Shown: positions 1-64,000 of the stretch, piece by piece
Position numbering within the stretch: position 1 is the stretch's first letter
How the letters are laid out: each line of letters opens with the position of its first letter
DNA from: Actinobacteria bacterium HGW-Actinobacteria-4
GTDB taxonomy: Bacteria > Actinomycetota > Actinomycetes > Actinomycetales > Demequinaceae
Reading direction: 5' to 3'
DNA: 64,000 bases
Assembly (NCBI GenBank): GCA_002841315.1
Contig: PHEW01000004.1
Location: 124,001 to 188,000, forward strand
Position numbers and translations under genes: made by a program
Notes under the pieces: model-generated
What the model was told of the DNA's origin: nothing
Databases searched by the model: none
Seen by the model: the letters and a program-made list of their open reading frames with translations, nothing else

Positions 1-534
1 CGTTTGCTGCAGTACCGCGCCTTCAAGGACATGGGCGGAACGTTCGCGACCATGCTCGAGGCGCCCAGGCGAGTGCCGCGTGACGTCGCGCTTGAGCCTC
101 ACTTTGCGATGCTGCTACCTGAGCTGGTCTGGGCGGTCACCCCTGAACAGCTCGCCCGGCTTGCCGCCCATGCACTGCAACCCAAGCCCGGTGCCGCTGG
201 CGTGAACATCTCCCACCTGCACAATCCCCAGGTGAGTGTTCGCGAACAGGCGGCGCTGATCGCGACGCGGCTTCAGCGCGACGGCGCCGCGACCTTTCGA
301 TCCTTGGTGCACGATGCCGAGCACGTCAACATGGTCATCGCGCGCTTCCTCGCACTGCTTGAACTCTTCCGGGAGTCAGTGGTGGCCTTCGAGCAGATGC
401 GATCGCTCGGAGAACTCACCGTAAGGTGGACGGGCGGCGAAGCCATCGTCGAGGTGTCTGCAGAGTTTGACGAAGACCACCTGCCCGACGACGCGCCACT
501 CGATACTGAAGAAGAGGGAGACGCCACGGCATGA
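1..534 (+). CDS. scpA: Segregation and condensation protein A (partial, 5' end missing)
   Basis: Kleisin-like subunit that bridges SMC heads in the SMC-ScpAB complex that compacts and segregates the chromosome. The frame is open to the left edge, so the first part of the gene is outside the window; 177 codons are visible. What is seen is the ScpA central linker and the C-terminal winged-helix region that binds SMC (around FLALLELFRE), ending in an acidic tail (DTEEEGDATA). The stop overlaps the scpB start in ATGA, the normal scpA-scpB coupling. A parA-like gene usually lies upstream in Actinobacteria, but it cannot be seen here. Confidence 0.93.
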   Translation, partial: RLLQYRAFKDMGGTFATMLEAPRRVPRDVALEPHFAMLLPELVWAVTPEQLARLAAHALQPKPGAAGVNISHLHNPQVSVREQAALIATRLQRDGAATFRSLVHDAEHVNMVIARFLALLELFRESVVAFEQMRSLGELTVRWTGGEAIVEVSAEFDEDHLPDDAPLDTEEEGDATA

Positions 535-1076
535 CTGAGGCTCACACGTACGGCGCTATCGAGGCCATTCTGATGGTGGTTGACGAGCCCGTCGCTCCTG
601 CGGACATCGCGGTGGCGGTTGACGTTCCCGAGGGCGAGGTACTTTCCGCACTCGAGACGCTCCGGGACGAGTACGCCAACGCCGACCGGCCACGGGGCTT
701 CGAGTTGCGCGAGATTGATGGGCGGTGGCGCATGTACTCGTCACGCCTATACGCCGATGTGGTGGGTACCTTCGTGGTCGACGGTCAGTCCGCCCGGCTT
801 TCGCAGGCCGCGCTTGAGACGCTTGCCGTGGTCGCGTATCGTCAACCGGTGACTCGTGGACAGGTCTCGCAGGTCCGTGGCGTGAACGTGGACTCGGTGA
901 TGAAGACGCTAAGCGCCCGTGGCTTGGTGACCGAAGTAGGCGAGGTCGCCGGCGCCGTCCAGTACGGAACGTCGACGGAGTTCCTCGAGCGCATGGGACT
1001 GCAGTCGCTCAGTGACCTTCCCGCGCTAGCCCCCTACCTGCCAGAACTGGCAGACGTTGACGGAGAAGGCCACTAA
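531..1076 (+). CDS. scpB: Segregation and condensation protein B
   Basis: Dimeric winged-helix partner of ScpA in the condensin complex. The 181-residue length is typical. The N-terminal helix-turn-helix (AIEAILMVVDEPVAPADIA) and the second winged helix with the family signature LAVVAYRQPVTRGQVSQVRG followed by LSARGLVTE are clear. It starts 4 nt inside scpA and its stop codon shares a base with the start of the next gene, so it lies in the middle of a translationally coupled operon with scpA and the pseudouridine synthase. Confidence 0.95.
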   Translation: MTEAHTYGAIEAILMVVDEPVAPADIAVAVDVPEGEVLSALETLRDEYANADRPRGFELREIDGRWRMYSSRLYADVVGTFVVDGQSARLSQAALETLAVVAYRQPVTRGQVSQVRGVNVDSVMKTLSARGLVTEVGEVAGAVQYGTSTEFLERMGLQSLSDLPALAPYLPELADVDGEGH

Positions 1077-1822
1077 TGGAACTCGAAATTCACCGCCCTG
1101 AGGGCATCCGGCTCCAGAAGGTCCTTGCCTCCGCAGGGGTGGGTTCGCGCCGTAAGTGCGAAGAGATCATCGAACGCGGCGAGGTCAAAGTCAACGGCGA
1201 AGTGGTGGACCAGCTGGGTGTGCGGGTCAATCCTGACGAGGTCGTGATCGAGGTCAAGGGCAAGCGTGTCTCGGTTGACGACAATCACGTCACTGTGGTG
1301 CTCAACAAGCCTGCTGGAGTGGTGTCGACCATGAGCGACCCGCAAGGCCGGCCCGCGCTTGATGCTTTCGTGAAGGAGTACGACGAGCGACTATTTCATG
1401 TGGGCCGCCTGGATGCCGAAACGACCGGTGTGTTGCTGCTCACCAACGACGGCGAACTCGCCAACAGGCTCGCTCATCCAACCCACGGCGTCCCCAAGAT
1501 CTACGTCGCCAAGGTCAAGGGCAAGGTTCCCAAGAACATCGGCACCACCCTGCGTGCCGGAGTAGAACTTGAGGATGGCCCGGTGCGAGTCACGTCCTGC
1601 ACTGTCAAGGACATTCGTGGTGATCATTCACTCGTGGAGGTGGAGTTGCACGAAGGCCGCAACCGGATTGTGCGCCGCATGTTCGATGAGGTGGGCTTCC
1701 CCGTTGTCGAGTTGGTGCGCACTCAGTTTGGGCCCATCCGCTTGGGCACTTTGTCGCCCGGCGAGGTGCGACAGCTGGGCCGCGAAGAAGTGGGCGAGCT
1801 CTACAACGTCGCGGGCCTCTAA
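1076..1822 (+). CDS. rluB: Pseudouridine synthase, RsuA/RluB family
   Basis: Converts a uridine in rRNA (23S for RluB-type enzymes) to pseudouridine. An S4 RNA-binding domain covers about residues 10-60 (RLQKVLASAGVGSRRKCEE). The catalytic core holds the RsuA/RluB signature GRLDAETTGVLLLTNDG with the catalytic Asp near 113, and the C-terminal motif EGRNRIVRRMFDEVG. At 248 residues it is a compact form without a long tail. It follows scpB with a 1-nt stop/start overlap, the common scpAB-rluB order of Gram-positive bacteria. RluB rather than RsuA is inferred from this synteny. Confidence 0.93.
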   Translation: MELEIHRPEGIRLQKVLASAGVGSRRKCEEIIERGEVKVNGEVVDQLGVRVNPDEVVIEVKGKRVSVDDNHVTVVLNKPAGVVSTMSDPQGRPALDAFVKEYDERLFHVGRLDAETTGVLLLTNDGELANRLAHPTHGVPKIYVAKVKGKVPKNIGTTLRAGVELEDGPVRVTSCTVKDIRGDHSLVEVELHEGRNRIVRRMFDEVGFPVVELVRTQFGPIRLGTLSPGEVRQLGREEVGELYNVAGL

Positions 1823-1850
1823 GCGGCCACAGCCGTAGCGGCTTGCCAGA

Positions 1851-1856
1851 TACCAT
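1851..1856 (+). promoter_or_regulatory. -10 element for a leaderless aroH transcript
   Basis: TACCAT lies 7 nt before the ATG at 1864, and no Shine-Dalgarno is present, so transcription would begin at the start codon. Confidence 0.5.
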
Positions 1857-1863
1857 GGGCGAC

Positions 1864-2226
1864 ATGACTATCCGAGCGATCAGGGGAGCGACCACGCTCG
1901 CACAGGACGAGCGGGATCACCTGCATGAGCGCACGCATGAGCTCGTGGATGCGATGCTGGCTCAGAACGGGCTCACTCAGGAAGACATCATCTCCGTGAT
2001 CTTCACCTGCACCCCGGACATTGTGAGCGACTTCCCGGCCGCAGCTGCGCGCACGCTGGGCTTTGGGGCGGTCCCGCTCATGTGCGCCCAAGAGATGGCT
2101 GTGCCCGGTGCGTTGCCCCTGGTGGTGCGCGTGATGATGCACGCCAACCTCGACACCCCCCGCGACGACGTCTTGCACGTCTACCTCCACGACGCAGTCT
2201 CCTTGCGCCGGGACTTGGCCCAGTAA
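1864..2226 (+). CDS. aroH: Chorismate mutase, AroH class
   Basis: Monofunctional trimeric chorismate mutase that turns chorismate into prephenate at the head of Phe/Tyr synthesis. The protein is 120 residues, like Bacillus AroH, and carries the family N-terminus RAIRGATT and the segment VIFTCTPDIVSDFPAAAAR, with the active-site region near PLMCAQEMAVPGALP. I use the ATG at 1864 rather than one at 1843 because the protein then starts just before RAIRG and a -10 box sits 7 nt upstream. Its stop overlaps the tyrA start by one base, so the two consecutive prephenate steps are coupled. Confidence 0.9.
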   Translation: MTIRAIRGATTLAQDERDHLHERTHELVDAMLAQNGLTQEDIISVIFTCTPDIVSDFPAAAARTLGFGAVPLMCAQEMAVPGALPLVVRVMMHANLDTPRDDVLHVYLHDAVSLRRDLAQ

Positions 2227-3281
2227 TGTCAACCGAGACGCCGCGCACCCACATCGTGGGGGCGGGACTCATCGGCGCATCTGTCGGTATTGGCCTCACT
2301 GCTGAGGGCTGGGACGTGACCATCTCTGACAATGATGAGCACGCTCAAACGCTCGCGCGCTCCATCGGGGCTGGCAGCAAGCTGGGCAGTCGTGAGCCGG
2401 ACTTGGTCATTGTCGCCGTTCCGCCGTCGGCTGCACCTAGCGTCGTGGTCGCATCCCTGAAAGCGTGGCCGGAGGCCGTGGTCACCGATGTTGCAAGCAT
2501 TAAGGAGCCCATCGCGATGGCGGTGGAGGCTGCTGGCCTGGGCTCACGGTACGTGGGTTCGCACCCGATGGCAGGCAGGGAGATATCGGGGGGGCTCGCA
2601 GCGCAGGGCGACTTGTTCAAAGCTCGCCCGTGGGTGCTGTGCCCCAACGGTGCGACCGCTGAGGCGATCGCCCTGGTAACTCAGGTTCCGAACGCACTCC
2701 AGTGCGATGTGGTGGTGATGGATGCACAGCAGCATGACGCTGCGGTGGCACGGGTCTCCCACGCGCCTCAGGTAGCGGCCTCGGCTGTGGCCGCCGCGCT
2801 TGGCACCCTGTCAGAAGCGGACGTGGCTCTCGCCGGGCAAGGATTGCGGGACGTGACGCGCATTGCGGCTTCCGAGCCCGGGATGTGGGCGGACATCGCC
2901 CGCATGAACCGTGCATCCTTGGTGCGCACGCTTGACCACATCATTGGGGACCTCGAAGACGTGCGCGACGCGGACGACATCGGCAACGCGATGACCGACC
3001 TGATTGAGCGCGGGCGCATCGAGGTGGGACGAATCCCTGGCAAGCACGGAGGTGCCAAGCGTGACTGGGTGGCGGTGACCGTGGTGGTTCCCGACGCCGC
3101 GGGCCAGTTACTGCGCCTGCTCACTGACGTTGCCCAGGTGGGGGTCAACGTGGAAGACATCACCATTGAGCACTCGCCCCGACAACCCGTGGGATTGACG
3201 ACGCTTTACGTGCTGCCGAACCGCGCGCACGAACTGAGCGTTGCGCTGGGTGAACACGGATGGGAGATAGCTGCCTCATGA
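2226..3281 (+). CDS. tyrA: Prephenate dehydrogenase with C-terminal ACT domain
   Basis: Oxidises prephenate to 4-hydroxyphenylpyruvate in tyrosine synthesis using NAD(P). The Rossmann motif GAGLIGAS is at residues 12-19 and the catalytic His region is SHPMAGRE. About residues 275-351 form an ACT domain (VAVTVVVPDAAGQLLRLLTD), likely the site of tyrosine feedback. The length is 351 residues from the ATG at 2226, which overlaps the aroH stop; longer frames starting upstream run through aroH and are not plausible. The cmk ATG overlaps its stop in ATGA. Confidence 0.93.
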   Translation: MSTETPRTHIVGAGLIGASVGIGLTAEGWDVTISDNDEHAQTLARSIGAGSKLGSREPDLVIVAVPPSAAPSVVVASLKAWPEAVVTDVASIKEPIAMAVEAAGLGSRYVGSHPMAGREISGGLAAQGDLFKARPWVLCPNGATAEAIALVTQVPNALQCDVVVMDAQQHDAAVARVSHAPQVAASAVAAALGTLSEADVALAGQGLRDVTRIAASEPGMWADIARMNRASLVRTLDHIIGDLEDVRDADDIGNAMTDLIERGRIEVGRIPGKHGGAKRDWVAVTVVVPDAAGQLLRLLTDVAQVGVNVEDITIEHSPRQPVGLTTLYVLPNRAHELSVALGEHGWEIAAS

Positions 3282-3955
3282 GCGGAATCGTCATTGCGAT
3301 AGATGGCCCTGCAGGGACCGGGAAGTCCACCACGGCGCGCGCGGTGGCGCAGCGGTTGGGATTGGCGTACTTCGATACCGGGGCGACCTACCGAGCGGGC
3401 ACTCTATGGTGCATGCGTGAAGGCGTAGACCTTGACGACGTCGACGATGTTGCGGCGATGGTCGAGACGATGAACCTCGAGATGAGCCTGGACCCTGAGA
3501 ACCCCCGAGTGGTGCTCGAAGACGAGGATGTGACCGCGTTGATTCGCACGGACACCATCGCGCTGACGGTCTCCAAGGTGGCCACCAATCTTGAGGCCCG
3601 CGCGGTGCTGGGCCAGTGGCAGCGCGATGTCATCGCGCATGAGCGGGTGGGCGGGTTCTCGAAGGGCCGTGGCGTGGTGGTGGAAGGCCGCGACATCACG
3701 ACCATCATCGCCCCTGATGCCGACGTTCGCGTGCTCATGACTGCGGACGAGGAAGTGAGGGTTGCACGTCGCGCGGGTGACGGCGCCAATGCCGCGACGG
3801 TGCGCGACGCCGTCCTTGGTCGCGACCTCACTGACTCGACGGTCGTGAATTTCCTGACTGCTGCGGATGGCGTCTACACGCTCGACACCTCGGATCTGAC
3901 CATTGACGAGGCCGTTCAGGTGGTGGTGAGACTCGCCCACGAGGCGGCTCTGTGA
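3278..3955 (+). CDS. cmk: Cytidylate kinase
   Basis: Phosphorylates CMP and dCMP to the diphosphates using ATP. The P-loop GPAGTGKS is at residues 10-17, followed by YFDTGATYRAGTLW (family usually DTGAMYRA) and the nucleotide-binding segment VVVEGRDITTIIAPDADV near residue 140. The 225-residue length matches the family. The start is the ATG in the ATGA overlap with tyrA; an earlier in-frame ATG at 3260 lies inside tyrA. The next gene, plsC, starts with GTG overlapping the cmk stop, a conserved cmk-plsC-der order in Actinobacteria. Confidence 0.96.
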   Translation: MSGIVIAIDGPAGTGKSTTARAVAQRLGLAYFDTGATYRAGTLWCMREGVDLDDVDDVAAMVETMNLEMSLDPENPRVVLEDEDVTALIRTDTIALTVSKVATNLEARAVLGQWQRDVIAHERVGGFSKGRGVVVEGRDITTIIAPDADVRVLMTADEEVRVARRAGDGANAATVRDAVLGRDLTDSTVVNFLTAADGVYTLDTSDLTIDEAVQVVVRLAHEAAL

Positions 3956-4641
3956 GGTCCGGGCGCAAGCCGCCTAACCGGTGGGGTCCACGCTGGGGGC
4001 GTTGGGTAGGCCGTTTCCTGGCCCGCGTGCTGTGGAACACCGAGGTGCGGGGAATCGAGCGCATCCCAGTCAGGGGCGGCGCGATCGTGGCTGGCAATCA
4101 CCTGGGGCTGATCGATGGCCCTCTGGTGCACGGGGTCCTCCGGCGGTCCTCGCACTTCCTGGTGACTGCGGACATGTTCCGCGGCCCGCTGGGTGCCATT
4201 CTCAGCGGGTCCGGTCAGATCCGGGTGCACGGCTCAGGGCGCGACGCGCTGGTTCGCGCGAAGGCGGTTCTTGACCGTGGAGACATCGTCGGCATCTTCC
4301 CCGAAGGCACCAGGGGGCAGGGGACTGCGGACACGGTACAAGGCGGCGCTGCGTGGCTTGCGATCCACACCGGCGCGCCTGTGATTCCTGTCGCGTTGTT
4401 CGGGACTCGCCACACCGGGGAGGGCGTGAATGTGTGGCCGCGGCCCAGACGGCGTATCCTCGTGGAGTTTGGTGTTCCGCTTTCGTTGACCGCTCCTGAG
4501 GGGCTGACCGGGCGCGCACGTCAACAATGGGTTGAGAACGCGGTCGCCTCAGCTTTGCGAAATCACGTCGCGACTGTCGCGGCCACGACCACCATCGAGC
4601 TTCCCGCGGACAATCCCGTGCGGCACAAGGAGAAGTCATGA
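3952..4641 (+). CDS. plsC: 1-acyl-sn-glycerol-3-phosphate acyltransferase (PlsC-type)
   Basis: Acylates lysophosphatidate to phosphatidate at the inner membrane face. The PF01553 motifs are intact: NHLGLID with catalytic His50 and Asp55, and FPEGTRG at about 116-122. It is 229 residues with a basic N-terminus ([17 protein letters not shown]) but no strong transmembrane helix, as in other actinobacterial members. The GTG start overlaps the cmk stop by 4 nt. The der start overlaps its own stop in ATGA. Substrate specificity within the acyltransferase family cannot be fixed from sequence. Confidence 0.9.
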
Positions 4642-6176
4642 ACGAGCGCCCTACCGCTGACGGAGTCGGCGACGAGGAGGGCTACGCGCGTCCCATGAGC
4701 GCTGACGACCCTCTCCCTGCGCCCCGCGAGTCGGACCCAGAAGAGAGCCTTGAGCAGAAGAAGGAGGCCGCGCTGCGTGCCGGCCTCGATGCGTATGATC
4801 TCTCGGAAGAAGACTTCGCCACTCTCGACTCAGACGCGGAACCGCTGACTGAAGCGACACTGCCAACCCTTGCCATCATCGGCCGCCCGAACGTGGGCAA
4901 GTCAACCCTAGTGAACCGCATCATCGGCAAGCGCCTTGCCGTGGTTGAAGACAAGCCTGGAGTGACGCGCGACCGAGTCTCGTACCCCGCGGAGTGGGCC
5001 GGCGTGGACTTCATGCTCATGGATACCGGGGGGTGGGAGTCCAAGGTTGAGGGGCTGGATCTGTCGGTAGCGCAGCAGGCTGAGGTCGCGATCGATATGG
5101 CCGACGCGGTCATCTTTGTGGTGGATGCCAAGGTGGGAGCGACTGCCACGGACGAGCAGGTGGTGAAGTTGCTCCGCGCCGCGAACAAGCCCGTGGTCCT
5201 GGCTGCGAACAAGGTGGACGGTCCGCAAGGCGAAATCGAGGCCACAGTGCTGTGGAACCTAGGATTGGGCGAGCCACACCCCGTGAGCGCCCTGCACGGG
5301 CGTGGCACAGGCGATCTGCTCGACGCGGCCATCGCGGTGCTACCGCGCGAGATGCCGCAGATCGAGGTCGATCCGGATGCACCGCGCCGCGTCGCTTTGG
5401 TGGGTAGGCCAAACGTGGGCAAGAGCTCGCTCCTGAACAAACTTGCGGGCTCGAACCGCGTGGTGGTCAACGAGGTGGCAGGCACGACGCGCGACCCCGT
5501 AGACGAGATCGTTGAGTACGGCGGGCGAAAATGGGTGCTCGTGGACACGGCAGGTATCCGCAGGAGGGTGCACCAGACGTCTGGGGCGGACTTCTACGCC
5601 TCCCTGCGGACCGGTGCCGCGATCGCGCGGGCCGAGGTCGCCCTGGTGCTGCTGGACGCGTCAGGGCCGCTGACGGAGCAGGACACGCGTGTGATCTCGC
5701 AGGTGGTCGACGCTGGGCGAGCGATGGTGTTGGTCTACAACAAGTGGGACCTCGTGGACGAGGACAACCGCTTTGAGCTGGAGCGTTCCATCGAGCAAGA
5801 CCTCGTGCAACTGACGTGGGCGCCGCGCGTGAACCTATCCGCGACCACAGGCTGGCACACCAACCGACTGCTGCCGGCATTGGACTTGGCGTTGTCGAGC
5901 TGGGACCAGCGGATCTCCACAGGGCGGCTGAACTCGTTCCTGGGAGAACTGGTGTCTGCGCACCCGCACCCCGTGCGCTCGGGCAAGCAGCCCAAGATCC
6001 TCTTCGCGACGCAGGCCTCCACGCGCCCGCCGCGCTTCGTGATCTTCGCGAGCGGCTTCCTCGAGCCCACGTACCGCCGGTTCATTGAGCGCAGGCTCCG
6101 CGAGGCCTTCGGCTTTGAGGGTTCGCCCATTCAGGTCTCGGTGCGCGTCCGCGAGAAGCGCTCGCGCAAGAAGTAA
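4638..6176 (+). CDS. der: Ribosome biogenesis GTPase Der (EngA)
   Basis: Double-GTPase needed for 50S subunit assembly. It has two G domains, each with GRPNVGKS (residues 82-89 and 256-263), G3 motifs DTGGW and DTAGI, and NKxD motifs (NKVDG, NKWDL), then the C-terminal KH-like domain ending in a basic tail (VREKRSRKK). The first 75 or so residues are an acidic, low-complexity extension typical of actinobacterial Der. The start is well set by AAGGAGAAGTC just before the ATG and by the ATGA overlap with plsC. It is the last gene of the operon and converges with the dehydrogenase at 6200. Confidence 0.97.
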
Positions 6177-6199
6177 CTCGCACTGCGGTGGGCCTCGCC

Positions 6200-7372
6200 T
6201 TACGGCCTCAGCACCACCTTGACGAATCCCGGCTCACGGTCCTTGAACTTGCGGTATGCCTCGGGGGCGTCGTCGAGCGTCAGATGCTGCGTGATGATCG
6301 CGGTTGGATCAAGCTTTCCCGAGCGGATCAGCTCGAACAGTGCGGGCACGTGAGTGTGCACGTGGGTCTGCCCTCCCACGACGGTCACGCCCTTCGCGAA
6401 GACCATCCCCAACGGGAACGTGACGTCGATCCCCGCGAAGATCCCCACCACTGACACTGTGCCCCCCTTGCGGACCGACTTGATCAACTGCCGCAGCGCC
6501 TTGGGATTGTCGCGCTGACTCAACACGAGTTGGCGCACACGCGTCGCCACACTGGCGCCGCGCCTACCGTTGGAAGCCATGCCCACCGCGTCGATGGCGG
6601 CATCGGGGCCGCGGCCGTCGGTGAGGGCGGCGAGCACCCGGTGGAGATTCTTGGCCTGCTTGTAGTTGATAGTCACCACGCCGGGCAACGCGGCGGCCAT
6701 CTCGAGGCGCTCGGGCACGGAGTCGATGACGATGACCTTGCCTGCGCCCAGCGCGACCGCGCATCGGGCCGCCAGCTGACCCACCGGCCCTGCGCCGGAA
6801 ATCGCGATCGTGTCCCCAGGGCCGATGCCGCAGTTGAGGACCGCCTGATACGCGGTGGGGACGATGTCGGTCACCAACAGCGCTTGGTCGTCGGTGATGT
6901 CATCGGGAATCTTGATGAGCCCCACGTCGCCGAACGGGACCCGAACGTACTCGGCTTGGCCACCCGCGAAACCGCCAAAGAACTTGGTGTAGCCGAACAT
7001 GCCGGCAGGTGAGCTGCCGTAGAAGGGCTTGACCAGAAAGCCGTTGGGGTTACTGGTGTCGCAACTGGCGACCAAACCGCGATCGCAATACCAGCATCGG
7101 CCGCAAGCGATGACGAACGGCACCAGCACGCGGTCTCCAAGGGCCACGTGGGTGACGTCCTTGCCGACTTGCTCGACGGTGCCCACAAACTCGTGACCCA
7201 TGATGTCGCCGCGGCGCATGCCCACCACGGCGTGGTCGTAGAGATGCAGGTCTGAGCCGCAGATTGCGGATGCAGTGACCTTGACGATCGCGTCTCGCGA
7301 GGACTTGAGGCGCGGCTTGCGAACGTCGGCTACGCGTACGTCTTGCTTGCCGTGATAGACCACAGCCTTCAC
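6200..7372 (-). CDS. Zinc-dependent alcohol dehydrogenase, formaldehyde-dehydrogenase-like MDR
   Basis: Medium-chain dehydrogenase predicted to oxidise an alcohol or aldehyde adduct with NAD(P). From the GTG at 7372 it is 390 residues. The catalytic zinc ligands are Cys38 (ICGSD) and His60-Glu61 (GHEFVG). The structural zinc cluster is Cys90, Cys93, Cys96 and Cys104 (CGRCWYC...C). The Rossmann segment is AISGAGPVGQLAARCAVALGAGKVI. GGGGG lies about 8 nt before the GTG, which I prefer to an ATG at 7399. Length and the long insertion after the zinc cluster resemble glutathione-independent formaldehyde dehydrogenases. The substrate is unknown, and no partner gene is adjacent. Confidence 0.87.
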   Translation of the reverse strand: MKAVVYHGKQDVRVADVRKPRLKSSRDAIVKVTASAICGSDLHLYDHAVVGMRRGDIMGHEFVGTVEQVGKDVTHVALGDRVLVPFVIACGRCWYCDRGLVASCDTSNPNGFLVKPFYGSSPAGMFGYTKFFGGFAGGQAEYVRVPFGDVGLIKIPDDITDDQALLVTDIVPTAYQAVLNCGIGPGDTIAISGAGPVGQLAARCAVALGAGKVIVIDSVPERLEMAAALPGVVTINYKQAKNLHRVLAALTDGRGPDAAIDAVGMASNGRRGASVATRVRQLVLSQRDNPKALRQLIKSVRKGGTVSVVGIFAGIDVTFPLGMVFAKGVTVVGGQTHVHTHVPALFELIRSGKLDPTAIITQHLTLDDAPEAYRKFKDREPGFVKVVLRP

Positions 7373-7545
7373 CGGCGCCCCCAATGCGTGATGCGGCACG
7401 CCGCCCGGATGTGAGCGTGCTCAGAGACATCCTGGCATGGCTACGGGACGAGCGGTGGGAGCACACAAGTGTCGCCGCGACCGTCCCGGTCATGGCCAGG
7501 AGGTTCGCGGCGACTCTTGCGGATCAATCAATGCGCGTGGTGGTG

Positions 7546-8040
7546 CTACTCCACGTCGCGAGAGTTGTCGGGACTGTCGGTGACGGTGCCACCGGTGACT
7601 TCGCCGCGCCAAGCGCCGCTCTCGAAGCCCTGTCCCTCGATCATTTCCTTGAACTTCTCGAGGTCACGCTTGATGGTCATGTCGTCGATCTGAAGGAGGT
7701 CGCCCGCCTTCTCGACAAAGCCTTCTGGCTCCCACTCCATCGTCAGCGTCACCTTGGTGGCGTCGGTGCCTACCTCTTCGAAAGCCACTCGGCCGTTGTG
7801 GTGGAGCTCACCAATGCTGCGCCATGCGATGTGCTGGTCGCGCACCTGGTCGGTGATCTCGGAATCGAACTCGCGATCCACTCCGGCCACGTTGACGCGC
7901 CAGTGAGTGCGAGTGTCGTCGATCTGCTTGACCTCGTCAACGCTGCTCATGAACGCAGGGTAGGACTCCATCTGGGTCCACTGGTTGTAAGCGGTAGTGA
8001 TCGGGACGTCGACTTCTACGCTCTTCTCGATTGTTGACAT
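7546..8040 (-). CDS. SRPBCC (polyketide cyclase/dehydrase-like) family protein
   Basis: Small START/Bet-v1-fold protein, 164 residues, beginning MSTIEKSVEVDVPITTAYNQ with the hallmark pattern WTQMESYPAFMSSVDEV and a hydrophobic core strand ending in a long C-terminal helix (IDDMTIKRDLEKFKEMIEG). Such proteins bind hydrophobic ligands, and the ligand cannot be told here. GGAGG lies 8 nt before the ATG at 8040, while the ATG at 8055 overlaps that site and is rejected. The upstream DUF1801 gene has the same orientation, 83 nt away. The acidic tail VTDSPDNSRDVE is poorly conserved in style and may be disordered. Confidence 0.8.
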   Translation of the reverse strand: MSTIEKSVEVDVPITTAYNQWTQMESYPAFMSSVDEVKQIDDTRTHWRVNVAGVDREFDSEITDQVRDQHIAWRSIGELHHNGRVAFEEVGTDATKVTLTMEWEPEGFVEKAGDLLQIDDMTIKRDLEKFKEMIEGQGFESGAWRGEVTGGTVTDSPDNSRDVE

Positions 8041-8048
8041 CTGTGGTG

Positions 8049-8053
8049 CCTCC
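8049..8053 (-). promoter_or_regulatory. Ribosome binding site that fixes the SRPBCC start
   Basis: GGAGG on the minus strand, 8 nt before the ATG at 8040. It falls inside the longer candidate ORF and so rules out the ATG at 8055. Confidence 0.7.
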
Positions 8054-8122
8054 ATTCGTCGTGTGCGGCTGTTGCCGCCCCACTACCGTAGGCACGTGAT
8101 GTCCGTTTTGTCCTGTTTTAGT

Positions 8123-8536
8123 CTATGACCCCTGGTGGTAGGCGTAGGCAGTCGCGACCAGGTCACGCAAGACCTGCTCGTCGACGTTCTCGAGGCGCTT
8201 GACGTAGACGCACCCGGCGCCTTCGGTGTACGTTCCCAGGCGGGGCAGTAGCTCAGCCCCCTGGGGCGAGTCCTTGAGGCCGTAGATCGACATCTGCGCC
8301 TTGCGCGGGGAGAAGCCCACAGCCATCCAGTCGCCTTGGCGCCCGGACGTACCCACGTAGTGGTACTCGCCAAAGCCGACGATGCTCGGTCCCCACATCT
8401 TGCCGGATTCGCCAGTCACGTCTCGCATGAGGGCGAGGAGGCGTTCCCCGTCCTCGCGGCGTGCCGTTGGTTCCGCGGCGGCAACGAACGCGTCGACGTC
8501 GGCTGCGGTGGGCTGGGTCTTGTTCTCGTTCACCAT
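8123..8536 (-). CDS. DUF1801 (YdhG-like) domain protein
   Basis: 137-residue protein with the DUF1801 pattern: a helical N-terminus with ADVDAFVAAA and RREDGERLLALMRDVTGESGKMWGPSIVGFGEYHY, then GRQGDWMAVGFSPRKAQMSIYGL and the ending YVKRLENVDEQVLRDLV. The biochemical function of the family is not established. The ATG at 8536 is preceded by TAGCCT at 7 nt and no Shine-Dalgarno, pointing to a leaderless mRNA. A much longer frame to 8929 would cover the divergent arsR gene and is spurious. It diverges from arsR with about 84 bp between starts, so the ArsR operator may reach both promoters. Confidence 0.82.
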   Translation of the reverse strand: MVNENKTQPTAADVDAFVAAAEPTARREDGERLLALMRDVTGESGKMWGPSIVGFGEYHYVGTSGRQGDWMAVGFSPRKAQMSIYGLKDSPQGAELLPRLGTYTEGAGCVYVKRLENVDEQVLRDLVATAYAYHQGS

Positions 8537-8543
8537 GGCATCC

Positions 8544-8549
8544 AGGCTA
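8544..8549 (-). promoter_or_regulatory. -10 element for the leaderless DUF1801 gene
   Basis: TAGCCT read on the minus strand, 7 nt before the ATG at 8536. Confidence 0.5.
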
Positions 8550-8583
8550 CGTGGGACGGTGCGGATGGGGAAGAGTCGCGACC

Positions 8584-8599
8584 ATTGATGTCTATCAAT
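8584..8599. promoter_or_regulatory. ArsR-type operator overlapping the arsR -35 region
   Basis: ATTGAT-GTCT-ATCAAT is a perfect 6+6 inverted repeat with a 4-nt spacer. A TTGATG (-35 candidate, 8585-8590) lies inside it and TAGCAT (-10, 8609-8614) follows 18 nt later, so a bound repressor would block polymerase. A near-identical repeat lies at 9244-9259 before the small convergent gene. Confidence 0.7.
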
Positions 8600-8608
8600 G
8601 ATTAGAGG

Positions 8609-8614
8609 TAGCAT
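8609..8614 (+). promoter_or_regulatory. -10 element of arsR
   Basis: TAGCAT ends 6 nt before the ATG at 8621. The GGAG in those 6 nt is too close to serve as a normal ribosome site, so the transcript is probably leaderless. Confidence 0.5.
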
Positions 8615-8620
8615 GGAGAG

Positions 8621-8965
8621 ATGACCGAGACCCTCCCGCTTACGATCACCGAGCTCACCGCGTGCTGCGAGCCTATCGCCAAGGAGCCGATCAGCGCCGA
8701 GAACGCGGAGCAGCTCGCGGCCAAACTCAAGGCCATCGCGGACCCTGCGCGCTTGCGGCTCATCTCCCTGCTGGCCGCCAGTAAGGACTCGGAGGCGTGT
8801 GTGCACGATCTGACCGGTCTGATGGACCTGACACAGGGGACGGTGTCTCACCACCTCAAAGTGCTTCGTGACGCGGGCATCGTTGCCGCTGACAAGCGTG
8901 GCACCTGGGTCCACTACAGCGTGGTCCAAGGTGCCTTGGCTGAGCTCAGTTCGTTCCTGGACTAG
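8621..8965 (+). CDS. arsR: ArsR-family metalloregulator, arsenite type
   Basis: Winged-helix repressor of 114 residues predicted to leave DNA on binding As(III) or Sb(III). The N-terminal pair Cys15-Cys16 (TACCEP) and Cys60 (SEACVHDL) match the three-Cys arsenite site described for Corynebacterium glutamicum ArsR1 (Cys15, Cys16, Cys55). The recognition helix region is MDLTQGTVSHHLKVLRDAGIV. A perfect palindrome overlaps its own promoter, indicating autoregulation. No arsenite pump lies beside it; the nearest arsenic gene in the window is the arsenate reductase at 28158. The likely second target is the convergent small gene at 8984, which has a matching operator. Confidence 0.92.
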   Translation: MTETLPLTITELTACCEPIAKEPISAENAEQLAAKLKAIADPARLRLISLLAASKDSEACVHDLTGLMDLTQGTVSHHLKVLRDAGIVAADKRGTWVHYSVVQGALAELSSFLD

Positions 8966-8983
8966 ATTCCCGAGAGCAAGACG

Positions 8984-9193
8984 CTACGCGCAGCAGGGGG
9001 CTGCGTTCGAGTTCACGATGGTTGCGTTCTGCGCCTTGGATGTGAGCGCATCGATCTGGGTGCGGGTTGCCGCGACTAGCGCAGTTGTTGCTGCCGCGAG
9101 CGGCGCGGCGATCGACAGGCTACGGTACTCCCTCAGGTCCCGCGCGTTGGCGTGGTGGAGCGAGAGGATGGACTCGGGGCTAACGGGGAACAT
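8984..9193 (-). CDS. Small hypothetical protein ending in Pro-Cys-Cys-Ala, ArsR-operator controlled
   Basis: I do not recognise this 69-residue protein. It begins MFPVSPESILSLHHANARDL, has a small-residue-rich stretch (SIAAPLAAATTALVAAT) too weak to call a transmembrane helix, and ends with adjacent cysteines (NAAPCCA). The start is convincing: AAAGGAG at 9199-9205 on the minus strand, 5 nt before the ATG. TTGACA (minus strand, 9253-9258) sits inside a palindrome like the arsR operator and has CACGAT 17 nt downstream as a possible -10. It converges with arsR, with 18 bp between the genes. A metal-handling or sensing peptide is an inference from this context only. Confidence 0.62.
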   Translation of the reverse strand: MFPVSPESILSLHHANARDLREYRSLSIAAPLAAATTALVAATRTQIDALTSKAQNATIVNSNAAPCCA

Positions 9194-9243
9194 GGCATCT
9201 CCTTTGTATTGATGTGCATCGATGTATGCATCGTGACACAAAC

Positions 9244-9259
9244 ATTGACCGCTGTCAAT
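9244..9259. promoter_or_regulatory. Second ArsR-like operator, overlapping a TTGACA -35 box
   Basis: ATTGAC-CGCT-GTCAAT is a perfect 6+6 inverted repeat with a 4-nt spacer, differing from the arsR site by one base per half-site. The minus-strand -35 TTGACA of the small gene lies within it. Between this site and the gene are the near-repeats GATGTGCATC and GATGTATGCATC (9211-9232). Confidence 0.62.
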
Positions 9260-9321
9260 ACATGCGATGGCGTGTCGCGAGCAGGGTGCCAATCGGGTGC
9301 GTGGGGACCTCGATCGTCCGA

Positions 9322-9327
9322 TAGTAT
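9322..9327 (+). promoter_or_regulatory. -10 element of tRNA-Pro
   Basis: TAGTAT lies 14 nt before the tRNA 5' end, placing transcription start a few bases upstream of the mature tRNA. Confidence 0.45.
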
Positions 9328-9341
9328 TGCGGGGTTGTCCA

Positions 9342-9415
<74 letters not shown>

Positions 9416-9430
9416 CAATTGCGATATGTC

Positions 9431-9442
9431 GCGATATATCGC
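9431..9442. repeat. 12-bp AT-rich palindrome after tRNA-Pro
   Basis: GCGATATATCGC is perfectly self-complementary, and a direct copy of its left half, GCGATAT, lies just before it at 9421-9427. It stands between the tRNA and its terminator, so it could form part of the tRNA trailer or be a processing or binding site. Confidence 0.5.
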
Positions 9443-9456
9443 TAGGCGAGTGAAGG

Positions 9457-9487
9457 CGGGTCGAACCTCAGGGTTCGGCCCGTTTTT
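9457..9487 (+). terminator. Rho-independent terminator of tRNA-Pro
   Basis: An 11-bp stem (left arm CGGGTCGAACC, right arm GGTTCGGCCCG, with one G-T pair) closes a 4-nt loop TCAG and is followed by a T run at 9483-9487. This is the only classical hairpin-plus-T terminator I found in the window. Confidence 0.85.
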
Positions 9488-9518
9488 GCGTGTCTGCGCA
9501 GGCAGGCGCTCGTGGTGG

Positions 9519-9619
9519 GGGGCCACTGAGCAACCGCTTTGGCGGGGAATAGCGGTTTGGCGGGCGGATGAGACGGTTCCAGCGGGCCAGGGGGCCGAAT
9601 CTGGTTGCTCGGTGGCCCC
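9519..9619. repeat. Large inverted repeat with 17-bp arms between tRNA-Pro and nrdD
   Basis: The arms 9519-9535 and 9603-9619 are complementary over 17 bp with a single G-T pair (left GGGGCCACTGAGCAACC, right GGTTGCTCGGTGGCCCC). The 67-nt loop holds an imperfect tandem repeat (CGCTTTGGCGGGG and CGGTTTGGCGGGC) and a GGCC/GGCC hairpin near 9584-9595. It lies upstream of the nrdD promoter and not in its leader, so it may be a repetitive palindromic element or a structured RNA. I could not recognise a known riboswitch: a cobalamin box is absent. Confidence 0.65.
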
Positions 9620-9702
9620 TGGGCCGCCATGCACCGGGGGAGGGCCGGGCCTGTTGAGGCATCGGAAACGCCGTGCGGGACCATTGACCTAGAGGTCCCG
9701 TG

Positions 9703-9718
9703 ACGCTACATCTAGGGT
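9703..9718. promoter_or_regulatory. NrdR box 1 upstream of nrdDG
   Basis: ACGCTACATCTAGGGT matches about 12 of 16 positions of the NrdR-box consensus acaCwAtATaTwGtgt. It overlaps a possible -10 (TACATC, 9707-9712) paired with TTGACC at 9684-9689 at 17-bp spacing. Confidence 0.62.
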
Positions 9719-9733
9719 GAAACCCGTAAGCAC

Positions 9734-9749
9734 ACCCCATATCTAGTGG
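9734..9749. promoter_or_regulatory. NrdR box 2 upstream of nrdDG
   Basis: ACCCCATATCTAGTGG matches about 12 of 16 consensus positions. Its centre is 31 bp, three helical turns, from box 1, the usual spacing of paired NrdR sites, so ATP/dATP-responsive repression of nrdDG is likely. The nrdR gene itself is not in the window. Confidence 0.65.
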
Positions 9750-9797
9750 TGCACGGCCCCGAGTGTCCGCAAGGTTCAACCCGTAAGTGAGAACACC

Positions 9798-12068
9798 ATG
9801 AGCATCGCCGACCTTGACCCCACGCCCGCAACGGCAACGTCACAGCGCGTGGACCTCGCCGTGATTAAGCGGGACGGCCGGTCCCTACCGTTCGACGACG
9901 GCCGCATCCGGCGCGCGCTGCACGCAGCCTTTGTGGCGGCCCACGGCGACGTAAACGACAGCCACCGCCTCGCGATCGACGCGTTGCTGGTGCGGATCGA
10001 CGCTGAGCTCGTGTCGCGATTCACCGGCTCCGTCAAGATTTACGAGATCCAGGCTGTCGTTGAACACGAACTCCTGAGCGCCCGCGAGTACGAGGTGGCG
10101 CGCGCCTACATTGACTACCGCGTGCAACGCGACTTCGCCCGGAGCAAGGCCACCGACCTGAACCACTCCATCTTGCGGCTGTTGGACAAAGACAGCGCCC
10201 TCGTCAACGAAAACGCCAACAAGGACTCCGAGGTCTTCAACACCCAACGGGACCTCACCGCGGGCATTGTGGGCAAGGCGATCGGCCTGCGCCTGCTCCC
10301 GGCGCACGTTGCGAACGCCCACCAGAAGGGCGACATTCACTATCACGACCTCGATTACCACCCGTATGCGCCCATGACCAACTGCTGTCTGATCGACTTC
10401 GAGACGATGCTGTCCAAGGGCTTTCGGATTGGCAACGCCGCCGTCACGCCGCCGCGTTCCATCCAGACGGCCACCGCACAGATCTCGCAGATCATCGCCA
10501 ACGTGTCATCGAGCCAATACGGCGGGGTGTCGGTCAATCGCATCGACGAACTCCTCGCGCCGTATGCGCGGCTCAACTTCGCCAAGCATGAGGCCGACGG
10601 CGAGGTGTGGATCGAAGATCCCTCCCGGCGCGCGGAGTACGCACGCTCCAAGACGCTGAAAGACATCTACGACGCCATGCAGTCGCTTGAGTACGAGATC
10701 AACACGCTGTTCACCTCAAACGGCCAGACGCCCTTCACCTCGATTGGCTTTGGGTTGGGGGAGGGGTGGTACGAGCGCGAGATTCAGCGTGCCATCCTCG
10801 AGATTCGCATCCGTGGCCTTGGCGGCGAGGGCCGCACCGCCATCTTCCCCAAGCTGCTGTTCACCCTGAAACGAGGCGTGAACCTTGAACAGGATGACCC
10901 CAACTACGACATCAAGGAGCTCGCGATTGAGTGCGCTACCAAGCGCATGTACCCGGACATCTTGTCCTACGACAAGATTGTTGAACTCACCGGCTCCTTC
11001 AAGGCACCCATGGGTTGCCGGTCGTTCTTGCAGGGCTGGGAGGACGAGGACGGCAACGACGCTGTCGAGGGCCGCATGAACCTGGGAGTGGTCACGCTGA
11101 ACCTCCCGCGCATCGCGCTCGAATCTCACGGCAGCAAGGAGATCTTCTGGGCGCTGCTCCACGAGCGCCTTGCCACCGTGCACGACGCCCTGATGTACCG
11201 CATCGAACGCTGCAAGGAAGCCACCCCGGCCAACGCGCCCATTCTCTACATCCACGGGGCTTTCGGAAAGCGCCTGGCGCTGACGGACGACGTCGACGAA
11301 CTGTTCCGCGGTGGCCGTGCCACCGTCTCTTTGGGGTACATCGGGCTCTATGAAGTGGCGACGGCGTTCCATGGCGGCGAATGGGAGTCTGATCCACAGG
11401 CCAAAGAGTTCACCCTTGACGTCTTGCGTGCCCTCAGGGCTCAAGCCGCCGAGTGGACCGCGGCGTCGGGGTACCAGGTGAGCGTCTACTCCACCCCCAG
11501 CGAGAGCCTCACCGACCGGTTCTGCAGAATCGACAAGGAGCGCTTTGGCTCGGTTCCGGACATCACAGACAAGGACTACTACACCAACAGCTTCCACTAC
11601 GACGTGCGCAAGAACCCCACGCCGTTTGAGAAGCTCGACTTCGAGGCGCCGTATGCCGCACTGACGTCAGGGGGCTTCATCCACTACTGCGAGTACCCGG
11701 TGCTGCAACAGAACCCGCGTGCACTCGAGGCAGTCTGGGACTACGCCTATGACCGCATCGGCTACCTGGGAACCAACACGCCCATTGACCGCTGCTACGA
11801 ATGCGAGTACATGGGCGACTTTGACCCCACCGCCGCCGGTTTCGCGTGCCCGCAATGCGGCAACGAAGACCCGCGCACCTGCGATGTGGTCAAGCGCACC
11901 TGTGGCTACCTTGGCAATCCCCAGCAGCGCCCCATGGTCCATGGCCGCCACGTCGAGATCTCCTCGCGGGCCAAGCACATGAGCGGTGACGTCCGCGTGC
12001 CGCTGTCGGCCTTGCAAGACGCCGATGCTGTGGTCACCCCCGGCGCGGCGCGGTCGGACGGCGAATAG
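9798..12068 (+). CDS. nrdD: Anaerobic ribonucleoside-triphosphate reductase
   Basis: Class III enzyme that makes dNTPs from NTPs without oxygen by means of a glycyl radical. The 756 residues comprise an ATP-cone allosteric domain (about 15-105, from VIKRDGRSLPFDDGRIRRAL), the ten-stranded barrel, a zinc site with Cys666, Cys669, Cys684 and Cys687, and the glycyl-radical loop RTCGYLG at 700-706 with the radical Gly near 703. The C-terminus continues about 50 residues past the loop, longer than usual. nrdG follows 8 nt later, and two NrdR boxes lie upstream. It suggests growth or survival under low oxygen. Confidence 0.96.
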   Translation: MSIADLDPTPATATSQRVDLAVIKRDGRSLPFDDGRIRRALHAAFVAAHGDVNDSHRLAIDALLVRIDAELVSRFTGSVKIYEIQAVVEHELLSAREYEVARAYIDYRVQRDFARSKATDLNHSILRLLDKDSALVNENANKDSEVFNTQRDLTAGIVGKAIGLRLLPAHVANAHQKGDIHYHDLDYHPYAPMTNCCLIDFETMLSKGFRIGNAAVTPPRSIQTATAQISQIIANVSSSQYGGVSVNRIDELLAPYARLNFAKHEADGEVWIEDPSRRAEYARSKTLKDIYDAMQSLEYEINTLFTSNGQTPFTSIGFGLGEGWYEREIQRAILEIRIRGLGGEGRTAIFPKLLFTLKRGVNLEQDDPNYDIKELAIECATKRMYPDILSYDKIVELTGSFKAPMGCRSFLQGWEDEDGNDAVEGRMNLGVVTLNLPRIALESHGSKEIFWALLHERLATVHDALMYRIERCKEATPANAPILYIHGAFGKRLALTDDVDELFRGGRATVSLGYIGLYEVATAFHGGEWESDPQAKEFTLDVLRALRAQAAEWTAASGYQVSVYSTPSESLTDRFCRIDKERFGSVPDITDKDYYTNSFHYDVRKNPTPFEKLDFEAPYAALTSGGFIHYCEYPVLQQNPRALEAVWDYAYDRIGYLGTNTPIDRCYECEYMGDFDPTAAGFACPQCGNEDPRTCDVVKRTCGYLGNPQQRPMVHGRHVEISSRAKHMSGDVRVPLSALQDADAVVTPGAARSDGE

Positions 12069-12076
12069 GTCGCGTC

Positions 12077-12655
12077 ATGCCTCGTGAGCCCGTGCCTGCG
12101 TTGTGGACGTCCGCGCGAGTGAGCCATGGCTATGTGGCCGACTACAAGCCGTTCTCCTTTGTGGACGGCGAAGGCGTGCGGTGCAGTCTCTATGTGAGCG
12201 GATGCCTCTTCCAGTGCGAAGGCTGCTACAACAGGGCAGCGTGGAGCTTCCGGCTGGGGGAGAAGTACTCGGTGTCGATCGAGGACCAGGTCATGCGTGA
12301 CCTTGCCCACGATTCCGTGCAGGGGTTGTCGTTGCTGGGCGGGGAGCCCTTCGTGAACACCGAGGTGTGCCTGAGCGTTGCCCGGCGTCTGCGTCGCGAG
12401 TTCGGCCACACCAAGGATGTGTGGTGCTGGAGCGGGTACACCTTCGAGCAACTCATCGCCGATGACTCCGACAAACGCGCGTTGCTCGAGCTGGTCGACG
12501 TCCTCATCGACGGACCGTACCTTGAGGCCGAGCGTGATCTGACCTTGCCGTTTCGCGGAAGCGCGAATCAGCGAGTGGTCGACGTGCCTGCGTCACTCGC
12601 GGCGAAAGAAGCTGTCCCATGGCACGCGCGGCGCGTTTCCCACGTGCAAGCGTAG
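12077..12655 (+). CDS. nrdG: Anaerobic ribonucleotide reductase activating protein
   Basis: Radical-SAM activase that installs the glycyl radical on NrdD. It is 192 residues, with the iron-sulfur signature CLFQCEGC (Cys43, Cys47, Cys50, spacing CX3CX2C) followed by YN, the SAM-binding LSLLGGEPF and DVWCWSGYTFEQL. It directly follows nrdD and presumably shares its transcript, since no promoter fits in the 8-nt gap. The C-terminal 30 residues (RGSANQRVVDVPASLAAKEAVPW...) are basic and match the end seen in other NrdG proteins. Confidence 0.95.
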   Translation: MPREPVPALWTSARVSHGYVADYKPFSFVDGEGVRCSLYVSGCLFQCEGCYNRAAWSFRLGEKYSVSIEDQVMRDLAHDSVQGLSLLGGEPFVNTEVCLSVARRLRREFGHTKDVWCWSGYTFEQLIADDSDKRALLELVDVLIDGPYLEAERDLTLPFRGSANQRVVDVPASLAAKEAVPWHARRVSHVQA

Positions 12656-12673
12656 GCATCCGGATCAACGAGC

Positions 12674-12679
12674 TAGGGT
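12674..12679 (+). promoter_or_regulatory. -10 element of the SDR gene at 12686
   Basis: TAGGGT ends 6 nt before the ATG; no ribosome binding site is present. Confidence 0.5.
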
Positions 12680-12685
12680 GAGAGC

Positions 12686-13360
12686 ATGCCTGTCATCGCC
12701 ATCATTGGAGCCGGACCAGGACTTGGGGCCGCAGTCGCGAGACGTTTTGGTCGCGAGGGATTCTCGATCGCGCTGCTCTCAAGGGATCAGGCCAAACTCG
12801 ACGCCCTTGCGGATCAACTTCACTCCGAGGGTCTGACAGCCGCCGGCTACGCCGCGAACGTGATCGAGCCCGCGTCGCTCGAGGCTGCCCTCGCGCAGGC
12901 GGCAGCTGAACTCGGGCCCATCACCACGCTCCAGTACAGCCCGTTGCCCTCACGCGACTACCTGAAGCCAGTCCTCGACCTCACACCGGAGCTCGCCCTC
13001 GAGGCCCTGCGTTTTTCGGCCCTGGGGTTGATCCACGCCGTGCGCGCCGTCTTGCCTGCCATGCGCGCGGCAGGCGACGGGAGCATCGTCCTGATCAACG
13101 GCGGCACCTCGGTGAAGGCGCGCGCGGACTTCGCGGGCACCTCGGTCGCCTTTCCTGCTGAGAGCGCCTACGGCGAGATGCTCCACGATGCTCTTCAGGA
13201 GGAAGGGATCCGAGTGTCGCAACTCGTGATTCCTGGTTCTATCCCCAAACTGCAACTCGCGAACGGCCTTGACGACGTCGCTGAGCGCATTTGGGAACAA
13301 CACGCCGCACCAGGCCCGTTCCGCACCATGCTTATTCCGCTTGAAGACGGCCGCGAATAG
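12686..13360 (+). CDS. Short-chain dehydrogenase-like protein, atypical active site
   Basis: Rossmann-fold SDR of 224 residues with the N-terminal nucleotide motif GAGPGLGAAVARRFGREG in place of the usual TGxxxGIG, and the NNAG-like region replaced by LQYSPLPSRDY. At the active site the YxxxK motif is not conserved: the expected segment reads SAYGEMLHDAL, keeping a Tyr but with Leu where the catalytic Lys should be. It may bind a dinucleotide without normal SDR catalysis. The substrate is unknown. It lies alone between nrdDG and tdk with its own -10 box. Confidence 0.8.
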   Translation: MPVIAIIGAGPGLGAAVARRFGREGFSIALLSRDQAKLDALADQLHSEGLTAAGYAANVIEPASLEAALAQAAAELGPITTLQYSPLPSRDYLKPVLDLTPELALEALRFSALGLIHAVRAVLPAMRAAGDGSIVLINGGTSVKARADFAGTSVAFPAESAYGEMLHDALQEEGIRVSQLVIPGSIPKLQLANGLDDVAERIWEQHAAPGPFRTMLIPLEDGRE

Positions 13361-13378
13361 CGTGGGAGCGGGGCTCTG

Positions 13379-13975
13379 ATGGCAAAGCTGTACTTCCGCT
13401 ACGGCGCGATGAACTCATCCAAGACGGCACTTCTGCTCACCGCCGCCTACAACTATCAAGAACGGGACCAGTACCCGGTAGTCGTCAAGCCGGGCGTGGA
13501 CACCAAGGCAGGCCGCGCCGTCCACTCCCGGCTGGGCGTCTCGCGTGACGTCGACGTCCTGTTGGGGGCCGAGGATTCGCTCATCGCCGCGCTGGAAGCC
13601 CACCGGCCACTCGATCAGATTGATGCCGTGTTCGTCGACGAAGCGCAGTTCCTCACGCCCGCCCAAGTGGACGAGGCCTTCACCGTCGCTGTGGTGCTTG
13701 GCGTGCCCGTCCTTTGCTACGGGCTACGTGGCGACTTCATGACGCGGTCATTTCCCGGATCCCTGCGCCTGATGGAGATCGCGCATTCCATCGAGGAGCT
13801 CAAGACCATCTGCCGATGCGGGTCGAAGGCAATCTTCAACGCGCGCCTCGTTGGGGGAGAGTTCGTCAGCCAGGGCGCCCAAGTTGCCATCGACGGCGAG
13901 CAGGCCTCGTATGAGTCCTTGTGCGGCAAGTGCTATCTCGACAAAGTGGGACCACTGACGGCATCGACGCCCTGA
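13379..13975 (+). CDS. tdk: Thymidine kinase
   Basis: Type II thymidine kinase that salvages thymidine to dTMP. It is 198 residues with the P-loop GAMNSSKT (9-16), the Walker-B-like VFVDEAQFL, the lasso region YGLRGDFM, and zinc-ribbon cysteines in ICRCGSKA and LCGKCYLD. GGGAGCGGGG precedes the ATG by a few bases. It starts 18 nt after the SDR stop, so may be cotranscribed. Placement just after the ribonucleotide reductase genes fits dNTP supply. Confidence 0.95.
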   Translation: MAKLYFRYGAMNSSKTALLLTAAYNYQERDQYPVVVKPGVDTKAGRAVHSRLGVSRDVDVLLGAEDSLIAALEAHRPLDQIDAVFVDEAQFLTPAQVDEAFTVAVVLGVPVLCYGLRGDFMTRSFPGSLRLMEIAHSIEELKTICRCGSKAIFNARLVGGEFVSQGAQVAIDGEQASYESLCGKCYLDKVGPLTASTP

Positions 13976-14002
13976 GCAGGGGTGTACGTTGACACCATCA
14001 GC

Positions 14003-14009
14003 AAGGAGG
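14003..14009 (+). promoter_or_regulatory. Strong ribosome binding site that sets the heliorhodopsin start
   Basis: AAGGAGG lies 5 nt before the GTG at 14015. An in-frame GTG at 13982 upstream of this site is therefore unlikely to be used. Confidence 0.75.
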
Positions 14010-14014
14010 CTGTC

Positions 14015-14794
14015 GTGTCCACATCAACTCCGATCCCGGTGACCCCGGCAATCGCGATCAAACTGCGTCGCTACAACACCGCGATGGGCGTACTTCACGC
14101 GATCCAAGGCGTCGCGGTGGTGGCGCTTGCGACAGGCTTCACCCTGCCCGTGGTCGCCACCTTCATGACCGGCCCGCCTGGGGCTCAAGATGCGGCCGTC
14201 ACTCACTTGTTTGACTTCCGGTACGCGTGGGGCGTCGCCGCGTTCCTGTTCCTGTCCGCAGTGGCACACTTGGTGATCGTCTCGCCGTGGTACTTCCCGA
14301 CGTACCTCAAACAGTTGTCGCAGGGCCGCAACTACGCCCGCTGGGTCGAGTACTCAGTGTCGTCGTCGCTCATGGTCGCGCTCATTGCGCTGCTGGTAGG
14401 GATCGCGGATGCCGCCGCGTTGATCGGCCTCATCGGCGTCAACGCGTCGATGATCCTGTTCGGCCTGTTGCAGGAGAAGTACGAGAGCCCCGGCAAGCGC
14501 AGCAGTTTGATCTCGTACTGGTTTGGTTGCATCGCAGGCGCGCTGCCATGGCTGGCCATCGCGCTGTATTTGTGGGCGCCAGGCGTCGAAGCGTCACCCC
14601 CGGCCTTTGTGTACTGGATCTTTGTGTCGCTCTTCGTGTTCTTCAACTGCTTCGCGATCGTCATGGTGTTGCAGTATCGACAGGTGGGCAAGTGGGCCGA
14701 CTACCTCTACGGCGAGTCCACATATATCCTGCTCAGCCTGGTAGCGAAGTCGCTCCTTGCCTGGCAGATCTTCGCAGGTACGCTGGCCGGTTAG
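14015..14794 (+). CDS. Heliorhodopsin
   Basis: Seven-helix retinal protein of 259 residues with inverted membrane topology compared with type-1 rhodopsins; known members have long photocycles and no agreed function. Landmarks line up with heliorhodopsin 48C12 at a constant offset: His28 (His23 there), His85 (His80), counterion Glu112 in RWVEYS (Glu107), and Lys245 in SLVAKSLLAWQIF (Lys241, Schiff base) with Ser241 before it. There is no signal peptide and the polar N-terminus is about 20 residues. No carotenoid-cleavage or retinal-synthesis gene is in the window. The next gene, 82 nt downstream, is a membrane diguanylate cyclase. Confidence 0.95.
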   Translation: MSTSTPIPVTPAIAIKLRRYNTAMGVLHAIQGVAVVALATGFTLPVVATFMTGPPGAQDAAVTHLFDFRYAWGVAAFLFLSAVAHLVIVSPWYFPTYLKQLSQGRNYARWVEYSVSSSLMVALIALLVGIADAAALIGLIGVNASMILFGLLQEKYESPGKRSSLISYWFGCIAGALPWLAIALYLWAPGVEASPPAFVYWIFVSLFVFFNCFAIVMVLQYRQVGKWADYLYGESTYILLSLVAKSLLAWQIFAGTLAG

Positions 14795-14864
14795 CCACTG
14801 CTTGTCTTGGTGTCGGGTGGATCACACCACTGCTCAGGAACTAGTGATCGAACACCTCGACCTC

Positions 14865-14870
14865 TACCAT
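14865..14870 (+). promoter_or_regulatory. -10 element of the diguanylate cyclase gene
   Basis: TACCAT lies 6 nt before the ATG at 14877; there is no ribosome site. This suggests the cyclase can be transcribed separately from the heliorhodopsin gene. Confidence 0.45.
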
Positions 14871-14876
14871 CGAAGC

Positions 14877-16058
14877 ATGCTGGATATCGACACGCTTCGC
14901 ACCGTACAGGCGGTTTTGGCGATGTGCGTCTTCGCCCTGGTGTTCTTTGGCACCTACCGTGCAACGCGCGCGCCCTATGCGTTCTGGTGGGCAGGGGTGT
15001 TGGTCGTATCGAGTGCCAGCAGCGCGATGTACCTGCTCAACACCACGCCCGCGCAGCCCGTAACCGACGCGATCGGACAGGGGCTCGGGCCTGTCGCGGG
15101 AGCGTGCGCTTGGGCAGCGTCGCGTTCGCTCCGTTCCAAACCCACCGCGTGGTGGCAGCTCTACCCCGCCGGAGTTGCGGTCTTTGCGTTCGCGTTGATG
15201 GACAGGCGCGACGACGGCACCCTTCCTGGCACGCCGGCGCTACTCACTGCGATGGTCGTGATGTTCACACTGACTGCCCGAGAGTTGTGGAAGTACTCTC
15301 AGAATCCCCACGTGAGTCGCGACCGTGAGATCGTGCCTGGTGCACGAGTCGGCGTCGTGGTGATGGCACTCGCGTCGGCCCTGATAGCGGTGTTCTATGC
15401 GGTGCGGCTAGGGGTGTTCGCCGTGCTGGGGCCCACGTCCCACTTCTACCTGACGTGGACAGGTCCTGTCACCACAACACTGTTCATCTTGATCCTGCTG
15501 GTTGTGGTGACGCATACCGTGGGCGCGCTGAGTCAACTTGAGTCGTCACATGAATGGCGACGGCGCGCCACCTACGACGATCTCACGGGCCTCCTGGGCC
15601 GTAACGCATTCATGGAAAGGGCGTCGGCGTTGCTGGCGCAGCGCCATGCGGAGGGAGTCAGCCCCACCTTGGTGATCGCGGACTTTGATCGGTTCAAGGA
15701 GATCAATGATGAGCGAGGACACGCTGCAGGAGACCGGGCACTGGAGGCCTTTGGCGACGCATGTCACCGCTTGCTCACTCGCGAGGATCTCGCCTGCAGG
15801 CTTGGAGGTGACGAGTTCGCTTTGGTTCTGGCCGGTGCCGACGTCGAGGAGGCTGAGGCTCTGACATCGACCCTGAGCACGCTTTTCGTGGCGCTCATGG
15901 GAACCGACGTCCCCTGTCCCACGGTGAGCTTCGGAATCGCCCCCGCAGAACGGTCTGCGTCACTGTCGGAGTCCTTGCGATACGCGGACGACGCGCTGTA
16001 CCAAGCGAAGCGCGCAGGCGGCAATCGAAGCGTCATCTTCGCTCGCGTCACGCGTTAG
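14877..16058 (+). CDS. Membrane-bound diguanylate cyclase (GGDEF)
   Basis: Makes cyclic di-GMP from two GTP. It is 393 residues: an N-terminal integral membrane domain with about six to seven helices (residues 8-215, for example AVLAMCVFALVFFGTY and TTTLFILILLVVVTHT), then a GGDEF domain (about 225-390). The catalytic motif RLGGDEF is intact (310-314). The inhibitory I-site RxxD five residues before it is not present (TRED at 301-304), so feedback inhibition may be lost. The membrane part has no named sensor domain that I can recognise. The start is set by a -10 box 6 nt upstream; a longer frame to 14757 overlaps the heliorhodopsin gene. Confidence 0.92.
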   Translation: MLDIDTLRTVQAVLAMCVFALVFFGTYRATRAPYAFWWAGVLVVSSASSAMYLLNTTPAQPVTDAIGQGLGPVAGACAWAASRSLRSKPTAWWQLYPAGVAVFAFALMDRRDDGTLPGTPALLTAMVVMFTLTARELWKYSQNPHVSRDREIVPGARVGVVVMALASALIAVFYAVRLGVFAVLGPTSHFYLTWTGPVTTTLFILILLVVVTHTVGALSQLESSHEWRRRATYDDLTGLLGRNAFMERASALLAQRHAEGVSPTLVIADFDRFKEINDERGHAAGDRALEAFGDACHRLLTREDLACRLGGDEFALVLAGADVEEAEALTSTLSTLFVALMGTDVPCPTVSFGIAPAERSASLSESLRYADDALYQAKRAGGNRSVIFARVTR

Positions 16059-16115
16059 CGTTGCTCCATCCGACTGCTGTGCGCCGCCCTGTTGGTCGCC
16101 GCTGCCCGAGTGTGA

Positions 16116-16121
16116 CAGGGT
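16116..16121 (+). promoter_or_regulatory. -10-like element of the transglutaminase-like gene
   Basis: CAGGGT lies 6 nt before the ATG at 16128; the first base departs from the usual T. Confidence 0.35.
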
Positions 16122-16127
16122 GCACAC

Positions 16128-16919
16128 ATGCATAGTGACGTCTCCGCCCGCCTTGAGATCACGGTTATCGAGCCAGCCAAGATCGTCTTCGCCATTGCGG
16201 CCGCTGAAGGGTTAGCCGCCCACGAGGGACTGAGCATCACGGTCGCCGGGTCCAAACTCGAACCCACGCTCCTGACCGATGCGCACGGCACCAGGCTGCA
16301 TGAGGTGCATGCACCCGCCGGTGCCATGGTGCTTGACTACCAAGCAACAGTCACTGAGGTGGGCCCGCCATCGCCGGTCAACTCGCTCGATCTGATCCGG
16401 TACATGCGACCCAGCAGGTATTGCGAGTCCGACACTCTCAGTCCCACGGCTCAAGCCGAGTTCGTGGGGCTTAGCGGTGTCGATCTGCTGGAAGCCGTCA
16501 GTTCCTGGGTCGGCACTCGGCTCGACTACATTCCCGGATCAAGCAGACCCACCGACGGCGCAGTGTCCACATTGCTGGCTCGCGAAGGCGTCTGCCGCGA
16601 CTACGCGCACTTGGTCATTGCGCTCCTGCGGGCAGCGGGAATCCCCGCACGTATGGCAGCCGCATACGCGCCGGGGCTCAAACCCATGGACTTCCACGCG
16701 GTCGCAGAAGCCTATGTTGACGGGGTTTGGAACGTCGTTGACGCGACAGTGCTCGCTCCCCGTCAGAACATGATTCGCATCGCGACGGGTCGCGACGCAG
16801 CAGATACCGCCTTCATGGATGTGTTGAGCGGTGTCGCCACCCTGGATGGCATGTGGGTGACAGCAGTGACTGACCAACTCGCGACAGATGACGTCCGCGA
16901 ACTCGTGCAGTTGGGGTAA
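16128..16919 (+). CDS. Transglutaminase-like (protease-type) family protein
   Basis: 263-residue protein with an N-terminal beta domain (about 1-95, as in the Bacterial transglutaminase-like N-terminal region) and a papain-like transglutaminase core. The triad is visible: Cys in REGVCRDYAHLVIALLRAAGIPAR, His in MDFHAVAEAYVDGVW and Asp in NVVDATVLAP. Such proteins may be peptidases or cross-linkers, often associated with cell-envelope or peptide metabolism; the substrate is not known. No signal peptide is seen, so it is probably cytoplasmic. It stands alone between the cyclase and the LacI regulator. Confidence 0.87.
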   Translation: MHSDVSARLEITVIEPAKIVFAIAAAEGLAAHEGLSITVAGSKLEPTLLTDAHGTRLHEVHAPAGAMVLDYQATVTEVGPPSPVNSLDLIRYMRPSRYCESDTLSPTAQAEFVGLSGVDLLEAVSSWVGTRLDYIPGSSRPTDGAVSTLLAREGVCRDYAHLVIALLRAAGIPARMAAAYAPGLKPMDFHAVAEAYVDGVWNVVDATVLAPRQNMIRIATGRDAADTAFMDVLSGVATLDGMWVTAVTDQLATDDVRELVQLG

Positions 16920-16945
16920 TCATCGAAACCCCGCGGAAGCCATGC

Positions 16946-16951
16946 CAGACT
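16946..16951 (+). promoter_or_regulatory. -10-like element of the LacI-family gene
   Basis: CAGACT lies 7 nt before the GTG at 16959; no ribosome site is evident. Confidence 0.35.
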
Positions 16952-16958
16952 TAGTCCC

Positions 16959-17972
16959 GTGAGCACAGCAGGAAGAAGCCGACCGACGCTTGACGAGGTT
17001 GCGCTCCTGGCAGGGACCTCGCGGGCCACCGTGTCACGTGTGGTGAATGGCTCTGACAGGGTACGTCCCGCGACTCGCGAGGCGATTCTCGCGGCGGTGC
17101 GAGAACTGGGGTACGTCCCCAATTTTGCTGCGCGTAGCCTCATGATCAACCGCACAGACACCTTTGGCTTCGTTGTGCCTGAGGCCCAAACGCGGGTGTT
17201 CTCCGACGACGCGTTCTTCGCTACGGTCATGCAAGGAGCCGGAGAGGAACTGGATCGAGCCAACAAGCAACTGCTCTTGATGCTCGCGCCCACAAGCACG
17301 AGTTACGAACGGATCGAGCGCTACGCCACCGGTGGTCACGTTGACGGCGTGATCATCGCTTCCATGCATGGTCCGGATCCACTCCTCAGGGCGCTCCTCG
17401 CCGCGCAGGTTCCGGTGGTGGCGAGCGGACGGCCGTTGTCGATGGACGGAGTTCCGTATGTCGATGTTGATCACCGCCGGGCCGTGCAGGAGGCGATGGA
17501 TCACTTCTACCGAACGGGAAGAGCGAACGTGGCGACCATTGCGGGACCGCAAGAGATGGTCGCAGGTGTGGAGCGGCTCGAAGGTTACCTGAACGCAGTG
17601 GCGGCGGCGGGTGCGGAGCCCCTGGTGGCGTACGGTGACTTCACTCGCGATTCCGGATATGCGGCGATGACGGAGATTCTGGGTTCGGGAAGGCCCGTCG
17701 ACGCACTCTTCGCGGCGTCGGATCTGATGGCCGACGGTGCGATCCGTGCACTGCGAAACGCAGGCCTGAGCGTTCCGAACGACGTCGCCGTGATTGGGTT
17801 CGATGACTCAGCGGTGGCTCGCTACAGTGACCCGCCACTGTCGACCATTCGCCAACCGCTCTATGAGATTGGGACCACGCTCGCACGCCAAATTCTTGCG
17901 ATCGCCAATGGTGATCAGATCGATCAAGCCGTGTTGTTGCATACCGAACTGGTGCTTCGCGAGTCGAGCTAG
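16959..17972 (+). CDS. LacI-family transcriptional regulator
   Basis: 337-residue sugar-type repressor. The helix-turn-helix is PTLDEVALLAGTSRATVSRVVNGSDRV with the hinge AARSLMINRTDTFGFVVPE. The rest is a periplasmic-binding-protein-like ligand domain, including the C-terminal signature DVAVIGFDDSAVARYSDPPLSTIRQP. No sugar transporter or catabolic gene is adjacent, so the target cannot be inferred. Its stop overlaps the end of the convergent helicase gene by 4 nt. Confidence 0.93.
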   Translation: MSTAGRSRPTLDEVALLAGTSRATVSRVVNGSDRVRPATREAILAAVRELGYVPNFAARSLMINRTDTFGFVVPEAQTRVFSDDAFFATVMQGAGEELDRANKQLLLMLAPTSTSYERIERYATGGHVDGVIIASMHGPDPLLRALLAAQVPVVASGRPLSMDGVPYVDVDHRRAVQEAMDHFYRTGRANVATIAGPQEMVAGVERLEGYLNAVAAAGAEPLVAYGDFTRDSGYAAMTEILGSGRPVDALFAASDLMADGAIRALRNAGLSVPNDVAVIGFDDSAVARYSDPPLSTIRQPLYEIGTTLARQILAIANGDQIDQAVLLHTELVLRESS

Positions 17973-19723
17973 GTCCGGGGGCGCCGCGATTCCCGGCTCT
18001 TGCCTGCGTTGGATGGCCCGCCATCGGGCCGCAAGTCGATCAACACGCCGCTGATGCGGGTGCTCGACAACTTCCGCAACACGCCGGGGGAGAGGTCAGC
18101 TGGCAGGTCAACCAGCGAGAACCCGGGATGAATCTTGATCGCACCGAAGTCCCCGCGTGTCAACCCGCCCTCGTTGGCAATCGCACCGACAATCTGCCGG
18201 GGCTCAACCTTGTGGCGCTTGCCCACGGCGATCCGATAGGTCGTCATCGGCCCGCTGGCAGCGCGCTTGCCGCCAGGCTTGCCCGGACGCTCGCGCGAGT
18301 CGCGGTCTGATCGAGACTTCCCGCTACCACCCGCAAACTCCTCACGCATGAAGCGCTCGTCTTCGGCGGACAGCAACAGAGGGCTGTCTCCCTGCGCCAC
18401 AACAGCGAGCGCGGCGGCGACGTCAACCTCGGGAACGTCGTGGTGCTCGACGTAGTGGCCAACGATGTCGCGGAACCGCTGAATCTCATCGGCGCGAGCC
18501 AACGCAGCCGTGATGGAGTCATCGAAGCGGGCCAGCCTGCTCGAGTTGACATCGTCCACACTCGGCAGGTGCATTTGCGTGAGCGGTTGGCGGGTGGCGC
18601 GCTCGATGGAAGCGAGCATGCGACGCTCGCGGGGGGTGACAAAGCTGATCGCATCACCGGTGCGCCCCGCGCGGCCGGTTCGTCCTACGCGGTGGATGTA
18701 GGACTCCGTGTCGATCGGGATGTCGAAGTTGACCACGTGACTGATGCGGTCCACGTCGAGCCCACGTGCGGCGACATCGGTCGCCACCAAGATGTCGAGC
18801 TTGCCGTCCTTCAGCTGAGCGATGGACCGTTCGCGCTGCACTTGGGCCACGTCTCCGCTGATGGCGGTCGCGGCGTAGCCACGGGCTCGGAGTTTCTCCG
18901 CGAGCGTCTCGGTCTCGTTCTTGGTGCGTGTGAACACGATCATGGCCTCGAAGTTCTCGACTTCGAGGATGCGCGTGAGGGCGTCAACCTTCTGCGGGTA
19001 GGAGACGATCAGGTACCGCTGGGTCAGGTTGACCGAGGTGGTGGTCTTCTGCTTGACCGTGATCTCCTCAGGGTTGCGCAGATACTTCGCTGACAGCCTG
19101 CGAATCTGGGCGGGCATGGTCGCGGAGAACAGCGCCACCTGTTTGTCGGCGGGGGTGGACGACAGGATGGTTTCGACATCCTCGGCGAATCCCATCTTCA
19201 ACATTTCGTCGGCCTCGTCGAGCACCAGGTACTTGAGCTCGGACAGGTCGAGAGTGCCCTTGTCGAGGTGGTCCATGATGCGTCCAGGCGTTCCCACGAC
19301 GACATGGACGCCACGGCGCAGTGCCGACAGCTGCACGCCGTACCCCTGGCCGCCGTAGACGGGAAGCACGTGCACGCCCTTGGTGTGAGACGAGTACCGC
19401 TCGAACGCCTCACAGACCTGCAATGCGAGCTCCCGGGTCGGGGCAAGGACAAGGGCCTGCGGCTGCTTCTGCGTACGGTCCAGCCGAGCGAGAATGGGTA
19501 GCGCGAAGGCAGCGGTCTTGCCGGTTCCCGTCTGGGCAAGGCCGATCACGTCGCGGCCTGCAAGGAGTGCGGGGATGGTGGCAGCCTGGATCGCAGATGG
19601 CGTCTCGTATCCCACGTCTTGGAGTGCCTTCAGCACCGGTCCCTCAAGCCCAAGGTCGGAAAAGGTGGTGGTGTGGGGCTCGTCGGCGGGCGCTGTGTTC
19701 GTATCAGAATCGGTGGGAGGCAT
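17969..19723 (-). CDS. DEAD-box ATP-dependent RNA helicase (DeaD/CsdA type)
   Basis: RNA-unwinding enzyme of 584 residues. The motifs in order are the Q-motif region FSDLGLEGPVLKAL with IQAATIP, AQTGTGKT, PTRELALQV, GTPGRIMDHL, DEAD(EM), SAT, and HRVGRTGRAGRTG. After the two RecA domains comes a DbpA-like RNA-binding domain (MTTYRIAVGKRHKVEPRQIVGAIANEGGL...) and a basic tail. It probably acts in ribosome assembly or mRNA decay, often under cold stress. The ATG at 19723 is chosen because TACCGT lies 6 nt before it; a TTG at 19744 is the alternative. It converges with and overlaps the LacI gene by 4 nt. Confidence 0.94.
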   Translation of the reverse strand: MPPTDSDTNTAPADEPHTTTFSDLGLEGPVLKALQDVGYETPSAIQAATIPALLAGRDVIGLAQTGTGKTAAFALPILARLDRTQKQPQALVLAPTRELALQVCEAFERYSSHTKGVHVLPVYGGQGYGVQLSALRRGVHVVVGTPGRIMDHLDKGTLDLSELKYLVLDEADEMLKMGFAEDVETILSSTPADKQVALFSATMPAQIRRLSAKYLRNPEEITVKQKTTTSVNLTQRYLIVSYPQKVDALTRILEVENFEAMIVFTRTKNETETLAEKLRARGYAATAISGDVAQVQRERSIAQLKDGKLDILVATDVAARGLDVDRISHVVNFDIPIDTESYIHRVGRTGRAGRTGDAISFVTPRERRMLASIERATRQPLTQMHLPSVDDVNSSRLARFDDSITAALARADEIQRFRDIVGHYVEHHDVPEVDVAAALAVVAQGDSPLLLSAEDERFMREEFAGGSGKSRSDRDSRERPGKPGGKRAASGPMTTYRIAVGKRHKVEPRQIVGAIANEGGLTRGDFGAIKIHPGFSLVDLPADLSPGVLRKLSSTRISGVLIDLRPDGGPSNAGKSRESRRPRT

Positions 19724-19729
19724 AGTTAT

Positions 19730-19735
19730 ACGGTA
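19730..19735 (-). promoter_or_regulatory. -10 element of the DEAD-box helicase gene
   Basis: TACCGT on the minus strand, 6 nt before the ATG at 19723. Confidence 0.45.
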
Positions 19736-19753
19736 GTCGCTCAACGCTGGGCG

Positions 19754-20401
19754 CTAGTGCTGAAGACCCTCGACAACGCCGTCGATGTAGGTGCGGACGT
19801 CAGCCATCAACTGTTCATTGATGCCGTGGGTGAGCCCAGGATAGACGTGTTCGTGGACCGTGGCGTGTTCCTCGAACCACTGCGCAGTTCGCCGAACGAG
19901 TGCTCCGGCAACCACGGGGTCTGCGTCTCCCCGACACCACAACACCTCAGGGCGATCAGCCGCAACATCAAGGTCCGCTGCTTGGACGGCGCTCGTGGTG
20001 AACCCCGCAAGCACCACGGCTCCAGCGACGCGCATGGGGCGGGTCCGCAGGAGTTGGAGGGCCATGAAGCCTCCTTGGGAGAAGCCCACCGGAATGAGTG
20101 GGGCGCCAGCGGGCACCGTCGCGCCAATCCACTCCCATAGCGCGGCGGTGGCATCAGCGACGGGCTCCGGAGCGGGGTCGCCTTCAAGATCCACAAGGGG
20201 GAACCATGCGGCCGCTCCGTAGCCCATGTCAATCGGAGCGCGCGGCGATGCCCAAGGGATACCGGGCGGGAGCATCGGCGCCAATCCGGCGAGGTCATGC
20301 TCGTGGGAGCCGTAACCATGGAGAAGCAGCAGGACGGGCTCGGTTGAGGAGTCTTCAGGGCTGGGCCAGTTGGACGAGCACACCGATTGAAGGGAAGGCA
20401 T
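19754..20401 (-). CDS. Phospholipase/carboxylesterase-type alpha/beta hydrolase
   Basis: 215-residue cytoplasmic serine hydrolase of the PF02230 type. It has the oxyanion region LLLLHGYGSHEHDL, the nucleophile elbow GFSQGG, the acid in WCRGDADPVV and the His in YPGLTHGIN, so the catalytic triad is complete. These enzymes act on short-chain esters or lysophospholipids; the substrate is not determined. The ATG at 20401 has GATACT 6 nt upstream, while a longer frame to 20482 would start inside the divergent promoter region. It diverges from the small gene at 20474. Confidence 0.9.
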   Translation of the reverse strand: MPSLQSVCSSNWPSPEDSSTEPVLLLLHGYGSHEHDLAGLAPMLPPGIPWASPRAPIDMGYGAAAWFPLVDLEGDPAPEPVADATAALWEWIGATVPAGAPLIPVGFSQGGFMALQLLRTRPMRVAGAVVLAGFTTSAVQAADLDVAADRPEVLWCRGDADPVVAGALVRRTAQWFEEHATVHEHVYPGLTHGINEQLMADVRTYIDGVVEGLQH

Positions 20402-20407
20402 GTGCCA

Positions 20408-20413
20408 AGTATC
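20408..20413 (-). promoter_or_regulatory. -10-like element of the carboxylesterase gene
   Basis: GATACT on the minus strand, 6 nt before the ATG at 20401. Confidence 0.38.
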
Positions 20414-20473
20414 CCGCGAACGGGCCGGTGCCTCCCGACTGTCGCGCCTAGACTGCTCCCAGAGAGGAGCATC

Positions 20474-20704
20474 ATGACTCACGACGGCACGGAATCAGAA
20501 CTCACGAAGGCGCGCGCGGAGGGTGCTACCCGAGAGCGCGAGCGCATTGTGGCGTACCTCGCGTTCCATGAGGCGAGCGCGTTGGACAAGGCCAGCAGTG
20601 CGGATAATGATGCTTCACGCGCGTACCAAACCACCATTGCGAAAGCGATGACCGCCATGCGGGAAGCCATCGCGGGGGAGTTCCACTGGAAGGCTGGACT
20701 CTAG
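20474..20704 (+). CDS. Small hypothetical helical protein
   Basis: I do not recognise this 76-residue protein. It is polar and almost certainly helical (THDGTESELTKARAEGATRE through AKAMTAMREAIAGEF), without Cys or membrane segments. GAGAGGAG before the ATG and TAGACT at 20449-20454 give a normal leadered expression signal, which supports a real gene. It ends 4 nt before the stop of the convergent SDR fusion gene. No function can be inferred from neighbours. Confidence 0.72.
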   Translation: MTHDGTESELTKARAEGATRERERIVAYLAFHEASALDKASSADNDASRAYQTTIAKAMTAMREAIAGEFHWKAGL

Positions 20705-20708
20705 GCTG

Positions 20709-22265
20709 CTACCAGGTGGAGGGCTGGTAGTCCTTGAGGAAAACGCCGAACACGTCTTCGCCGGCCTCGCCGCGCACAATGGGGTCGTAGACGCGTGCTG
20801 CACCATCCACCAGATCCAACGGAGCATGAAAGCCTTCAGCGGCCAGCCGTACCTTGGTGGGATGGGGACGTTCGTCGGTGATCCACCCAGTGTCGACGCT
20901 GGTCATGAGAATCTGGTCAGTCTCAAAGAGTTCACGGGCGCTGGTGCGGGTCAACATGTTCACCGCGGCCTTGGCCATGTTGGTATGGGGGTGCCCTGGC
21001 CCCTTGTAGCCGCGCCCGAACACACCTTCCATCGCGGAGACATTGACGACGTAACTACGGCCCCTTCCGTCCGCAGATGCACGAGCAGCGGCCGCCAATT
21101 GCGGGCGTAGCCTACTGACCAGAATGAACGGTGCGGTCTCGTTGCACAGCTGCACCTCGAGCATCTCGAGCGCGTCGACTTCGCCCACGGCCTGAACCCA
21201 GCTGTTGGAATCGTGCAGATCGGGGACCAAACCACCGGCGTCGATCGCCGTTCCATCCGCGTGCTTGGCGAGCGAGGACGATCCTGGGGCGAGCGCCATG
21301 GTGGTGAGAATCTGCGCATTGCGTGCCGCAACATCGGCCGATGCCGGGGTTGGCTTGGTTTCGTGCATACCGGTCTCCGCGTGATGGGCGGAGGCAAGCA
21401 ACGGGTGAACCACCACGGATGCGGCCAATGCATGCGGGTGAACGTCGCTGGTGCGGCCCAGAGTGAGCAAGGTGGGACCGCGTCCTTCCTCCCACAGGCC
21501 GGGATTGATCGGCACCGATTCAGCGTCCGCGAGGGGGCCGTAGGCGCCAGGGGAGCGGCGCACCGTCTGCGCGGCGTTGTTGATGAGGATGTCGAGTGGG
21601 CCCTGCGCTGCAACGGAGTCAGCAAGTGCCACCACCTGCGCGGGGTCTCGCAGGTCGATGCCTACCACGTGGAGGCGGTGGAGCCAGTCGGCGGCGTCCG
21701 GCATCGACGCGAACCTTCGTACCGCGTCACGAGGAAAGCGCGTAGTAATGGTGGTGTGAGCGCCATCGCGAAGAAGCCGCAAGGCGATGTGCATCCCGAT
21801 CTTGGCGCGGCCACCCGTGAGTAACGCCCGCTTGCCGGAGAGGTCCGTGCGAGCTTCGCGCTTGGCATGGCTGAACAGCGCGCACTCGGGGCACAACTGG
21901 TGGTAGAACCGGTCTACCCGAGTGTAGTGCTGCTTGCAGATGTAGCACGCGCGCGACTTCATGAGGGAACCGGCGCTGGTTGACTCCGCCGATGCCGTGA
22001 GGGTTAACCCGCGGGTTTCGTCGTCGATCCGATCAGGCGCGCCGGTCGCGGTTGCGGCAACCACGGCACGGTCATGTTCCTGCACGGCTGCTCGCTTGAC
22101 GGTGCGCCGATGCTGCTTCACTGCCTTGAACATGCGTGCCGTTGCTTGGCGCACGCGCGTGAAGTCGGGGTTGTCTTCGTCAACGTCGGCCATTGCGGCG
22201 AGCACGCGCAACGTGGTCGCGATGTCTTCCTGGCTAGGAGGCTCGTTGGCGGAGGTATGGGGCAC
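20709..22265 (-). CDS. SDR-family protein with N-terminal zinc-knuckle-like module
   Basis: 518-residue fusion. About residues 1-100 are helical and polar, then a four-Cys module CYICKQHYTRVDRFYHQLCPEC (two CxxC pairs, residues about 110-131) precedes a Rossmann domain. The nucleotide loop reads TGGRAKIGMHIALRLLRDG, not the standard TGxxxGIG. The catalytic region keeps Ser (VVNVSAMEGVF) but where YxxxK is expected it has TNMAK, so the Tyr is Thr; a Tyr lies 9 residues earlier in GRGYKGPGH. This points to a distinct SDR subfamily of unknown reaction. The GTG at 22265 has TAGGCT 7 nt upstream; an ATG at 22331 is less likely. Confidence 0.8.
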   Translation of the reverse strand: MPHTSANEPPSQEDIATTLRVLAAMADVDEDNPDFTRVRQATARMFKAVKQHRRTVKRAAVQEHDRAVVAATATGAPDRIDDETRGLTLTASAESTSAGSLMKSRACYICKQHYTRVDRFYHQLCPECALFSHAKREARTDLSGKRALLTGGRAKIGMHIALRLLRDGAHTTITTRFPRDAVRRFASMPDAADWLHRLHVVGIDLRDPAQVVALADSVAAQGPLDILINNAAQTVRRSPGAYGPLADAESVPINPGLWEEGRGPTLLTLGRTSDVHPHALAASVVVHPLLASAHHAETGMHETKPTPASADVAARNAQILTTMALAPGSSSLAKHADGTAIDAGGLVPDLHDSNSWVQAVGEVDALEMLEVQLCNETAPFILVSRLRPQLAAAARASADGRGRSYVVNVSAMEGVFGRGYKGPGHPHTNMAKAAVNMLTRTSARELFETDQILMTSVDTGWITDERPHPTKVRLAAEGFHAPLDLVDGAARVYDPIVRGEAGEDVFGVFLKDYQPSTW

Positions 22266-22272
22266 GCCGGTA

Positions 22273-22278
22273 AGCCTA
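22273..22278 (-). promoter_or_regulatory. -10 element of the zinc-knuckle SDR gene
   Basis: TAGGCT on the minus strand, 7 nt before the GTG at 22265. Confidence 0.5.
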
Positions 22279-22328
22279 CCTAGTGGTGAGCGCCGTGGAC
22301 TCGATGTGTCTGACGCGATGCCATGCGG

Positions 22329-22334
22329 CACACT
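22329..22334 (+). promoter_or_regulatory. -10-like element of the EI24 gene
   Basis: CACACT lies 6 nt before the ATG at 22341 and there is no ribosome site. Confidence 0.35.
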
Positions 22335-22340
22335 GGACGC

Positions 22341-23132
22341 ATGAGGCGAGCCGGCGGGATTCGAGACTTCTTCGCAGGGGCAGGGCTGTTCTGGAGGGGC
22401 GTACGCCTATGGTCCAAGAGTCCGCAGCTCATGCTCATGGGGCTCGTTCCCGGATTGGTTGCCGCGCTGGTCTTTGGTGCCGTGCTGGTCGTCATGATCA
22501 TCAACCTGCGAGGTATTGCTGGATGGATCATCGACGTCGCCGTGACTCGCGACACCAACCCGATGGTCGAACTCGCGGAGGTGTTCGTGGCCTTCGCCCT
22601 GTTCTTTGGCACGATTCTCGCGGTGATCTATACCTTTGCGACGGTGACACTGTTGATTGGTACCCCGTTCTTTGAGCGCATCAGTCAGCGGGTGGATAGC
22701 GCGCTAGGCGTGCCTGCGAGCTTTGCCGGTGCAGGCCAGGGCAACTCGATCTGGAAGGGCGTCAAGGAATCGCTGCGCAGGCTCCTGCTGGTCGCACCGG
22801 TGGGCCTGCTGGTTTTCGTGGTGGGCCTGCTGCCGCTGGTTGGGACGGTCATCGCCTTCACTTTGGGTGCGATGTTCGGGGGCTGGTTCCTTGCGCTCGA
22901 ACTCACCGAGTACCCCTTGGCTCGCCGGGGCTTGCCATCGCTTGCTCAGCGCCGAGCCATCCTTGGTCACTCCCGCGCACTCTCGGTGGGCTTTGGCGCC
23001 ATGGTCTTTGTCGTATTCCTCATCCCGGGCGGTGCCGTGCTGGTCATGCCCGCGGCTGTTGCCGGCGGCACCTTGCTTGCCAGGCGCGTGAGCGGGGAGC
23101 CCGTGACTACCGCCGCCCGAACGCCTCGTTGA
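22341..23132 (+). CDS. EI24/CysZ-like integral membrane protein
   Basis: 263-residue membrane protein with the EI24 (PF07264) layout: an N-terminal amphipathic segment FFAGAGLFWRGVRLWSKSPQLM, two long helices (LVPGLVAALVFGAVLVVMIIN and VFVAFALFFGTILAVIYTFAT), a middle cytoplasmic loop with the family feature TPFFERISQRVD, and two further helices. CysZ, the best studied relative, transports sulfate; transport by this protein is only an inference, since no cysteine genes are near. The start at 22341 is supported by a -10-like box, and an in-frame ATG at 22323 is the alternative. The 3' end overlaps the convergent monooxygenase by 26 nt. Confidence 0.86.
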   Translation: MRRAGGIRDFFAGAGLFWRGVRLWSKSPQLMLMGLVPGLVAALVFGAVLVVMIINLRGIAGWIIDVAVTRDTNPMVELAEVFVAFALFFGTILAVIYTFATVTLLIGTPFFERISQRVDSALGVPASFAGAGQGNSIWKGVKESLRRLLLVAPVGLLVFVVGLLPLVGTVIAFTLGAMFGGWFLALELTEYPLARRGLPSLAQRRAILGHSRALSVGFGAMVFVVFLIPGGAVLVMPAAVAGGTLLARRVSGEPVTTAARTPR

Positions 23133-24144
23133 CCTGAGGCAGCACGTCACTTCCGATGAGTTCGATCGCCTTCATCACGTGTGAGTGAGGAACCCCCGAC
23201 CAGTCCATATGAAGCGCGTAGCGGTCCGCTCCCGTCAGGGTGCCCACGGAGATGAGCCGGTCCGCAATCTCGTTTGGACTGCCAGCGAAGATCATCTGCG
23301 CGCCGTCCGCGAAGTGGTCAAAGTCCGCGCGGCCCGGCACCGACCAGCCTCGAGCTGACGCCCCATACTTCATCATCTGATGCCAATACGGGAAGTAGAT
23401 GTCCTTGGCGTCCTGCGAGCGCTCCGCAATCAGCCCAATTCCGCTCATGGTGACGTGCTGCGCGGATGCGTCGTGCCCCGAGGCTTCCGACGATCTCCGG
23501 TATAGCTCGACCAGAGGCGCGAACCGCTCGGGGGCTCCGCCGATGATGGCGTAGACCACAGGAAGGCCCAACGCCCCGGCCCGAACAGACGATTGTGGAT
23601 TGCCGCCGGTGCCCACTGAGATACGGAGTTTGTCTCCGTAGGGGCGGGGGAGAACCTCCACGTTGTCGAGCGCGGTCCGGAACTTGCCGTCCCAGGTCAC
23701 GGGGTTGGTCTCGTTAAGCGTCATCAGGAGGCGGAGCTTCTCGTCGTAGAGCTCGTCATAGTCGCCCAGCGATGCGCCAAAGAGCGGGTAGCTCTCGGTG
23801 AAGGAACCGCGTCCGGCCATGATCTCGGCGCGTCCGGCGCTGAGTTGATCGATGGTGGTGAACTGCTGGAACAAGCGGACCGGGTCCTCAGTGGACAGCA
23901 CCGTAACTGCGGTTGCAAGCGTGATGTCCTTGGTGATGCTGGCTGCTGCGGCAAGCACCGTCCCTGGATTCGAGATCGCGTACATGTCGATGTGGTGCTC
24001 GCCCAGCCCGTAGAAGCCAAGGCCGACATCGTCGGCGAGTTTGATCCGTTCGAGCTGCTCTTTGAGCACTTCATGCACGCTCTGGCGCTCGCCCGTTGCG
24101 GTGTCGAGGCGTCGATCGCCAAAGCTCAGCAGGCCGAGTTCCAT
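23107..24144 (-). CDS. LLM-class flavin-dependent oxidoreductase
   Basis: Luciferase-like TIM-barrel monooxygenase of 345 residues (MELGLLSFGDR..., GLGEHHIDMYAISNPGTVLAAAASIT, LSAGRAEIMAGRGSFTESYPLFG). The family uses FMNH2 or F420 supplied by a separate reductase. The divergent neighbour at 24217 resembles F420-dependent NADP reductase, so the two could work together, but this is inference. The weak AAGGGA lies about 10 nt before the ATG. Substrate unknown. Confidence 0.9.
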   Translation of the reverse strand: MELGLLSFGDRRLDTATGERQSVHEVLKEQLERIKLADDVGLGFYGLGEHHIDMYAISNPGTVLAAAASITKDITLATAVTVLSTEDPVRLFQQFTTIDQLSAGRAEIMAGRGSFTESYPLFGASLGDYDELYDEKLRLLMTLNETNPVTWDGKFRTALDNVEVLPRPYGDKLRISVGTGGNPQSSVRAGALGLPVVYAIIGGAPERFAPLVELYRRSSEASGHDASAQHVTMSGIGLIAERSQDAKDIYFPYWHQMMKYGASARGWSVPGRADFDHFADGAQMIFAGSPNEIADRLISVGTLTGADRYALHMDWSGVPHSHVMKAIELIGSDVLPQVNEAFGRR

Positions 24145-24210
24145 AGTCGTAGAGTCCCTTCATTGCGAGCATCGAGGGTGGGGAATGCTCTGTTGCAGAG
24201 TATCGTTGTA

Positions 24211-24224
24211 GTTGACATGTCAAC
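24211..24224. promoter_or_regulatory. 14-bp palindrome spanning the start codon of the NAD(P)-binding gene
   Basis: GTTGACATGTCAAC is perfectly self-complementary and its centre is the ATG at 24217. A TATCGT at 24201-24206 could be the -10, putting the palindrome at about +1, a classical repressor position. The MarR-family gene at the end of this transcription unit (24918) is a candidate ligand-responsive binder, though its own promoter has a different palindrome. Confidence 0.55.
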
Positions 24225-24921
24225 AAATGCTTCGGTTGAGTATTCCCGCGCCCCGTACGCTGCGCCTGCCCACCCACGCGATGTCAGCACCATCGCGATC
24301 CTTGGCGCGGGCCGAGTTGGCACTGCGTTGGCTCGCGGACTCGTCGAAGCAGGATTTGACGTTCGTGTTGCCGGGCCCGGCAATCCCGACCAGATCAGCC
24401 TGATTGTTGAGGTCGTGGCGCCCGGGGCGCAAGCGCTGAGCGCCGCTGATGCTGTCGCGGGTGCTGACCTTGTCATCGTCGCAGTGCCGTTGCACAAGAT
24501 CGCTACCGTTGATCCAAGCTTGCTCAACGGCACGTTGGTGGTTGACGTGATGAACTACTGGGAGCCGATCGACGGTCACATTCCCCGGTTCGCCGAGGCG
24601 CCGGAGGGGACTAGCGCCATCGTGGCCCGAATGTTCCCCGGTGCTCAGGTGGTGAAGACGCTGAACCACATCGGCTATCACGACATCGAATCCGACCGCC
24701 GTGAGCCCGGTGACGTGGGGCGTCGAGCGCTCGCAGTGGCGAGCGACCACGCGGAGGCCGCCGCGACGGTGATGATGGTGATCGACAAGCTTGGGTTCGA
24801 CCCCATCTATGCGGGAGACCTGGCAGACGGGGTGGTTCTCGAGGCGGGCGGCGGCGTCTTCGGAGTGCGGTTGGACCGCGACGGATTCGTGGGGCTCCTG
24901 GACGAAGGACGGGCGCGCTAG
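24217..24921 (+). CDS. NAD(P)-binding protein, F420-dependent NADP oxidoreductase-like
   Basis: 234-residue Rossmann protein with GAGRVGTALARGLVEAGFDVRVAG near residue 30 and the F420-oxidoreductase/ketopantoate-reductase-like body (ADLVIVAVPLHKI, VVDVMNYWEPIDG, VVKTLNHIGYHDIE). It probably transfers hydride between NADPH and F420 or a related acceptor. The ending is short of the usual C-terminal helices. Its stop overlaps the convergent MarR gene by 4 nt, and the divergent LLM oxidoreductase is 72 nt upstream. There is no Shine-Dalgarno. Confidence 0.8.
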   Translation: MSTNASVEYSRAPYAAPAHPRDVSTIAILGAGRVGTALARGLVEAGFDVRVAGPGNPDQISLIVEVVAPGAQALSAADAVAGADLVIVAVPLHKIATVDPSLLNGTLVVDVMNYWEPIDGHIPRFAEAPEGTSAIVARMFPGAQVVKTLNHIGYHDIESDRREPGDVGRRALAVASDHAEAAATVMMVIDKLGFDPIYAGDLADGVVLEAGGGVFGVRLDRDGFVGLLDEGRAR

Positions 24922-25436
24922 TTGGTGAGCGAACTCGAGACGCCCACGTCGCGCTCGATACGATCGATCTCAACCCTGCAGGTTTGAGGATCAGTCGCTT
25001 CAATGACCTTGAGTGCGGACTGCGCGAAGGACACTGCCTGGGAACTGTCAAGCAGTCCCGTGAAGCTTTGACGGAGCTGGTCGCGGTAGCCGGGCAACGC
25101 TGCTTCAAGCGCTTCTCTACCGGCTGGCGCTAACGCCACCCAAGTGCCCCTTAAGTCGGTCTCGCACTCGGTGCGCTCCACCAGCGAACGTTCAACCATT
25201 CGCTTGACTTGGTGAGAGATCCGGCTCTTCTCCCAGGTCAGCATCTCACCCAGGTCCCGCGCACGGGCCTGGTGTCCCTCCTGTTGAGAAAGGGCGTAGA
25301 GGATCTCGAAGTCCGGGTTCGAGATACCAGCGTCATCGCGAAGGCGCTGTTCGATGGTGCTCGTTAGTTGCCGCGACATCAAGGTGAAAGCACGCCACAG
25401 GGCCCAGTCACGCTCACTGAACTCGGTTGATGGCAT
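24918..25436 (-). CDS. MarR-family transcriptional regulator
   Basis: 172-residue winged-helix regulator (LWRAFTLMSRQLTSTIEQRLRDDAGISNPDFEILYALSQ, then WEKSRISHQVKRMVERSLVER and the wing TECETDLRGTWVALAPAGREALE). Ligand unknown. The ATG at 25436 has TATCCT 6 nt upstream. A palindrome at 25457-25470 lies just upstream of that -10 and is a likely autoregulatory site. It converges with the gene at 24217, and the two stops overlap by 4 nt. Control of that gene and the LLM oxidoreductase is a reasonable inference. Confidence 0.9.
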   Translation of the reverse strand: MPSTEFSERDWALWRAFTLMSRQLTSTIEQRLRDDAGISNPDFEILYALSQQEGHQARARDLGEMLTWEKSRISHQVKRMVERSLVERTECETDLRGTWVALAPAGREALEAALPGYRDQLRQSFTGLLDSSQAVSFAQSALKVIEATDPQTCRVEIDRIERDVGVSSSLTN

Positions 25437-25442
25437 TCCCTC

Positions 25443-25448
25443 AGGATA
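25443..25448 (-). promoter_or_regulatory. -10 element of the MarR gene
   Basis: TATCCT on the minus strand, 6 nt before the ATG at 25436. Confidence 0.48.
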
Positions 25449-25456
25449 GCCCGATA

Positions 25457-25470
25457 GGTGACACATCACC
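25457..25470. promoter_or_regulatory. Palindrome between -35 and -10 of the MarR gene
   Basis: GGTGA-CACA-TCACC, a perfect 5+5 inverted repeat. Its position about 16-28 bp upstream of the presumed transcription start fits autorepression by the MarR protein. Confidence 0.5.
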
Positions 25471-25499
25471 ATCATGGGCCGTGGATCGACCTCCGGCGA

Positions 25500-25754
25500 C
25501 TATGCGCCGTCAATCTCCTCATGAAGCTCGAGTGCGATGGCGAACTCTTCAGGAGTCAACTTGCCCTGAGACTCGATGCCACGCAGCGCACGGGCCAACC
25601 CGCCGCAGTGCAACTTGACTTCGTCCTCAGACGCTGCAGCGCCCAGTCCTTCGGTCACCCGCTCGAGCGCAACGACGCCCTGAACGCCGTCACGAGCCCT
25701 CAACGATTCCAAGAGCGAGTTCACTCGCTCCAACACCACGTCACGATCGATCAT
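25500..25754 (-). CDS. Small hypothetical protein
   Basis: 84-residue, mostly helical and acidic protein (RDVVLERVNSLLESLRARDG, ASEDEVKLHCGGLARALRGI, LTPEEFAIALELHEEIDGA). I do not recognise a family. GAGGAGG lies 5 nt before the ATG, a strong ribosome site that supports expression. It has a single Cys and no membrane helix. It is upstream of, and in the same direction as, the MarR gene (64 nt gap), and divergent from the exonuclease gene. Confidence 0.75.
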   Translation of the reverse strand: MIDRDVVLERVNSLLESLRARDGVQGVVALERVTEGLGAAASEDEVKLHCGGLARALRGIESQGKLTPEEFAIALELHEEIDGA

Positions 25755-25855
25755 CGGCGCCTCCTCGCGGTCCTGACTAGCACCTTACGCCTTCGCGCCC
25801 CTGCTTGGAACCACCAACAGCGATGCGTCTTCCTGGGTCTTTGTGTCGAGCCCTT

Positions 25856-25861
25856 TAGGGT
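25856..25861 (+). promoter_or_regulatory. -10 element of the RNB exonuclease gene
   Basis: TAGGGT lies 7 nt before the ATG at 25869. Confidence 0.5.
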
Positions 25862-25868
25862 AGGAACC

Positions 25869-27305
25869 ATGCCCACCACCAGGATCGTCGCTCATGCGCC
25901 ACTGGCTGAGGTTGCGCCTGTCTTTGAAGGCATTCGCCGGACCGCAGGAGTTGAGGACCAGCACAGTCTGGAGGTGATCCGCGATGCTGAAGCCGGTCGG
26001 GAACCGAACGACCTCCCCCACGTGCAAGGGCCCCGGGTAGATGCTGATCACCTTCCGCTTGTGACGATCGACCCCGCCGGCTCCCGCGACCTTGACCAAG
26101 CTGTGGCGATCGAGCGCGTTGACGGCCGCTTTCGGGTTCACTACGCCATTGCGGACGTTGGCGCGCACGTCGTACCAGGCAGTGCACTCGATCTCGACAC
26201 CAGGGAGCGCATCGAGACCACCTACTGCCCGGACAAGCGCATCGGCTTGCATCCGCCACAGATGTCCGAGGGCTACGCGTCGCTCCTGCCCGAACAGCGC
26301 ACCAAGGCGGTGCTGTGGACCCTCGACCTCGCGTCCGACGGCGAGTTGGACGGCGTGTCTGTTGTGCGTGCGTGGGTGACGTCGCGGCGTCAATATAGTT
26401 ACGACGAACTGACCGAACGCCCTCCGGAGGAAGCCCTTGACCTGATTGAGTCGATGCGCGCGGTGGGCGACCTGCGGCGCTCCCTGACTCGCGCTCGTGG
26501 CGCCGTCACGCTTCCGAAGCCCAGCCAAGAGGTCTCCGAACACGCGGGACACCTCACTCTCGAGTTCCGTGCCGCACGGCAACTTGAGGACGACAACGCC
26601 CAGATATCTCTCCTCACCGGCATGGCCGCAGCCCGATTGATGCTCGAGGCCGGGGTGGGCATTCTGCGCACTATGCCCCCCGCTTCCGACGAGGCGATAG
26701 AACGACTACGAAGGCAAGCGGCAGCGCTCGGCGTCGTGTGGCCCGCAAGCGCGACCTACGCAGACATGCTTGACCACCTTGACGTGGAGGCGCCGCATGC
26801 CGCTGCGTTCTTGGTGGCCGCGGTCTCGCTGTTCCGTGGCGCGAGCTGGGAGCCATTCGACTCCGCCCGTCCTGGCGACTTGCCGATGCCGGAGTCGACC
26901 ACTCACGGTGCACTCGCCGCCCCGTACGCACACGTCACTGCTCCATTGCGGCGGCTGGTTGACCGCTACGGCACCGAGGTCTGTCTTGCTCACCATGGTG
27001 GCTATCCGATACCCACCTGGGCCCTCGATTCGTTGCCCTGGATCGGGACTGCGATGTCAGCAGGGGTTCAACGCGGCTCCACCATCGAGCGTGCCTGCAT
27101 TGCCGCTGTTGAGACGGCATTGCTTCAGCCACACATTGGTGAGGAGTTTGAGGGCGTAGGACTTGATCGGTCAACGGTGCAGTTGGCGGAGCCTGCCGTG
27201 ATCGCGCGCTGCAACGGCGATGTCGAGCCAGGCATACTGCAAAGAGTGAGACTTGTGTCCTCGTCAGCACCCCACGGGCCTGTGTTTGAGGTGATCGTGC
27301 CGTGA
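25869..27305 (+). CDS. RNB-domain 3'-5' exoribonuclease (RNase II/R family)
   Basis: Single-strand RNA exonuclease, 478 residues, shorter than RNase R because it lacks N-terminal cold-shock and C-terminal S1 domains. The catalytic motif TIDPAGSRDLDQAV keeps three of the four metal-binding Asp; the fourth position is Gln (LDQA). YCPDKRIGLHPPQMSEGYASLLPEQ and VTAPLRRLVDRYGTEVCLA (the R-rich RNA anchor) are also present. The frame is open far upstream to 25458, but this covers the divergent genes; the ATG at 25869 has a -10 box 7 nt before it. The truncated DUF202 relic starts in its stop codon. Confidence 0.9.
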   Translation: MPTTRIVAHAPLAEVAPVFEGIRRTAGVEDQHSLEVIRDAEAGREPNDLPHVQGPRVDADHLPLVTIDPAGSRDLDQAVAIERVDGRFRVHYAIADVGAHVVPGSALDLDTRERIETTYCPDKRIGLHPPQMSEGYASLLPEQRTKAVLWTLDLASDGELDGVSVVRAWVTSRRQYSYDELTERPPEEALDLIESMRAVGDLRRSLTRARGAVTLPKPSQEVSEHAGHLTLEFRAARQLEDDNAQISLLTGMAAARLMLEAGVGILRTMPPASDEAIERLRRQAAALGVVWPASATYADMLDHLDVEAPHAAAFLVAAVSLFRGASWEPFDSARPGDLPMPESTTHGALAAPYAHVTAPLRRLVDRYGTEVCLAHHGGYPIPTWALDSLPWIGTAMSAGVQRGSTIERACIAAVETALLQPHIGEEFEGVGLDRSTVQLAEPAVIARCNGDVEPGILQRVRLVSSSAPHGPVFEVIVP

Positions 27306-27430
27306 CCACCAAGCGCAATGGGCCTGTTTCCGATCGCTCCGACGACGTTCCTCCCATGGTTGATCCTCAGTTCCTTCTCGCCAACGAGCGGACGTACTTG
27401 TCGTGGATCCGCACTGCGGTTGTGACGTGA
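27302..27430 (+). pseudogene. Truncated DUF202 (YidH-like) membrane protein remnant
   Basis: The frame starts with GTG overlapping the exonuclease stop by 4 nt and ends after 42 residues. Residues about 19-40 read MVDPQFLLANERTYLSWIRTAVV, which is the conserved opening of DUF202 proteins just before the first membrane helix; then a TGA comes immediately. The helices are missing and the following 50 bp do not restore them in any frame. A deletion that joined the 5' end of this gene to unrelated sequence is the simplest explanation. Confidence 0.7.
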
Positions 27431-27479
27431 CCCACGACGTCGCTGAAACCACGGCGGACGATCAGCACATCACCGTGAC

Positions 27480-28073
27480 CTATCCCACAACCTCATCGTC
27501 TGCGTGGGGACCGTAGAAAGCTACTTGGCGCCGCATGAGCTCGCTCATGTCGATGTCCCGGGTGACCCCATAGACCGTGCCCGGGAAGTCGAGTTCGCGC
27601 TGGACTTGCCAGAAGTCTTCATGCTCGCCGGGGGAGTGGAGTTGCGCGGGGTCTCCGACGGCGATCCAGCCGATGGGTACCACTGTCTGTGGCGCCAGGT
27701 GGGTATGGACTTGAACGACGGCGTTGATGCGCACTTCGCTGCCTTGCCCCACCACGGCACTCGGAAAGACCGACGCGCCGGTAGCCACAAATGAATCGTC
27801 CTCGATAACGCAACCGTTGAGGTGCGCGTGCGGGCCGATGAGCACGTTGGAACCAATGACAGCCGGGTGGCCGTCGCGCCCCTTGATGACGGCGTTCTCC
27901 ATCACGACCACATTGGCGCCGATCGTGACTTCGCCGTCTTCGGCAGTCAGTACCGCGCCGTGAAGCACTCGAGCATGGTCGCCAATGGTGACGCGTCCGC
28001 ACACCACTGCCGTCGGTGCCACCACGGCGGTCTCGGAGATGACCGGGGTGAAGCCTCGGTGGCGAATGATCAT
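27480..28073 (-). CDS. Gamma-carbonic-anhydrase-like left-handed beta-helix protein
   Basis: 197 residues with hexapeptide repeats over about 15-145 (AVVAPTAVVCGRVTIGDHARVL, NVLIGPHAHLNGCVIEDDSFVATGASVFPSAVVG) as in the gamma-CA/PaaY/YrdA group. His residues typical of the trimer-interface metal site are only partly evident, so carbonic anhydrase activity is uncertain. The start ATG at 28073 has TACATT 6 nt upstream. It diverges from the arsenate reductase with 84 bp between start codons and ends 49 bp after the DUF202 relic. Confidence 0.82.
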   Translation of the reverse strand: MIIRHRGFTPVISETAVVAPTAVVCGRVTIGDHARVLHGAVLTAEDGEVTIGANVVVMENAVIKGRDGHPAVIGSNVLIGPHAHLNGCVIEDDSFVATGASVFPSAVVGQGSEVRINAVVQVHTHLAPQTVVPIGWIAVGDPAQLHSPGEHEDFWQVQRELDFPGTVYGVTRDIDMSELMRRQVAFYGPHADDEVVG

Positions 28074-28079
28074 CTAGCC

Positions 28080-28085
28080 AATGTA
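28080..28085 (-). promoter_or_regulatory. -10 element of the gamma-CA-like gene
   Basis: TACATT on the minus strand, 6 nt before the ATG at 28073. Confidence 0.48.
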
Positions 28086-28121
28086 CCCAACTCACCCTTA
28101 GTGAACTCTTGGTGAACGCGC

Positions 28122-28150
28122 TTCACGGGGCCCCAGCGTCGGCGTAGCGT
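28122..28150 (+). promoter_or_regulatory. Promoter of the arsenate reductase gene
   Basis: TTCACG (28122-28127) and TAGCGT (28145-28150) are separated by exactly 17 bp, and the ATG follows 7 nt later, so the mRNA should be leaderless. The direct repeat GTGAACTC / GTGAACGC just upstream (28101-28120) could bind a regulator; it does not match the ArsR operator at 8584. Confidence 0.6.
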
Positions 28151-28157
28151 TGTGGAC

Positions 28158-28598
28158 ATGACATCGGAAAAGCCCTCGGCGTTGTTCGTCTGTGTTCACA
28201 ATGCGGGACGTTCGCAGATGGCAGCGGGCTTCCTGCGACACTACGGCGGCGATCGAGTTGAGGTCCGTAGCGCCGGCACTGCGCCCAAGGACAGCATTAA
28301 TCCCGTTGCGGTCGAGGCAATGGCTGAACTCGGCATAGACATCGCGGGCAACACCCCCACAGTGCTGTCGGACGATGCCGTTGTTGCCTCAGACGTGGTC
28401 ATCACCATGGGTTGCGGCGACACCTGCCCGTTCTATCCCGGCAAGCGCTATGAGGATTGGGTTCTTGATGACCCTGCGGGCGAAGGGATTGAGACGGTGC
28501 GCCGTATCCGTGACCACATCAAGACTCACGTGCTCAAGCTACTTGAATCGTGGCACCTGGAACCCGCGAACCGCACAGACTCGCCCTCGCAGGCGTAG
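28158..28598 (+). CDS. arsC: Arsenate reductase, low-molecular-weight phosphatase type
   Basis: Reduces arsenate to arsenite. It is 146 residues with the CX5R phosphate loop CVHNAGRSQ near residue 12 and SAGTAPKDSINPVAVEAM. The segment MGCGDTCPFYPGKRYEDWVLDDPAG has the Cys and Asp pattern of actinobacterial enzymes, which use mycothiol and mycoredoxin rather than an intramolecular Cys triad; this mechanism is an inference. The ATG at 28158 is preferred over a GTG at 28152 because of the promoter spacing. No arsenite efflux gene is adjacent. Confidence 0.9.
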   Translation: MTSEKPSALFVCVHNAGRSQMAAGFLRHYGGDRVEVRSAGTAPKDSINPVAVEAMAELGIDIAGNTPTVLSDDAVVASDVVITMGCGDTCPFYPGKRYEDWVLDDPAGEGIETVRRIRDHIKTHVLKLLESWHLEPANRTDSPSQA

Positions 28599-28723
28599 GT
28601 CCCGGCATTGACTCAAACCCGCCGATTGACGCAATGTTCGCTAAAGGGTGAAATCGGACGCACATCGCTTGCGGCCGGGTTAGCGTGGAAGTGTTCGCAC
28701 CACCAACACCACGGGAGGCGATC

Positions 28724-29011
28724 ATGCCCAAGCAAGGATGGAGCCGCAAGCGAGAGCGGCATTACGGCCACGTCAAGGACAGCGAGGTCCAACGAGGGCA
28801 CTCGGAAGAGGAGGCGAAAGAGATTGCCGCGCGTACCGTCAACAAGGAGCGCGCGCGCAAAGGCGAGACCGAGGACAGCCACCGTGATGCGGATGGAGAC
28901 CACGCCACGGTCGAGACCAAGGCGGAGTTGATGGCGGAGGCGAAGCGGCGTGGCATTGAGGGCCGGTCAACGATGTCAAAGGCCGAACTCAGGGCGTCGT
29001 TGGGCCGCTAA
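28724..29011 (+). CDS. Small basic protein, so-called plasmid-stabilisation-like family, with Rho-N/SAP-like C-terminus
   Basis: 95 residues, very polar. The N-terminal half SRKRERHYGHVKDSEVQRGHSEEEAKEIAARTVNKERARKGET matches a family widely annotated as plasmid stabilisation protein, whose role is unproven. The C-terminal part TKAELMAEAKRRGIEGRSTMSKAELRASL looks like a SAP/Rho-N helix-extended-helix that may bind nucleic acid. GGGAGG lies 6 nt before the ATG; TAGCGT at 28681-28686 is a likely -10. A shorter relative follows at 29089. Confidence 0.78.
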   Translation: MPKQGWSRKRERHYGHVKDSEVQRGHSEEEAKEIAARTVNKERARKGETEDSHRDADGDHATVETKAELMAEAKRRGIEGRSTMSKAELRASLGR

Positions 29012-29041
29012 CGACCACGTGCGCCCTTGCCTGAGCGCGGC

Positions 29042-29047
29042 TAGGGT
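29042..29047 (+). promoter_or_regulatory. -10 element of the small gene at 29089
   Basis: TAGGGT, followed by a leader of about 36 nt containing AAGGGA before the ATG. Confidence 0.42.
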
Positions 29048-29088
29048 GGAGGTAAGGGATAGGTAACCGAGGAAGAAGGGAACATCTC

Positions 29089-29247
29089 ATGGAACACGGC
29101 AGCGTGACGGAGACCCGGCGGTACCACTTCGAGCAGATCAGGGCTCGCGAACTCGCTCGCGGCGCATCGGAAGATGAGGCTACGCGTGTGGCGACCGAGA
29201 CTGTCGACAAGGTGATGGCGCTCGAAGAAGGCCGCTCGGAGACATAG
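29089..29247 (+). CDS. 52-residue paralogue of the preceding small protein
   Basis: Short ORF with AAGGGA 9 nt before its ATG. The sequence TRRYHFEQIRARELARGASE then DEATRVATETVDKVMALEEG lines up with the N-terminal core of the protein at 28724 (RxRHYxHVKDSEVQRGHSEEEAKEIAARTVNK), with the same spacing of R-Y, RG-SE-EA and TV-K. It lacks the C-terminal SAP-like module. I infer tandem duplication. It ends 36 nt before the phosphatidyltransferase start. Confidence 0.68.
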   Translation: MEHGSVTETRRYHFEQIRARELARGASEDEATRVATETVDKVMALEEGRSET

Positions 29248-29270
29248 GCGAGCATCAGGCGCAACGCCTC

Positions 29271-29276
29271 TACACT
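29271..29276 (+). promoter_or_regulatory. -10 element of the CDP-alcohol phosphatidyltransferase gene
   Basis: TACACT lies 7 nt before the GTG at 29284; the GAGGGG between them is too close to act as a ribosome site. Confidence 0.48.
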
Positions 29277-29283
29277 GAGGGGC

Positions 29284-29889
29284 GTGAACCTTTCTCGCGC
29301 CTTTTCGCGGAATCCGGTACCGGTGACCGCGGTATGGACCGTTCCCAACCTCATTAGTTTCTCGCGGATACTGCTGATCGGCGTCTTCATGTATTTGCTG
29401 ATCGCAGGGCACGATCTCTGGGCGATTGGTGCGTTGGTGCTGGCCGGCGTCAGCGACTTCTTCGATGGGTATCTCGCACGCCGTTGGGATCAAAGCACCA
29501 CGTTGGGGAGGATTCTCGACCCCGCGGCCGACCGCCTGCTTACTGTGGCCGTTGTCCTCGGGCTCGGCGTCAGGGGCATGGTGCCATGGTGGCTTGTTGT
29601 CGCCATTCTGGCTCGGGATGTGTTGGTGGGGATTGCGTTGCTCGTGGGCCGCAGGCACCAGCTGGAGGCGCCGCAGGTCACGTTCGTGGGCAAATCGGCA
29701 ACGCTAGCGCTCTATTTCGCGCTTCCGCTCGCGTTCCTCGCCTTCGAAAGGTGGCCAACGGTCCACGGCGTCGCCGTCGTTGCAATAGTCGTGTCAGCGG
29801 TGGTGTATTGGTGGGCAGGTATTGGCTACATTGCCGACGTCATCGCTCGAGTAAGAGCAAACGATGCCCGTGCACGGTCAACCACGTAG
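29284..29889 (+). CDS. CDP-alcohol phosphatidyltransferase, PgsA-like
   Basis: Integral membrane enzyme that moves a phosphatidyl group from CDP-diacylglycerol to an alcohol. It is 201 residues with several helices and the full CAP motif DGYLARRWDQSTTLGRILDPAAD, carrying all conserved Asp, Gly and Arg. Glycerol-3-phosphate (phosphatidylglycerol-phosphate synthase) is the most likely acceptor, but inositol-phosphate or other substrates are possible. It precedes the GarA-like gene, a common actinobacterial order (Rv1822-Rv1827 region of Mycobacterium). Confidence 0.88.
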   Translation: MNLSRAFSRNPVPVTAVWTVPNLISFSRILLIGVFMYLLIAGHDLWAIGALVLAGVSDFFDGYLARRWDQSTTLGRILDPAADRLLTVAVVLGLGVRGMVPWWLVVAILARDVLVGIALLVGRRHQLEAPQVTFVGKSATLALYFALPLAFLAFERWPTVHGVAVVAIVVSAVVYWWAGIGYIADVIARVRANDARARSTT

Positions 29890-29902
29890 TGCCGCTCGCC
29901 TT

Positions 29903-29908
29903 TACAAT
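29903..29908 (+). promoter_or_regulatory. -10 element of the FHA-protein gene
   Basis: TACAAT, five of six matches to the TATAAT consensus, 27 nt before the ATG at 29936 with a GGAGG ribosome site in between. Confidence 0.55.
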
Positions 29909-29935
29909 GGTGAGACACGCAGGTGAGGAGGGGTC

Positions 29936-30358
29936 ATGCACGATGAAGAAAGCGCCGTTGAGCGCACCATGTCTCTCGATTCGCAACCGGCTGTCGATGA
30001 GGGCACCGTCCACCGGCTCTCACCTCATGACCAAGCTGCAGTTGACGCATTGGGTGAAGACGACGCATTGCTGATTGTCCACTACGGGCCTAATCAGGGT
30101 GCACGGTTCTTGCTTGATGTTGATGTCACGACTGCAGGCAGGTCCGTGTCCGGCGACATCTTCCTCGATGACGTCACCGTTAGTCGCGAACACGTTCAGT
30201 TCATCCGGGACGGCCGCGACTTCTATGTGCGCGACGCAGGCTCCCTCAATGGCACCTACGTCAACCGTGTCCTGACCACCGAGGCGTTGCTCCACGACGG
30301 CGATGAGGTGCAGATCGGGAAGTACCGCATGACGTTCTATCCCGGTCGCACCTCGTAG
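29936..30358 (+). CDS. garA: FHA-domain regulator, GarA/OdhI-like
   Basis: 140-residue phosphothreonine-binding regulator. In mycobacteria and corynebacteria GarA/OdhI inhibits 2-oxoglutarate dehydrogenase and regulates glutamate metabolism. The FHA domain (about 45-135) has the binding motifs GRSVSGDIFLDDVTVSREH and DAGSLNGTYVN. The N-terminal phosphorylation motif, ETTS in the relatives, reads ERTMS here, so one acceptor Thr is lost. Synteny with two MerR-family regulators downstream matches the Rv1827-Rv1828-Rv1830 order. GGAGG precedes the ATG. Confidence 0.88.
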   Translation: MHDEESAVERTMSLDSQPAVDEGTVHRLSPHDQAAVDALGEDDALLIVHYGPNQGARFLLDVDVTTAGRSVSGDIFLDDVTVSREHVQFIRDGRDFYVRDAGSLNGTYVNRVLTTEALLHDGDEVQIGKYRMTFYPGRTS

Positions 30359-30364
30359 CACGGG

Positions 30365-31114
30365 ATGGCCTCGCTACGAGCTATGACGGAGCCTTCCGCC
30401 TACCACGGCGCCTCCGCAACGGGCGATCAAGGGCGTCTCGACCTCGACGGCACGTGGCCCCATGCGCTCTCCCATGAACCGCTCTTGCGGGTGAGCGATG
30501 TGTTGGCTCTGGTCCAGCCAGAGTTTCCTACCTTGACCACGTCCAAGTTGCGCTTCCTCGACACGCATGGACTGGTGAGCCCGCATCGGACCGCGTCGGG
30601 GTACCGGCAGTACTCCCCGGCCGACGTTGAACGCCTGCGCTTCGTTTTGCGGCAGCAACGTGATCACTACCGGCCGCTTACAGTGATTGCCGATCACCTC
30701 GTGGCACTTGACACGGGTCGCATGCAGGAGGTCGTTGAGCCTCATGCCATCGACGGCAACGAGTCACAGTACTTGTCATTGAGCGCGCTGGCGGACAGGG
30801 CTGGCGTTGAGCAAGAACTGGTCGAGGAACTTGAGGACGCTGGACTGGTGCAACAGTCGGTGCCGGGAGGCTACGCGAGAACTTCGTTGCCGCTGGTGGT
30901 GGCCGCAGGTGCCTATACGCGCGCCGGGGGCGACGTCCGGTCTATCAAGACGCTGCGCAACGCCGCTATCCGCGAAGTCGATCACGCCAGGAACGTCGCA
31001 GCGCCAGCCCGCTCGCGGGGAGAACAGGGCGAAGCCCAGATCCTTGCCCAAGAGCGTGGTGAGGCTGCGATCTCTTTTTTCAGCGCTTGCGTGCGTGAAC
31101 ACCTGGATCTGTAG
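30365..31114 (+). CDS. ftsR: MerR-family regulator, FtsR/Rv1828-like
   Basis: 249-residue regulator with a winged-helix N-terminal MerR domain (LLRVSDVLALVQPEFPTLTTSKLRFLDTHGLVSPHRTASGYRQYSPADVERL) and a C-terminal effector/dimerisation region. In Corynebacterium FtsR activates ftsZ. It begins 6 nt after the FHA gene stop, so the two are cotranscribed. An internal ATG at 30383 is a possible alternative start. The Rv1829-type nuclease that often sits between this gene and the next is absent. Confidence 0.85.
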   Translation: MASLRAMTEPSAYHGASATGDQGRLDLDGTWPHALSHEPLLRVSDVLALVQPEFPTLTTSKLRFLDTHGLVSPHRTASGYRQYSPADVERLRFVLRQQRDHYRPLTVIADHLVALDTGRMQEVVEPHAIDGNESQYLSLSALADRAGVEQELVEELEDAGLVQQSVPGGYARTSLPLVVAAGAYTRAGGDVRSIKTLRNAAIREVDHARNVAAPARSRGEQGEAQILAQERGEAAISFFSACVREHLDL

Positions 31115-31159
31115 CGCGCGGCAACCCGCGACACGCGGTACCGTCAAGGGGCGAGGTCG

Positions 31160-31188
31160 TTGACCTGACGGCTTTGCGGCAATAACGT
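31160..31188 (+). promoter_or_regulatory. Promoter of the second MerR-family gene
   Basis: TTGACC (31160-31165) and TAACGT (31183-31188) at exactly 17-bp spacing, with start predicted near 31195 and GAGGAG (31206-31211) before the ATG at 31217. This is the best sigma-70-type promoter in the window. Confidence 0.72.
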
Positions 31189-31216
31189 TAAACCACAGGT
31201 CGAACGAGGAGTGGAT

Positions 31217-31795
31217 ATGTCTGACAGCAACGGCGGTGACATCTCCACTGGTCGCCACCAAGGCGTGCTGTTTGGCAACGCCCTTGCGGACCTCGACCAG
31301 GACTCTGGCTATCGCGGCCCTACGGCATGCAAGGCAGCTGGAATCACCTACCGCCAGCTCGATTACTGGGCCCGCACGGGACTCGTGGAGCCCACCGTGC
31401 GTAGCGCCACGGGGTCTGGTACCCAGCGGCTTTACGGATTCCGCGACATCCTGGTGCTACGCGTCGTCAAGCGCCTCCTCGACTCGGGAGTGTCTCTCCA
31501 GCAAATTCGCACCGCGGTGGAGAGCCTGCGCGAGCGCGGTGTGGAGGATCTGTCGCGGATCACCTTGATGTCTGACGGCGCATCAGTCTATGAATGCACG
31601 TCCGACGACGAGGTCATCGACCTTGTCCAGGGCGGCCAGGGCGTCTTCGGGATCGCCCTTGGCAAGGTGTGGCGCGAACTCGAAGGCTCACTGTCGACGC
31701 TTCCTGCTGACCGAGGTGAGACCACCGCCGTTGTGCCAAGCGACGCCACTGACGAGCTTGCAGCGCGCCGTGCGCAGCGCAGCAACGCCAGCTAG
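31217..31795 (+). CDS. MerR-family regulator, Rv1830-like
   Basis: 192 residues. The MerR domain is YRGPTACKAAGITYRQLDYWARTGLVEPTVRSATGSGTQRLYGFRDILVLRVVKRLLDSGVSLQQIRTAVESL, followed by a conserved C-terminal domain (LMSDGASVYECTSDDEVIDLVQGGQGVFGIALGKVWRELE). GAGGAG sits 5 nt before the ATG at 31217, which decides against the GTG at 31211. It has its own strong promoter, so is expressed apart from the ftsR-like gene. The target is unknown in this organism. Confidence 0.88.
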   Translation: MSDSNGGDISTGRHQGVLFGNALADLDQDSGYRGPTACKAAGITYRQLDYWARTGLVEPTVRSATGSGTQRLYGFRDILVLRVVKRLLDSGVSLQQIRTAVESLRERGVEDLSRITLMSDGASVYECTSDDEVIDLVQGGQGVFGIALGKVWRELEGSLSTLPADRGETTAVVPSDATDELAARRAQRSNAS

Positions 31796-31892
31796 CACCC
31801 TCCTCTTCCTGGGGCGTTGCCGCCTCAACGCCACGCGATTGCGGGCTGCGCGAAACCTGGCAAGATAAAGGCAACGTCAAGAAGGGGTATCA

Positions 31893-34800
31893 ATGTTTTC
31901 GAAGGTCCTGGTCGCCAACCGTGCCGAGATCGCGGTGCGCGCTTTCCGCGCAGCCTACGAACTTGGGGCCAAGACGGTGGCGGTGTTCCCGCACGAGGAC
32001 CGCATGTCCGAGCACCGGCTCAAGGCTGACGAGGCCTACCAGATCGGTGACGAGGGTCATCCGGTCAAGGCATATCTCGACATCGACGAGATGATTCGGG
32101 TCGCCAAGCAAGCCGGCGCTGACGCCATCTATCCTGGGTATGGCTTCCTCTCCGAGAACGTCGAGTTCGCACGCAAGTGCAAGGCCGCGGGGCTGACTTT
32201 CATTGGCCCGCCTGCTGAGGTTCTCGATATGGCGGGAGACAAGGTCGCAGCGCTCAAGGCGGCCAAGGCGGCAGGGATTCCCGTTCTCAAGTCCAGCGAA
32301 CCCTCGAAGGACGCGGATCTGCTGATTGCGGCAGCCGACGATATTGGCTTCCCGATTTTCGTGAAGGCCGTCGCTGGAGGTGGCGGCCGCGGTATGCGTC
32401 GGGTCGAGAAGCGTGAACAGCTCCCCGAACTGTTGGCCGCGGCCATGCGCGAGGCGCAGAAGGCGTTTGGCGACTCAACCGTCTTCCTCGAGCAAGCGGT
32501 GCTCGCTCCCCGCCACATCGAAGTGCAGATCCTTGCCGACAACGACGGCAACGTGGTGCACCTGTTTGAGCGCGATTGCTCAGTCCAACGCAGGCACCAG
32601 AAGGTGGTGGAAATTGCCCCGGCGCCCAACCTCGATCCGGCTATCCGTGACGCACTGTGTGCAGACGCGGTGAAGTTTGCTCGCAGTCTTGGATACGTCA
32701 ACGCCGGCACTGTCGAGTTCCTGGTTGATACGGAAGGCGAGCGCGCGGGACAGCACGTGTTCATCGAGATGAACCCGCGCATTCAGGTAGAGCACACCGT
32801 CACCGAGGAAGTGACGGACATCGACCTGGTGAGCGCTCAAATGCGGATCGCCTTTGGCGAAAGCCTCGAGAGCATCGGGATTCGCCAGGCGGACGTACGT
32901 GTCAACGGCTTTGCGATTCAGACGCGTATCACGACCGAAGACCCCTCCAACGGGTTCTTACCGGACACCGGCCGGATCGTGGCCTACCGATCGCCAGGCG
33001 GCGCGGGAGTTCGCCTCGACGGCGCCACGGGTATGGCAGGAAACTCGATCTCGGGACACTTCGACTCGATGCTCGTCAAGCTCACATGTCGCGGTCGCGA
33101 TTTCGAGACTGCGGTACGCCGCGCCTCCCGCGCTCTCGCGGAGTTCCGCATTCGCGGCGTCACCAACAACATCCGCTTCTTGCAGGCCGTGCTGAGCGAC
33201 CCTGACTTCCAAGCGGGAGGGGTCTCGACGTCATTCATCGACAAGCGGCCCGAACTGCTCAAGGTAGGGGAGAGCAAGGACCGCTCGACCAAGTTGCTGG
33301 CGTTCCTGGCTCACACCACGGTGAACCGCCCCAATGGCGAACCGATCGCTGAGATGGTTCATCCTGCGGACAAGTTGCCCGACGTCGCGTTCAGTGGCGA
33401 GCCGCCTGCGGGGTCGCGGCAAAGGCTTCTCGAGATCGGCCCTGAGCGCTTTGCGCGTGCGTTGCGTGAGCAACAGGCCCTCGCGATCACCGAAACCACC
33501 ATGCGCGACGCGCACCAGTCGTTGCTAGCCACGCGCGTGCGCACCTACGACCTTCTCAAGGTCGCCGGCCACGTTTCTCACATGACTCCGCAGTTGCTCT
33601 CCATGGAGGCGTGGGGCGGCGCCACCTACGACGTCGCACTGAGGTTCCTCTCGGAGGATCCCTGGTTGCGTTTGGCGAACTTGCGAGAGGCAATGCCGAA
33701 CATCGCGATTCAGATGTTGCTGCGGGGTCGCAACACCGTGGGCTACACGCCCTATCCCGACGAGGTTGCGCAGGCTTTCGTTCAGGAAGCGACGGAGACC
33801 GGCATCGACATATTCCGCATCTTTGATGCTCTCAATGACGTCGAACAGATGCGGCCCGCCATTATGGCGGTGCGGGACACCGGCCAGTCGGTTGCGGAGG
33901 CGACGCTGTGCTACACCGGCAACATGATTGATCCCAGCGAGGACCTCTACACGCTTGACTACTACCTCAAGCTCGCGGACTCGCTGGTCAACGCTGGTGC
34001 GCACATCTTGGCGATCAAGGATATGGCAGGACTGCTAAGACCTGCGGCCGCCTACACGCTGGTCACAGAGTTGCGCGACCGGTTCGATGTTCCCATCCAC
34101 CTTCATACTCATGACACCGCCGGCGGTCAGATAGGCACCTTGCTTGCCGCTGCAGAAGCCGGCGTCGACGCGGTGGACGTCGCCAACGCCGCGATGGCGG
34201 GGACCACTTCCCAGCCCCCGATGTCGGCGCTCATCGCCGCGCTCGAACACACGTCGCGCGACACCGGCATCTCGCTCGCCGCGTCACAGGATCTCGAACC
34301 CTATTGGGAGTCGGTGCGCAAGCTCTACGCGCCATTCGAATCAGGTTTGCCCGGACCCACGGGACGGGTATATCGACACGAAATCCCCGGTGGTCAACTG
34401 TCTAACCTGCGCCAGCAGGCCATTTCCTTGGGTCTCGAAGACAAGTTCGAGCAGATCGAGGTGATGTACGCCGCGGCCGACAAGATTCTCGGCAGGCTCG
34501 TGAAGGTGACGCCGTCGTCGAAGGTGGTCGGCGACCTCGCGTTGCACCTGGTGGCGAATGACGCAGATCCAGCCGACTTCCGAGACAATCCTTCGAAGTA
34601 CGATCTCCCCGACTCGGTGGTGGGATTCCTCGCGGGCGAACTTGGCGATCCGCCAGGTGGCTGGCCTGAACCCTTCCGCACGAAGGCGCTTGAGGGGCGC
34701 AAGACCGAACGCGTGATGGCACAGTTGACGGACGACGATCGGGTCCACCTTGCAAAGTCCGGGGAAGATCGCCGACGCAGGCTGAACCACTTGCTCTTTC

Positions 34801-35300
34801 CAGGTCCGGCCAAGGAGTTTGACGCCGCTGTCGAGCAGTATGGCGACATTTCCGTGGTGGACACGTTCCACTACCTCTATGGCATGAACGTGGGTAGCGG
34901 GGAAGAGGTCATCGTTGACCACGAACCCGGCGTCCGCACACTCGCCACCATGGAAGCGCTCGGCGAGCCAGATGACCACGGCGAACGCACCGCGATGTTC
35001 AACTACAACGGTTCCATTCGCCCGGTCCAGGTACGCGATAACGCCGCTGCGATACAGGTAACGGCGAGGGAGAAGGCTGACGCTGCAGCAGCGGGGCAGA
35101 TTGGCTCACCGTTCTCCGGTGCAGTAAGCGCAAGCGTTGCTGTGGGGGACAGCGTGGCCGCCGGTCAGACCGTTGCTGTGATCGAGGCGATGAAGATGGA
35201 GTCATCGATTACGACACCCATCGCAGGCACCGTCAAGCGGATTGCCATCGACGGGACAGAAGACCTCAGCGGCGGCGATCTAGTCCTCGTTATCGAGTAA
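31893..35300 (+). CDS. pyc: Pyruvate carboxylase
   Basis: ATP- and biotin-dependent carboxylation of pyruvate to oxaloacetate, the main anaplerotic step. One 1135-residue chain carries, in order, biotin carboxylase (about 1-450; FVKAVAGGGGRGMR, HIEVQILAD, EMNPRIQVEHTVTEE), carboxyltransferase (about 470-1000; TTMRDAHQSLLATRVRTYDL, LHTHDTAGG), and a biotinyl domain with the lysine in EAMKMESS (Lys1101). Length matches the single-chain alpha4 enzyme. AAGGGG precedes the ATG. A hairpin (GGCGTTG/CAACGCC, 31813-31832) lies between the MerR gene and this promoter region. Confidence 0.97.
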   Translation: MFSKVLVANRAEIAVRAFRAAYELGAKTVAVFPHEDRMSEHRLKADEAYQIGDEGHPVKAYLDIDEMIRVAKQAGADAIYPGYGFLSENVEFARKCKAAGLTFIGPPAEVLDMAGDKVAALKAAKAAGIPVLKSSEPSKDADLLIAAADDIGFPIFVKAVAGGGGRGMRRVEKREQLPELLAAAMREAQKAFGDSTVFLEQAVLAPRHIEVQILADNDGNVVHLFERDCSVQRRHQKVVEIAPAPNLDPAIRDALCADAVKFARSLGYVNAGTVEFLVDTEGERAGQHVFIEMNPRIQVEHTVTEEVTDIDLVSAQMRIAFGESLESIGIRQADVRVNGFAIQTRITTEDPSNGFLPDTGRIVAYRSPGGAGVRLDGATGMAGNSISGHFDSMLVKLTCRGRDFETAVRRASRALAEFRIRGVTNNIRFLQAVLSDPDFQAGGVSTSFIDKRPELLKVGESKDRSTKLLAFLAHTTVNRPNGEPIAEMVHPADKLPDVAFSGEPPAGSRQRLLEIGPERFARALREQQALAITETTMRDAHQSLLATRVRTYDLLKVAGHVSHMTPQLLSMEAWGGATYDVALRFLSEDPWLRLANLREAMPNIAIQMLLRGRNTVGYTPYPDEVAQAFVQEATETGIDIFRIFDALNDVEQMRPAIMAVRDTGQSVAEATLCYTGNMIDPSEDLYTLDYYLKLADSLVNAGAHILAIKDMAGLLRPAAAYTLVTELRDRFDVPIHLHTHDTAGGQIGTLLAAAEAGVDAVDVANAAMAGTTSQPPMSALIAALEHTSRDTGISLAASQDLEPYWESVRKLYAPFESGLPGPTGRVYRHEIPGGQLSNLRQQAISLGLEDKFEQIEVMYAAADKILGRLVKVTPSSKVVGDLALHLVANDADPADFRDNPSKYDLPDSVVGFLAGELGDPPGGWPEPFRTKALEGRKTERVMAQLTDDDRVHLAKSGEDRRRRLNHLLFPGPAKEFDAAVEQYGDISVVDTFHYLYGMNVGSGEEVIVDHEPGVRTLATMEALGEPDDHGERTAMFNYNGSIRPVQVRDNAAAIQVTAREKADAAAAGQIGSPFSGAVSASVAVGDSVAAGQTVAVIEAMKMESSITTPIAGTVKRIAIDGTEDLSGGDLVLVIE

Positions 35301-35348
35301 CGCGGTTGTCAAGTAGCGTGCGGTCGTCGGTCTGGGAGACGGTGCGCC

Positions 35349-35366
35349 GCGGGACTATTGTCCCGC
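35349..35366. promoter_or_regulatory. Perfect 7+7 inverted repeat over a -10-like box
   Basis: GCGGGAC-TATT-GTCCCGC. The centre contains TATTGT (35356-35361), a candidate -10 for the flavodoxin-like gene at 35419, so the repeat could be an operator; it could also be a weak terminator hairpin of pyc, but no T run follows. Confidence 0.45.
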
Positions 35367-35418
35367 TCCGGTCGCCGAACAACGCGCCAAGATGGTGGAA
35401 AGCCCGGGAGGTGCACTG

Positions 35419-35916
35419 ATGAAGGTACTGGTCGCTACTGGATCAAAGTACGGAGCAACACGAGAAGTGGGACGAGCGATCGCTGAAGAGCTCGTGGCGC
35501 TCGGTTTTGACGTCGACTGTGAAGATGCGTGCGACGTCAAAACCGTGCGCTACTACGACGCGATCGTGCTGGGCAGTGCCGTCTACGGAGGGCTGTGGCG
35601 CCGTGACGCGAGCGGGCTACTCCGGGACAACCTCGAGTTGCTGAAGGACCGCGCTCTGTGGATGTTCTCCGTCGGAATGACGAGTGTTACCGAACCAGGG
35701 CAGCCTCTTGACGAGGCCGAACAGCTCGCGATCGACGCGGGGGCCCACGAACACTACCGATTCGACGGCCGGCTCGACCTGGAGCTGCTGAACTTCGGTG
35801 AGAAAGCGCTGATTCGCGCGATTAAGCCCCCCGTTGGTGACTTCAGGGACTTCAACGCCGTCAAGGCGTGGGCGCAGCGGGTCGGTGCCGATCTCATGGC
35901 GTTGGCCACGGACTGA
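35419..35916 (+). CDS. Flavodoxin-domain protein, HemG-like
   Basis: 165-residue flavodoxin-fold protein (MKVLVATGSKYGATREVGRAI..., VLGSAVYGGLWRRDASGLL, LWMFSVGM). The short form and the order of motifs resemble the menaquinone-dependent protoporphyrinogen oxidase HemG family. Since Actinobacteria normally use the coproporphyrin route with HemY, another redox role is possible. GGGAGGTG precedes the ATG at 35419; an upstream in-frame ATG at 35392 is not needed. No haem gene is near. Confidence 0.83.
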   Translation: MKVLVATGSKYGATREVGRAIAEELVALGFDVDCEDACDVKTVRYYDAIVLGSAVYGGLWRRDASGLLRDNLELLKDRALWMFSVGMTSVTEPGQPLDEAEQLAIDAGAHEHYRFDGRLDLELLNFGEKALIRAIKPPVGDFRDFNAVKAWAQRVGADLMALATD

Positions 35917-35927
35917 TATCCCCGGTG

Positions 35928-37673
35928 TCACCGGCGCGCCTCCGTGGTTGCGGATGGAGCGTGGCTCAACCAGCCGTGGTGGTGGGCAAGTTCACGTGTC
36001 GCACGCTCGGTTTCGGCACGCGTACGCGCAGTGTCCCAACCTCGTGCCGCCGCCAGGGCTCTCGCGATCTGATCTAGGTGGGACGCTGTAAGGCGCCCGG
36101 TGAAGGCCAGGTTGGTACGCCGCAAGCAAATGTCGTTGAGTCGTACGGCATACTCCGTGTTGACCATGTAGTCGAGCTCGCCAGTCGAGAGGGCTCCGTC
36201 TGCAATTGGCTTGTCGGTCTGAGTCGCCATGTGCCGGGCCACCTCAATGGCGCGGGTCCCGTACCGCGCGAAGAGCGCTTCCCGGCGCTCTGGCGGTAGA
36301 TCGGGAAGATGCTTGCGGGGCCATTCGGCCACATCGCTGGCAGTGGTTGGATAGTCGCGGCCGCCGCCGATCGCTTCGTTGAGTGTGGACCCTGACCTGC
36401 CACGACCAATGATGCCAAGTACCACGTTCGCCAACGTCTCACCGAGCGCGCGGAACGTCGTCCACTTGCCGCCAACCAGGCTGACGACGGGCAAGTCTCG
36501 GCGACTGCGGTCCACCTCGATTCGGTAGTCTCGCGAGACGAGGCCAGGAGCAATGTCGCCGTGACGGGGGAGTGGGCGAATCCCCGAGTAGTGGTAGACG
36601 ATATCTGAACGGTGGACCTTGATGCCGGGGAACACCTCAGCCACCAGTTCCAAGAAGTAGGCGATCTCGTCTGGCGTACAGACAGCGAGCTCGGCCGGAT
36701 CGGCATCGATATCCGTGGTGCCCACGAGGACGCGATCATGGAGTGGATGGATCAGCACGATCCGACCGTCCGCGTTCTCGAAGAATATCTCTCGTCCCGC
36801 TGTTGCGGCAAGCAGGCCGGGGTGCTCGATGACGACGTGAGAGCCCTTGGTTCCGCCCATGAAAGCGGTGGGACTGCCCAGGGTGTGGTTGGTAATGTCG
36901 GTCCAGGGTCCAGACGCATTGACCACAACCCTAGCGCCCAGGGAGAATTCAGCTCCCGTCTGGCGGTCGCGCAAACGGACGCCAGCGTCGTCCAGCCCAA
37001 TCGCCTCCACATAGTTCACAGCATGTGCCCCACGGTGTGCGGATGTGCCGTCGAGGAGCACGTCGAGCGCGAGCCGTTCGGGACTGTGGACAACAGCGTC
37101 GTAGTACGTGGCGGTGTACTTGACGTCGGGGTGCAGCGCTGGAAGCACCTTTCGCGAATCGTCGCGGCGCAAGAACTGGTGGCGGGGGAGTGATCCGTTG
37201 TCGCGAGAGAAGGTGTCGTAGAGCGCGAGTCCCAGTTTGATGAGCACCGCTCCACGTGGCTTGGGGCGCTGCCCGCGCGAGTGGCGCAGCGCTCGGAGCG
37301 GGGCAGTGAGTAGGCCAGAGAAGGTCGTGAAGATCGGAATCGTGGTCCGTAGTGGCTGGACGTAGTGGGGAGCGATCTTCAGGAGCCTGTTGCGCTCGTG
37401 GACGGACTCCCGGACTAGCCGTAGTTCACCGTTCTCCAGGTATCGCAAGCCGCCGTGAATCATGTGACTTGATGCCGACGTCGCACCGGAGGCGAAGTCT
37501 TCCCTCTCCACGAGGACGACATTGACCTTCTGCATGGCGAGGTCGCGAAAGGTGGAGATGCCGTTGATGCCCCCGCCGATCACCACCACCGTGGTGCTGC
37601 CCAACGCACGCAACTGAGCGACGCCATCTCGCTCGCGAGGCTCGCTTGCGTGGGATTCCACTGTGGTCGTCAT
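35928..37673 (-). CDS. glpD: Aerobic glycerol-3-phosphate dehydrogenase
   Basis: FAD-dependent membrane-associated enzyme that oxidises glycerol-3-phosphate to dihydroxyacetone phosphate and feeds electrons to quinone. It is 581 residues. The FAD motif GGGINGISTFRDLAMQKVNVVLVEREDFASGATSASS is near residue 30, followed by HGGLRYLENGELRLVRESV. The C-terminal domain with YTVNTEYAVRLNDICLRRTNLAF-like sequence is intact. GGAGGGG lies 6 nt before the ATG at 37673. It diverges from the SorC-type regulator, and glpK follows downstream of that regulator. Confidence 0.95.
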   Translation of the reverse strand: MTTTVESHASEPRERDGVAQLRALGSTTVVVIGGGINGISTFRDLAMQKVNVVLVEREDFASGATSASSHMIHGGLRYLENGELRLVRESVHERNRLLKIAPHYVQPLRTTIPIFTTFSGLLTAPLRALRHSRGQRPKPRGAVLIKLGLALYDTFSRDNGSLPRHQFLRRDDSRKVLPALHPDVKYTATYYDAVVHSPERLALDVLLDGTSAHRGAHAVNYVEAIGLDDAGVRLRDRQTGAEFSLGARVVVNASGPWTDITNHTLGSPTAFMGGTKGSHVVIEHPGLLAATAGREIFFENADGRIVLIHPLHDRVLVGTTDIDADPAELAVCTPDEIAYFLELVAEVFPGIKVHRSDIVYHYSGIRPLPRHGDIAPGLVSRDYRIEVDRSRRDLPVVSLVGGKWTTFRALGETLANVVLGIIGRGRSGSTLNEAIGGGRDYPTTASDVAEWPRKHLPDLPPERREALFARYGTRAIEVARHMATQTDKPIADGALSTGELDYMVNTEYAVRLNDICLRRTNLAFTGRLTASHLDQIARALAAARGWDTARTRAETERATRELAHHHGWLSHAPSATTEARR

Positions 37674-37742
37674 CTCGTCCCCTCCGGAGGCCTGTCCATG
37701 TGGCCTATGATTGACGGACGCCACACGATTGCGCAAGCACCG

Positions 37743-37756
37743 TGCACGAATGTGCA
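37743..37756. promoter_or_regulatory. Putative operator of the glycerol regulator (site 1)
   Basis: TGCAC-GAAT-GTGCA is a perfect 5+5 inverted repeat in the 97-bp glpD-regulator gap, within a 17-mer shared with the glpK promoter (15 of 17 identical). A TTGACG at 37711-37716 could be a -35 for the regulator gene, which would put this site at the transcription start, consistent with autorepression. Confidence 0.62.
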
Positions 37757-37770
37757 ACGAGAGGTTCACC

Positions 37771-38736
37771 ATGGACGACATCGCCGCTGAAGAAGACCGC
37801 CTCGGTATCGCCCTGCGCGCGTCTCAGATGTACTACCTGCAGGATCAGACCATGGAGGCGATCGCCCGGGAACTCAATATGTCGCGCTCCTCTGTGTCTC
37901 GGTTGTTGTCTTACGCGCGGGACAAGGGTCTCGTGGAGATACGGGTCCACTCGCCGCTGGACCGCCGGACCCGGCTCGAAAGACAGATCGTTGACCGCTT
38001 CCACACCGCGGCGCATGTAGTTCCCGTGCCGCGCTTGGTCACTGACGTTGACCGGCTCGAGCATGTTGCGATGACGGCGGCGCGGCTACTACCGCGCTTC
38101 ATCGATACCAATTCGACCATCGGGGTGGCATGGGGGTCGACCATGACCGCCGTCAGCAGGCACCTAGTTGCGCGGGATCTCCACAATGCCGTGGTGGTGC
38201 AGATGAACGGGGCGGGGAACACACAAACGACCGGAATCGACTACGCGAGCAAGATCCTGCAGCGCTTTGGGGACGCCTTCGGTGCACAGATCCAACAACT
38301 CGCGGTACCCGCCTTCTTTGACCACGCCGCTACCAAGGAAGCGCTATGGCAAGAGCGCAGCATTCGTCGCGTCTTGGACCTTCAGGAGCGTATGGACGTC
38401 GCCTTGTTCAGCCTAGGATCGCCGTTCTCTGAGGTTCCGAGCCATGTGTACATTGGCGGGTACCTCGACGAGGCGGAGCATCGCAGCCTCACCAATGACG
38501 GCGTGGTCGGTGACGTCGCCACTGTCTTCTTCCGCCCTGACGGCACGTCTGATGGCATCACCTTGAACGCGAGGGCGAGTGGGCCGGATCTTGAGCGGTT
38601 GCGGCGCGTCCCGCGTCGGGTCTGTGTGGTGTCGGGAGTTCAGAAGCTTGCCACCGTCCAGGGAGCTCTCGCTGGCAACCTCATCACCGACTTGGTGCTG
38701 GACGAAGCCCTCGCGCATGCACTGGTACGTGGCTAG
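37771..38736 (+). CDS. SorC-family sugar-binding transcriptional regulator of glycerol genes
   Basis: 321-residue regulator with an N-terminal helix-turn-helix (MYYLQDQTMEAIARELNMSRSSVSRLLSYARDKGLVEIRV) and the SorC effector domain (VAWGSTMTAVSRHL, FSLGSP, DGTSDGITLNARASGPDLERLRRVP, LDEALAHAL). Effectors of the family are phosphorylated sugars; glycerol-3-phosphate would fit the context. GAGAGG before the ATG at 37771 chooses this start over ATGs at 37711 and 37750. It is placed between divergent glpD and downstream glpK, and copies of one palindrome precede both it and glpK. Confidence 0.9.
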   Translation: MDDIAAEEDRLGIALRASQMYYLQDQTMEAIARELNMSRSSVSRLLSYARDKGLVEIRVHSPLDRRTRLERQIVDRFHTAAHVVPVPRLVTDVDRLEHVAMTAARLLPRFIDTNSTIGVAWGSTMTAVSRHLVARDLHNAVVVQMNGAGNTQTTGIDYASKILQRFGDAFGAQIQQLAVPAFFDHAATKEALWQERSIRRVLDLQERMDVALFSLGSPFSEVPSHVYIGGYLDEAEHRSLTNDGVVGDVATVFFRPDGTSDGITLNARASGPDLERLRRVPRRVCVVSGVQKLATVQGALAGNLITDLVLDEALAHALVRG

Positions 38737-38742
38737 CTACCG

Positions 38743-38756
38743 TGCACGTTTGTGCA
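38743..38756. promoter_or_regulatory. Putative operator of the glycerol regulator (site 2, glpK)
   Basis: TGCAC-GTTT-GTGCA, the second copy of the site at 37743. TAGATT (38788-38793) is the likely glpK -10 and has no good -35, so the site centre falls near -50, a position typical of activators. Confidence 0.62.
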
Positions 38757-38826
38757 TGCTGCCTCGCGGTACGCGGCCGTTGGCATCTAGATTGGCAACC
38801 ACACGTTGAAGCAAAGGAGCTTGCGC

Positions 38827-40326
38827 ATGACCTATGTGGTTGCGATTGACCAAGGCACCACGAGTACCCGCGCGATGATCGTTGATGTCCAGGGGCTTCC
38901 GGTTGCATCCGGGCAACTCGAACACCGCCAGTACTTCCCCCAGCCAGGTTGGGTCGAGCACGATGCAGGCGAGATCTGGCGCAATACGCGCGAGGTGGTG
39001 GGTATCGCCCTGTCTCACGCCGACATCACTCGCCATGAGATGGCCGCAGTGGGAATCGCTAATCAACGCGAGACAGTGGTGGTGTGGGACAGGCGCACGG
39101 GCGAACCGATTCACCGAGCGATCGTGTGGCAAGACACGCGCACGCAAGACTACGTTGATCGACTCGCCAAGGATGGGGGAACAGACCGCTTCAAGTCGCT
39201 CACTGGACTGCCGCTCGCAACCTATTTCTCCGCGACCAAGATTGCCTGGATTCTCGATCACGTTGCTGGGGCGAAGGAGAGGGCCGTGCGAGGCGAGTTG
39301 CTGTGCGGCACGATTGACACGTGGCTGGTGTGGAACCTCACAGGCGGGCCGGACGGCGGGGTACACGCCACGGACGTCACCAATGCCAGCCGCACGTTGC
39401 TTATGGACATCACGACGCTGCAGTGGAGTGAGGAGCAACTCGAGCTCTTTGACATCCCACGAGTGATGCTTCCGGAGATCAAGGCGTCTTCTGCGCTCTA
39501 CGGGTCCATCGAGTCGTCGAGTCTTCTGCGTGAAGTGCCGATTGCCGGCATCTTGGGAGACCAACAGGCCGCGACATTTGGCCAAGCGGCCTTCGATAAG
39601 GGCGATTCCAAGAACACGTACGGCACAGGCAACTTCCTCATCGTGAACACTGGTGATGAGCTTGTCGCCTCGAGGCACGGCTTGATCAGCACCGTCGCGT
39701 ACCAACGCGAGGGCCAACCTCCGCGCTACGCACTCGAAGGCTCGATTGCGGTAACGGGATCGCTTGTCCAATGGCTGCGCGATAGTCTGGGCCTCTTCGA
39801 GAATGCAGCGGACATCGAGACCCTTGCCATGAGCGTCGACGACACCGGGGGAGTAGTGATGGTCCCCGCCTTTTCTGGGCTGTACGCCCCTTACTGGCGT
39901 CCCGAGGCACGCGGTGCGATCTTTGGCCTTACTCGCTATGCCACTCGCGCACACATCGCACGTGCTGCTCTTGAGTCGGTCGCGTTCCAATCGCGAGAGG
40001 TCATTGAGGCCGCGCAGGCGGATACCCACACATCGATTCCCGTTCTCAAGGTGGATGGTGGCATGGTGGCCAATGAGCTGCTCCTTCAGTTGCAGGCCGA
40101 CATATGGGGCAAGCCGGTGGTTCGCCCCAGAGTGATGGAGACCACCGCGTTGGGAGCCGCCTACGCAGCCGGGCTCACGGTGGGTTTCTGGCAGGACACC
40201 GAGCAGTTGCGGGGCTTGTGGCACGAAGACAGCCGGTGGGAACCGTCGATCAGCATCAACGATCGCGCCGTTCGCGTGGCACAGTGGCATAAGGCCGTTA
40301 CTCGCACGTTCGACTGGGTGGAGTGA
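38827..40326 (+). CDS. glpK: Glycerol kinase
   Basis: Phosphorylates glycerol to glycerol-3-phosphate with ATP. It is 499 residues with the FGGY-family signature: the N-terminal phosphate loop [11 protein letters not shown], substrate residues in [27 protein letters not shown], and the C-terminal [15 protein letters not shown] and [25 protein letters not shown] precedes the ATG at 38827. With glpD it completes glycerol use to the triose phosphates. No glpF permease is in the window. Confidence 0.97.
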
Positions 40327-40356
40327 CACGGCCCCGATCGCACAGATGGAGAGAGC

Positions 40357-41886
40357 GTGAAGTTGAAGGTCCGCTTGGTTGCACTCGCAACGGTGGCTGG
40401 AGTCGTGGCACCGCTGGCTGGGGGCACTGCGATGGCGGCTCCGCCGGTGACCGCCTTGGAGGCCACTCCTGATCTGGGGCCCACGATCACCGCAACCGAC
40501 CAGGCACCGACGGGCTATGAGGTGACGTTCCGGTACGAGGCCCCGCCAGGCACAACTGCCGTGGGGATCGGGGGAGAGGTGTACTTCACGCGGCCAACCG
40601 CCATCAGGTCCGACTTCAGTCACGATGGCCGCAGAGGCCATGACTGGCAAGTCGGCGATGTGTCTCATCCGCTGTACCTCGGACCACCGGCGCAGATGAC
40701 AAACATCGCGGGCGATCTCTGGGAAATCACCATGGCGCTACCGGCGGGCACATACAACTACGGCTTCATTGTGGGGGAGTGCGCCCTCACCTTGCTGTGC
40801 ACCACTGTTCGTGATCCCGCGAATCCACCGTTTGGCGCGGGGCTCGCAGGTGTTGGACAACAGTCGCTGAGCCAAGTCTTTGTGCCCTCGCATCCGCAGT
40901 TCCCCACCTACGACTTCGACTATCAAGGACCTGTCCGCGACACTGCGCAAGCAGGTACCGTCACCAGTTTCACGTATCCCTCCGGGGTGTCGATCAATCC
41001 CGTTGGAAAGCATCAACTCGCGGTGTACCTGCCTCCTGGCTATGACGCGGAGCGCGCGGAGCCGTACCCCACGCTGTACCTGTCTCACGGTATGGGAGAC
41101 AACGAGACTGCCTGGGTCACGCAAGGTGCCGCACACCACATCTTTGACAATGCCCTGGCAGACGGCGATGCGGTGGAGGCCGTGGTGATCATGACGAACT
41201 TCAATGGGCTCATTCAAGACGACGGGTTTCACCCCGACTTCCTCGCGACCTATACGAGGGAGCTTGTTGACTACGTGATTCCCTTTGTTGAGAGCCAATT
41301 TCATGTGTCCGCGGAACCAGAGCAGCGGGCTTTCGCCGGTCTGTCGATGGGCGGCGCCTTGGGTGTGCATCTGCTGCATGAGCACCCGGATTTGTTTGGC
41401 TACTACGGCCTATGGTCCGCGGCGACAGACCTCCAGGGAGAAGTGATCGCGCCGCCGCCCGACGAACACCTGGACGCGGTGCGATCCCGTCTTGGAATAC
41501 ACCTTGGCACTGGCAGGCACGACCAACTGGCACGCATCGCGGAGAAGTCGCTCGCGCGCACGGAATTGTACCGGGCCCTCGACATTCCCATCGTTGTGCA
41601 TAACGTTGACGGGGGACACACGTGGGCGGTGTGGAGGCAACTGCTGAACGACTTTGTGCGAACCACCGCGTTTCAGCGCGGTGACGAAGCGGCTGAGCCC
41701 GTGGACCAGTCCGACCTGTTGCCAGAGCCCGTACGTTCGCCAGTGGCTGGAATCCTGGCGAGTTCACCGCACGACGGGCGCACGGGTGAGTTCCTGACGA
41801 TCGTCGTGGGGGCGGCGATCCTGGTAGCCGGCAGCGTCCTGGTCGTGGGAGGGGCCGTAGCCCGACGCCGACGACGGCACAACTGA
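40357..41886 (+). CDS. Secreted, membrane-anchored esterase (PF00756 type) with N-terminal E-set domain
   Basis: 509 residues with an N-terminal signal peptide (KLKVRLVALATVAGVVAPLAGGTAMA, cleaved near AMA-AP). Next come an early-set beta domain (about 55-175, FRYEAPPGTTAVGIGGEVYF), an esterase domain with nucleophile in AFAGLSMGGALG and His in VDGGHTWAVWRQ, and a C-terminal transmembrane helix (FLTIVVGAAILVAGSVLVVGGAV) with an arginine stop-transfer. The layout is like enterochelin esterase or feruloyl esterase domains. The 30-nt gap after glpK suggests one operon; it might release glycerol or an acid from an external ester, but that is inference. Confidence 0.84.
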   Translation: MKLKVRLVALATVAGVVAPLAGGTAMAAPPVTALEATPDLGPTITATDQAPTGYEVTFRYEAPPGTTAVGIGGEVYFTRPTAIRSDFSHDGRRGHDWQVGDVSHPLYLGPPAQMTNIAGDLWEITMALPAGTYNYGFIVGECALTLLCTTVRDPANPPFGAGLAGVGQQSLSQVFVPSHPQFPTYDFDYQGPVRDTAQAGTVTSFTYPSGVSINPVGKHQLAVYLPPGYDAERAEPYPTLYLSHGMGDNETAWVTQGAAHHIFDNALADGDAVEAVVIMTNFNGLIQDDGFHPDFLATYTRELVDYVIPFVESQFHVSAEPEQRAFAGLSMGGALGVHLLHEHPDLFGYYGLWSAATDLQGEVIAPPPDEHLDAVRSRLGIHLGTGRHDQLARIAEKSLARTELYRALDIPIVVHNVDGGHTWAVWRQLLNDFVRTTAFQRGDEAAEPVDQSDLLPEPVRSPVAGILASSPHDGRTGEFLTIVVGAAILVAGSVLVVGGAVARRRRRHN

Positions 41887-41895
41887 CATTCTGAC

Positions 41896-41909
41896 ATAAT
41901 GTACATTAT
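41896..41909. repeat. 14-bp AT-rich perfect palindrome between convergent genes
   Basis: ATAATGTACATTAT stands in a GC-rich region 10 bp after the esterase stop, with a GCGTTAT just downstream. No gene starts here, so it is not an obvious operator. A recombination-site core or a relic of a lost promoter are possible; no recombinase gene is nearby. Confidence 0.5.
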
Positions 41910-41931
41910 CGGCGTTATGCTCGGAGGCGGC

Positions 41932-41961
41932 CGCGCTAGGCAGCCACCATCACCTAGCGCG
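41932..41961. terminator. Hairpin between convergent esterase and MarR genes
   Basis: CGCGCTAGG and CCTAGCGCG form a perfect 9-bp stem with a 12-nt loop. The MarR stop codon lies in the right arm. It could end both transcripts, but there is no T run. Confidence 0.4.
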
Positions 41962-42454
41962 CTGCGGCCTTGTCGCCGAGCGCCTCCGCCAGCGCCTTGA
42001 GTCCCGCCAGCAACCGCTCGCGGCTAGCTGGCGTCACCAACTCCAGGATGTGAGCTTCGTTGGTGAGGTGCGCCGCGTGGCATCTGTCGAAGACGTCTCG
42101 ACCATGATCCGTGAGCCTTACACGCACCACTCGTCTATCCGTCTCATCGGTGTTGCGCGTCACGAACCCTCGCTGCTCAAGCTTCGAGATTCGATGGGTG
42201 GTGGTTCCCGACGTAATCATCATGGTTCGGTTCAGTTCGCCTGGGCTGAGTTCGTATGGTTGTCCAGCACGACGCAGCGTGGCCAGAACGTCGAACTCCC
42301 ACGATTGCAAGCCATGGTCCGCGAACACCACGTCAAGCCGTTCCTGCACGAGAATCGCAAGCCGTGACAGCCTCCCGATGACTTCCATAGGGCTAACGTC
42401 AAGATCAGGGCGTTCACGTTGCCATTGGCTCACGTAGTAGTCGACAGCGTCCAT
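41954..42454 (-). CDS. MarR-family transcriptional regulator, divergent from an exporter
   Basis: 166 residues with a winged helix (LQSWEFDVLATLRRAGQPYELSPGELNRTMMITSGTTTHRISKLEQRGFVTRNTDETDRRVVRVRLTDHGRD). The ATG at 42454 has GGAG 6 nt upstream, which decides against longer starts at 42478 and 42481. It is divergent from the EamA-type transporter, with two palindromic operators between them, so it most likely represses the transporter and itself and responds to a toxic compound or drug. Confidence 0.9.
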   Translation of the reverse strand: MDAVDYYVSQWQRERPDLDVSPMEVIGRLSRLAILVQERLDVVFADHGLQSWEFDVLATLRRAGQPYELSPGELNRTMMITSGTTTHRISKLEQRGFVTRNTDETDRRVVRVRLTDHGRDVFDRCHAAHLTNEAHILELVTPASRERLLAGLKALAEALGDKAAAR

Positions 42455-42470
42455 GATGATCTCCACTTCT

Positions 42471-42482
42471 CTTGACATCAAG
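42471..42482. promoter_or_regulatory. MarR operator 1
   Basis: CTTGACATCAAG, an inverted repeat CTTGA/TCAAG. It contains TTGACA (42473-42478), the -35 of the transporter promoter. Confidence 0.68.
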
Positions 42483-42495
42483 ATATCATGGAACT

Positions 42496-42501
42496 AATCT
42501 C
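42496..42501 (+). promoter_or_regulatory. -10 element of the EamA transporter gene
   Basis: TAATCT lies exactly 17 bp after TTGACA in operator 1, and its last bases enter operator 2. Confidence 0.6.
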
Positions 42502-42515
42502 TTGATATCAAGAGA
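42498..42515. promoter_or_regulatory. MarR operator 2
   Basis: TCTCTTGATATCAAGAGA is an 18-bp perfect palindrome with the same CTTGA/TCAAG core as operator 1, covering the predicted transcription start of the transporter. Confidence 0.72.
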
Positions 42516-42526
42516 AAGGCACAAGA

Positions 42527-43375
42527 GTGTCTCCCACGTTTCGTGTCGCCGCGGTCACGTCACTCGCTCCGATCCTTTGGGGCACCACGTACTTAGTCAC
42601 CACCGAACTGATCCCCGACGGCGGTCCCCTGCAAGCGGCAACCGTGCGCGCCCTCCCCGCAGGCTTGGCCTTGCTCGCCCTCACGCGCACTCTCCCCCGC
42701 GGCGCTTGGTGGTGGAAGAGCGCTGTACTCGGATTTCTCAACATCGGTGCGTTCTTCGCGCTCTTGTTTGTAGCGGCGTACCGTCTTCCAGGAGGGGTCG
42801 CGGCAACCCTGGGCGCTGTTCATCCGCTGATGGTCGCCGTCCTGGCCATTGTCGTGCTCCGTGAAGTCACGCGGCACCGGGCAATCGCCTCCGCTATCGT
42901 CGGGCTATCGGGCGTGGCGATGCTGGTCTTGACGCCCAATGCAGCGCTTGACGTCTGGGGCGCGACGGCCGCACTGCTCGGTGGTGCGTCTACCGCGCTC
43001 GGTGTGATTCTCACCAAGAAATGGGGACGGCCCACTGGGTTGCTCAATTTCACCGCGTGGCAACTCGTGGGAGGCGGCCTCTTCTTGTTGATTCCGATGC
43101 TGATGGTGGAAGGCGTTCCGTCACACCTCTCCGCCACGAGCGCCGTTGGTTACGCGTGGCTTGCGTTCCCCGGCACAGCGGTTGCCTACGCGGCATGGTT
43201 CTACGGGATCTTCCGTTTGCCGGCACCACGAGTCAGCATTCTCGCGTTTCTCGCTCCGCTGGTCGCCACCGTGCTGGGCTGGGCCGTGCTGGGTGAGTCT
43301 TTGACTCCTCTGCAGCTGGTCGGCGCCGCCGTGGTGGTGTGTAGTGTCTGGTACGGGCAGAAGTCGTCGCCGTAA
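42527..43375 (+). CDS. EamA/DMT-superfamily transporter
   Basis: 282-residue membrane protein with about ten helices in two EamA repeats (APILWGTTYLVTTELIP, LALLALTRTLPRGAWWW, and VGYAWLAFPGTAVAYAAWFYGIF with a final LVATVLGWAVLGESLTPLQLVGAAVVV). Probably a metabolite or drug exporter. The GTG start at 42527 follows AGAAAGG. Control by the divergent MarR protein is supported by two operators overlapping the promoter. Substrate unknown. Confidence 0.9.
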   Translation: MSPTFRVAAVTSLAPILWGTTYLVTTELIPDGGPLQAATVRALPAGLALLALTRTLPRGAWWWKSAVLGFLNIGAFFALLFVAAYRLPGGVAATLGAVHPLMVAVLAIVVLREVTRHRAIASAIVGLSGVAMLVLTPNAALDVWGATAALLGGASTALGVILTKKWGRPTGLLNFTAWQLVGGGLFLLIPMLMVEGVPSHLSATSAVGYAWLAFPGTAVAYAAWFYGIFRLPAPRVSILAFLAPLVATVLGWAVLGESLTPLQLVGAAVVVCSVWYGQKSSP

Positions 43376-43405
43376 GCACGAGGACGCCCATCGGGAATGT
43401 GGGCC

Positions 43406-43432
43406 GGGAACAATCGCCGGTCAGCGTGCGTT
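43406..43432 (+). promoter_or_regulatory. Sigma-R (SigH)-type promoter of rbpA
   Basis: GGGAAC (43406-43411) and GTT (43430-43432) with exactly 18 bp between them match the sigma-R consensus GGGAAT-N18-GTT. rbpA is a known sigma-R target in Streptomyces, which supports thiol-stress induction here. The sigma factor gene is not in the window. Confidence 0.72.
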
Positions 43433-43473
43433 CCATCACCACAGGCATACCCCGCCTGCAAAGGGAGGCTGAC

Positions 43474-43821
43474 ATGGCTGATCGAGGATTGCGCGGCATG
43501 CGTCTGGGTACACAGAGCATGGAAACCGCAGCGCACGCTGAACTCGCAGAGCGAAACGATGTTCACTACGACTGTCCCGTGGGGCACGTCATCACCATGC
43601 CGTTCTCCGTGGAAGCCGACATCCCGCTGTCGTGGGAATGCCACTGTGGGGCGCTTGCGCTCCTGCGTGACGGCGAGCAACCCGAGCCACGCGAAGTCAA
43701 GATTCAGCGCAGCCACTGGGACATGCTCCTTGAGCGCCGCACCATCCCTGAACTCGAAGAGCTCCTCGAGGAGCGGCTGGACCTCTTGCGTGCGGGACGC
43801 CTCGGTTCTCCCGTCAAGTAG
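43474..43821 (+). CDS. rbpA: RNA polymerase-binding protein RbpA
   Basis: Actinobacterial transcription factor that holds the principal sigma factor on RNA polymerase and stabilises open complexes. It is 115 residues with the characteristic N-terminus RGLRGMRLGTQSMET, the zinc-binding region CPVGHVITMPF...WECHCG, and the basic linker plus sigma-interacting helices KIQRSHWDMLLERRTIPELEELLEERLDLLR. AAAGGGAGG lies before the ATG. It converges with the ppm gene. Confidence 0.97.
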   Translation: MADRGLRGMRLGTQSMETAAHAELAERNDVHYDCPVGHVITMPFSVEADIPLSWECHCGALALLRDGEQPEPREVKIQRSHWDMLLERRTIPELEELLEERLDLLRAGRLGSPVK

Positions 43822-43831
43822 AAACGCGCTG

Positions 43832-44572
43832 CTAGCGCCTGCGGAACGCTCGAATGAGTTGGCGCCACCGGTGCGTGACGCCCCAGGTTGTCACTTTGGT
43901 CAAGGCCTCGCGCACAATCGCGCCGCTCATCTTTGAGGTGCCGTAGGTGCGCTCGACGAACTCGATAGGCACCTCAACAACGGTCCCGCCTGCCTTGAGC
44001 ACTCGCCAGCACATGTCGATCTGGAAGCAATAGCCCTGAGACTCAACATCGCCGAGGTCGAGTTGACGTAATATCGCCGCAGAATAGGCCCGATACCCTG
44101 CCGTAGAGTCCCGAACAGGGATCCCCAACGCAAGCCGGACATAGGCGTTAGCCCTGGTAGACAGCAACTTACGCGAGAGTGGCCAATTCACAACACTCCC
44201 CTGCGACACCCACCGCGAACCAATGACCAAGTCGTGATCGCCTGCCTTGGCGAGGAGGTCCGGTAGCTGGTGCGCCTGATGCGACCCATCCGCGTCCATC
44301 TCGACCAAGGTGCTGTAGCCGCGCTCAAGTCCCCATGCGAAGCCCGCCAGATAGGCGGCTCCAAGGCCGTTCTTCTCAGCGCGATGAAGGACGTGGATCT
44401 GGGAATCCCGGCGAGCCGCGGCATCGGCCCACTCCCCCGTGCCATCAGGTGACGCGTCGTCGATGACAACGATGTCCACGTGAGGAGCGTGACGGCGCAC
44501 CGCCTCGACCTGGATCGGCAATGACTCCAGCTCGTTGTACGTGGGAATCATGACGAGCGTCGCCGCTACCAT
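43832..44572 (-). CDS. ppm1: Polyprenol monophosphomannose synthase (GT2)
   Basis: Transfers mannose from GDP-mannose to polyprenyl phosphate, giving the donor for lipid and protein mannosylation. It is 246 residues with the GT2 motifs IPTYNELESLPIQV, VVIDDASPDGT, MDADGSH (DXD) and GSRWVSQGSVVNWPLSR, without extra membrane helices. The ATG at 44572 overlaps the lnt stop by 7 nt, so translation is coupled. In Mycobacterium tuberculosis the same two activities are one fused protein, Ppm1. Confidence 0.92.
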   Translation of the reverse strand: MVAATLVMIPTYNELESLPIQVEAVRRHAPHVDIVVIDDASPDGTGEWADAAARRDSQIHVLHRAEKNGLGAAYLAGFAWGLERGYSTLVEMDADGSHQAHQLPDLLAKAGDHDLVIGSRWVSQGSVVNWPLSRKLLSTRANAYVRLALGIPVRDSTAGYRAYSAAILRQLDLGDVESQGYCFQIDMCWRVLKAGGTVVEVPIEFVERTYGTSKMSGAIVREALTKVTTWGVTHRWRQLIRAFRRR

Positions 44573-46095
44573 TCGTACCGCTCCCCTACTCTTCTCAGCA
44601 TCGAGTACGTCACTAGAAGTCCTGGTACGAGTGCAAAAAGCCACTCTAGCGCGAGTCCCCACTTCACCGCGGGAGTAATCTCGCTGCGCAGTGGCAACTC
44701 TGCATACATGTGCTCCGCTGTGAACAGTCCCGTCTGCTCCACGACCCGGCCATTGGGTAGCACCACGGCGCTGACGCCCACCGTCGACACTTGCACGGCC
44801 GCACGGCCTGTCTCCATCGCCCGGAAGCGGGTCATCGCTAGTTGCTGAGTGCTCTCGGCAGTGCGCCCAAAGTTCGCGTTGTTGGTCTGCACAATGAGAA
44901 TCTCTGCACCGTTCGCGACGGAGTCACGGACTACCCAGTCGTAGGCCACCTCGAAGCAGATCACCACGCCCAACGTGACGTCGCGATCCAGCCGTTCCAC
45001 CGGTAGTGGCACCACTCCAGGCCGGTCGCCCGCCACCATATCGGTGCGCACGCGGTCAACCTCCTTGGAGAAGAACCGAGCCACGCTGCGCATGGGAATG
45101 TACTCAGCAAACGGCGCGGGCCGCTGTTTGTTGTACTGCGCCAACACCGTTCCGTCCGCCGTCCACAACAGCGAGGCGTTGTAGCGGCCGTTGTCAGGGC
45201 TATAGTCGCCCGTCCCCAACAGAAGGGGAACGCCAGCAATCTGGGCAGCCTCACTCACGGCCTCAAAGGTTCGCACATCAGTGCGGGGGTCATAGTCGGC
45301 AGAGTTCTCCGGCCACAGCAACACGTCCATGGGTCCGGGCTCGCTAGCGATCAGCAAGTGCGTCTGCGCTAGGTGATTCTCTGTCACCTGGCGGGCCTGG
45401 GCAAAGGCGTCGAGCCCGGCATTTGGCACGTTCCCTTGCACTACGCCAGTGCGTAGAGTGCCAGCTTGGGCTTGGGCGGCTATCGGCATGGCGAGGCCCA
45501 CGAGCAGTAGCACCACTGCAGCGAACGGTGCCGTGGCGGCCATGAGCGGGATGCGCGCTCGCAACGCCGCGACGCCTATCGCCACCAGCGCGCCAATGGT
45601 CACGGTCACCCAAGACACCAGCGGAGCGCCTCCTAGCCACGCCAGCCGCGCCACCGGAGAATCGACCATTCCAAAGGCAACCCGGCCCCACGGGAAACCG
45701 CCAAAGGGAACCATCGACCGCAGTTGCTCCATCCCCACCCATACGAGCGCAAAGACTGGAGCACGGAGCCAGAGCAGCCGTTCAAGGACTCCGGACAGAT
45801 CCACATGAACCCATGCCGCCGCGGCGAGGCCAATCGCGAGCCCCTCCACGATGCTGAGAGCCGCCCACGGGATGGGCCCTACTGAAACGTAGGCCCACCA
45901 CACATGCGGTGCGAAGAACGCGATGCCGAACGCCCAGCCCAGGCCCAAGGCGGACCACGCCGTCGCATCGTCGATGGTCCACCACAACATGGCGACCGCG
46001 ACAAAGATCAGCGGCCAAAGGTTCGCGTCAGGGAAGCCAAGGTTGAGGATGGTGCCGCCAGCGACGGCAACAACGAGCTTCCAGATTTTCAGCAC
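44566..46095 (-). CDS. lnt: Apolipoprotein N-acyltransferase
   Basis: Adds the third acyl chain to the N-terminal Cys of lipoproteins at the outer face of the membrane. It is 509 residues with about six to seven membrane helices in the first 200 residues, then a nitrilase domain with the triad Glu (LLWPENSAD, near 263), Lys (LAQYNKQRPAPFAEYIP) and Cys (VICFEVAYDW). A final helix anchors the C-terminus. The GTG start at 46095 has TAGGCT 6 nt upstream. It overlaps ppm1 by 7 nt. Confidence 0.93.
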   Translation of the reverse strand: MLKIWKLVVAVAGGTILNLGFPDANLWPLIFVAVAMLWWTIDDATAWSALGLGWAFGIAFFAPHVWWAYVSVGPIPWAALSIVEGLAIGLAAAAWVHVDLSGVLERLLWLRAPVFALVWVGMEQLRSMVPFGGFPWGRVAFGMVDSPVARLAWLGGAPLVSWVTVTIGALVAIGVAALRARIPLMAATAPFAAVVLLLVGLAMPIAAQAQAGTLRTGVVQGNVPNAGLDAFAQARQVTENHLAQTHLLIASEPGPMDVLLWPENSADYDPRTDVRTFEAVSEAAQIAGVPLLLGTGDYSPDNGRYNASLLWTADGTVLAQYNKQRPAPFAEYIPMRSVARFFSKEVDRVRTDMVAGDRPGVVPLPVERLDRDVTLGVVICFEVAYDWVVRDSVANGAEILIVQTNNANFGRTAESTQQLAMTRFRAMETGRAAVQVSTVGVSAVVLPNGRVVEQTGLFTAEHMYAELPLRSEITPAVKWGLALEWLFALVPGLLVTYSMLRRVGERYEW

Positions 46096-46101
46096 TCGGC
46101 A

Positions 46102-46107
46102 AGCCTA
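46102..46107 (-). promoter_or_regulatory. -10 element of lnt
   Basis: TAGGCT on the minus strand, 6 nt before the GTG at 46095. Confidence 0.5.
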
Positions 46108-46164
46108 CGTGAGAACGGCGCGCCTTCCGGTCGCCCCAACTCAGTCTCGAGCCCGGATCGCGGC

Positions 46165-48915
46165 CTAGTAGGCGACCACGCCTCGACGCATCGCATTGAT
46201 CGCAGTACGAGCCCGGTCTCGCACCGTAGCCGACGGCGCGACCTGCGCGATCTGATCGAGCGAGTCGATGACCTGCTTGCACCAACGAACCATGTCTCCA
46301 GGAGCGATCTCTGTGCCGCGCAGGACGGCATCGAGGTTCTTGCCCTGTGCCCACGCATGAATGGGACCGACGATCCCCCAATGCGGTACAGGCGTCTCTG
46401 GCAGCCGGTGAGAGGTGTGAAGGTCATCGACGCGAGCCCACGTGCGTGCCGTCTGAGCCAGCGCCTGGCCCAAGACTCCCTGCGGACCGCCGGGAACGCG
46501 CGGCGTGCGGTTGTCATCTTCCTTGCGCCCGTTGTAGAGCAAGGTCGATACCGTCGCGGCGAGGGCCGCTGGCGTGAGGTTGTCCCACACGCCGTCCTTG
46601 AGGCACTCCGCGATGACCAGGTCATTCTCGGCGAACACGGTGCGTAGCATCGCCCCGGCATCGGTCACCGTGAGGTCGTCGCCCTCGCCCGCAAGGTAGC
46701 CCAGCTCCACGAGCACAGCGCAACGCCTGTCGAAAATGCGCGCGATGGATCCGGTGGCCCGGCTGATCTCCCCGGTGAGCTTGTCCTTCTCGCGCAACGC
46801 CCTGAAGTACCGTTCGGCCCACCGCGCGTGCTCCTCACGGTCGGGGCATTGGTGGCACGGGTGGGCCTTGAGCGCACGCGACAGGTGGTCCGCCTCTTCA
46901 TCGCCTCCCGGCGCGATGCCGCGTGCGCGCTTGGCAGACGGACGGTCAAACGAGTGTCGCGAAGACTCCAGCACCTGAGCAAGCTCCCGCCTGCTACGCG
47001 CGTTGCGCGAGTCGAACTTCTTGGGAACCTTAATGGAGCCCACGACTTCGATCCCGTGATGGAGTTCGGATACCGCCAACCGGAACTGCCGGCCGGCATC
47101 GGTGATCACTGTGGGCCGCGGGCCGTGAGGATCATGATCGGACGCCACCACCACGGCCATGCCTGCGCGCCGCCCGCCGCCGATCTTCACCACTTGGCCT
47201 GGGGCTAGTTGGGAGAGCGTCTGTGCTGTCGCGTCCCGGCGCATGCGCCCAGCCTCCTTCGACGCCCCCTTCTGAGCGCGTGAGAGGCGGTCTCGCAGGG
47301 CCGCGTACTCGATGAAGTCGCCGCGGCTGCACTTCACCGCGTCGCGATAGCCCTGGAGGGCCTCATCCATGTCCTTGGCGCGTCGCGCCTTGCCCACCAT
47401 GCCCTGGTCTGCCTGGTACTGAGCGAACGACATCTCGAGCATCTCGCGTGCACGCGGCACCGATGACGATCCCACCAGGTTGATGGACATGTTGTACGAA
47501 GGTTGGAACGAACTCACCAGCGGGTAGGTGCGCTTGGAGGCGAGCCTGCCAAGTTGCGCGGCGTCGAACCCGGGATGCTCTACGACCACAGCGTGACCCT
47601 CGATATCGATGCCGCGGCGGCCCGCGCGGCCGGTCAGCTGGGTGTACTCCCCTGCCGTGAGGTCCTTGTGGCCCTCACCGTCCCATTTCACTAATTTCTC
47701 GAGCACCACCGAGCGCGCCGGCATGTTGATGCCCAGCGCGAGCGTTTCTGTGGCGTAGACCACCTTGATGAGTCCCGCGGTGAAGAGCTCTTCGACCACC
47801 TCCTTGAAGAGCGGGATCATGCCGGCATGGTGTGCGGCGATTCCCGCCTCGAGGTGGTCGCGCCAGTGGGCAAAACCAAGCGCGGTGAGGTCCTCGGTGG
47901 GGATTCCCGCGCAACGTTCGTCAATGATGGCGGCAATCCGCGCGCGTTGGGACTCGTCGGTGAGCGTCAGTCCAGAGGAGCGCACCTGGTCCACGGCATC
48001 CTCGCACCCCGCGCGGGAGAACACGAACACGATCGCGGGGAGCAGTGCGTTGCGGTCAAGCACGTCCACCACCGCAAAACGGGGCGGCGCCCGGCGTCCC
48101 CGTGGTCGCTTGCCGCCTCGAGCGGGCCGGTAGTTCATGCGGGTTGGCCGCGACGAGAACGGATCGTTGCGCTGATGCTTGGCAATCGCCTCAAGCTCTG
48201 GATTGAGGCGCGGGCTGGGACCGGGGTCGGTGGCGTCCACCCCAGGCGAGTAGAGATCAAACAGGCCCTCGCGCAGCAGCACGTGTGGCCATAACGGCAC
48301 CGGCCGATGCTCGCTCACAATGACGCGGGTGTCGCCACGGACTTCGCGCAGCCAGGCACCGAACTCCTCGGCATTGGAGACGGTCGCGGACAGTGACACA
48401 ATCGCGGTGCGGGCCGCCAAGTGGACGATGACTTCTTCCCACACCGACCCGCGAAAGCGATCGGCAAGGTAATGAACCTCGTCGAGCACCACCACACCAA
48501 GGCGGTCAAGGGTTCGCGAGCCCGCGTAGATCATGTTGCGAAGCACCTCGGTGGTCATCACCACGATCTCGGCCTCGGAGTTGACTGACGTGTCCCCCGT
48601 CAGCAAGCCCACCGAGTCTGGGCCGTAGACGGCGCGCAGATCGTTAAACTTCTGATTCGAGAGCGCTTTAATAGGCGTGGTGTAGAACGCCTTCTCGCCT
48701 CGCTCAAACGCGTGCCGCACCGCGAACTCGCCCACGATGGTCTTGCCCGCACCGGTGGGTGCCGCGACCAGCACGGAGTGCCCTTGAGCCACCGCTTCGC
48801 ACGCGTCGTACTGGAAGGGATCGAGCGGGAACGACAACGACTCTTCAAACGCCTGCAAGTCCCCGAGCTGCTGACGGGTCTTGAAGGCGCGAAATCGCTC
48901 GGAGGGGCTGGACAC
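46165..48915 (-). CDS. helY: Ski2/Mtr4-like RNA helicase (HelY)
   Basis: ATP-dependent helicase of about 916 residues in the SKI2 group with a DSHCT C-terminal domain. Motifs include QYDACEAVAQGHSVLVAAPTGAGKT, DEVHY (Walker B), SATVSNAEEF, YATETLALGINMPARSVV and QLTGRAGRRGID. The central beta-rich insert (MVGKARRAKDMDEALQGYRDAVKCSRGDF...) and the helical end match actinobacterial HelY. The GTG at 48915 rather than 48918 is chosen because TAGCCT is 6 nt upstream of it. Conserved next to tatAC and pafBC in Actinobacteria. Confidence 0.94.
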   Translation of the reverse strand: MSSPSERFRAFKTRQQLGDLQAFEESLSFPLDPFQYDACEAVAQGHSVLVAAPTGAGKTIVGEFAVRHAFERGEKAFYTTPIKALSNQKFNDLRAVYGPDSVGLLTGDTSVNSEAEIVVMTTEVLRNMIYAGSRTLDRLGVVVLDEVHYLADRFRGSVWEEVIVHLAARTAIVSLSATVSNAEEFGAWLREVRGDTRVIVSEHRPVPLWPHVLLREGLFDLYSPGVDATDPGPSPRLNPELEAIAKHQRNDPFSSRPTRMNYRPARGGKRPRGRRAPPRFAVVDVLDRNALLPAIVFVFSRAGCEDAVDQVRSSGLTLTDESQRARIAAIIDERCAGIPTEDLTALGFAHWRDHLEAGIAAHHAGMIPLFKEVVEELFTAGLIKVVYATETLALGINMPARSVVLEKLVKWDGEGHKDLTAGEYTQLTGRAGRRGIDIEGHAVVVEHPGFDAAQLGRLASKRTYPLVSSFQPSYNMSINLVGSSSVPRAREMLEMSFAQYQADQGMVGKARRAKDMDEALQGYRDAVKCSRGDFIEYAALRDRLSRAQKGASKEAGRMRRDATAQTLSQLAPGQVVKIGGGRRAGMAVVVASDHDPHGPRPTVITDAGRQFRLAVSELHHGIEVVGSIKVPKKFDSRNARSRRELAQVLESSRHSFDRPSAKRARGIAPGGDEEADHLSRALKAHPCHQCPDREEHARWAERYFRALREKDKLTGEISRATGSIARIFDRRCAVLVELGYLAGEGDDLTVTDAGAMLRTVFAENDLVIAECLKDGVWDNLTPAALAATVSTLLYNGRKEDDNRTPRVPGGPQGVLGQALAQTARTWARVDDLHTSHRLPETPVPHWGIVGPIHAWAQGKNLDAVLRGTEIAPGDMVRWCKQVIDSLDQIAQVAPSATVRDRARTAINAMRRGVVAY

Positions 48916-48921
48916 CACTCC

Positions 48922-48927
48922 AGGCTA
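48922..48927 (-). promoter_or_regulatory. -10 element of helY
   Basis: TAGCCT on the minus strand, 6 nt before the GTG at 48915. Confidence 0.5.
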
Positions 48928-49854
48928 CTGTGGCTTGCCGCCAAGAACTCGCAGCGACTTCTTGGCGACCTTGATGTGGAGGGGCTCGGCACCCACGAGT
49001 TCGCCGTCCGCAAATGCAGGCGGCATCGTCGCGCCCAGTGGTGTCTGAGTAATGATGACCTCATCGACGGGCGTGATGTGGATCCGGGTGTCGTGGATGT
49101 GAGAGCCGTCGTAGAGCTTGGGGAACAGCTTGACCACGTCCATCTTGCTCAGTGGGTCGGCGATCACCAGGTCGAGCTTGCCGTCAAGCACGCTCGACGC
49201 GGGCGAGATTATCAGCCCGCCACCAAAGACCGGGCCATTCGCGACCGCGATCAGTGTGCATTCCTGGGTCCATTCGCGTCCGTCGGCCTTCACCCGGATG
49301 CCGTACGGCTTGAACCGCGGCAGCTCGCGGGCGGTGGCGACCTTGTACTTGAGCGGGCCGCGGGGGAACTTCATGTTGGAGCCATACGCCGCCACCGCGG
49401 CGTCGATACCCGCACTGAGCACGGCAATGAAGTATCGCGGGCGGGCCGGGAGTTCAATTCCAGGTCCGGTCACCGCACCTAGGTCGATAACGCTGACGTC
49501 GCCCTCAAGCCCCTGCTCGATCCGTGCTACCGCAGCGTTGATGTCGTGAACGGGTAGCCCCAGCGCGATGGCCGCGTCGTTGCCAGAGCCGGCGGCAACA
49601 ATGCCGAGCGGCAACTTTCGGGTGGCGCACACCTGAACGCCAAGATGCACCATCCCGTCGCCGCCAACAACCACCAGCGCATCGATGTCGCGCCGATGCT
49701 TCATGGCGGCTTCATAGGCACCCGCCCACGAACCGCGAGACAGGTCGCGAATCTGGTGGCCACGGGCAGCTAGCGCGGCGAGCGCCTCGGCGCCCCACCG
49801 TTGGCCACGCCCTGAACCGGACGTGGGATTGGTGATCACACCTACTCTGCTCAC
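48925..49854 (-). CDS. Diacylglycerol/sphingosine kinase-like lipid kinase
   Basis: 309-residue protein with the DAGK catalytic domain (VITNPTSGSGRGQRWG, VVVGGDGMVHLGVQV, IVAAGSGNDAAIALGLP) and the C-terminal beta sandwich ending FADGELVGAEPLHIKVAKKSLRVL. It may phosphorylate diacylglycerol or a related polyprenol lipid, recycling signalling lipids to phosphatidate. The GTG start at 49854 overlaps the tatC stop by 4 nt, while a longer frame extends into tatC. Confidence 0.88.
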   Translation of the reverse strand: MSRVGVITNPTSGSGRGQRWGAEALAALAARGHQIRDLSRGSWAGAYEAAMKHRRDIDALVVVGGDGMVHLGVQVCATRKLPLGIVAAGSGNDAAIALGLPVHDINAAVARIEQGLEGDVSVIDLGAVTGPGIELPARPRYFIAVLSAGIDAAVAAYGSNMKFPRGPLKYKVATARELPRFKPYGIRVKADGREWTQECTLIAVANGPVFGGGLIISPASSVLDGKLDLVIADPLSKMDVVKLFPKLYDGSHIHDTRIHITPVDEVIITQTPLGATMPPAFADGELVGAEPLHIKVAKKSLRVLGGKPQ

Positions 49855-50621
49855 GATGCCTTCTCCCCTTGGTTTCGCTTGCGCAAGGCACCGATGCCTA
49901 TGGCGCCAAAGTATAGGGCGCACATGGGAATCGCCAAAGCGAACATCGTGATGACATCGGGCGTGGGGGTCATGACGGCCCCAAAAGTGAACATCACCAC
50001 CACGGCCCACCGCCACCCCTTGAGCCACGTGCGCGTCCGCACCGCACCACCCCAGGTGAGCAAGACCATCACCACGGGGAAGACAAACGCGATGCCAAAG
50101 GCGAGAAAGACCCGCATGGCGAAGTCCAGGTACAGCTGCGCGTCGAGCAGGCTTGTGGACTGGTCAGGCACAAACTCAGTGAGCAACCGCACCGCGTTGG
50201 GGAACACGACCCATCCCAGCGCAACTCCGGCCCCAAAGAGCGGGATCGCCGCGGCGAGGAAGCCCACGGTGTAGCGGCGCTCGTGGCGCTTGAGACCGGG
50301 CGAGACAAACGCCCACACCTGATACAGCCACCATGGTGACGAGATCAGTAGCCCCAGGAACAGCGCAACCTTGATCCGCATGTCAAGAGCGGTGGCAAGG
50401 CCAGAGAAGTTCAGGGTGATGGTTGATCCCCGTTCGCTGGCTACGGCCAGCACGGGTTCCTGGAGTGCTTCAAAGGCTGGCGTGAAGAAGAACCACCCCG
50501 CAATGGTCCCAATCGCCAGGCCAATGACGATGAGCGTGACGCGGCGACGCAGTTCCTTCAGGTGGTCCCTGAGGGGCATTCGCGCGTCGGGATTGCGGCG
50601 GCGCGCACCCCTACTTGTCAC
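49851..50621 (-). CDS. tatC: Twin-arginine translocase subunit TatC
   Basis: Six-helix receptor of the Tat pathway that exports folded proteins with RR signal peptides. It is 256 residues from the GTG at 50621. The N-terminus RRRNPDARMPLRDHLKELRRRV has the conserved cytosolic substrate-binding motif. The segments FVSPGLKRHERRY and FAFGIAFVFPVVMVLL-like helices are present. The start overlaps the tatA end by 11 nt, with AAGAAGG just upstream; an ATG at 50579 is the alternative. It lies in a tatA-tatC operon with only one TatA-type gene visible. Confidence 0.93.
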   Translation of the reverse strand: MTSRGARRRNPDARMPLRDHLKELRRRVTLIVIGLAIGTIAGWFFFTPAFEALQEPVLAVASERGSTITLNFSGLATALDMRIKVALFLGLLISSPWWLYQVWAFVSPGLKRHERRYTVGFLAAAIPLFGAGVALGWVVFPNAVRLLTEFVPDQSTSLLDAQLYLDFAMRVFLAFGIAFVFPVVMVLLTWGGAVRTRTWLKGWRWAVVVMFTFGAVMTPTPDVITMFALAIPMCALYFGAIGIGALRKRNQGEKAS

Positions 50622-50919
50622 TGGCCTTCTTGGTGCCGGGCTTCTTCGTAGCAGCCTTCTTGGCTGGCGGCTTCGCGCCGGCAGACTTCTTTGCGGCCGG
50701 AGTCTTGGCGGCAGGCTTCTTTGCCGTCGGCGTTGTCGCAACCGGCTCGGCCGGGGGACCGTCCTGGTCCTCGTCCTTCACCAGCTGCTTGGTTTCGGCC
50801 TTGAGGATCCTGAGCGACTGTCCCACGCTGCGTGCGAGTTCGGGAAGTTTGGGCGCGCCAAACAACAGCACAATGATCAGCAGCAAAACGACAATCTGCC
50901 ACGTTCCAGGCCTACCCAT
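50611..50919 (-). CDS. tatA: Sec-independent translocase subunit TatA, with long Lys/Ala tail
   Basis: Forms the export pore with TatC. It is 102 residues: a single N-terminal membrane helix (WQIVVLLLIIVLLFGAPKLPELARSVGQSLRIL, with the conserved FG), an amphipathic helix, and then a C-terminal run of about 45 residues made of AKKPAAK-type repeats, like histone H1 tails. The tail is longer and more basic than in most TatA proteins. GGAG precedes the ATG at 50919; TAGACT near 50954 could be the -10. Confidence 0.93.
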   Translation of the reverse strand: MGRPGTWQIVVLLLIIVLLFGAPKLPELARSVGQSLRILKAETKQLVKDEDQDGPPAEPVATTPTAKKPAAKTPAAKKSAGAKPPAKKAATKKPGTKKASDK

Positions 50920-50956
50920 GCTCGGCTCCTTTTCTGCGAGGTACTGTTTGGCTAGT

Positions 50957-51877
50957 CTAGCCAGCCTGAGCGGTTTCGACGGCCTTCGCCGCGTCGCCGA
51001 GCGCCTGCACTAGCTCTTCCGGCTCCACGACCCTCAGGTAAGGCGCAATGGCCAGTAGCCTGCCCGCAACCCAATGAGCGTTCGTGACGCCAAATGTCGC
51101 CTCGACATCGTCACCCACCTCGTCCAGGGCAACGCCAGGAAGCTCCTCGAGCGCCCAACGGCCACTGCGTGCCACCACTACCCGCGCGTCAAAGCGAGGC
51201 ACCAACGTGAAGCCATCGGCATCTGACGGCGCAGCCACCACGGGCTCGTCTGTGACCGTTACTGCGTTCATCCGATCAAGCCTGAGCGTGCGGTAGTCGC
51301 CCGCACGCCGGCAGAAGCACTCCACGTAGCCGATGCCGTCAATGGTGACCAGGCGATGTGGCTCGATCTCCCGCTCGGTCAGGCGATCATGGGCGTCAAC
51401 GTACGTGACGGTGGCCACGCGCCTGCGCGCCACTGCGTCGAGCAACGCCTGCGAGACCTCGGGCTTGGTTGACGACGCTGGCAGCACCACCATGGGATCA
51501 TTGCCGTCCATCGCCCCTCGTAGCTTGTCCAGGGCGGTGAGGGCTGCCGCGGGGGCCGTACCGGCGGCGACGAGCGCAGACAGCGCTCCCGTCAGGGCGA
51601 CCGCCTCCCTTGCGCTCAGCCGCACTTGAGAAACACCGTGGCTCTCAGTCAAGCTCGCAACGCCATGGTCAAAGGCGGAGAAGTCAAAATCGAGGAGGTC
51701 ATCTGGCATGTATCCGGGAAGGCCTGATACCGACAGCGTTCCCACATCCTTGCGGATCTGATCCTCGCTCACACCAAAGCGTTCGGCAAGCACGGCAAAG
51801 CTGGTGGGACCCTGCTGCTCAAGATAGGTCACGATCCCTAGCAGCCTGGTAAGTCGCGGCAAGGCCTTCTCAGCCAT
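50957..51877 (-). CDS. pafC: WYL-domain regulator PafC
   Basis: Transcription factor that with PafB activates the RecA-independent DNA-damage response of Actinobacteria. It is 306 residues: an N-terminal winged helix (LTRLLGIVTYLEQQGPTSFAVLAERFGVSEDQIRKDVGTLSVSGLPGYMP), a central region, and the WYL domain (VTYVDAHDRLTEREIEPHRLVTIDGIGYVECFCRRAGDYRTLRLDRM, in which the usual WYL reads YVE). Its start overlaps the pafB end by 8 nt. No proteasome genes are in the window. Confidence 0.92.
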   Translation of the reverse strand: MAEKALPRLTRLLGIVTYLEQQGPTSFAVLAERFGVSEDQIRKDVGTLSVSGLPGYMPDDLLDFDFSAFDHGVASLTESHGVSQVRLSAREAVALTGALSALVAAGTAPAAALTALDKLRGAMDGNDPMVVLPASSTKPEVSQALLDAVARRRVATVTYVDAHDRLTEREIEPHRLVTIDGIGYVECFCRRAGDYRTLRLDRMNAVTVTDEPVVAAPSDADGFTLVPRFDARVVVARSGRWALEELPGVALDEVGDDVEATFGVTNAHWVAGRLLAIAPYLRVVEPEELVQALGDAAKAVETAQAG

Positions 51878-52847
51878 GGGTCACCTTCAGTGCCGCCCTC
51901 GCGTGTTCGAGCACGCTTGCGGCAAGCTCGGGAGGCTCGACCACGCGCGCAGCCCCTGCCAGTGCCAGTACCTCGTCTCGTACCGCGTCAGGATGATGGA
52001 AGGGCACCCTTACCAGATCCCAGTCCCCATCGCTGCTCACGAACTCGCCGCGTGAACGCAAAGCGTGGCCAGCTTCCGCGCGCAGGGCGACAAGCGCGGT
52101 GCCCGGGTCCCCTGGGCCGGTCAACATCGTGTCTGGAAGGACCTCGGGAGGTTCGAAACTACCTGGGGATCCCACCTTTTTCACGGCTCCGTGAATACGG
52201 CCGATGCGGAAGGTGCGTGGGGCGTCGCGGTCACGGTCGCGCCCCACCAGGTACTCCGTGCCGCCCCGAATCATGAGTCGCCACGGCTCTACGGTGCGTT
52301 GCGTGGTGCCCGAGGTCGCGGAGGCGTACTCGAATCGCACCGCCTGGCGGTCGTGCGCCGCCTCGATGAGCGCGGCCGTGGCGTCTTGGGCTGCGGTGGT
52401 GCGTGCGGCAAACGGTAGGTCGACACTGGCGTGATGGGTCACCTGGGAGGCGACCTTCACGAGGCCCTGGCGGGCGTCAGCGCCCAAGACGGCACCCTGC
52501 CAGTACTCCGCGGCCACACCGATCACCGCCAGCTCAGCTGGCGTGAGATCGATCGCCGGCATGATGGCGTCCGAGGAATGGATCTTGTAGCCGATGTCAT
52601 CCCCGTGAGCGGCATCTGTCACCGTGCGGATCGGCACTCCCCAACGCCGTAGATCATCCTTGTCGCGCTCAAACATGCGTTCAAACGCCGCGTCTCGCTT
52701 CTTGGACTCTTCCTCGCTCATCGATGGGTCGACGGGGTCGTAGCCCTGCACGGTTGCACGGATCTCACTCCGGAGCATTCGCACCCGGGTGTGTGTGAGC
52801 GCAATCACCAGGTTGAGCAACCGCTCCGCGGGGTCGATGGCCGCCAT
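51870..52847 (-). CDS. pafB: WYL-domain regulator PafB
   Basis: Partner of PafC. It is 325 residues, with N-terminal winged helix (RLLNLVIALTHTRVRMLRSEIRATVQGY) and WYL region (VRFEYASATSGTTQRTVEPWRLMIRGGTEYLVGRDRDRDAPRTFRIGRI). The stop of hisG is immediately before its start codon. Single-stranded DNA is thought to activate PafBC through the WYL domains. The pafB-pafC-tatA-tatC-helY order here is the conserved actinobacterial arrangement. Confidence 0.92.
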   Translation of the reverse strand: MAAIDPAERLLNLVIALTHTRVRMLRSEIRATVQGYDPVDPSMSEEESKKRDAAFERMFERDKDDLRRWGVPIRTVTDAAHGDDIGYKIHSSDAIMPAIDLTPAELAVIGVAAEYWQGAVLGADARQGLVKVASQVTHHASVDLPFAARTTAAQDATAALIEAAHDRQAVRFEYASATSGTTQRTVEPWRLMIRGGTEYLVGRDRDRDAPRTFRIGRIHGAVKKVGSPGSFEPPEVLPDTMLTGPGDPGTALVALRAEAGHALRSRGEFVSSDGDWDLVRVPFHHPDAVRDEVLALAGAARVVEPPELAASVLEHARAALKVTHG

Positions 52848-53690
52848 CTAGACCCGGACAGCCAGCAGTTCCGTTGTCAGGATGGCGCGCGCGCCCACGG
52901 CATAGAGCTCGTCCATCACGTGGTTCATTTCACTACGCGGAACCATCACGCGCACAGCCGACCAGTCAGAGCCGTGCAGTGGCGTCACCGTGGGAGCCTC
53001 GAAACCGGGAGTCACGGCGATCGCCGCCTCAAGCTTCTCACCCGGGACGTCGTAGTCCATCAGCACAAACTGCCGTGCCATGAGAACGCCGCGAAGGCGA
53101 GCAGCGAGCACTGCGATCTGCTCTTCAGGGACATCGCTGTCACGAATCAAGATTGCCTCAGACTTCAGCAACGGCTCGCCAAAGATCTCGAGCCCTGCCG
53201 CGCGCAAGGTGGTGCCTGTCGAGACAACGTCGGCCACAACATCGGCCACGCCCAATCGGACCGATGACTCCACGGCGCCGTCCAGGCGCACCACCTCGGC
53301 CTCAACGCCAAACGACTTGAGGTGATTGGTGACGAGGTGAGGATACGAGGTCGCGACGCGCTTGCCCGCGATCTGCTCGATGCTCGTCACCGAGTCCGGG
53401 GGTGCCGCGTACCTGAAGGTGGAGGCCCCGAAACCCAGTTCGAGGTGCTCGACGGCATCGGCTCCGCTGTCGAGTAGCAGGTCCCTTCCCGTGATGCCTG
53501 CGTGCACCGTACCCGCACCTACATAGACGGCGACGTCACGCGGACGCAAGAAGAAGAACTCGACCTCGTTGCGGGCGTCGAGCAACACCAAGTCGCGGGG
53601 GTCGGCGCGCTGCTTATAGCCGGCCTCGCGCAGCAGCTGGCTGGCGGGTTCGGACAGTGAGCCCTTGTTGGGAATGGCAATGCGAAGCAC
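52848..53690 (-). CDS. hisG: ATP phosphoribosyltransferase (long form)
   Basis: First step of histidine synthesis: ATP plus PRPP to phosphoribosyl-ATP. It is 280 residues, the long HisG with a C-terminal regulatory domain ([66 protein letters not shown]) that allows histidine feedback. The core has [15 protein letters not shown] and [21 protein letters not shown] (PRPP loop). AGGAG lies 5 nt before the GTG at 53690. It is paired with hisE, 8 nt upstream. Confidence 0.95.
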
Positions 53691-53698
53691 AACTCTCC

Positions 53699-53962
53699 TT
53701 AGAGGTAACGGCCGATGTCTTCAAGTGTGAGTCCGCGCGCGATCATCATCACTTGCGCGTGGTAGAGCAACTGGGAGATCTCTTCGGCGGTCTCGGCGTC
53801 GCTTTGGTACTCGGCCGCCATCCATGCCTCGGCGGCTTCTTCCACCAGCTTCTTGCCGATCGCGTGCACTCCCCCGTCGAGCAAGGCAACGGTACCTGAG
53901 CCTTCGGGGCGTTGCTCGGCGCGCGCAGTCAACTCCGCGAACAGTTCGTCGAATGTCTTCAC
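53699..53962 (-). CDS. hisE: Phosphoribosyl-ATP pyrophosphohydrolase
   Basis: Second step of histidine synthesis. It is 87 residues with the MazG-like helices and metal-binding acidic motif ([36 protein letters not shown]). The GTG start at 53962 has TAGGCT 6 nt upstream and no Shine-Dalgarno, so the hisE-hisG pair can be transcribed independently of the rib genes that come before it. Confidence 0.95.
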
Positions 53963-53968
53963 GGCCCC

Positions 53969-53974
53969 AGCCTA
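53969..53974 (-). promoter_or_regulatory. -10 element of hisE-hisG
   Basis: TAGGCT on the minus strand, 6 nt before the GTG at 53962. Confidence 0.5.
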
Positions 53975-54036
53975 GGGCAGGCCCCGCGCGCTGGGCGACT
54001 AGACGGGCTGATGCCGGGGCGAGGCAGTGCTGACGG

Positions 54037-54504
54037 CTAGTGGAGGCCGCGTAGCGCGATAGCGGTGGCAAGGGCAGCCTGGACAGCCTCAGCCCCCTTG
54101 TCCTCCTTGGAGCCATCCAGTCCCGCGCGGGCCAGGGCTTGGGCGTCATCGTCGCACGTCAGCACGCCAAAGCCCACCGGAGTCACGTGCTCACGAGCCA
54201 CGGCGTTGAGGCCCTGGGTTACCGCGTCGCACACGTAATCAAAGTGCGGGGTATCCCCGCGGATCACGACACCTAGAGCCGCAATGGCGTCGACGCCTTG
54301 AAGCGCGAGGTGCTCCGCGACGATCGTCAGCTCGAATGCTCCAGGGACGCGCGTGACGCGGTAGTTGGCACCCGCGGCTTCGGCGGCGCGTATCGCTCCG
54401 GCGACCAGGCCATCCATCACTTCGGTATGCCACTGAGCAGCGACAATCTCGACGGTGTAGCCCGTGGCGTCGAGTTCAATCGCGGGTGCGCCTGCTCCGC
54501 TCAC
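54037..54504 (-). CDS. ribH: 6,7-dimethyl-8-ribityllumazine synthase
   Basis: Condenses the pyrimidine intermediate with dihydroxybutanone phosphate in riboflavin synthesis. It is 155 residues with VEIVAAQWHTEVMDGL, the region VPGAFELTIVAEHLA, and GVVIRGDTPHFDYVCDAVTQG carrying the catalytic His. The GTG at 54504 overlaps the ribAB stop by 4 nt. Last gene of the rib operon. Confidence 0.95.
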   Translation of the reverse strand: MSGAGAPAIELDATGYTVEIVAAQWHTEVMDGLVAGAIRAAEAAGANYRVTRVPGAFELTIVAEHLALQGVDAIAALGVVIRGDTPHFDYVCDAVTQGLNAVAREHVTPVGFGVLTCDDDAQALARAGLDGSKEDKGAEAVQAALATAIALRGLH

Positions 54505-55742
54505 GCGTTGTCTCCCAGAATGTGGCCCATGCGCTCGATCTTAGTGGCACGGTAGGCCTCGTTCTCAGGGTGTGCGCCCACGTGATGAGGGACGCGTTCC
54601 GTGACGGTGATACCGGAGGCGCGCAGCCCCTCCACCTTGGCAGGGTTGTTGGTCAGGAGGCGCACTTCGGTAAGGCCCAACTCGTGCAGGATCGCGGCGC
54701 CTGCGCCGTATTCGCGGCGATCGACCGGCAGTCCCAGATCAGTGTTGGCGTCAACCGTATCGCGCCCGGTGTCCTGGAGTGCGTACGCCTGGATCTTGGA
54801 CAAGATGCCAATACCGCGGCCTTCGTGGCCGGTGAGATAGACGACGGCGCCGCCTTCAGCGGCCACGCGCGCAATCGCGCCGTCGAGCTGCGGTCCGCAA
54901 TCACACCGCAGCGAACCAAAGGCGTCACCGGTGAGGCACTCGGAGTGGACGCGCACCAGCGGCACCGTGCCGGTCTTGACGGGCATTGTCAGCGCGACGT
55001 GCTCGTCGCCCGTGCGAGCGTCCCTGAATCCGGTGACAGTGAACTCACCGTGTGCGGTGGGAAGGCGGGACTGCCCCGCAAAGACCACCCGGTGCGGCGA
55101 CGGTTCGATAGGAGGGGGAACGTCTCCCTTGTGCTTGCGGTAGTGAATGAGGTCGGCGATAGTCATGAGCACCAGACCCTCTCGGTCGGCTAAAGCGGTG
55201 GCACTGCCCAGGCGCATCATGGTGCCGTCGTCATTGACCAATTCTGCGATGACGCCTACGGGTTCAAGCCCCGCAAGCCTGCACAGGTCGACTGCGGCTT
55301 CCGTGTGTCCAGGGCGGTGAAGGACACCACCTGCAACAGCGCGTAGCGGCAAAACATGCCCGGGCCTGATCACATCGTCCGAGGTCGCGTCCGGCGAAGC
55401 CAAGACTTGCAGGGTCCGGTGCCGGTCCGCCGCAGAGATGCCCGTGGATACGCCCGACGCGGCGTCAACCGAGACGGTGTACGCGGTGCGGCGGGGATCC
55501 TGGCTGTTGGGGACCATGAGTGGCAGCGCTAACGCATCCGCCTTCGGTTCTGGCATGGGCGCACAGAGGTATCCGCTCGAATGGCGAATGCCCCACGCGA
55601 CCCACTCCACTGTGGTGGTCTGAGCGGACATGATGAAGTCAGCCTCGTTCTCGCGGTGACGCGAGTCGGAGACCAGCACCGGCTTGCCCTCACGCAGGTC
55701 AGCCAGGGCTGCCTCGACCAGCGCAATCGGATCGTGGTTCAT
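54501..55742 (-). CDS. ribAB: Bifunctional DHBP synthase / GTP cyclohydrolase II
   Basis: 413 residues. The N-terminal half makes 3,4-dihydroxy-2-butanone 4-phosphate (VSDSRHRENEADFIMSAQ, DRHRTLQVLA). The C-terminal half opens GTP (HSECLTGDAFGSLRCDCGPQL zinc site with its Cys residues; GHEGRGIGILSKIQAYALQD). Both entry reactions of riboflavin synthesis are thus on one chain. It overlaps ribE (ATGA) and ribH (GTGA). Confidence 0.96.
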   Translation of the reverse strand: MNHDPIALVEAALADLREGKPVLVSDSRHRENEADFIMSAQTTTVEWVAWGIRHSSGYLCAPMPEPKADALALPLMVPNSQDPRRTAYTVSVDAASGVSTGISAADRHRTLQVLASPDATSDDVIRPGHVLPLRAVAGGVLHRPGHTEAAVDLCRLAGLEPVGVIAELVNDDGTMMRLGSATALADREGLVLMTIADLIHYRKHKGDVPPPIEPSPHRVVFAGQSRLPTAHGEFTVTGFRDARTGDEHVALTMPVKTGTVPLVRVHSECLTGDAFGSLRCDCGPQLDGAIARVAAEGGAVVYLTGHEGRGIGILSKIQAYALQDTGRDTVDANTDLGLPVDRREYGAGAAILHELGLTEVRLLTNNPAKVEGLRASGITVTERVPHHVGAHPENEAYRATKIERMGHILGDNA

Positions 55743-56332
55743 GAACGCTCTGCCAGCATGCGCTCCACGTACTTGGCGATGACATCCACCTCGACGTTGA
55801 CTTTGTCGCCCACGGCCAGGGCATTGAGCGTGGTGTCGCTCAAAGTGGTCGGGATGAGTGAAACGGTGACCTGGTTGCCATCAAGGGCGGCGACGGTCAA
55901 CGAGACTCCGTTGATGGTGACCGAGCCCTTGGGCACCAGGTAGCGCTGCATGTGCTCGGGGACGTCAAGGGTGAAGTCGTCCCACTCCGCTTGCGAGTCG
56001 CGTGCGATCAACGTCGCGACGCCATCGACATGCCCCTGGACCATGTGGCCGCCGAGCCTGCCGTCCGCGCGCATTGCTCGCTCAAGGTTGACCCGGTCCC
56101 CCACTCCGATGGCCCCAAGAGTGGTCGTGGCCCGGGTCACTCGCATAACGTCCGCCACCCACTCGTTGCCATCGTGCTGGGAAACCGTGAGGCAGACCCC
56201 ATCCACCGCGATGGACTCGCCGTGCTGAAGGTCGCCGCCAAAGCCCTCTGAGGTGATGGTGATCTGGCTGCGCGAACCATGGTCATCCACGCGAGTCACG
56301 GTTCCGGTCGATTCGATAATGCCGGTGAACAT
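55739..56332 (-). CDS. ribE: Riboflavin synthase, alpha subunit
   Basis: Dismutates two lumazines to riboflavin. It is 197 residues of two lumazine-binding barrel repeats: MFTGIIESTGTV...SIAVDGVCLTV and GGHMVQGHVDGVATL...GSVTINGVSLTVAAL, a duplicated form as expected. The start overlaps the ribD stop by 1 nt and the stop overlaps the ribAB start. Some annotators call this gene ribC. Confidence 0.95.
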   Translation of the reverse strand: MFTGIIESTGTVTRVDDHGSRSQITITSEGFGGDLQHGESIAVDGVCLTVSQHDGNEWVADVMRVTRATTTLGAIGVGDRVNLERAMRADGRLGGHMVQGHVDGVATLIARDSQAEWDDFTLDVPEHMQRYLVPKGSVTINGVSLTVAALDGNQVTVSLIPTTLSDTTLNALAVGDKVNVEVDVIAKYVERMLAERS

Positions 56333-57321
56333 TAGCTTCCTCTCAACAAGTGTGCAGTGATGAGGGTATCGAAGCCCAGCTGCGTCACGGTCACGTTCTT
56401 AAACCTCAACGCCTTCTCCATAGTGTCGATTCCCAGGTCATGAACGGCGGTGGGGCCGGAACCCAACAGGGCTGGGGCAATGTACGCGTTGACCTCGTCG
56501 ACCAATCCAGCCCCTACGAACGCCGACGTCACAGTCGCGCCCCCCTCGATGAGAACCGATCTCACCTCGCGCTCGTGAAGCCGATGGAGAACCTCGAGGG
56601 GGTCGTGCATCGTTAACGCCAGGACGTTGTCGTCGCGCCAGAGGGCCGCGCCTTGAGTAGCACGCTTGCCCATCACCACGCGAAGCGGTTGGTGCGGATC
56701 GCCCACACCCGAAGGGCGCGCCGACAACTGGGGATCGTCGACGACCACCGTCTGCGTGCCAACCAGGATGGCGTCAACCCCGGCACGGACATGGTGTGCG
56801 TGTGCCCGCGCTTGCTCACCCGTAATCCAGAAACTCGTGCCGTCCGCCGCCGCGGTGCGCCCATCAAGGGTGGATGCCCACTTGGCAATGACATACGGCC
56901 GTCCCTCGCGCATGGCATGAAGCCAGCGGTGGTTCAGGGCTTCAGCGCCTTCACGAGGCGAATACTGCGCGTCGACGCCATGCTGGGCCAGCATCGACGC
57001 TCCCCCCCTGGCTGCGGGGTTGGGATCCTTGACCGCATACAGCACGCGAGCGACGCCTGCCTCGATCAGCGCCTCGGTGCATGGACCTGTGCGACCGGTG
57101 TGGGAGCACGGCTCGAGCGTCACAAACGCTGTGGCGCCGAGCACGCTGTTGCCTCGTAGGGAGGCGTTTGCAAGAGCGTCTACCTCGGCGTGAGGGGTAC
57201 CTGCTCCGCGGTGAAATCCTTCCCCCAACACCGTGCCGTCGGCGTCCGCGATCACGCATCCCACCCGTGGGTTTGCACCTACCGCCGGGCCAAGCTCTGC
57301 AAGGTCGAGCGCTCGCTGCAT
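56332..57321 (-). CDS. ribD: Bifunctional pyrimidine deaminase/reductase RibD
   Basis: Second and third steps of riboflavin synthesis. It is 329 residues from the ATG at 57321. The N-terminal deaminase has GANPRVGCVIAD, TPHAEVDAL and FVTLEPCSHTGRTGPC (zinc ligands). The C-terminal reductase begins around RPYVIAKWASTLDGRTAAADG and has SVLIEGGATVTSAFV. The frame is open upstream through rpe; no ribosome site is clear, and an ATG at 57433-57435 would overlap rpe by about 70 nt, so the start is uncertain. There is no FMN riboswitch upstream. Confidence 0.9.
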   Translation of the reverse strand: MQRALDLAELGPAVGANPRVGCVIADADGTVLGEGFHRGAGTPHAEVDALANASLRGNSVLGATAFVTLEPCSHTGRTGPCTEALIEAGVARVLYAVKDPNPAARGGASMLAQHGVDAQYSPREGAEALNHRWLHAMREGRPYVIAKWASTLDGRTAAADGTSFWITGEQARAHAHHVRAGVDAILVGTQTVVVDDPQLSARPSGVGDPHQPLRVVMGKRATQGAALWRDDNVLALTMHDPLEVLHRLHEREVRSVLIEGGATVTSAFVGAGLVDEVNAYIAPALLGSGPTAVHDLGIDTMEKALRFKNVTVTQLGFDTLITAHLLRGS

Positions 57322-57364
57322 CGCCGCGGTCGCGTCCGCGATGCGCTCAATCGGCGTGAACTCG

Positions 57365-58030
57365 TCAGTGATGGTGCACGCCCTCGGCTTGCGCGCGGAG
57401 CGCTGCGATACTCGCGTGGGGGTTGCCTGCGCCATACACAGCGCTTCCTGCGACCAGGACGTCAGCCCCGGCATCGACAACCTCCGCGACGGTGGCCTCA
57501 GAGATACCGCCATCAACTTCGATCCACACCTGGGCGCCTGTTCTATTCGCGGCTTCACGCAGCGCGCGTACCTTTGGCATGGTTTCAGGCATGAACGCCT
57601 GGCCGCCAAACCCAGGCTCCACCGTCATGATCAGCACCATGTCGAACTCGTGAAGGTGCTCAATGATCGCGCCCAGGGGCGTGGCGGGCTTGAGTGCCAC
57701 AGACGCCCGCGTGTGCATCGAGCGGAGGGTGCGCGCCAATGCTACGGGATCGTCACAGGCCTCAAGATGGAACGTCACAGATGCCGCGCCGGCCTCTGCG
57801 TAGCGAGGTGCCCAGAGCTCCGGGTTGGTGATCATCAAGTGCGCATCCACGGGAAGCGGACTCACCTGAGCAAGGCGTTCCAACACGGGAAGTCCCAAGG
57901 TCATGTTCGGCACAAAGTGCCCGTCCATGACGTCGACGTGAAGCCAGTCGGCGTTGCTTGCCGCGATGATGTCCCGCTCAAGATTGGCGAAATCCGCCGA
58001 GAGAATGCTCGGTGCTATCTGGATACCCAT
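57365..58030 (-). CDS. rpe: Ribulose-phosphate 3-epimerase
   Basis: Interconverts ribulose-5-P and xylulose-5-P in the pentose phosphate pathway. It is 221 residues of TIM barrel with IAPSILSADFANLERDI, HVDVMDGHFVPNMTLGLP, DAHLMITNP, MTVEPGFGGQAFMPETMPKV and EVDGGISEATVAEVVDAGADVLVAGSAV. The ATG at 58030 has TAGGCT 6 nt upstream. It precedes ribD, supplying ribulose-5-phosphate, which is also the riboflavin precursor. Confidence 0.96.
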   Translation of the reverse strand: MGIQIAPSILSADFANLERDIIAASNADWLHVDVMDGHFVPNMTLGLPVLERLAQVSPLPVDAHLMITNPELWAPRYAEAGAASVTFHLEACDDPVALARTLRSMHTRASVALKPATPLGAIIEHLHEFDMVLIMTVEPGFGGQAFMPETMPKVRALREAANRTGAQVWIEVDGGISEATVAEVVDAGADVLVAGSAVYGAGNPHASIAALRAQAEGVHHH

Positions 58031-58036
58031 GGTTCC

Positions 58037-58042
58037 AGCCTA
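58037..58042 (-). promoter_or_regulatory. -10 element of rpe and the rib operon
   Basis: TAGGCT on the minus strand, 6 nt before the ATG at 58030. Confidence 0.5.
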
Positions 58043-58063
58043 CTGCGGCGAGACCCCAAGGAT

Positions 58064-59416
58064 TCAGGGCCTCCTCAAGAGCGCCAGGAACATGGCATCA
58101 GTACCGTGGACGTGGGTCCACATCTGCACAGCAGGCCCTGTTCCCCACGCCTCTGGAGCTAGGTTGGTAGCCGCGGCCATTGCTGGCCGCGCGTCAATGA
58201 TGTCCAGCCCCACCGCGCGCTCGATGATGTCCCGCGTCTCCGCCAGAACAGGTGAGCAGGTGACGTAGGCGACCAATCCGCCTGGAGCAACCAGCCTCGC
58301 GGCTGCAGCCAACAGTTCTGCCTGCAGTGCCGCGAGGTCCACGAGGTCCTGCTGAGAGCGTCTCCAACGCGCCTCTGGACGCCGCCGTAGCGCTCCGAGT
58401 CCTGTGCACGGAGCGTCGAGAAGCACGCGGTCGTAGCTCCCGTCAACACCCCACGTGCGAGCGTCGCCCACATGGACTGTCACCGTGGCAGGATCGAGGC
58501 GCGAGACGGCTGTCCTCACCAATGTGGCACGGTGCGAGTGGAGCTCGAGCGCATCAAGCTTCGCTCCAGCGCCGCTCGCAAGGGCCCCCAGTAGCGCCGC
58601 CTTGCCGCCCGGACCCGCGCACATGTCCAGCCACCGCTCCCCTGCGTGGACGGGCGCGGCCTTCACCAACGCGGTTGCGACCACCTGACTGCCCTCGTCC
58701 TGGACCGCCGCCCGTCCGTCCGCCACCGCTGGAATGGACGCAGGGTCACCGCCTCCCAGCGTCACACCGTAGCGCGACAACGGCGAGGGCTCGGCGTCTG
58801 GGACGGACGCAGCCAGTTCCTGCTGTGTCACGAGACCCGGTCGTGCCACAAGGCTCACCTTGGCTCGAGCATTGTTCGCGGCTAGAGCCGCCTCAAGTTC
58901 AGTGTGGCGCCCGTCTGCACCAAGGGACTCAGCCAGCGAGTCCGCGACCCACGTAGGGTGGGAATGGCGGGTCGCGAGCGAGGTGCGAGAGGAACCCGGT
59001 GCCAGGAGCGCAACCCACGCGTCCTCGTCCCGTTCCGTGATGCGACGCATCACGGCGTTGGCGAACTTCGCTGCACCGACGCCTCCATGCTCGCGAACCA
59101 TGTCTACTGTCTCCGAGACCGCGGCATGGGGAGGCACCCGCATAGCGAGCACCTGATGCGCTCCAAGCCAGAGGCAGCATCGGACTTCGGGGTTGATGGT
59201 CTCTACGGGACGCTTCGCGGCGTGCCCGATGACGGCGTCGTACCATCCCTGCATTCGGAGCGCGCCGTAGGCGAGTTCGGTAGCGAAGGCCGCGTCACGG
59301 CCCCGTAGTCCACGCTCACGCAAGATCTTGGGCATGACAAGGTTGGCGTACGCGTTGTCGCGTTGCACCGCTACCAGACAGGTGTAGGCCGCGCCTCTGG
59401 CCGCATCTCCGCTCAT
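58064..59416 (-). CDS. rsmB: 16S rRNA m5C967 methyltransferase (RsmB-like)
   Basis: 450-residue RNA cytosine-C5 methyltransferase. A NusB-like domain covers about residues 1-140 (GAAYTCLVAVQRDNAYANLV), then the Rossmann core with MCAGPGGKAALLGAL (SAM), the motif IV Cys in LLDAPCTGLGALRRRPEARWRRS and the motif VI catalytic Cys in VTCSP. The ATG at 59416 overlaps the fmt stop in ATGA, the conserved fmt-rsmB coupling; a longer frame runs into fmt. Confidence 0.93.
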   Translation of the reverse strand: MSGDAARGAAYTCLVAVQRDNAYANLVMPKILRERGLRGRDAAFATELAYGALRMQGWYDAVIGHAAKRPVETINPEVRCCLWLGAHQVLAMRVPPHAAVSETVDMVREHGGVGAAKFANAVMRRITERDEDAWVALLAPGSSRTSLATRHSHPTWVADSLAESLGADGRHTELEAALAANNARAKVSLVARPGLVTQQELAASVPDAEPSPLSRYGVTLGGGDPASIPAVADGRAAVQDEGSQVVATALVKAAPVHAGERWLDMCAGPGGKAALLGALASGAGAKLDALELHSHRATLVRTAVSRLDPATVTVHVGDARTWGVDGSYDRVLLDAPCTGLGALRRRPEARWRRSQQDLVDLAALQAELLAAAARLVAPGGLVAYVTCSPVLAETRDIIERAVGLDIIDARPAMAAATNLAPEAWGTGPAVQMWTHVHGTDAMFLALLRRP

Positions 59417-60348
59417 GCCTCGCCTACCATGGCTCCGTCGGTCAAGCGGGCACCGCGCCACCAGGCTGCGGCGTCCATGGGCTTCTTGCCTGCGGGGGCG
59501 ATCCACGACAGGGCGACAGGACTACTCCCGGTCCCTACCAGGACGTCTCCGTCGCGATACGCGAGTTGACCGGGGACCGTGCCAACAGCATCGGCCACCA
59601 TCGAGACCGCGCCGAGTTTCGCCACCGTACCGTCGGGAAGCGTGGTCCATGCGCCCGGGGCTGGGGTGCACCCGCGGACCTGCCGGTCCACCACGTGCGC
59701 TGGTCGGGCCCAGGCGACGTACGCGTCCTCGCGGGTGAGCTTGTGCGCGTAACTGACGCCATCAAGCGCCTGCGGGACCGGCGTCACGGAGCCAGCGCCG
59801 AGCGCGGTGAGTGACTGCACCATCAAGGGCGCTGCGGCGGTGGCTAACCTTTCAAGCAGATCGCCCGCAGTGTCGGTAGGGCGCACCCGCTCGGTCATCG
59901 TTCCCAACACAGGACCGGTGTCGAGGCCTTCCTCAATGACGAAGGTGCTCGCGCCTGTCATGTCATCCCCGGCCATGATCGCGCGCTGAACCGGTGCAGC
60001 TCCGCGCCATGCGGGCAGGAGCGAGAAGTGCAGATTGACCCAGCCATGTGCCACCGCGTCAAGGAGTGCCGGCTTGAGTATCTGGCCGTAGGCGACGACC
60101 GCGGCGGCGTCAGCATTAAGGCGTCTGATGGTCTCGATGAACGACGGATCCGAAGCCTTGTCTGGTGTCAACACCTGCAGGCCATGGTCAAGGGCCGCAG
60201 CCTTGACCGGGCTGGGATGGAGGGTGCTCCCCCGGCGGCCTTTGGCGTCGGGCTGCGTCACCACCGCGACAACGTCGTGGTCCGAGGCGAGCAGCGCCTC
60301 GAGTGTGGGAACGGCGATCGAGGGGGTTCCGGCAAAGATGAGGCGCAT
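59413..60348 (-). CDS. fmt: Methionyl-tRNA formyltransferase
   Basis: Formylates initiator Met-tRNA. It is 311 residues with MRLIFAGTPSIAVPTLEALL, the catalytic HFSLLPAWRGAAPVQRAI and EEGLDTGPVL, plus the C-terminal OB-like domain. The ATG at 60348 has TACGAT 6 nt upstream, so it may be transcribed apart from priA. It overlaps rsmB. Confidence 0.96.
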   Translation of the reverse strand: MRLIFAGTPSIAVPTLEALLASDHDVVAVVTQPDAKGRRGSTLHPSPVKAAALDHGLQVLTPDKASDPSFIETIRRLNADAAAVVAYGQILKPALLDAVAHGWVNLHFSLLPAWRGAAPVQRAIMAGDDMTGASTFVIEEGLDTGPVLGTMTERVRPTDTAGDLLERLATAAAPLMVQSLTALGAGSVTPVPQALDGVSYAHKLTREDAYVAWARPAHVVDRQVRGCTPAPGAWTTLPDGTVAKLGAVSMVADAVGTVPGQLAYRDGDVLVGTGSSPVALSWIAPAGKKPMDAAAWWRGARLTDGAMVGEA

Positions 60349-60354
60349 GGGTCC

Positions 60355-60360
60355 ATCGTA
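60355..60360 (-). promoter_or_regulatory. -10 element of fmt
   Basis: TACGAT on the minus strand, 6 nt before the ATG at 60348. Confidence 0.48.
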
Positions 60361-60377
60361 GGGTCGTGCCGCGGTCA

Positions 60378-62348
60378 CTATCGTGCCAGTCCCATGGGCC
60401 CATCGACCACGATGCGTAACTCACCCGCACCAAGCCGCGACCATTCCTGCTGAAGTGTGCGTAGGTGATCGACCACCTGCGGCATGGTTCCCCGCGGGGC
60501 CAAGATGTAGCGCCCCCGTGGAGCCTCCGCGATCGTCACCCCTGGAAGCCCTGTCACCGCGCCGGCGCCGGGCAACGGCGAGTCAAGGGCACGCTGCACC
60601 ACGTCGGGATCCCCGTGGAGCTGCAGAACCCGGCGCGCTGGCGGCAGGGCCAGCTCCGCTCGTTCTCTGTAGGCATCGCGGGCGTACTGGCCGGGCAGCC
60701 ATGCTCGAAGCACGTGACTCACCGGGTCCGGGACGTGTCCCACGACGGTGACGCCGCCCCCGTTCCGCCGGGCACGGGCCAAAGCTGCAACGTTGATCCA
60801 CGACCGCATTGCAGCCACTTCGGCACCAAGCTCCGCCATGGGCGGAACCGCCGCTCCCACCACCACGATGTGCGAGTAGCCACCGCGAACGGCGGGAAGT
60901 GCACTGGGCGTGGCGACCACGAGTCCCTCGCTCACGGCGTAGTCCGCGAGGATGCCCGCAGCCGCGGTCGAGGCGTGAATGCTCCACTGCGGTGCCATGC
61001 TCCGCAACTGCTCGATAATCCGTTCCGCCCCTTGGCGGACCTGCTTCAACCCCGCGAAGCGACACTCCGGGCAATGCCAATTCTCCTGGTCCGCACCGCA
61101 TTTTGTGCACTCTGGCGTTGCCGCGCTCCCCGCCTGCTTGAGCGAGGCTGCGCACTCGCGACACTCAGCCCACTGTCCACACCGTGCGCACGCCAGCGCT
61201 GACACGTAGCCTGCGCGCGGAACCACGACGCCCACAGGGCCCGCCTCGATGCCCCGCTGGAGCGCCTTCCAGGCCATGGCGGGCATCCAATGCCAGCCCG
61301 TTCCACCTTCCGCTTCCCGACGCTGGCCATCCAACACGTCGATGGTGGCCACGCGATCCCGAGTCTGCGCCCGTTGAGGCTCCACGTGAGCGGCCCACCC
61401 ATGATCAACGAGGGCCATGCCATCCACGCTGGGCGCATAGCCCGCGAGCAGCAGCCCCGCGCCCTCAGAATCGGCCCGCATCGCCGCCACCGTGCGCGCG
61501 TGCGGGTACGGAGCGTGAGGGTCGGCATAGACGCTTGCACCGTCGTCCCACATCGCTATCAGGCCCAACGCTGGAACGGGCTGAAGCGCCGCCGGCCGCG
61601 TTCCCACGACGAGACTCACGTGGCCGAGCATGCCTGCCAGGTAGGATCCGTAGCGCTGGGAGGGTCCGTCGTCATGGTCAAGCACCGTGTAGTCCCCCCC
61701 GGACCGTGCGGTCCAGCGGGTCAGTTCGCGCTCGCCCAGCTCCCGTTCCACGGCCGCGACGGCCCTCGCGTCAGGGACAACAACGATCGCCGTGCGACCC
61801 TGCGCAGCGACGCGGAGGGCAGGTGCGAGCAAGGCCGTGGCGGCCACCGAGCAGGGATCAACCGCAGAAGGTAGCACTTCCCACACCACGCGGGCCGAGC
61901 CCTCCCCGTCCCACGCTTCAAGCCCGCTCTGCATAGCCTCGAGGGGCCAGGTCTGGGACGCAGCGAGATAGCGGTCGGTAGGGGGCGCGACTGAGGCCCA
62001 TTCTCGCTTCTCGACGCTCGCGACACGCGGTGGCGCCATGAGCCGGCAAACGTCCCACAGTGAGCCTCCGTAGCGGGCCGCCACCGCTTGTGCCAGCGCC
62101 AACCCAGTCGCGGTGAAGGACGGCAACACTGCCGCAGACTTCACGCCTGCGAGTGTGCCAACGTAAGTGCTGGTACCGGTCAGTTCCACCACGATCGCAC
62201 TGACCAACCTGCCCGCGAATGCCACGCGTACTCGCGACCCCACTGCGACTACAGGCGCGAGTTTCGCGGGCACCGAGTAGTCGAAGAGCCGGTCAAGGTG
62301 CGGTAACGGGCTGTCGATGCAGACGCGCGCTACGCGCAACTCAGACAC
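60378..62348 (-). CDS. priA: Primosomal protein N' (PriA) without helicase motifs
   Basis: Replication-restart protein, 656 residues. The N-terminal 3'-binding domain (RVCIDSPLPHLDRLFDYSVPAKLAPVVAVGSRVRVAFAGR) and the Cys-rich zinc cluster (CARCGQWAECRECAASLKQ, CTKCGADQENWHCPECRFAGL) are intact. The usual Walker A (GVTGSGKTEVY) is absent, and where DEEH is expected it reads MWDDGASVY, so it is probably not an ATPase. This degenerate form is known from Actinobacteria. The GTG start at 62348 is 5 nt after the metK stop. Confidence 0.93.
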   Translation of the reverse strand: MSELRVARVCIDSPLPHLDRLFDYSVPAKLAPVVAVGSRVRVAFAGRLVSAIVVELTGTSTYVGTLAGVKSAAVLPSFTATGLALAQAVAARYGGSLWDVCRLMAPPRVASVEKREWASVAPPTDRYLAASQTWPLEAMQSGLEAWDGEGSARVVWEVLPSAVDPCSVAATALLAPALRVAAQGRTAIVVVPDARAVAAVERELGERELTRWTARSGGDYTVLDHDDGPSQRYGSYLAGMLGHVSLVVGTRPAALQPVPALGLIAMWDDGASVYADPHAPYPHARTVAAMRADSEGAGLLLAGYAPSVDGMALVDHGWAAHVEPQRAQTRDRVATIDVLDGQRREAEGGTGWHWMPAMAWKALQRGIEAGPVGVVVPRAGYVSALACARCGQWAECRECAASLKQAGSAATPECTKCGADQENWHCPECRFAGLKQVRQGAERIIEQLRSMAPQWSIHASTAAAGILADYAVSEGLVVATPSALPAVRGGYSHIVVVGAAVPPMAELGAEVAAMRSWINVAALARARRNGGGVTVVGHVPDPVSHVLRAWLPGQYARDAYRERAELALPPARRVLQLHGDPDVVQRALDSPLPGAGAVTGLPGVTIAEAPRGRYILAPRGTMPQVVDHLRTLQQEWSRLGAGELRIVVDGPMGLAR

Positions 62349-62353
62349 CGTTG

Positions 62354-63523
62354 CTACTGGGCAGCGCTCGCGAGGGCGTCAGCGCGATCGGTGCGCTCCC
62401 AGGTGAAGTCTGAGAGTTCGCGACCGAAGTGACCATACGTCGCGGTCTGCCGGTAGATGGGCCTGCGCAAGTCAAGGGCGTCGATAATGGCGGCTGGCCG
62501 GAGGTCGAACACCTCTTTGACTGCACGCACAATGGCGTCAAGGGACACGGTCTCGGTTCCAAAGGTCTCGGCGTACAAGCCCACGGGGTGAGCGGTACCA
62601 ATGGCATAAGCCACCTGAAGCTCGCAGCGGTCTGCAAGGCCAGCCGCAACCACGTTCTTCGCAACCCAACGCATCGCATACGTCGCCGAACGGTCCACCT
62701 TCGAGGGATCCTTGCCGGAGAATGCGCCGCCACCGTGCCGCGCCATACCCCCGTAAGTGTCGACAATAATCTTGCGTCCCGTCAGGCCCGCGTCAGCTTT
62801 GGGTCCGCCGATCTCGAACTTCCCGGTGGGGTTGATCAGCGAGCGGTGGTTGCTGGCGTCGAGATCGAAGCTGGCCAGCACGGGAGTGATCACATGCTCT
62901 TCAATGAGACCGCGCAAGTGGGCCATATCCATGCCCTCGCGATGCTGACTCGAGACCACGACGGTGTCCACGGTGACGGCGGTATCGCCGTCGTAACCGA
63001 TGGTGACCTGGGACTTTCCATCGGGACGCAGGCCATCGACGATTCCCTCTTTGCGCACGTACGCGAGGCGCTCGGTGAGGCGATGTGCGATCGAAATGGG
63101 CAACGGCATCAGTTCGGGGGTGTCGCGGCACGCGTAACCGAACATCAGTCCTTGGTCGCCGGCCCCTAGGTCGTCACCAGAGACATCGGTGGCGTGGCTC
63201 ACGCCTTGCGCGATGTCCGGCGATTGCTCACCAATCGACACGGACACTCCGCACGACTCGCCGTCGAAGCCCACGGTCGATGAGGTGTAGCCGATGTCCC
63301 GCAAGACTCCCCGGATAGTCCCCGGAATGTCGACGTATGATTCGGTGGTTACTTCACCTGCGACGTGGACCAGTCCCGTGGTCACCATCGTTTCCACCGC
63401 CACTCGAGACGCTGGGTCGACGCGAAGCATTTCGTCAAGGATCGCATCCGAGACCTGATCACAGATCTTGTCGGGATGGCCTTCGGTGACGGATTCGGAG
63501 GTGAACAGGCGTGGACTACTCAT
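62354..63523 (-). CDS. metK: S-adenosylmethionine synthetase
   Basis: Makes SAM from methionine and ATP. It is 389 residues with [83 protein letters not shown] core ([16 protein letters not shown]), and the ending [15 protein letters not shown]. The ATG at 63523 has TATGCT 7 nt upstream; a longer frame to 63547 is less likely. It is upstream of priA. Confidence 0.97.
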
Positions 63524-63530
63524 GGAGTTC

Positions 63531-63536
63531 AGCATA
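63531..63536 (-). promoter_or_regulatory. -10 element of metK
   Basis: TATGCT on the minus strand, 7 nt before the ATG at 63523. Confidence 0.48.
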
Positions 63537-63565
63537 GCCGCGACCACTGACGGGCCATCGCGAGG

Positions 63566-64000
63566 CTAGTGCGCGCGCAGGTGGGCGATCGTGTCCACAA
63601 TGGCATGCGCGACAGCGAGCTTGGTGCCCGAGGCAGAGGCGATCGGCACGCCCTCGTGGTCCAGCACGGTGACGGTGTTCGGCACGTCCCCAAAGCCCAG
63701 ACCCTCCCCCACTTGGTTGACCACCAGGAGGTCCGCGCCCTTGCGGCGCGCCTTGGCTGCACCGTGCTCCGCGACAGTGCCGTCAGCGTCGCCAGTCTCA
63801 GCAGCAAACCCCACCACAATCTGGCCAGCACGCCTGCCAGCAACGAGGCCCGCGAGGATGTCGGGAGTCGCCACCAAGGTCAGGGACATCTCGCCTGACG
63901 CAGGCTTCTTGATCTTGTGCGCGCTTACGTTGGCGGGGCGAAAGTCGGCGACGGCTGCCGCCATGATCACGACGTCCGCATCGCGAGAGGCGGTCGCGAC
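63566..64000 (-). CDS. coaBC: CoaBC, phosphopantothenoylcysteine synthetase part (partial, start outside window)
   Basis: The frame is open to the right edge; the 144 residues visible are the C-terminal CoaB domain, which ligates cysteine to phosphopantothenate for coenzyme A. It begins VATASRDADVVIMAAAVADFRP, with KIKKPASGEMSLTLVATPDIL and VVGFAAETGDADGT, and ends with a variable helix. The CoaC decarboxylase half should lie beyond 64000. The gene is upstream of metK, with 42 nt between stop and the metK start. Confidence 0.93.
   Translation of the reverse strand, partial: VATASRDADVVIMAAAVADFRPANVSAHKIKKPASGEMSLTLVATPDILAGLVAGRRAGQIVVGFAAETGDADGTVAEHGAAKARRKGADLLVVNQVGEGLGFGDVPNTVTVLDHEGVPIASASGTKLAVAHAIVDTIAHLRAH

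Follow-up and report, generated by a model that had tools for sequence, protein, structure and literature searches.

An intact heliorhodopsin in a Demequinaceae genome in which Blh- and RPE65-type oxygenases were not found, and its neighbouring diguanylate cyclase gene

We found that the window (the whole 64,000-nucleotide stretch of DNA analysed) encodes a genuine, intact and ordinary heliorhodopsin, and that the genome carrying it yielded neither a Blh nor an RPE65-type oxygenase gene. Our preferred reading, to which we assign a probability of roughly 0.65, is that the protein is a seven-helix, retinal-binding light sensor with its N terminus inside the cell, that a partner protein is switched by light, and that retinal is obtained from outside or through a novel enzyme. 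The host genome (2.52 Mb, 17 contigs, 98.75% complete) probably belongs to the genus Demequina, of which culture collections keep strains (some under NBRC names), and other members of this genus are referred to as congeners. The features around the heliorhodopsin gene are as follows.

9342-9416, tRNA-Pro (ggg), with no other tRNA gene detected in the window
9798..12068, + strand, anaerobic ribonucleoside-triphosphate reductase (NrdD; PF13597, 3.6e-185)
12077..12655, + strand, anaerobic ribonucleotide reductase activase (NrdG type; PF13353, 4e-50), probably so named given its adjacency to NrdD
12686..13360, + strand, short-chain dehydrogenase/reductase (PF00106, 3.7e-20)
13379..13975, + strand, thymidine kinase (PF00265, 2.7e-35), ending 39 bases 5' of the heliorhodopsin start
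14004..14009, + strand, probable ribosome-binding site AGGAGG, 5 bases 5' of the GTG, read from the sequence
14015..14794, + strand, heliorhodopsin, 259 aa, GTG start (PF18761, NF038020; sequence and fold matches to the structures of 48C12 and TaHeR)
14877..16058, + strand, membrane diguanylate cyclase, 393 aa from ATG 14877 (PF00990, 1.4e-32)
16128..16919, + strand, transglutaminase-like protein (PF01841, 3.6e-19)
16959..17972, + strand, LacI-family regulator (PF13377, 3.6e-31; PF00356, 4.2e-18)
17969..19744, - strand, DEAD-box RNA helicase (PF00270, 4.7e-52)

The nrdG-nrdD pair also adjoins thymidine kinase in one congener (L156), and nrdD adjoins a diguanylate cyclase gene in another (L149).

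The first-pass annotation had placed a heliorhodopsin at 14015..14794, and this identification was borne out by two profiles and by a fold match to 48C12. The forward-strand frame encodes 259 residues with no inner stops and ends with a stop at 14792-14794, whereas the reverse complement in the same register contains stops. The longest possible frame begins at GTG 13982; GTG 14015 is preceded by AGGAGG, which we take to be a ribosome-binding motif. The Pfam Heliorhodopsin profile PF18761 covered residues 17-257 (E 5.6e-98, 327.5 bits versus a cut-off of 26.7), and the NCBIfam HeR equivalog NF038020 scored 320.5 bits versus a cut-off of 100. It is a routine family member, with 7,972 significant matches among the 7,999 candidates that were scored, and identity to 48C12 was about 50%. 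Third-position GC was 0.83, within the range of the neighbouring genes (0.69-0.84).

The landmark residues were examined in a phmmer alignment to 6su3_X that was read by hand. His28, His85, Glu112 and Lys245 corresponded to His23, His80, Glu107 and Lys241 of 48C12, just as had been claimed from the sequence, and S241 corresponded to S237; the query numbering runs +5 relative to 48C12 up to a gap near residue 160 and +4 past the last gap. E112, S241 and K245 were invariant in all 108 aligned heliorhodopsins, and H28 and H85 were each kept in 100 of them, with Leu in the other 8. The retinal lysine lies in helix 7 within an SxxxK motif (S241-L-V-A-K245), the Glu counter-ion E112 is present, and a GPPG motif occupies residues 53-56. 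Compared with 20 other rows, hand-picked among 120 listed matches (alignment A1), the protein departed at none of the columns conserved in at least 85% of them. An AlphaFold2 model of moderate confidence (pLDDT 76.9, 21 sequences) had the seven-helix heliorhodopsin fold; its ten best PDB matches were all heliorhodopsins (TMq 0.84-0.90), with 48C12 the best at 0.90.

What we propose for the topology, for the binding of retinal, for the photocycle and for the regulation of a partner is modelled on published heliorhodopsins. Light would isomerise retinal on Lys245, with Glu112 as counter-ion, protons would shift within the Schiff-base cavity, the cytoplasmic loops would change shape, and a partner protein bound at these loops would be switched. 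Such regulation is in print: AbHeR is reported to bind and up-regulate glutamine synthetase in light via basic residues of an intracellular loop (PMC9529153), and OcHeR to up-regulate an ABC transporter, OmrDE (PMC11109279). The earlier remark that the function of heliorhodopsins is unresolved is therefore only partly true now, and both a heliorhodopsin in Demequina and the regulation of neighbours by heliorhodopsins have already been published. The cytoplasmic loop of the window protein reads Y-R222-Q223-V-G-K226-W (YRQVGKW) and keeps the basic residues R222 and K226; position 222 was always Lys or Arg across the 108 rows. With the AbHeR numbering given in PMC9529153 as a guide, R222 and K226 would correspond to K216 and K220 of AbHeR, and K216 is described there as critical for partner binding. 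By the same number-based mapping, the charged K217 of AbHeR would be replaced by the uncharged Q223, which counts against the preferred reading.

Retinal-forming enzymes were searched for in the host genome with other genomes as controls. No Blh gene was found in the host by a search that matched 3 of 7 other genomes, and no RPE65-type oxygenase by a search that matched 2 of 14. A Blh profile (PF15461) matched 0 of the 47 Demequinaceae genomes, a count obtained without a positive control in that search, and type-1 rhodopsins were matched in 0 of the 47 family genomes and in none of the control genomes either. Phytoene synthase was found in 46 of the 47 genomes, and the only match in the host was on G000:C1, a contig other than that of the window. 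There a carotenoid cluster (about 381343-386467, or L145:6344-11468) runs crtE-crtB-crtI-two CarR-domain lycopene cyclase genes-UbiA prenyltransferase, the products being a polyprenyl synthetase, a phytoene synthase, a phytoene desaturase family protein, two small lycopene-cyclase-domain proteins and the UbiA prenyltransferase. We take this gene set to be of the C50 carotenoid biosynthesis type. The first-pass annotation had stated that no retinal-synthesis gene is in the window, which holds for the families searched, with Blh and RPE65 found nowhere in the genome and the only phytoene synthase match on another contig. The genome-wide search for crt and blh genes that it had proposed recovered the crtE-crtB-crtI and CarR-domain cyclase cluster but not blh. 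The two origins that it had offered for retinal, elsewhere in the genome or outside, can be made more precise. Since neither enzyme was found and the carotenoid genes are of the C50 type, uptake of retinal from outside or its production by a novel enzyme is most likely; a retinal gene may possibly have been missed within the 1.25% of the genome estimated to be missing, and the protein, having no known source of retinal, might carry no pigment in this bacterium.

The failure to find a Blh or RPE65-type gene would also fit a heliorhodopsin that was acquired by transfer and persists as a blind apoprotein doing little, an explanation that we consider unlikely. There is no sign of decay: the protein is full length, its landmarks are intact and it carries no odd substitutions. 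Moreover, Aurantimicrobium minutum, which has crtYe/Yf and crtEb and is without blh and diox1, is reported to contain retinal and a working rhodopsin all the same (PMC7734400), and a fenestration near the retinal in solved heliorhodopsins has been proposed as an entry for outside retinal (PMC9385722). For most Luna-1 bacteria without blh, the case has been made that their retinal comes from outside (PMC12422013).

The distribution and lineage of the gene lend the blind-apoprotein explanation some weight. Heliorhodopsins were found in 11 of 47 Demequinaceae genomes, namely the host, 8 of 43 congeners and 2 of 2 genomes of a second genus (0 of 1 for a third genus), leaving 35 of the 43 congeners in which none was found; nor is the lineage of the window protein the one common to congeners. 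When 108 rows were placed in a tree, the congener heliorhodopsins (L131-L138) formed a single group of eight (support 100/100). The window protein fell on the opposite side of the drawn root, where it grouped first with two short-contig proteins (100/98) and next, at 99/88, in a set of 11 rows that takes in the second genus and others. The congener proteins belong to the same family and have the same landmark residues as the window protein; they differ in identity (52-55%, compared with 72-73% for the second genus), in tree side and in genomic place. The window heliorhodopsin is thus of a different lineage from the congener heliorhodopsins found. As the root is arbitrary, the tree fits transfer into the species and equally fits an ancient copy of the family that survived in this species and the second genus and disappeared from the rest. 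One of the eight congeners shows, besides its other copy, a second, partial match at G036:C102:5251-5508 (residues 176-259, 61% identity).

The genomic place was compared with 19 thymidine kinase loci from relatives, in stretches of 4.7-17.5 kb. In 3 of the 19, from three congeners, the DEAD-box helicase gene adjoins thymidine kinase in convergent orientation, and the helicase was not found in the other 16 stretches; in the window, the heliorhodopsin, diguanylate cyclase, transglutaminase-like and LacI genes sit between the two. Carriers of the gene were also considered and rejected. Two viral patterns were matched by 21 stretches, none of which was confirmed, although distant viral heliorhodopsins could escape this search, and plasmid carriage returned only two distant records at 45-46% identity. 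One heliorhodopsin of 46% identity lies at NZ_CP141705.1:4155-4904 on a 10.5-kb Lactococcus petauri plasmid record. As for insertion scars, a convincing direct repeat was absent from 13300-18200, where one weak 27-nt pair was seen.

We further investigated whether the neighbours of heliorhodopsin genes recur. Genes within four of the heliorhodopsin were clustered at 83 of 89 loci; the 6 loci at which the simple gene caller chose the opposite-strand frame were dropped. Leaving heliorhodopsin itself aside, the largest cluster sizes were 12 loci for ABC-transporter ATPases and 8 for short-chain dehydrogenases, both at scattered positions; other named clusters held a UbiA/hydrolase fusion (7), DUF554 (5) and an NmrA/DUF2867 protein (5). 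None of these clusters took in a neighbour from the window. Of the eight genes closest to the window heliorhodopsin, the DEAD-box gene, which is four genes away, was alone in falling in a cluster of at least three loci. At E 1e-5, matches in other loci comprised three GGDEF proteins for the cyclase (L065, L068), one for the transglutaminase-like protein (L074) and two for the helicase (L017, L043), and thymidine kinase had 0 matches among the neighbours at other heliorhodopsin loci. A conserved operon partner, meaning a same-strand neighbour kept in related loci, was accordingly rejected, since neither flanking gene recurred in the loci compared. The failure to find such a partner at the loci examined suits a blind apoprotein as well, and the "clear neighbourhood" on which the earlier annotation had placed value says little so far. 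A suspicion, raised by gene sizes, that congener heliorhodopsins lie beside carotenoid genes was refuted by ten congener neighbours tested, which included ABC transporter parts, PGI, DsbA-like, aldo/keto reductase, phosphorylase-superfamily and NMT1-like proteins.

Promoter- and terminator-like sites were scanned for in 13300-16300 with a consensus that may not suit this organism, and none was found. The 39-bp same-strand gap to thymidine kinase, likewise with no promoter-like site found in it, would allow heliorhodopsin to tune nucleotide or redox metabolism together with the upstream run of thymidine kinase, short-chain dehydrogenase and anaerobic ribonucleotide reductase genes. Short-chain dehydrogenases are listed as one of ten frequent heliorhodopsin neighbour groups (PMC11109279), and they formed the cluster found in 8 of the 83 loci; the window's own dehydrogenase, two genes upstream, matched none of those cluster members at E 1e-5. 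Thymidine kinase, moreover, was present in 46 of 47 family genomes, and 0 of the 19 relatives' thymidine kinase loci contained a heliorhodopsin. We regard this explanation as extremely unlikely.

On the downstream side, the membrane diguanylate cyclase gene starts 82 bp past the heliorhodopsin gene on the same strand, and its start at ATG 14877 is supported by congener homologues that align from residue 1. The model (pLDDT 93.2) has about 6-7 long N-terminal helices, presumably lying in the membrane, and then a GGDEF domain with an intact GGDEF motif at 310-314. The canonical RxxD inhibitory site is absent, the sequence at its presumed position being T301-R-E-D304. The best fold match, 8wcn (ImcA of PAO1), had a TMq of 0.46, a low value that perhaps reflects a different domain orientation. 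Neighbouring pairs of this membrane cyclase family recur in several congeners.

As the adjacent gene, this cyclase is a first candidate for the partner of heliorhodopsin, though a doubtful one. The lit heliorhodopsin would contact the membrane domain of the cyclase and alter its c-di-GMP output, which could be degraded by EAL proteins of the genome (7 EAL matches, one partial). We hold this pairing to be improbable, and the evidence is divided. The two genes share a strand with no terminator-like site found in the short gap, and the cyclase combines its intact motif with an N-terminal domain made of helices. Three tandem copies of this cyclase family (L133:731-4687, L135:18-3327) lie 3.3-7.5 kb from the other type of heliorhodopsin in each of two congeners that are closely related, and GGDEF and EAL domains are named as less frequent neighbours of heliorhodopsins (PMC8612252). 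This was the sole paper found with both heliorhodopsin and GGDEF; no literature pairing heliorhodopsin with a diguanylate cyclase was found, and papers pairing it with c-di-GMP were off-subject by title and abstract. Against the pairing, at E 1e-30 the cyclase family was found in 37 of 47 Demequinaceae genomes, in 29 of which heliorhodopsin was not found, and a survey of 106 other heliorhodopsin loci contradicted a general association. These comprised 80 named loci, 8 from congeners and 18 more from the order (all the new full-length places there, with 27 of 396 genomes of the order matching heliorhodopsin); L030 and L187, whose contigs are equally long, may be one locus, which would put the distinct count slightly below 106. 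Flanks reached up to about 6-8 kb, many being shorter, and relatives of this cyclase served to build the profile used for detection, so that divergent GGDEF domains may escape it. A GGDEF gene was the next same-strand gene in 0 of the 106 loci and lay anywhere in the flanks in 4 (L065, L068, L133 and L135), among which the heliorhodopsins of L065 and L068 are identical and those of L133 and L135 are 95% identical. A combined version, in which heliorhodopsin switches the adjacent cyclase while a novel oxygenase supplies the retinal by cleaving a C50 carotenoid or some other product of lycopene, is very unlikely.

Taken by itself, the window protein is one more heliorhodopsin among thousands. 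A genus that has cultivated strains, two heliorhodopsin lineages and no known retinal-forming enzyme found could nevertheless serve as a test case for the source of retinal, and the diguanylate cyclase directly downstream is a defined, easily assayed candidate output. The locus is worth a second look for the missing retinal source and for this neighbour, which is unusual but unreplicated.

Returning to the preferred reading of a retinal-binding light sensor, the closest structural comparison is with 48C12 (PDB 6su3, 6uh3), which shares the fold and landmark residues and, as far as seen, differs by sequence divergence only; its GPPG motif, stated in PMC9385722, is the one found at 53-56 here. 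The Demequina lutea heliorhodopsin DlHeR, compared by its description in the same paper, comes from the same genus and is stated to have the GPPG motif. The window protein resembles AbHeR with glutamine synthetase (PMC9529153) and OcHeR with OmrDE (PMC11109279) in being a sensor-type heliorhodopsin beside a possible effector, and differs from them in that a glutamine synthetase or ABC transporter gene was absent among the ten genes examined around it. The nearest parallel for the retinal question is A. minutum, which, as described in PMC7734400, likewise combines a rhodopsin-family gene and a C50-type carotenoid cluster with no known retinal-forming oxygenase found. Its rhodopsin is a type-1 proton pump with measured endogenous retinal, whereas the window gene encodes a heliorhodopsin.
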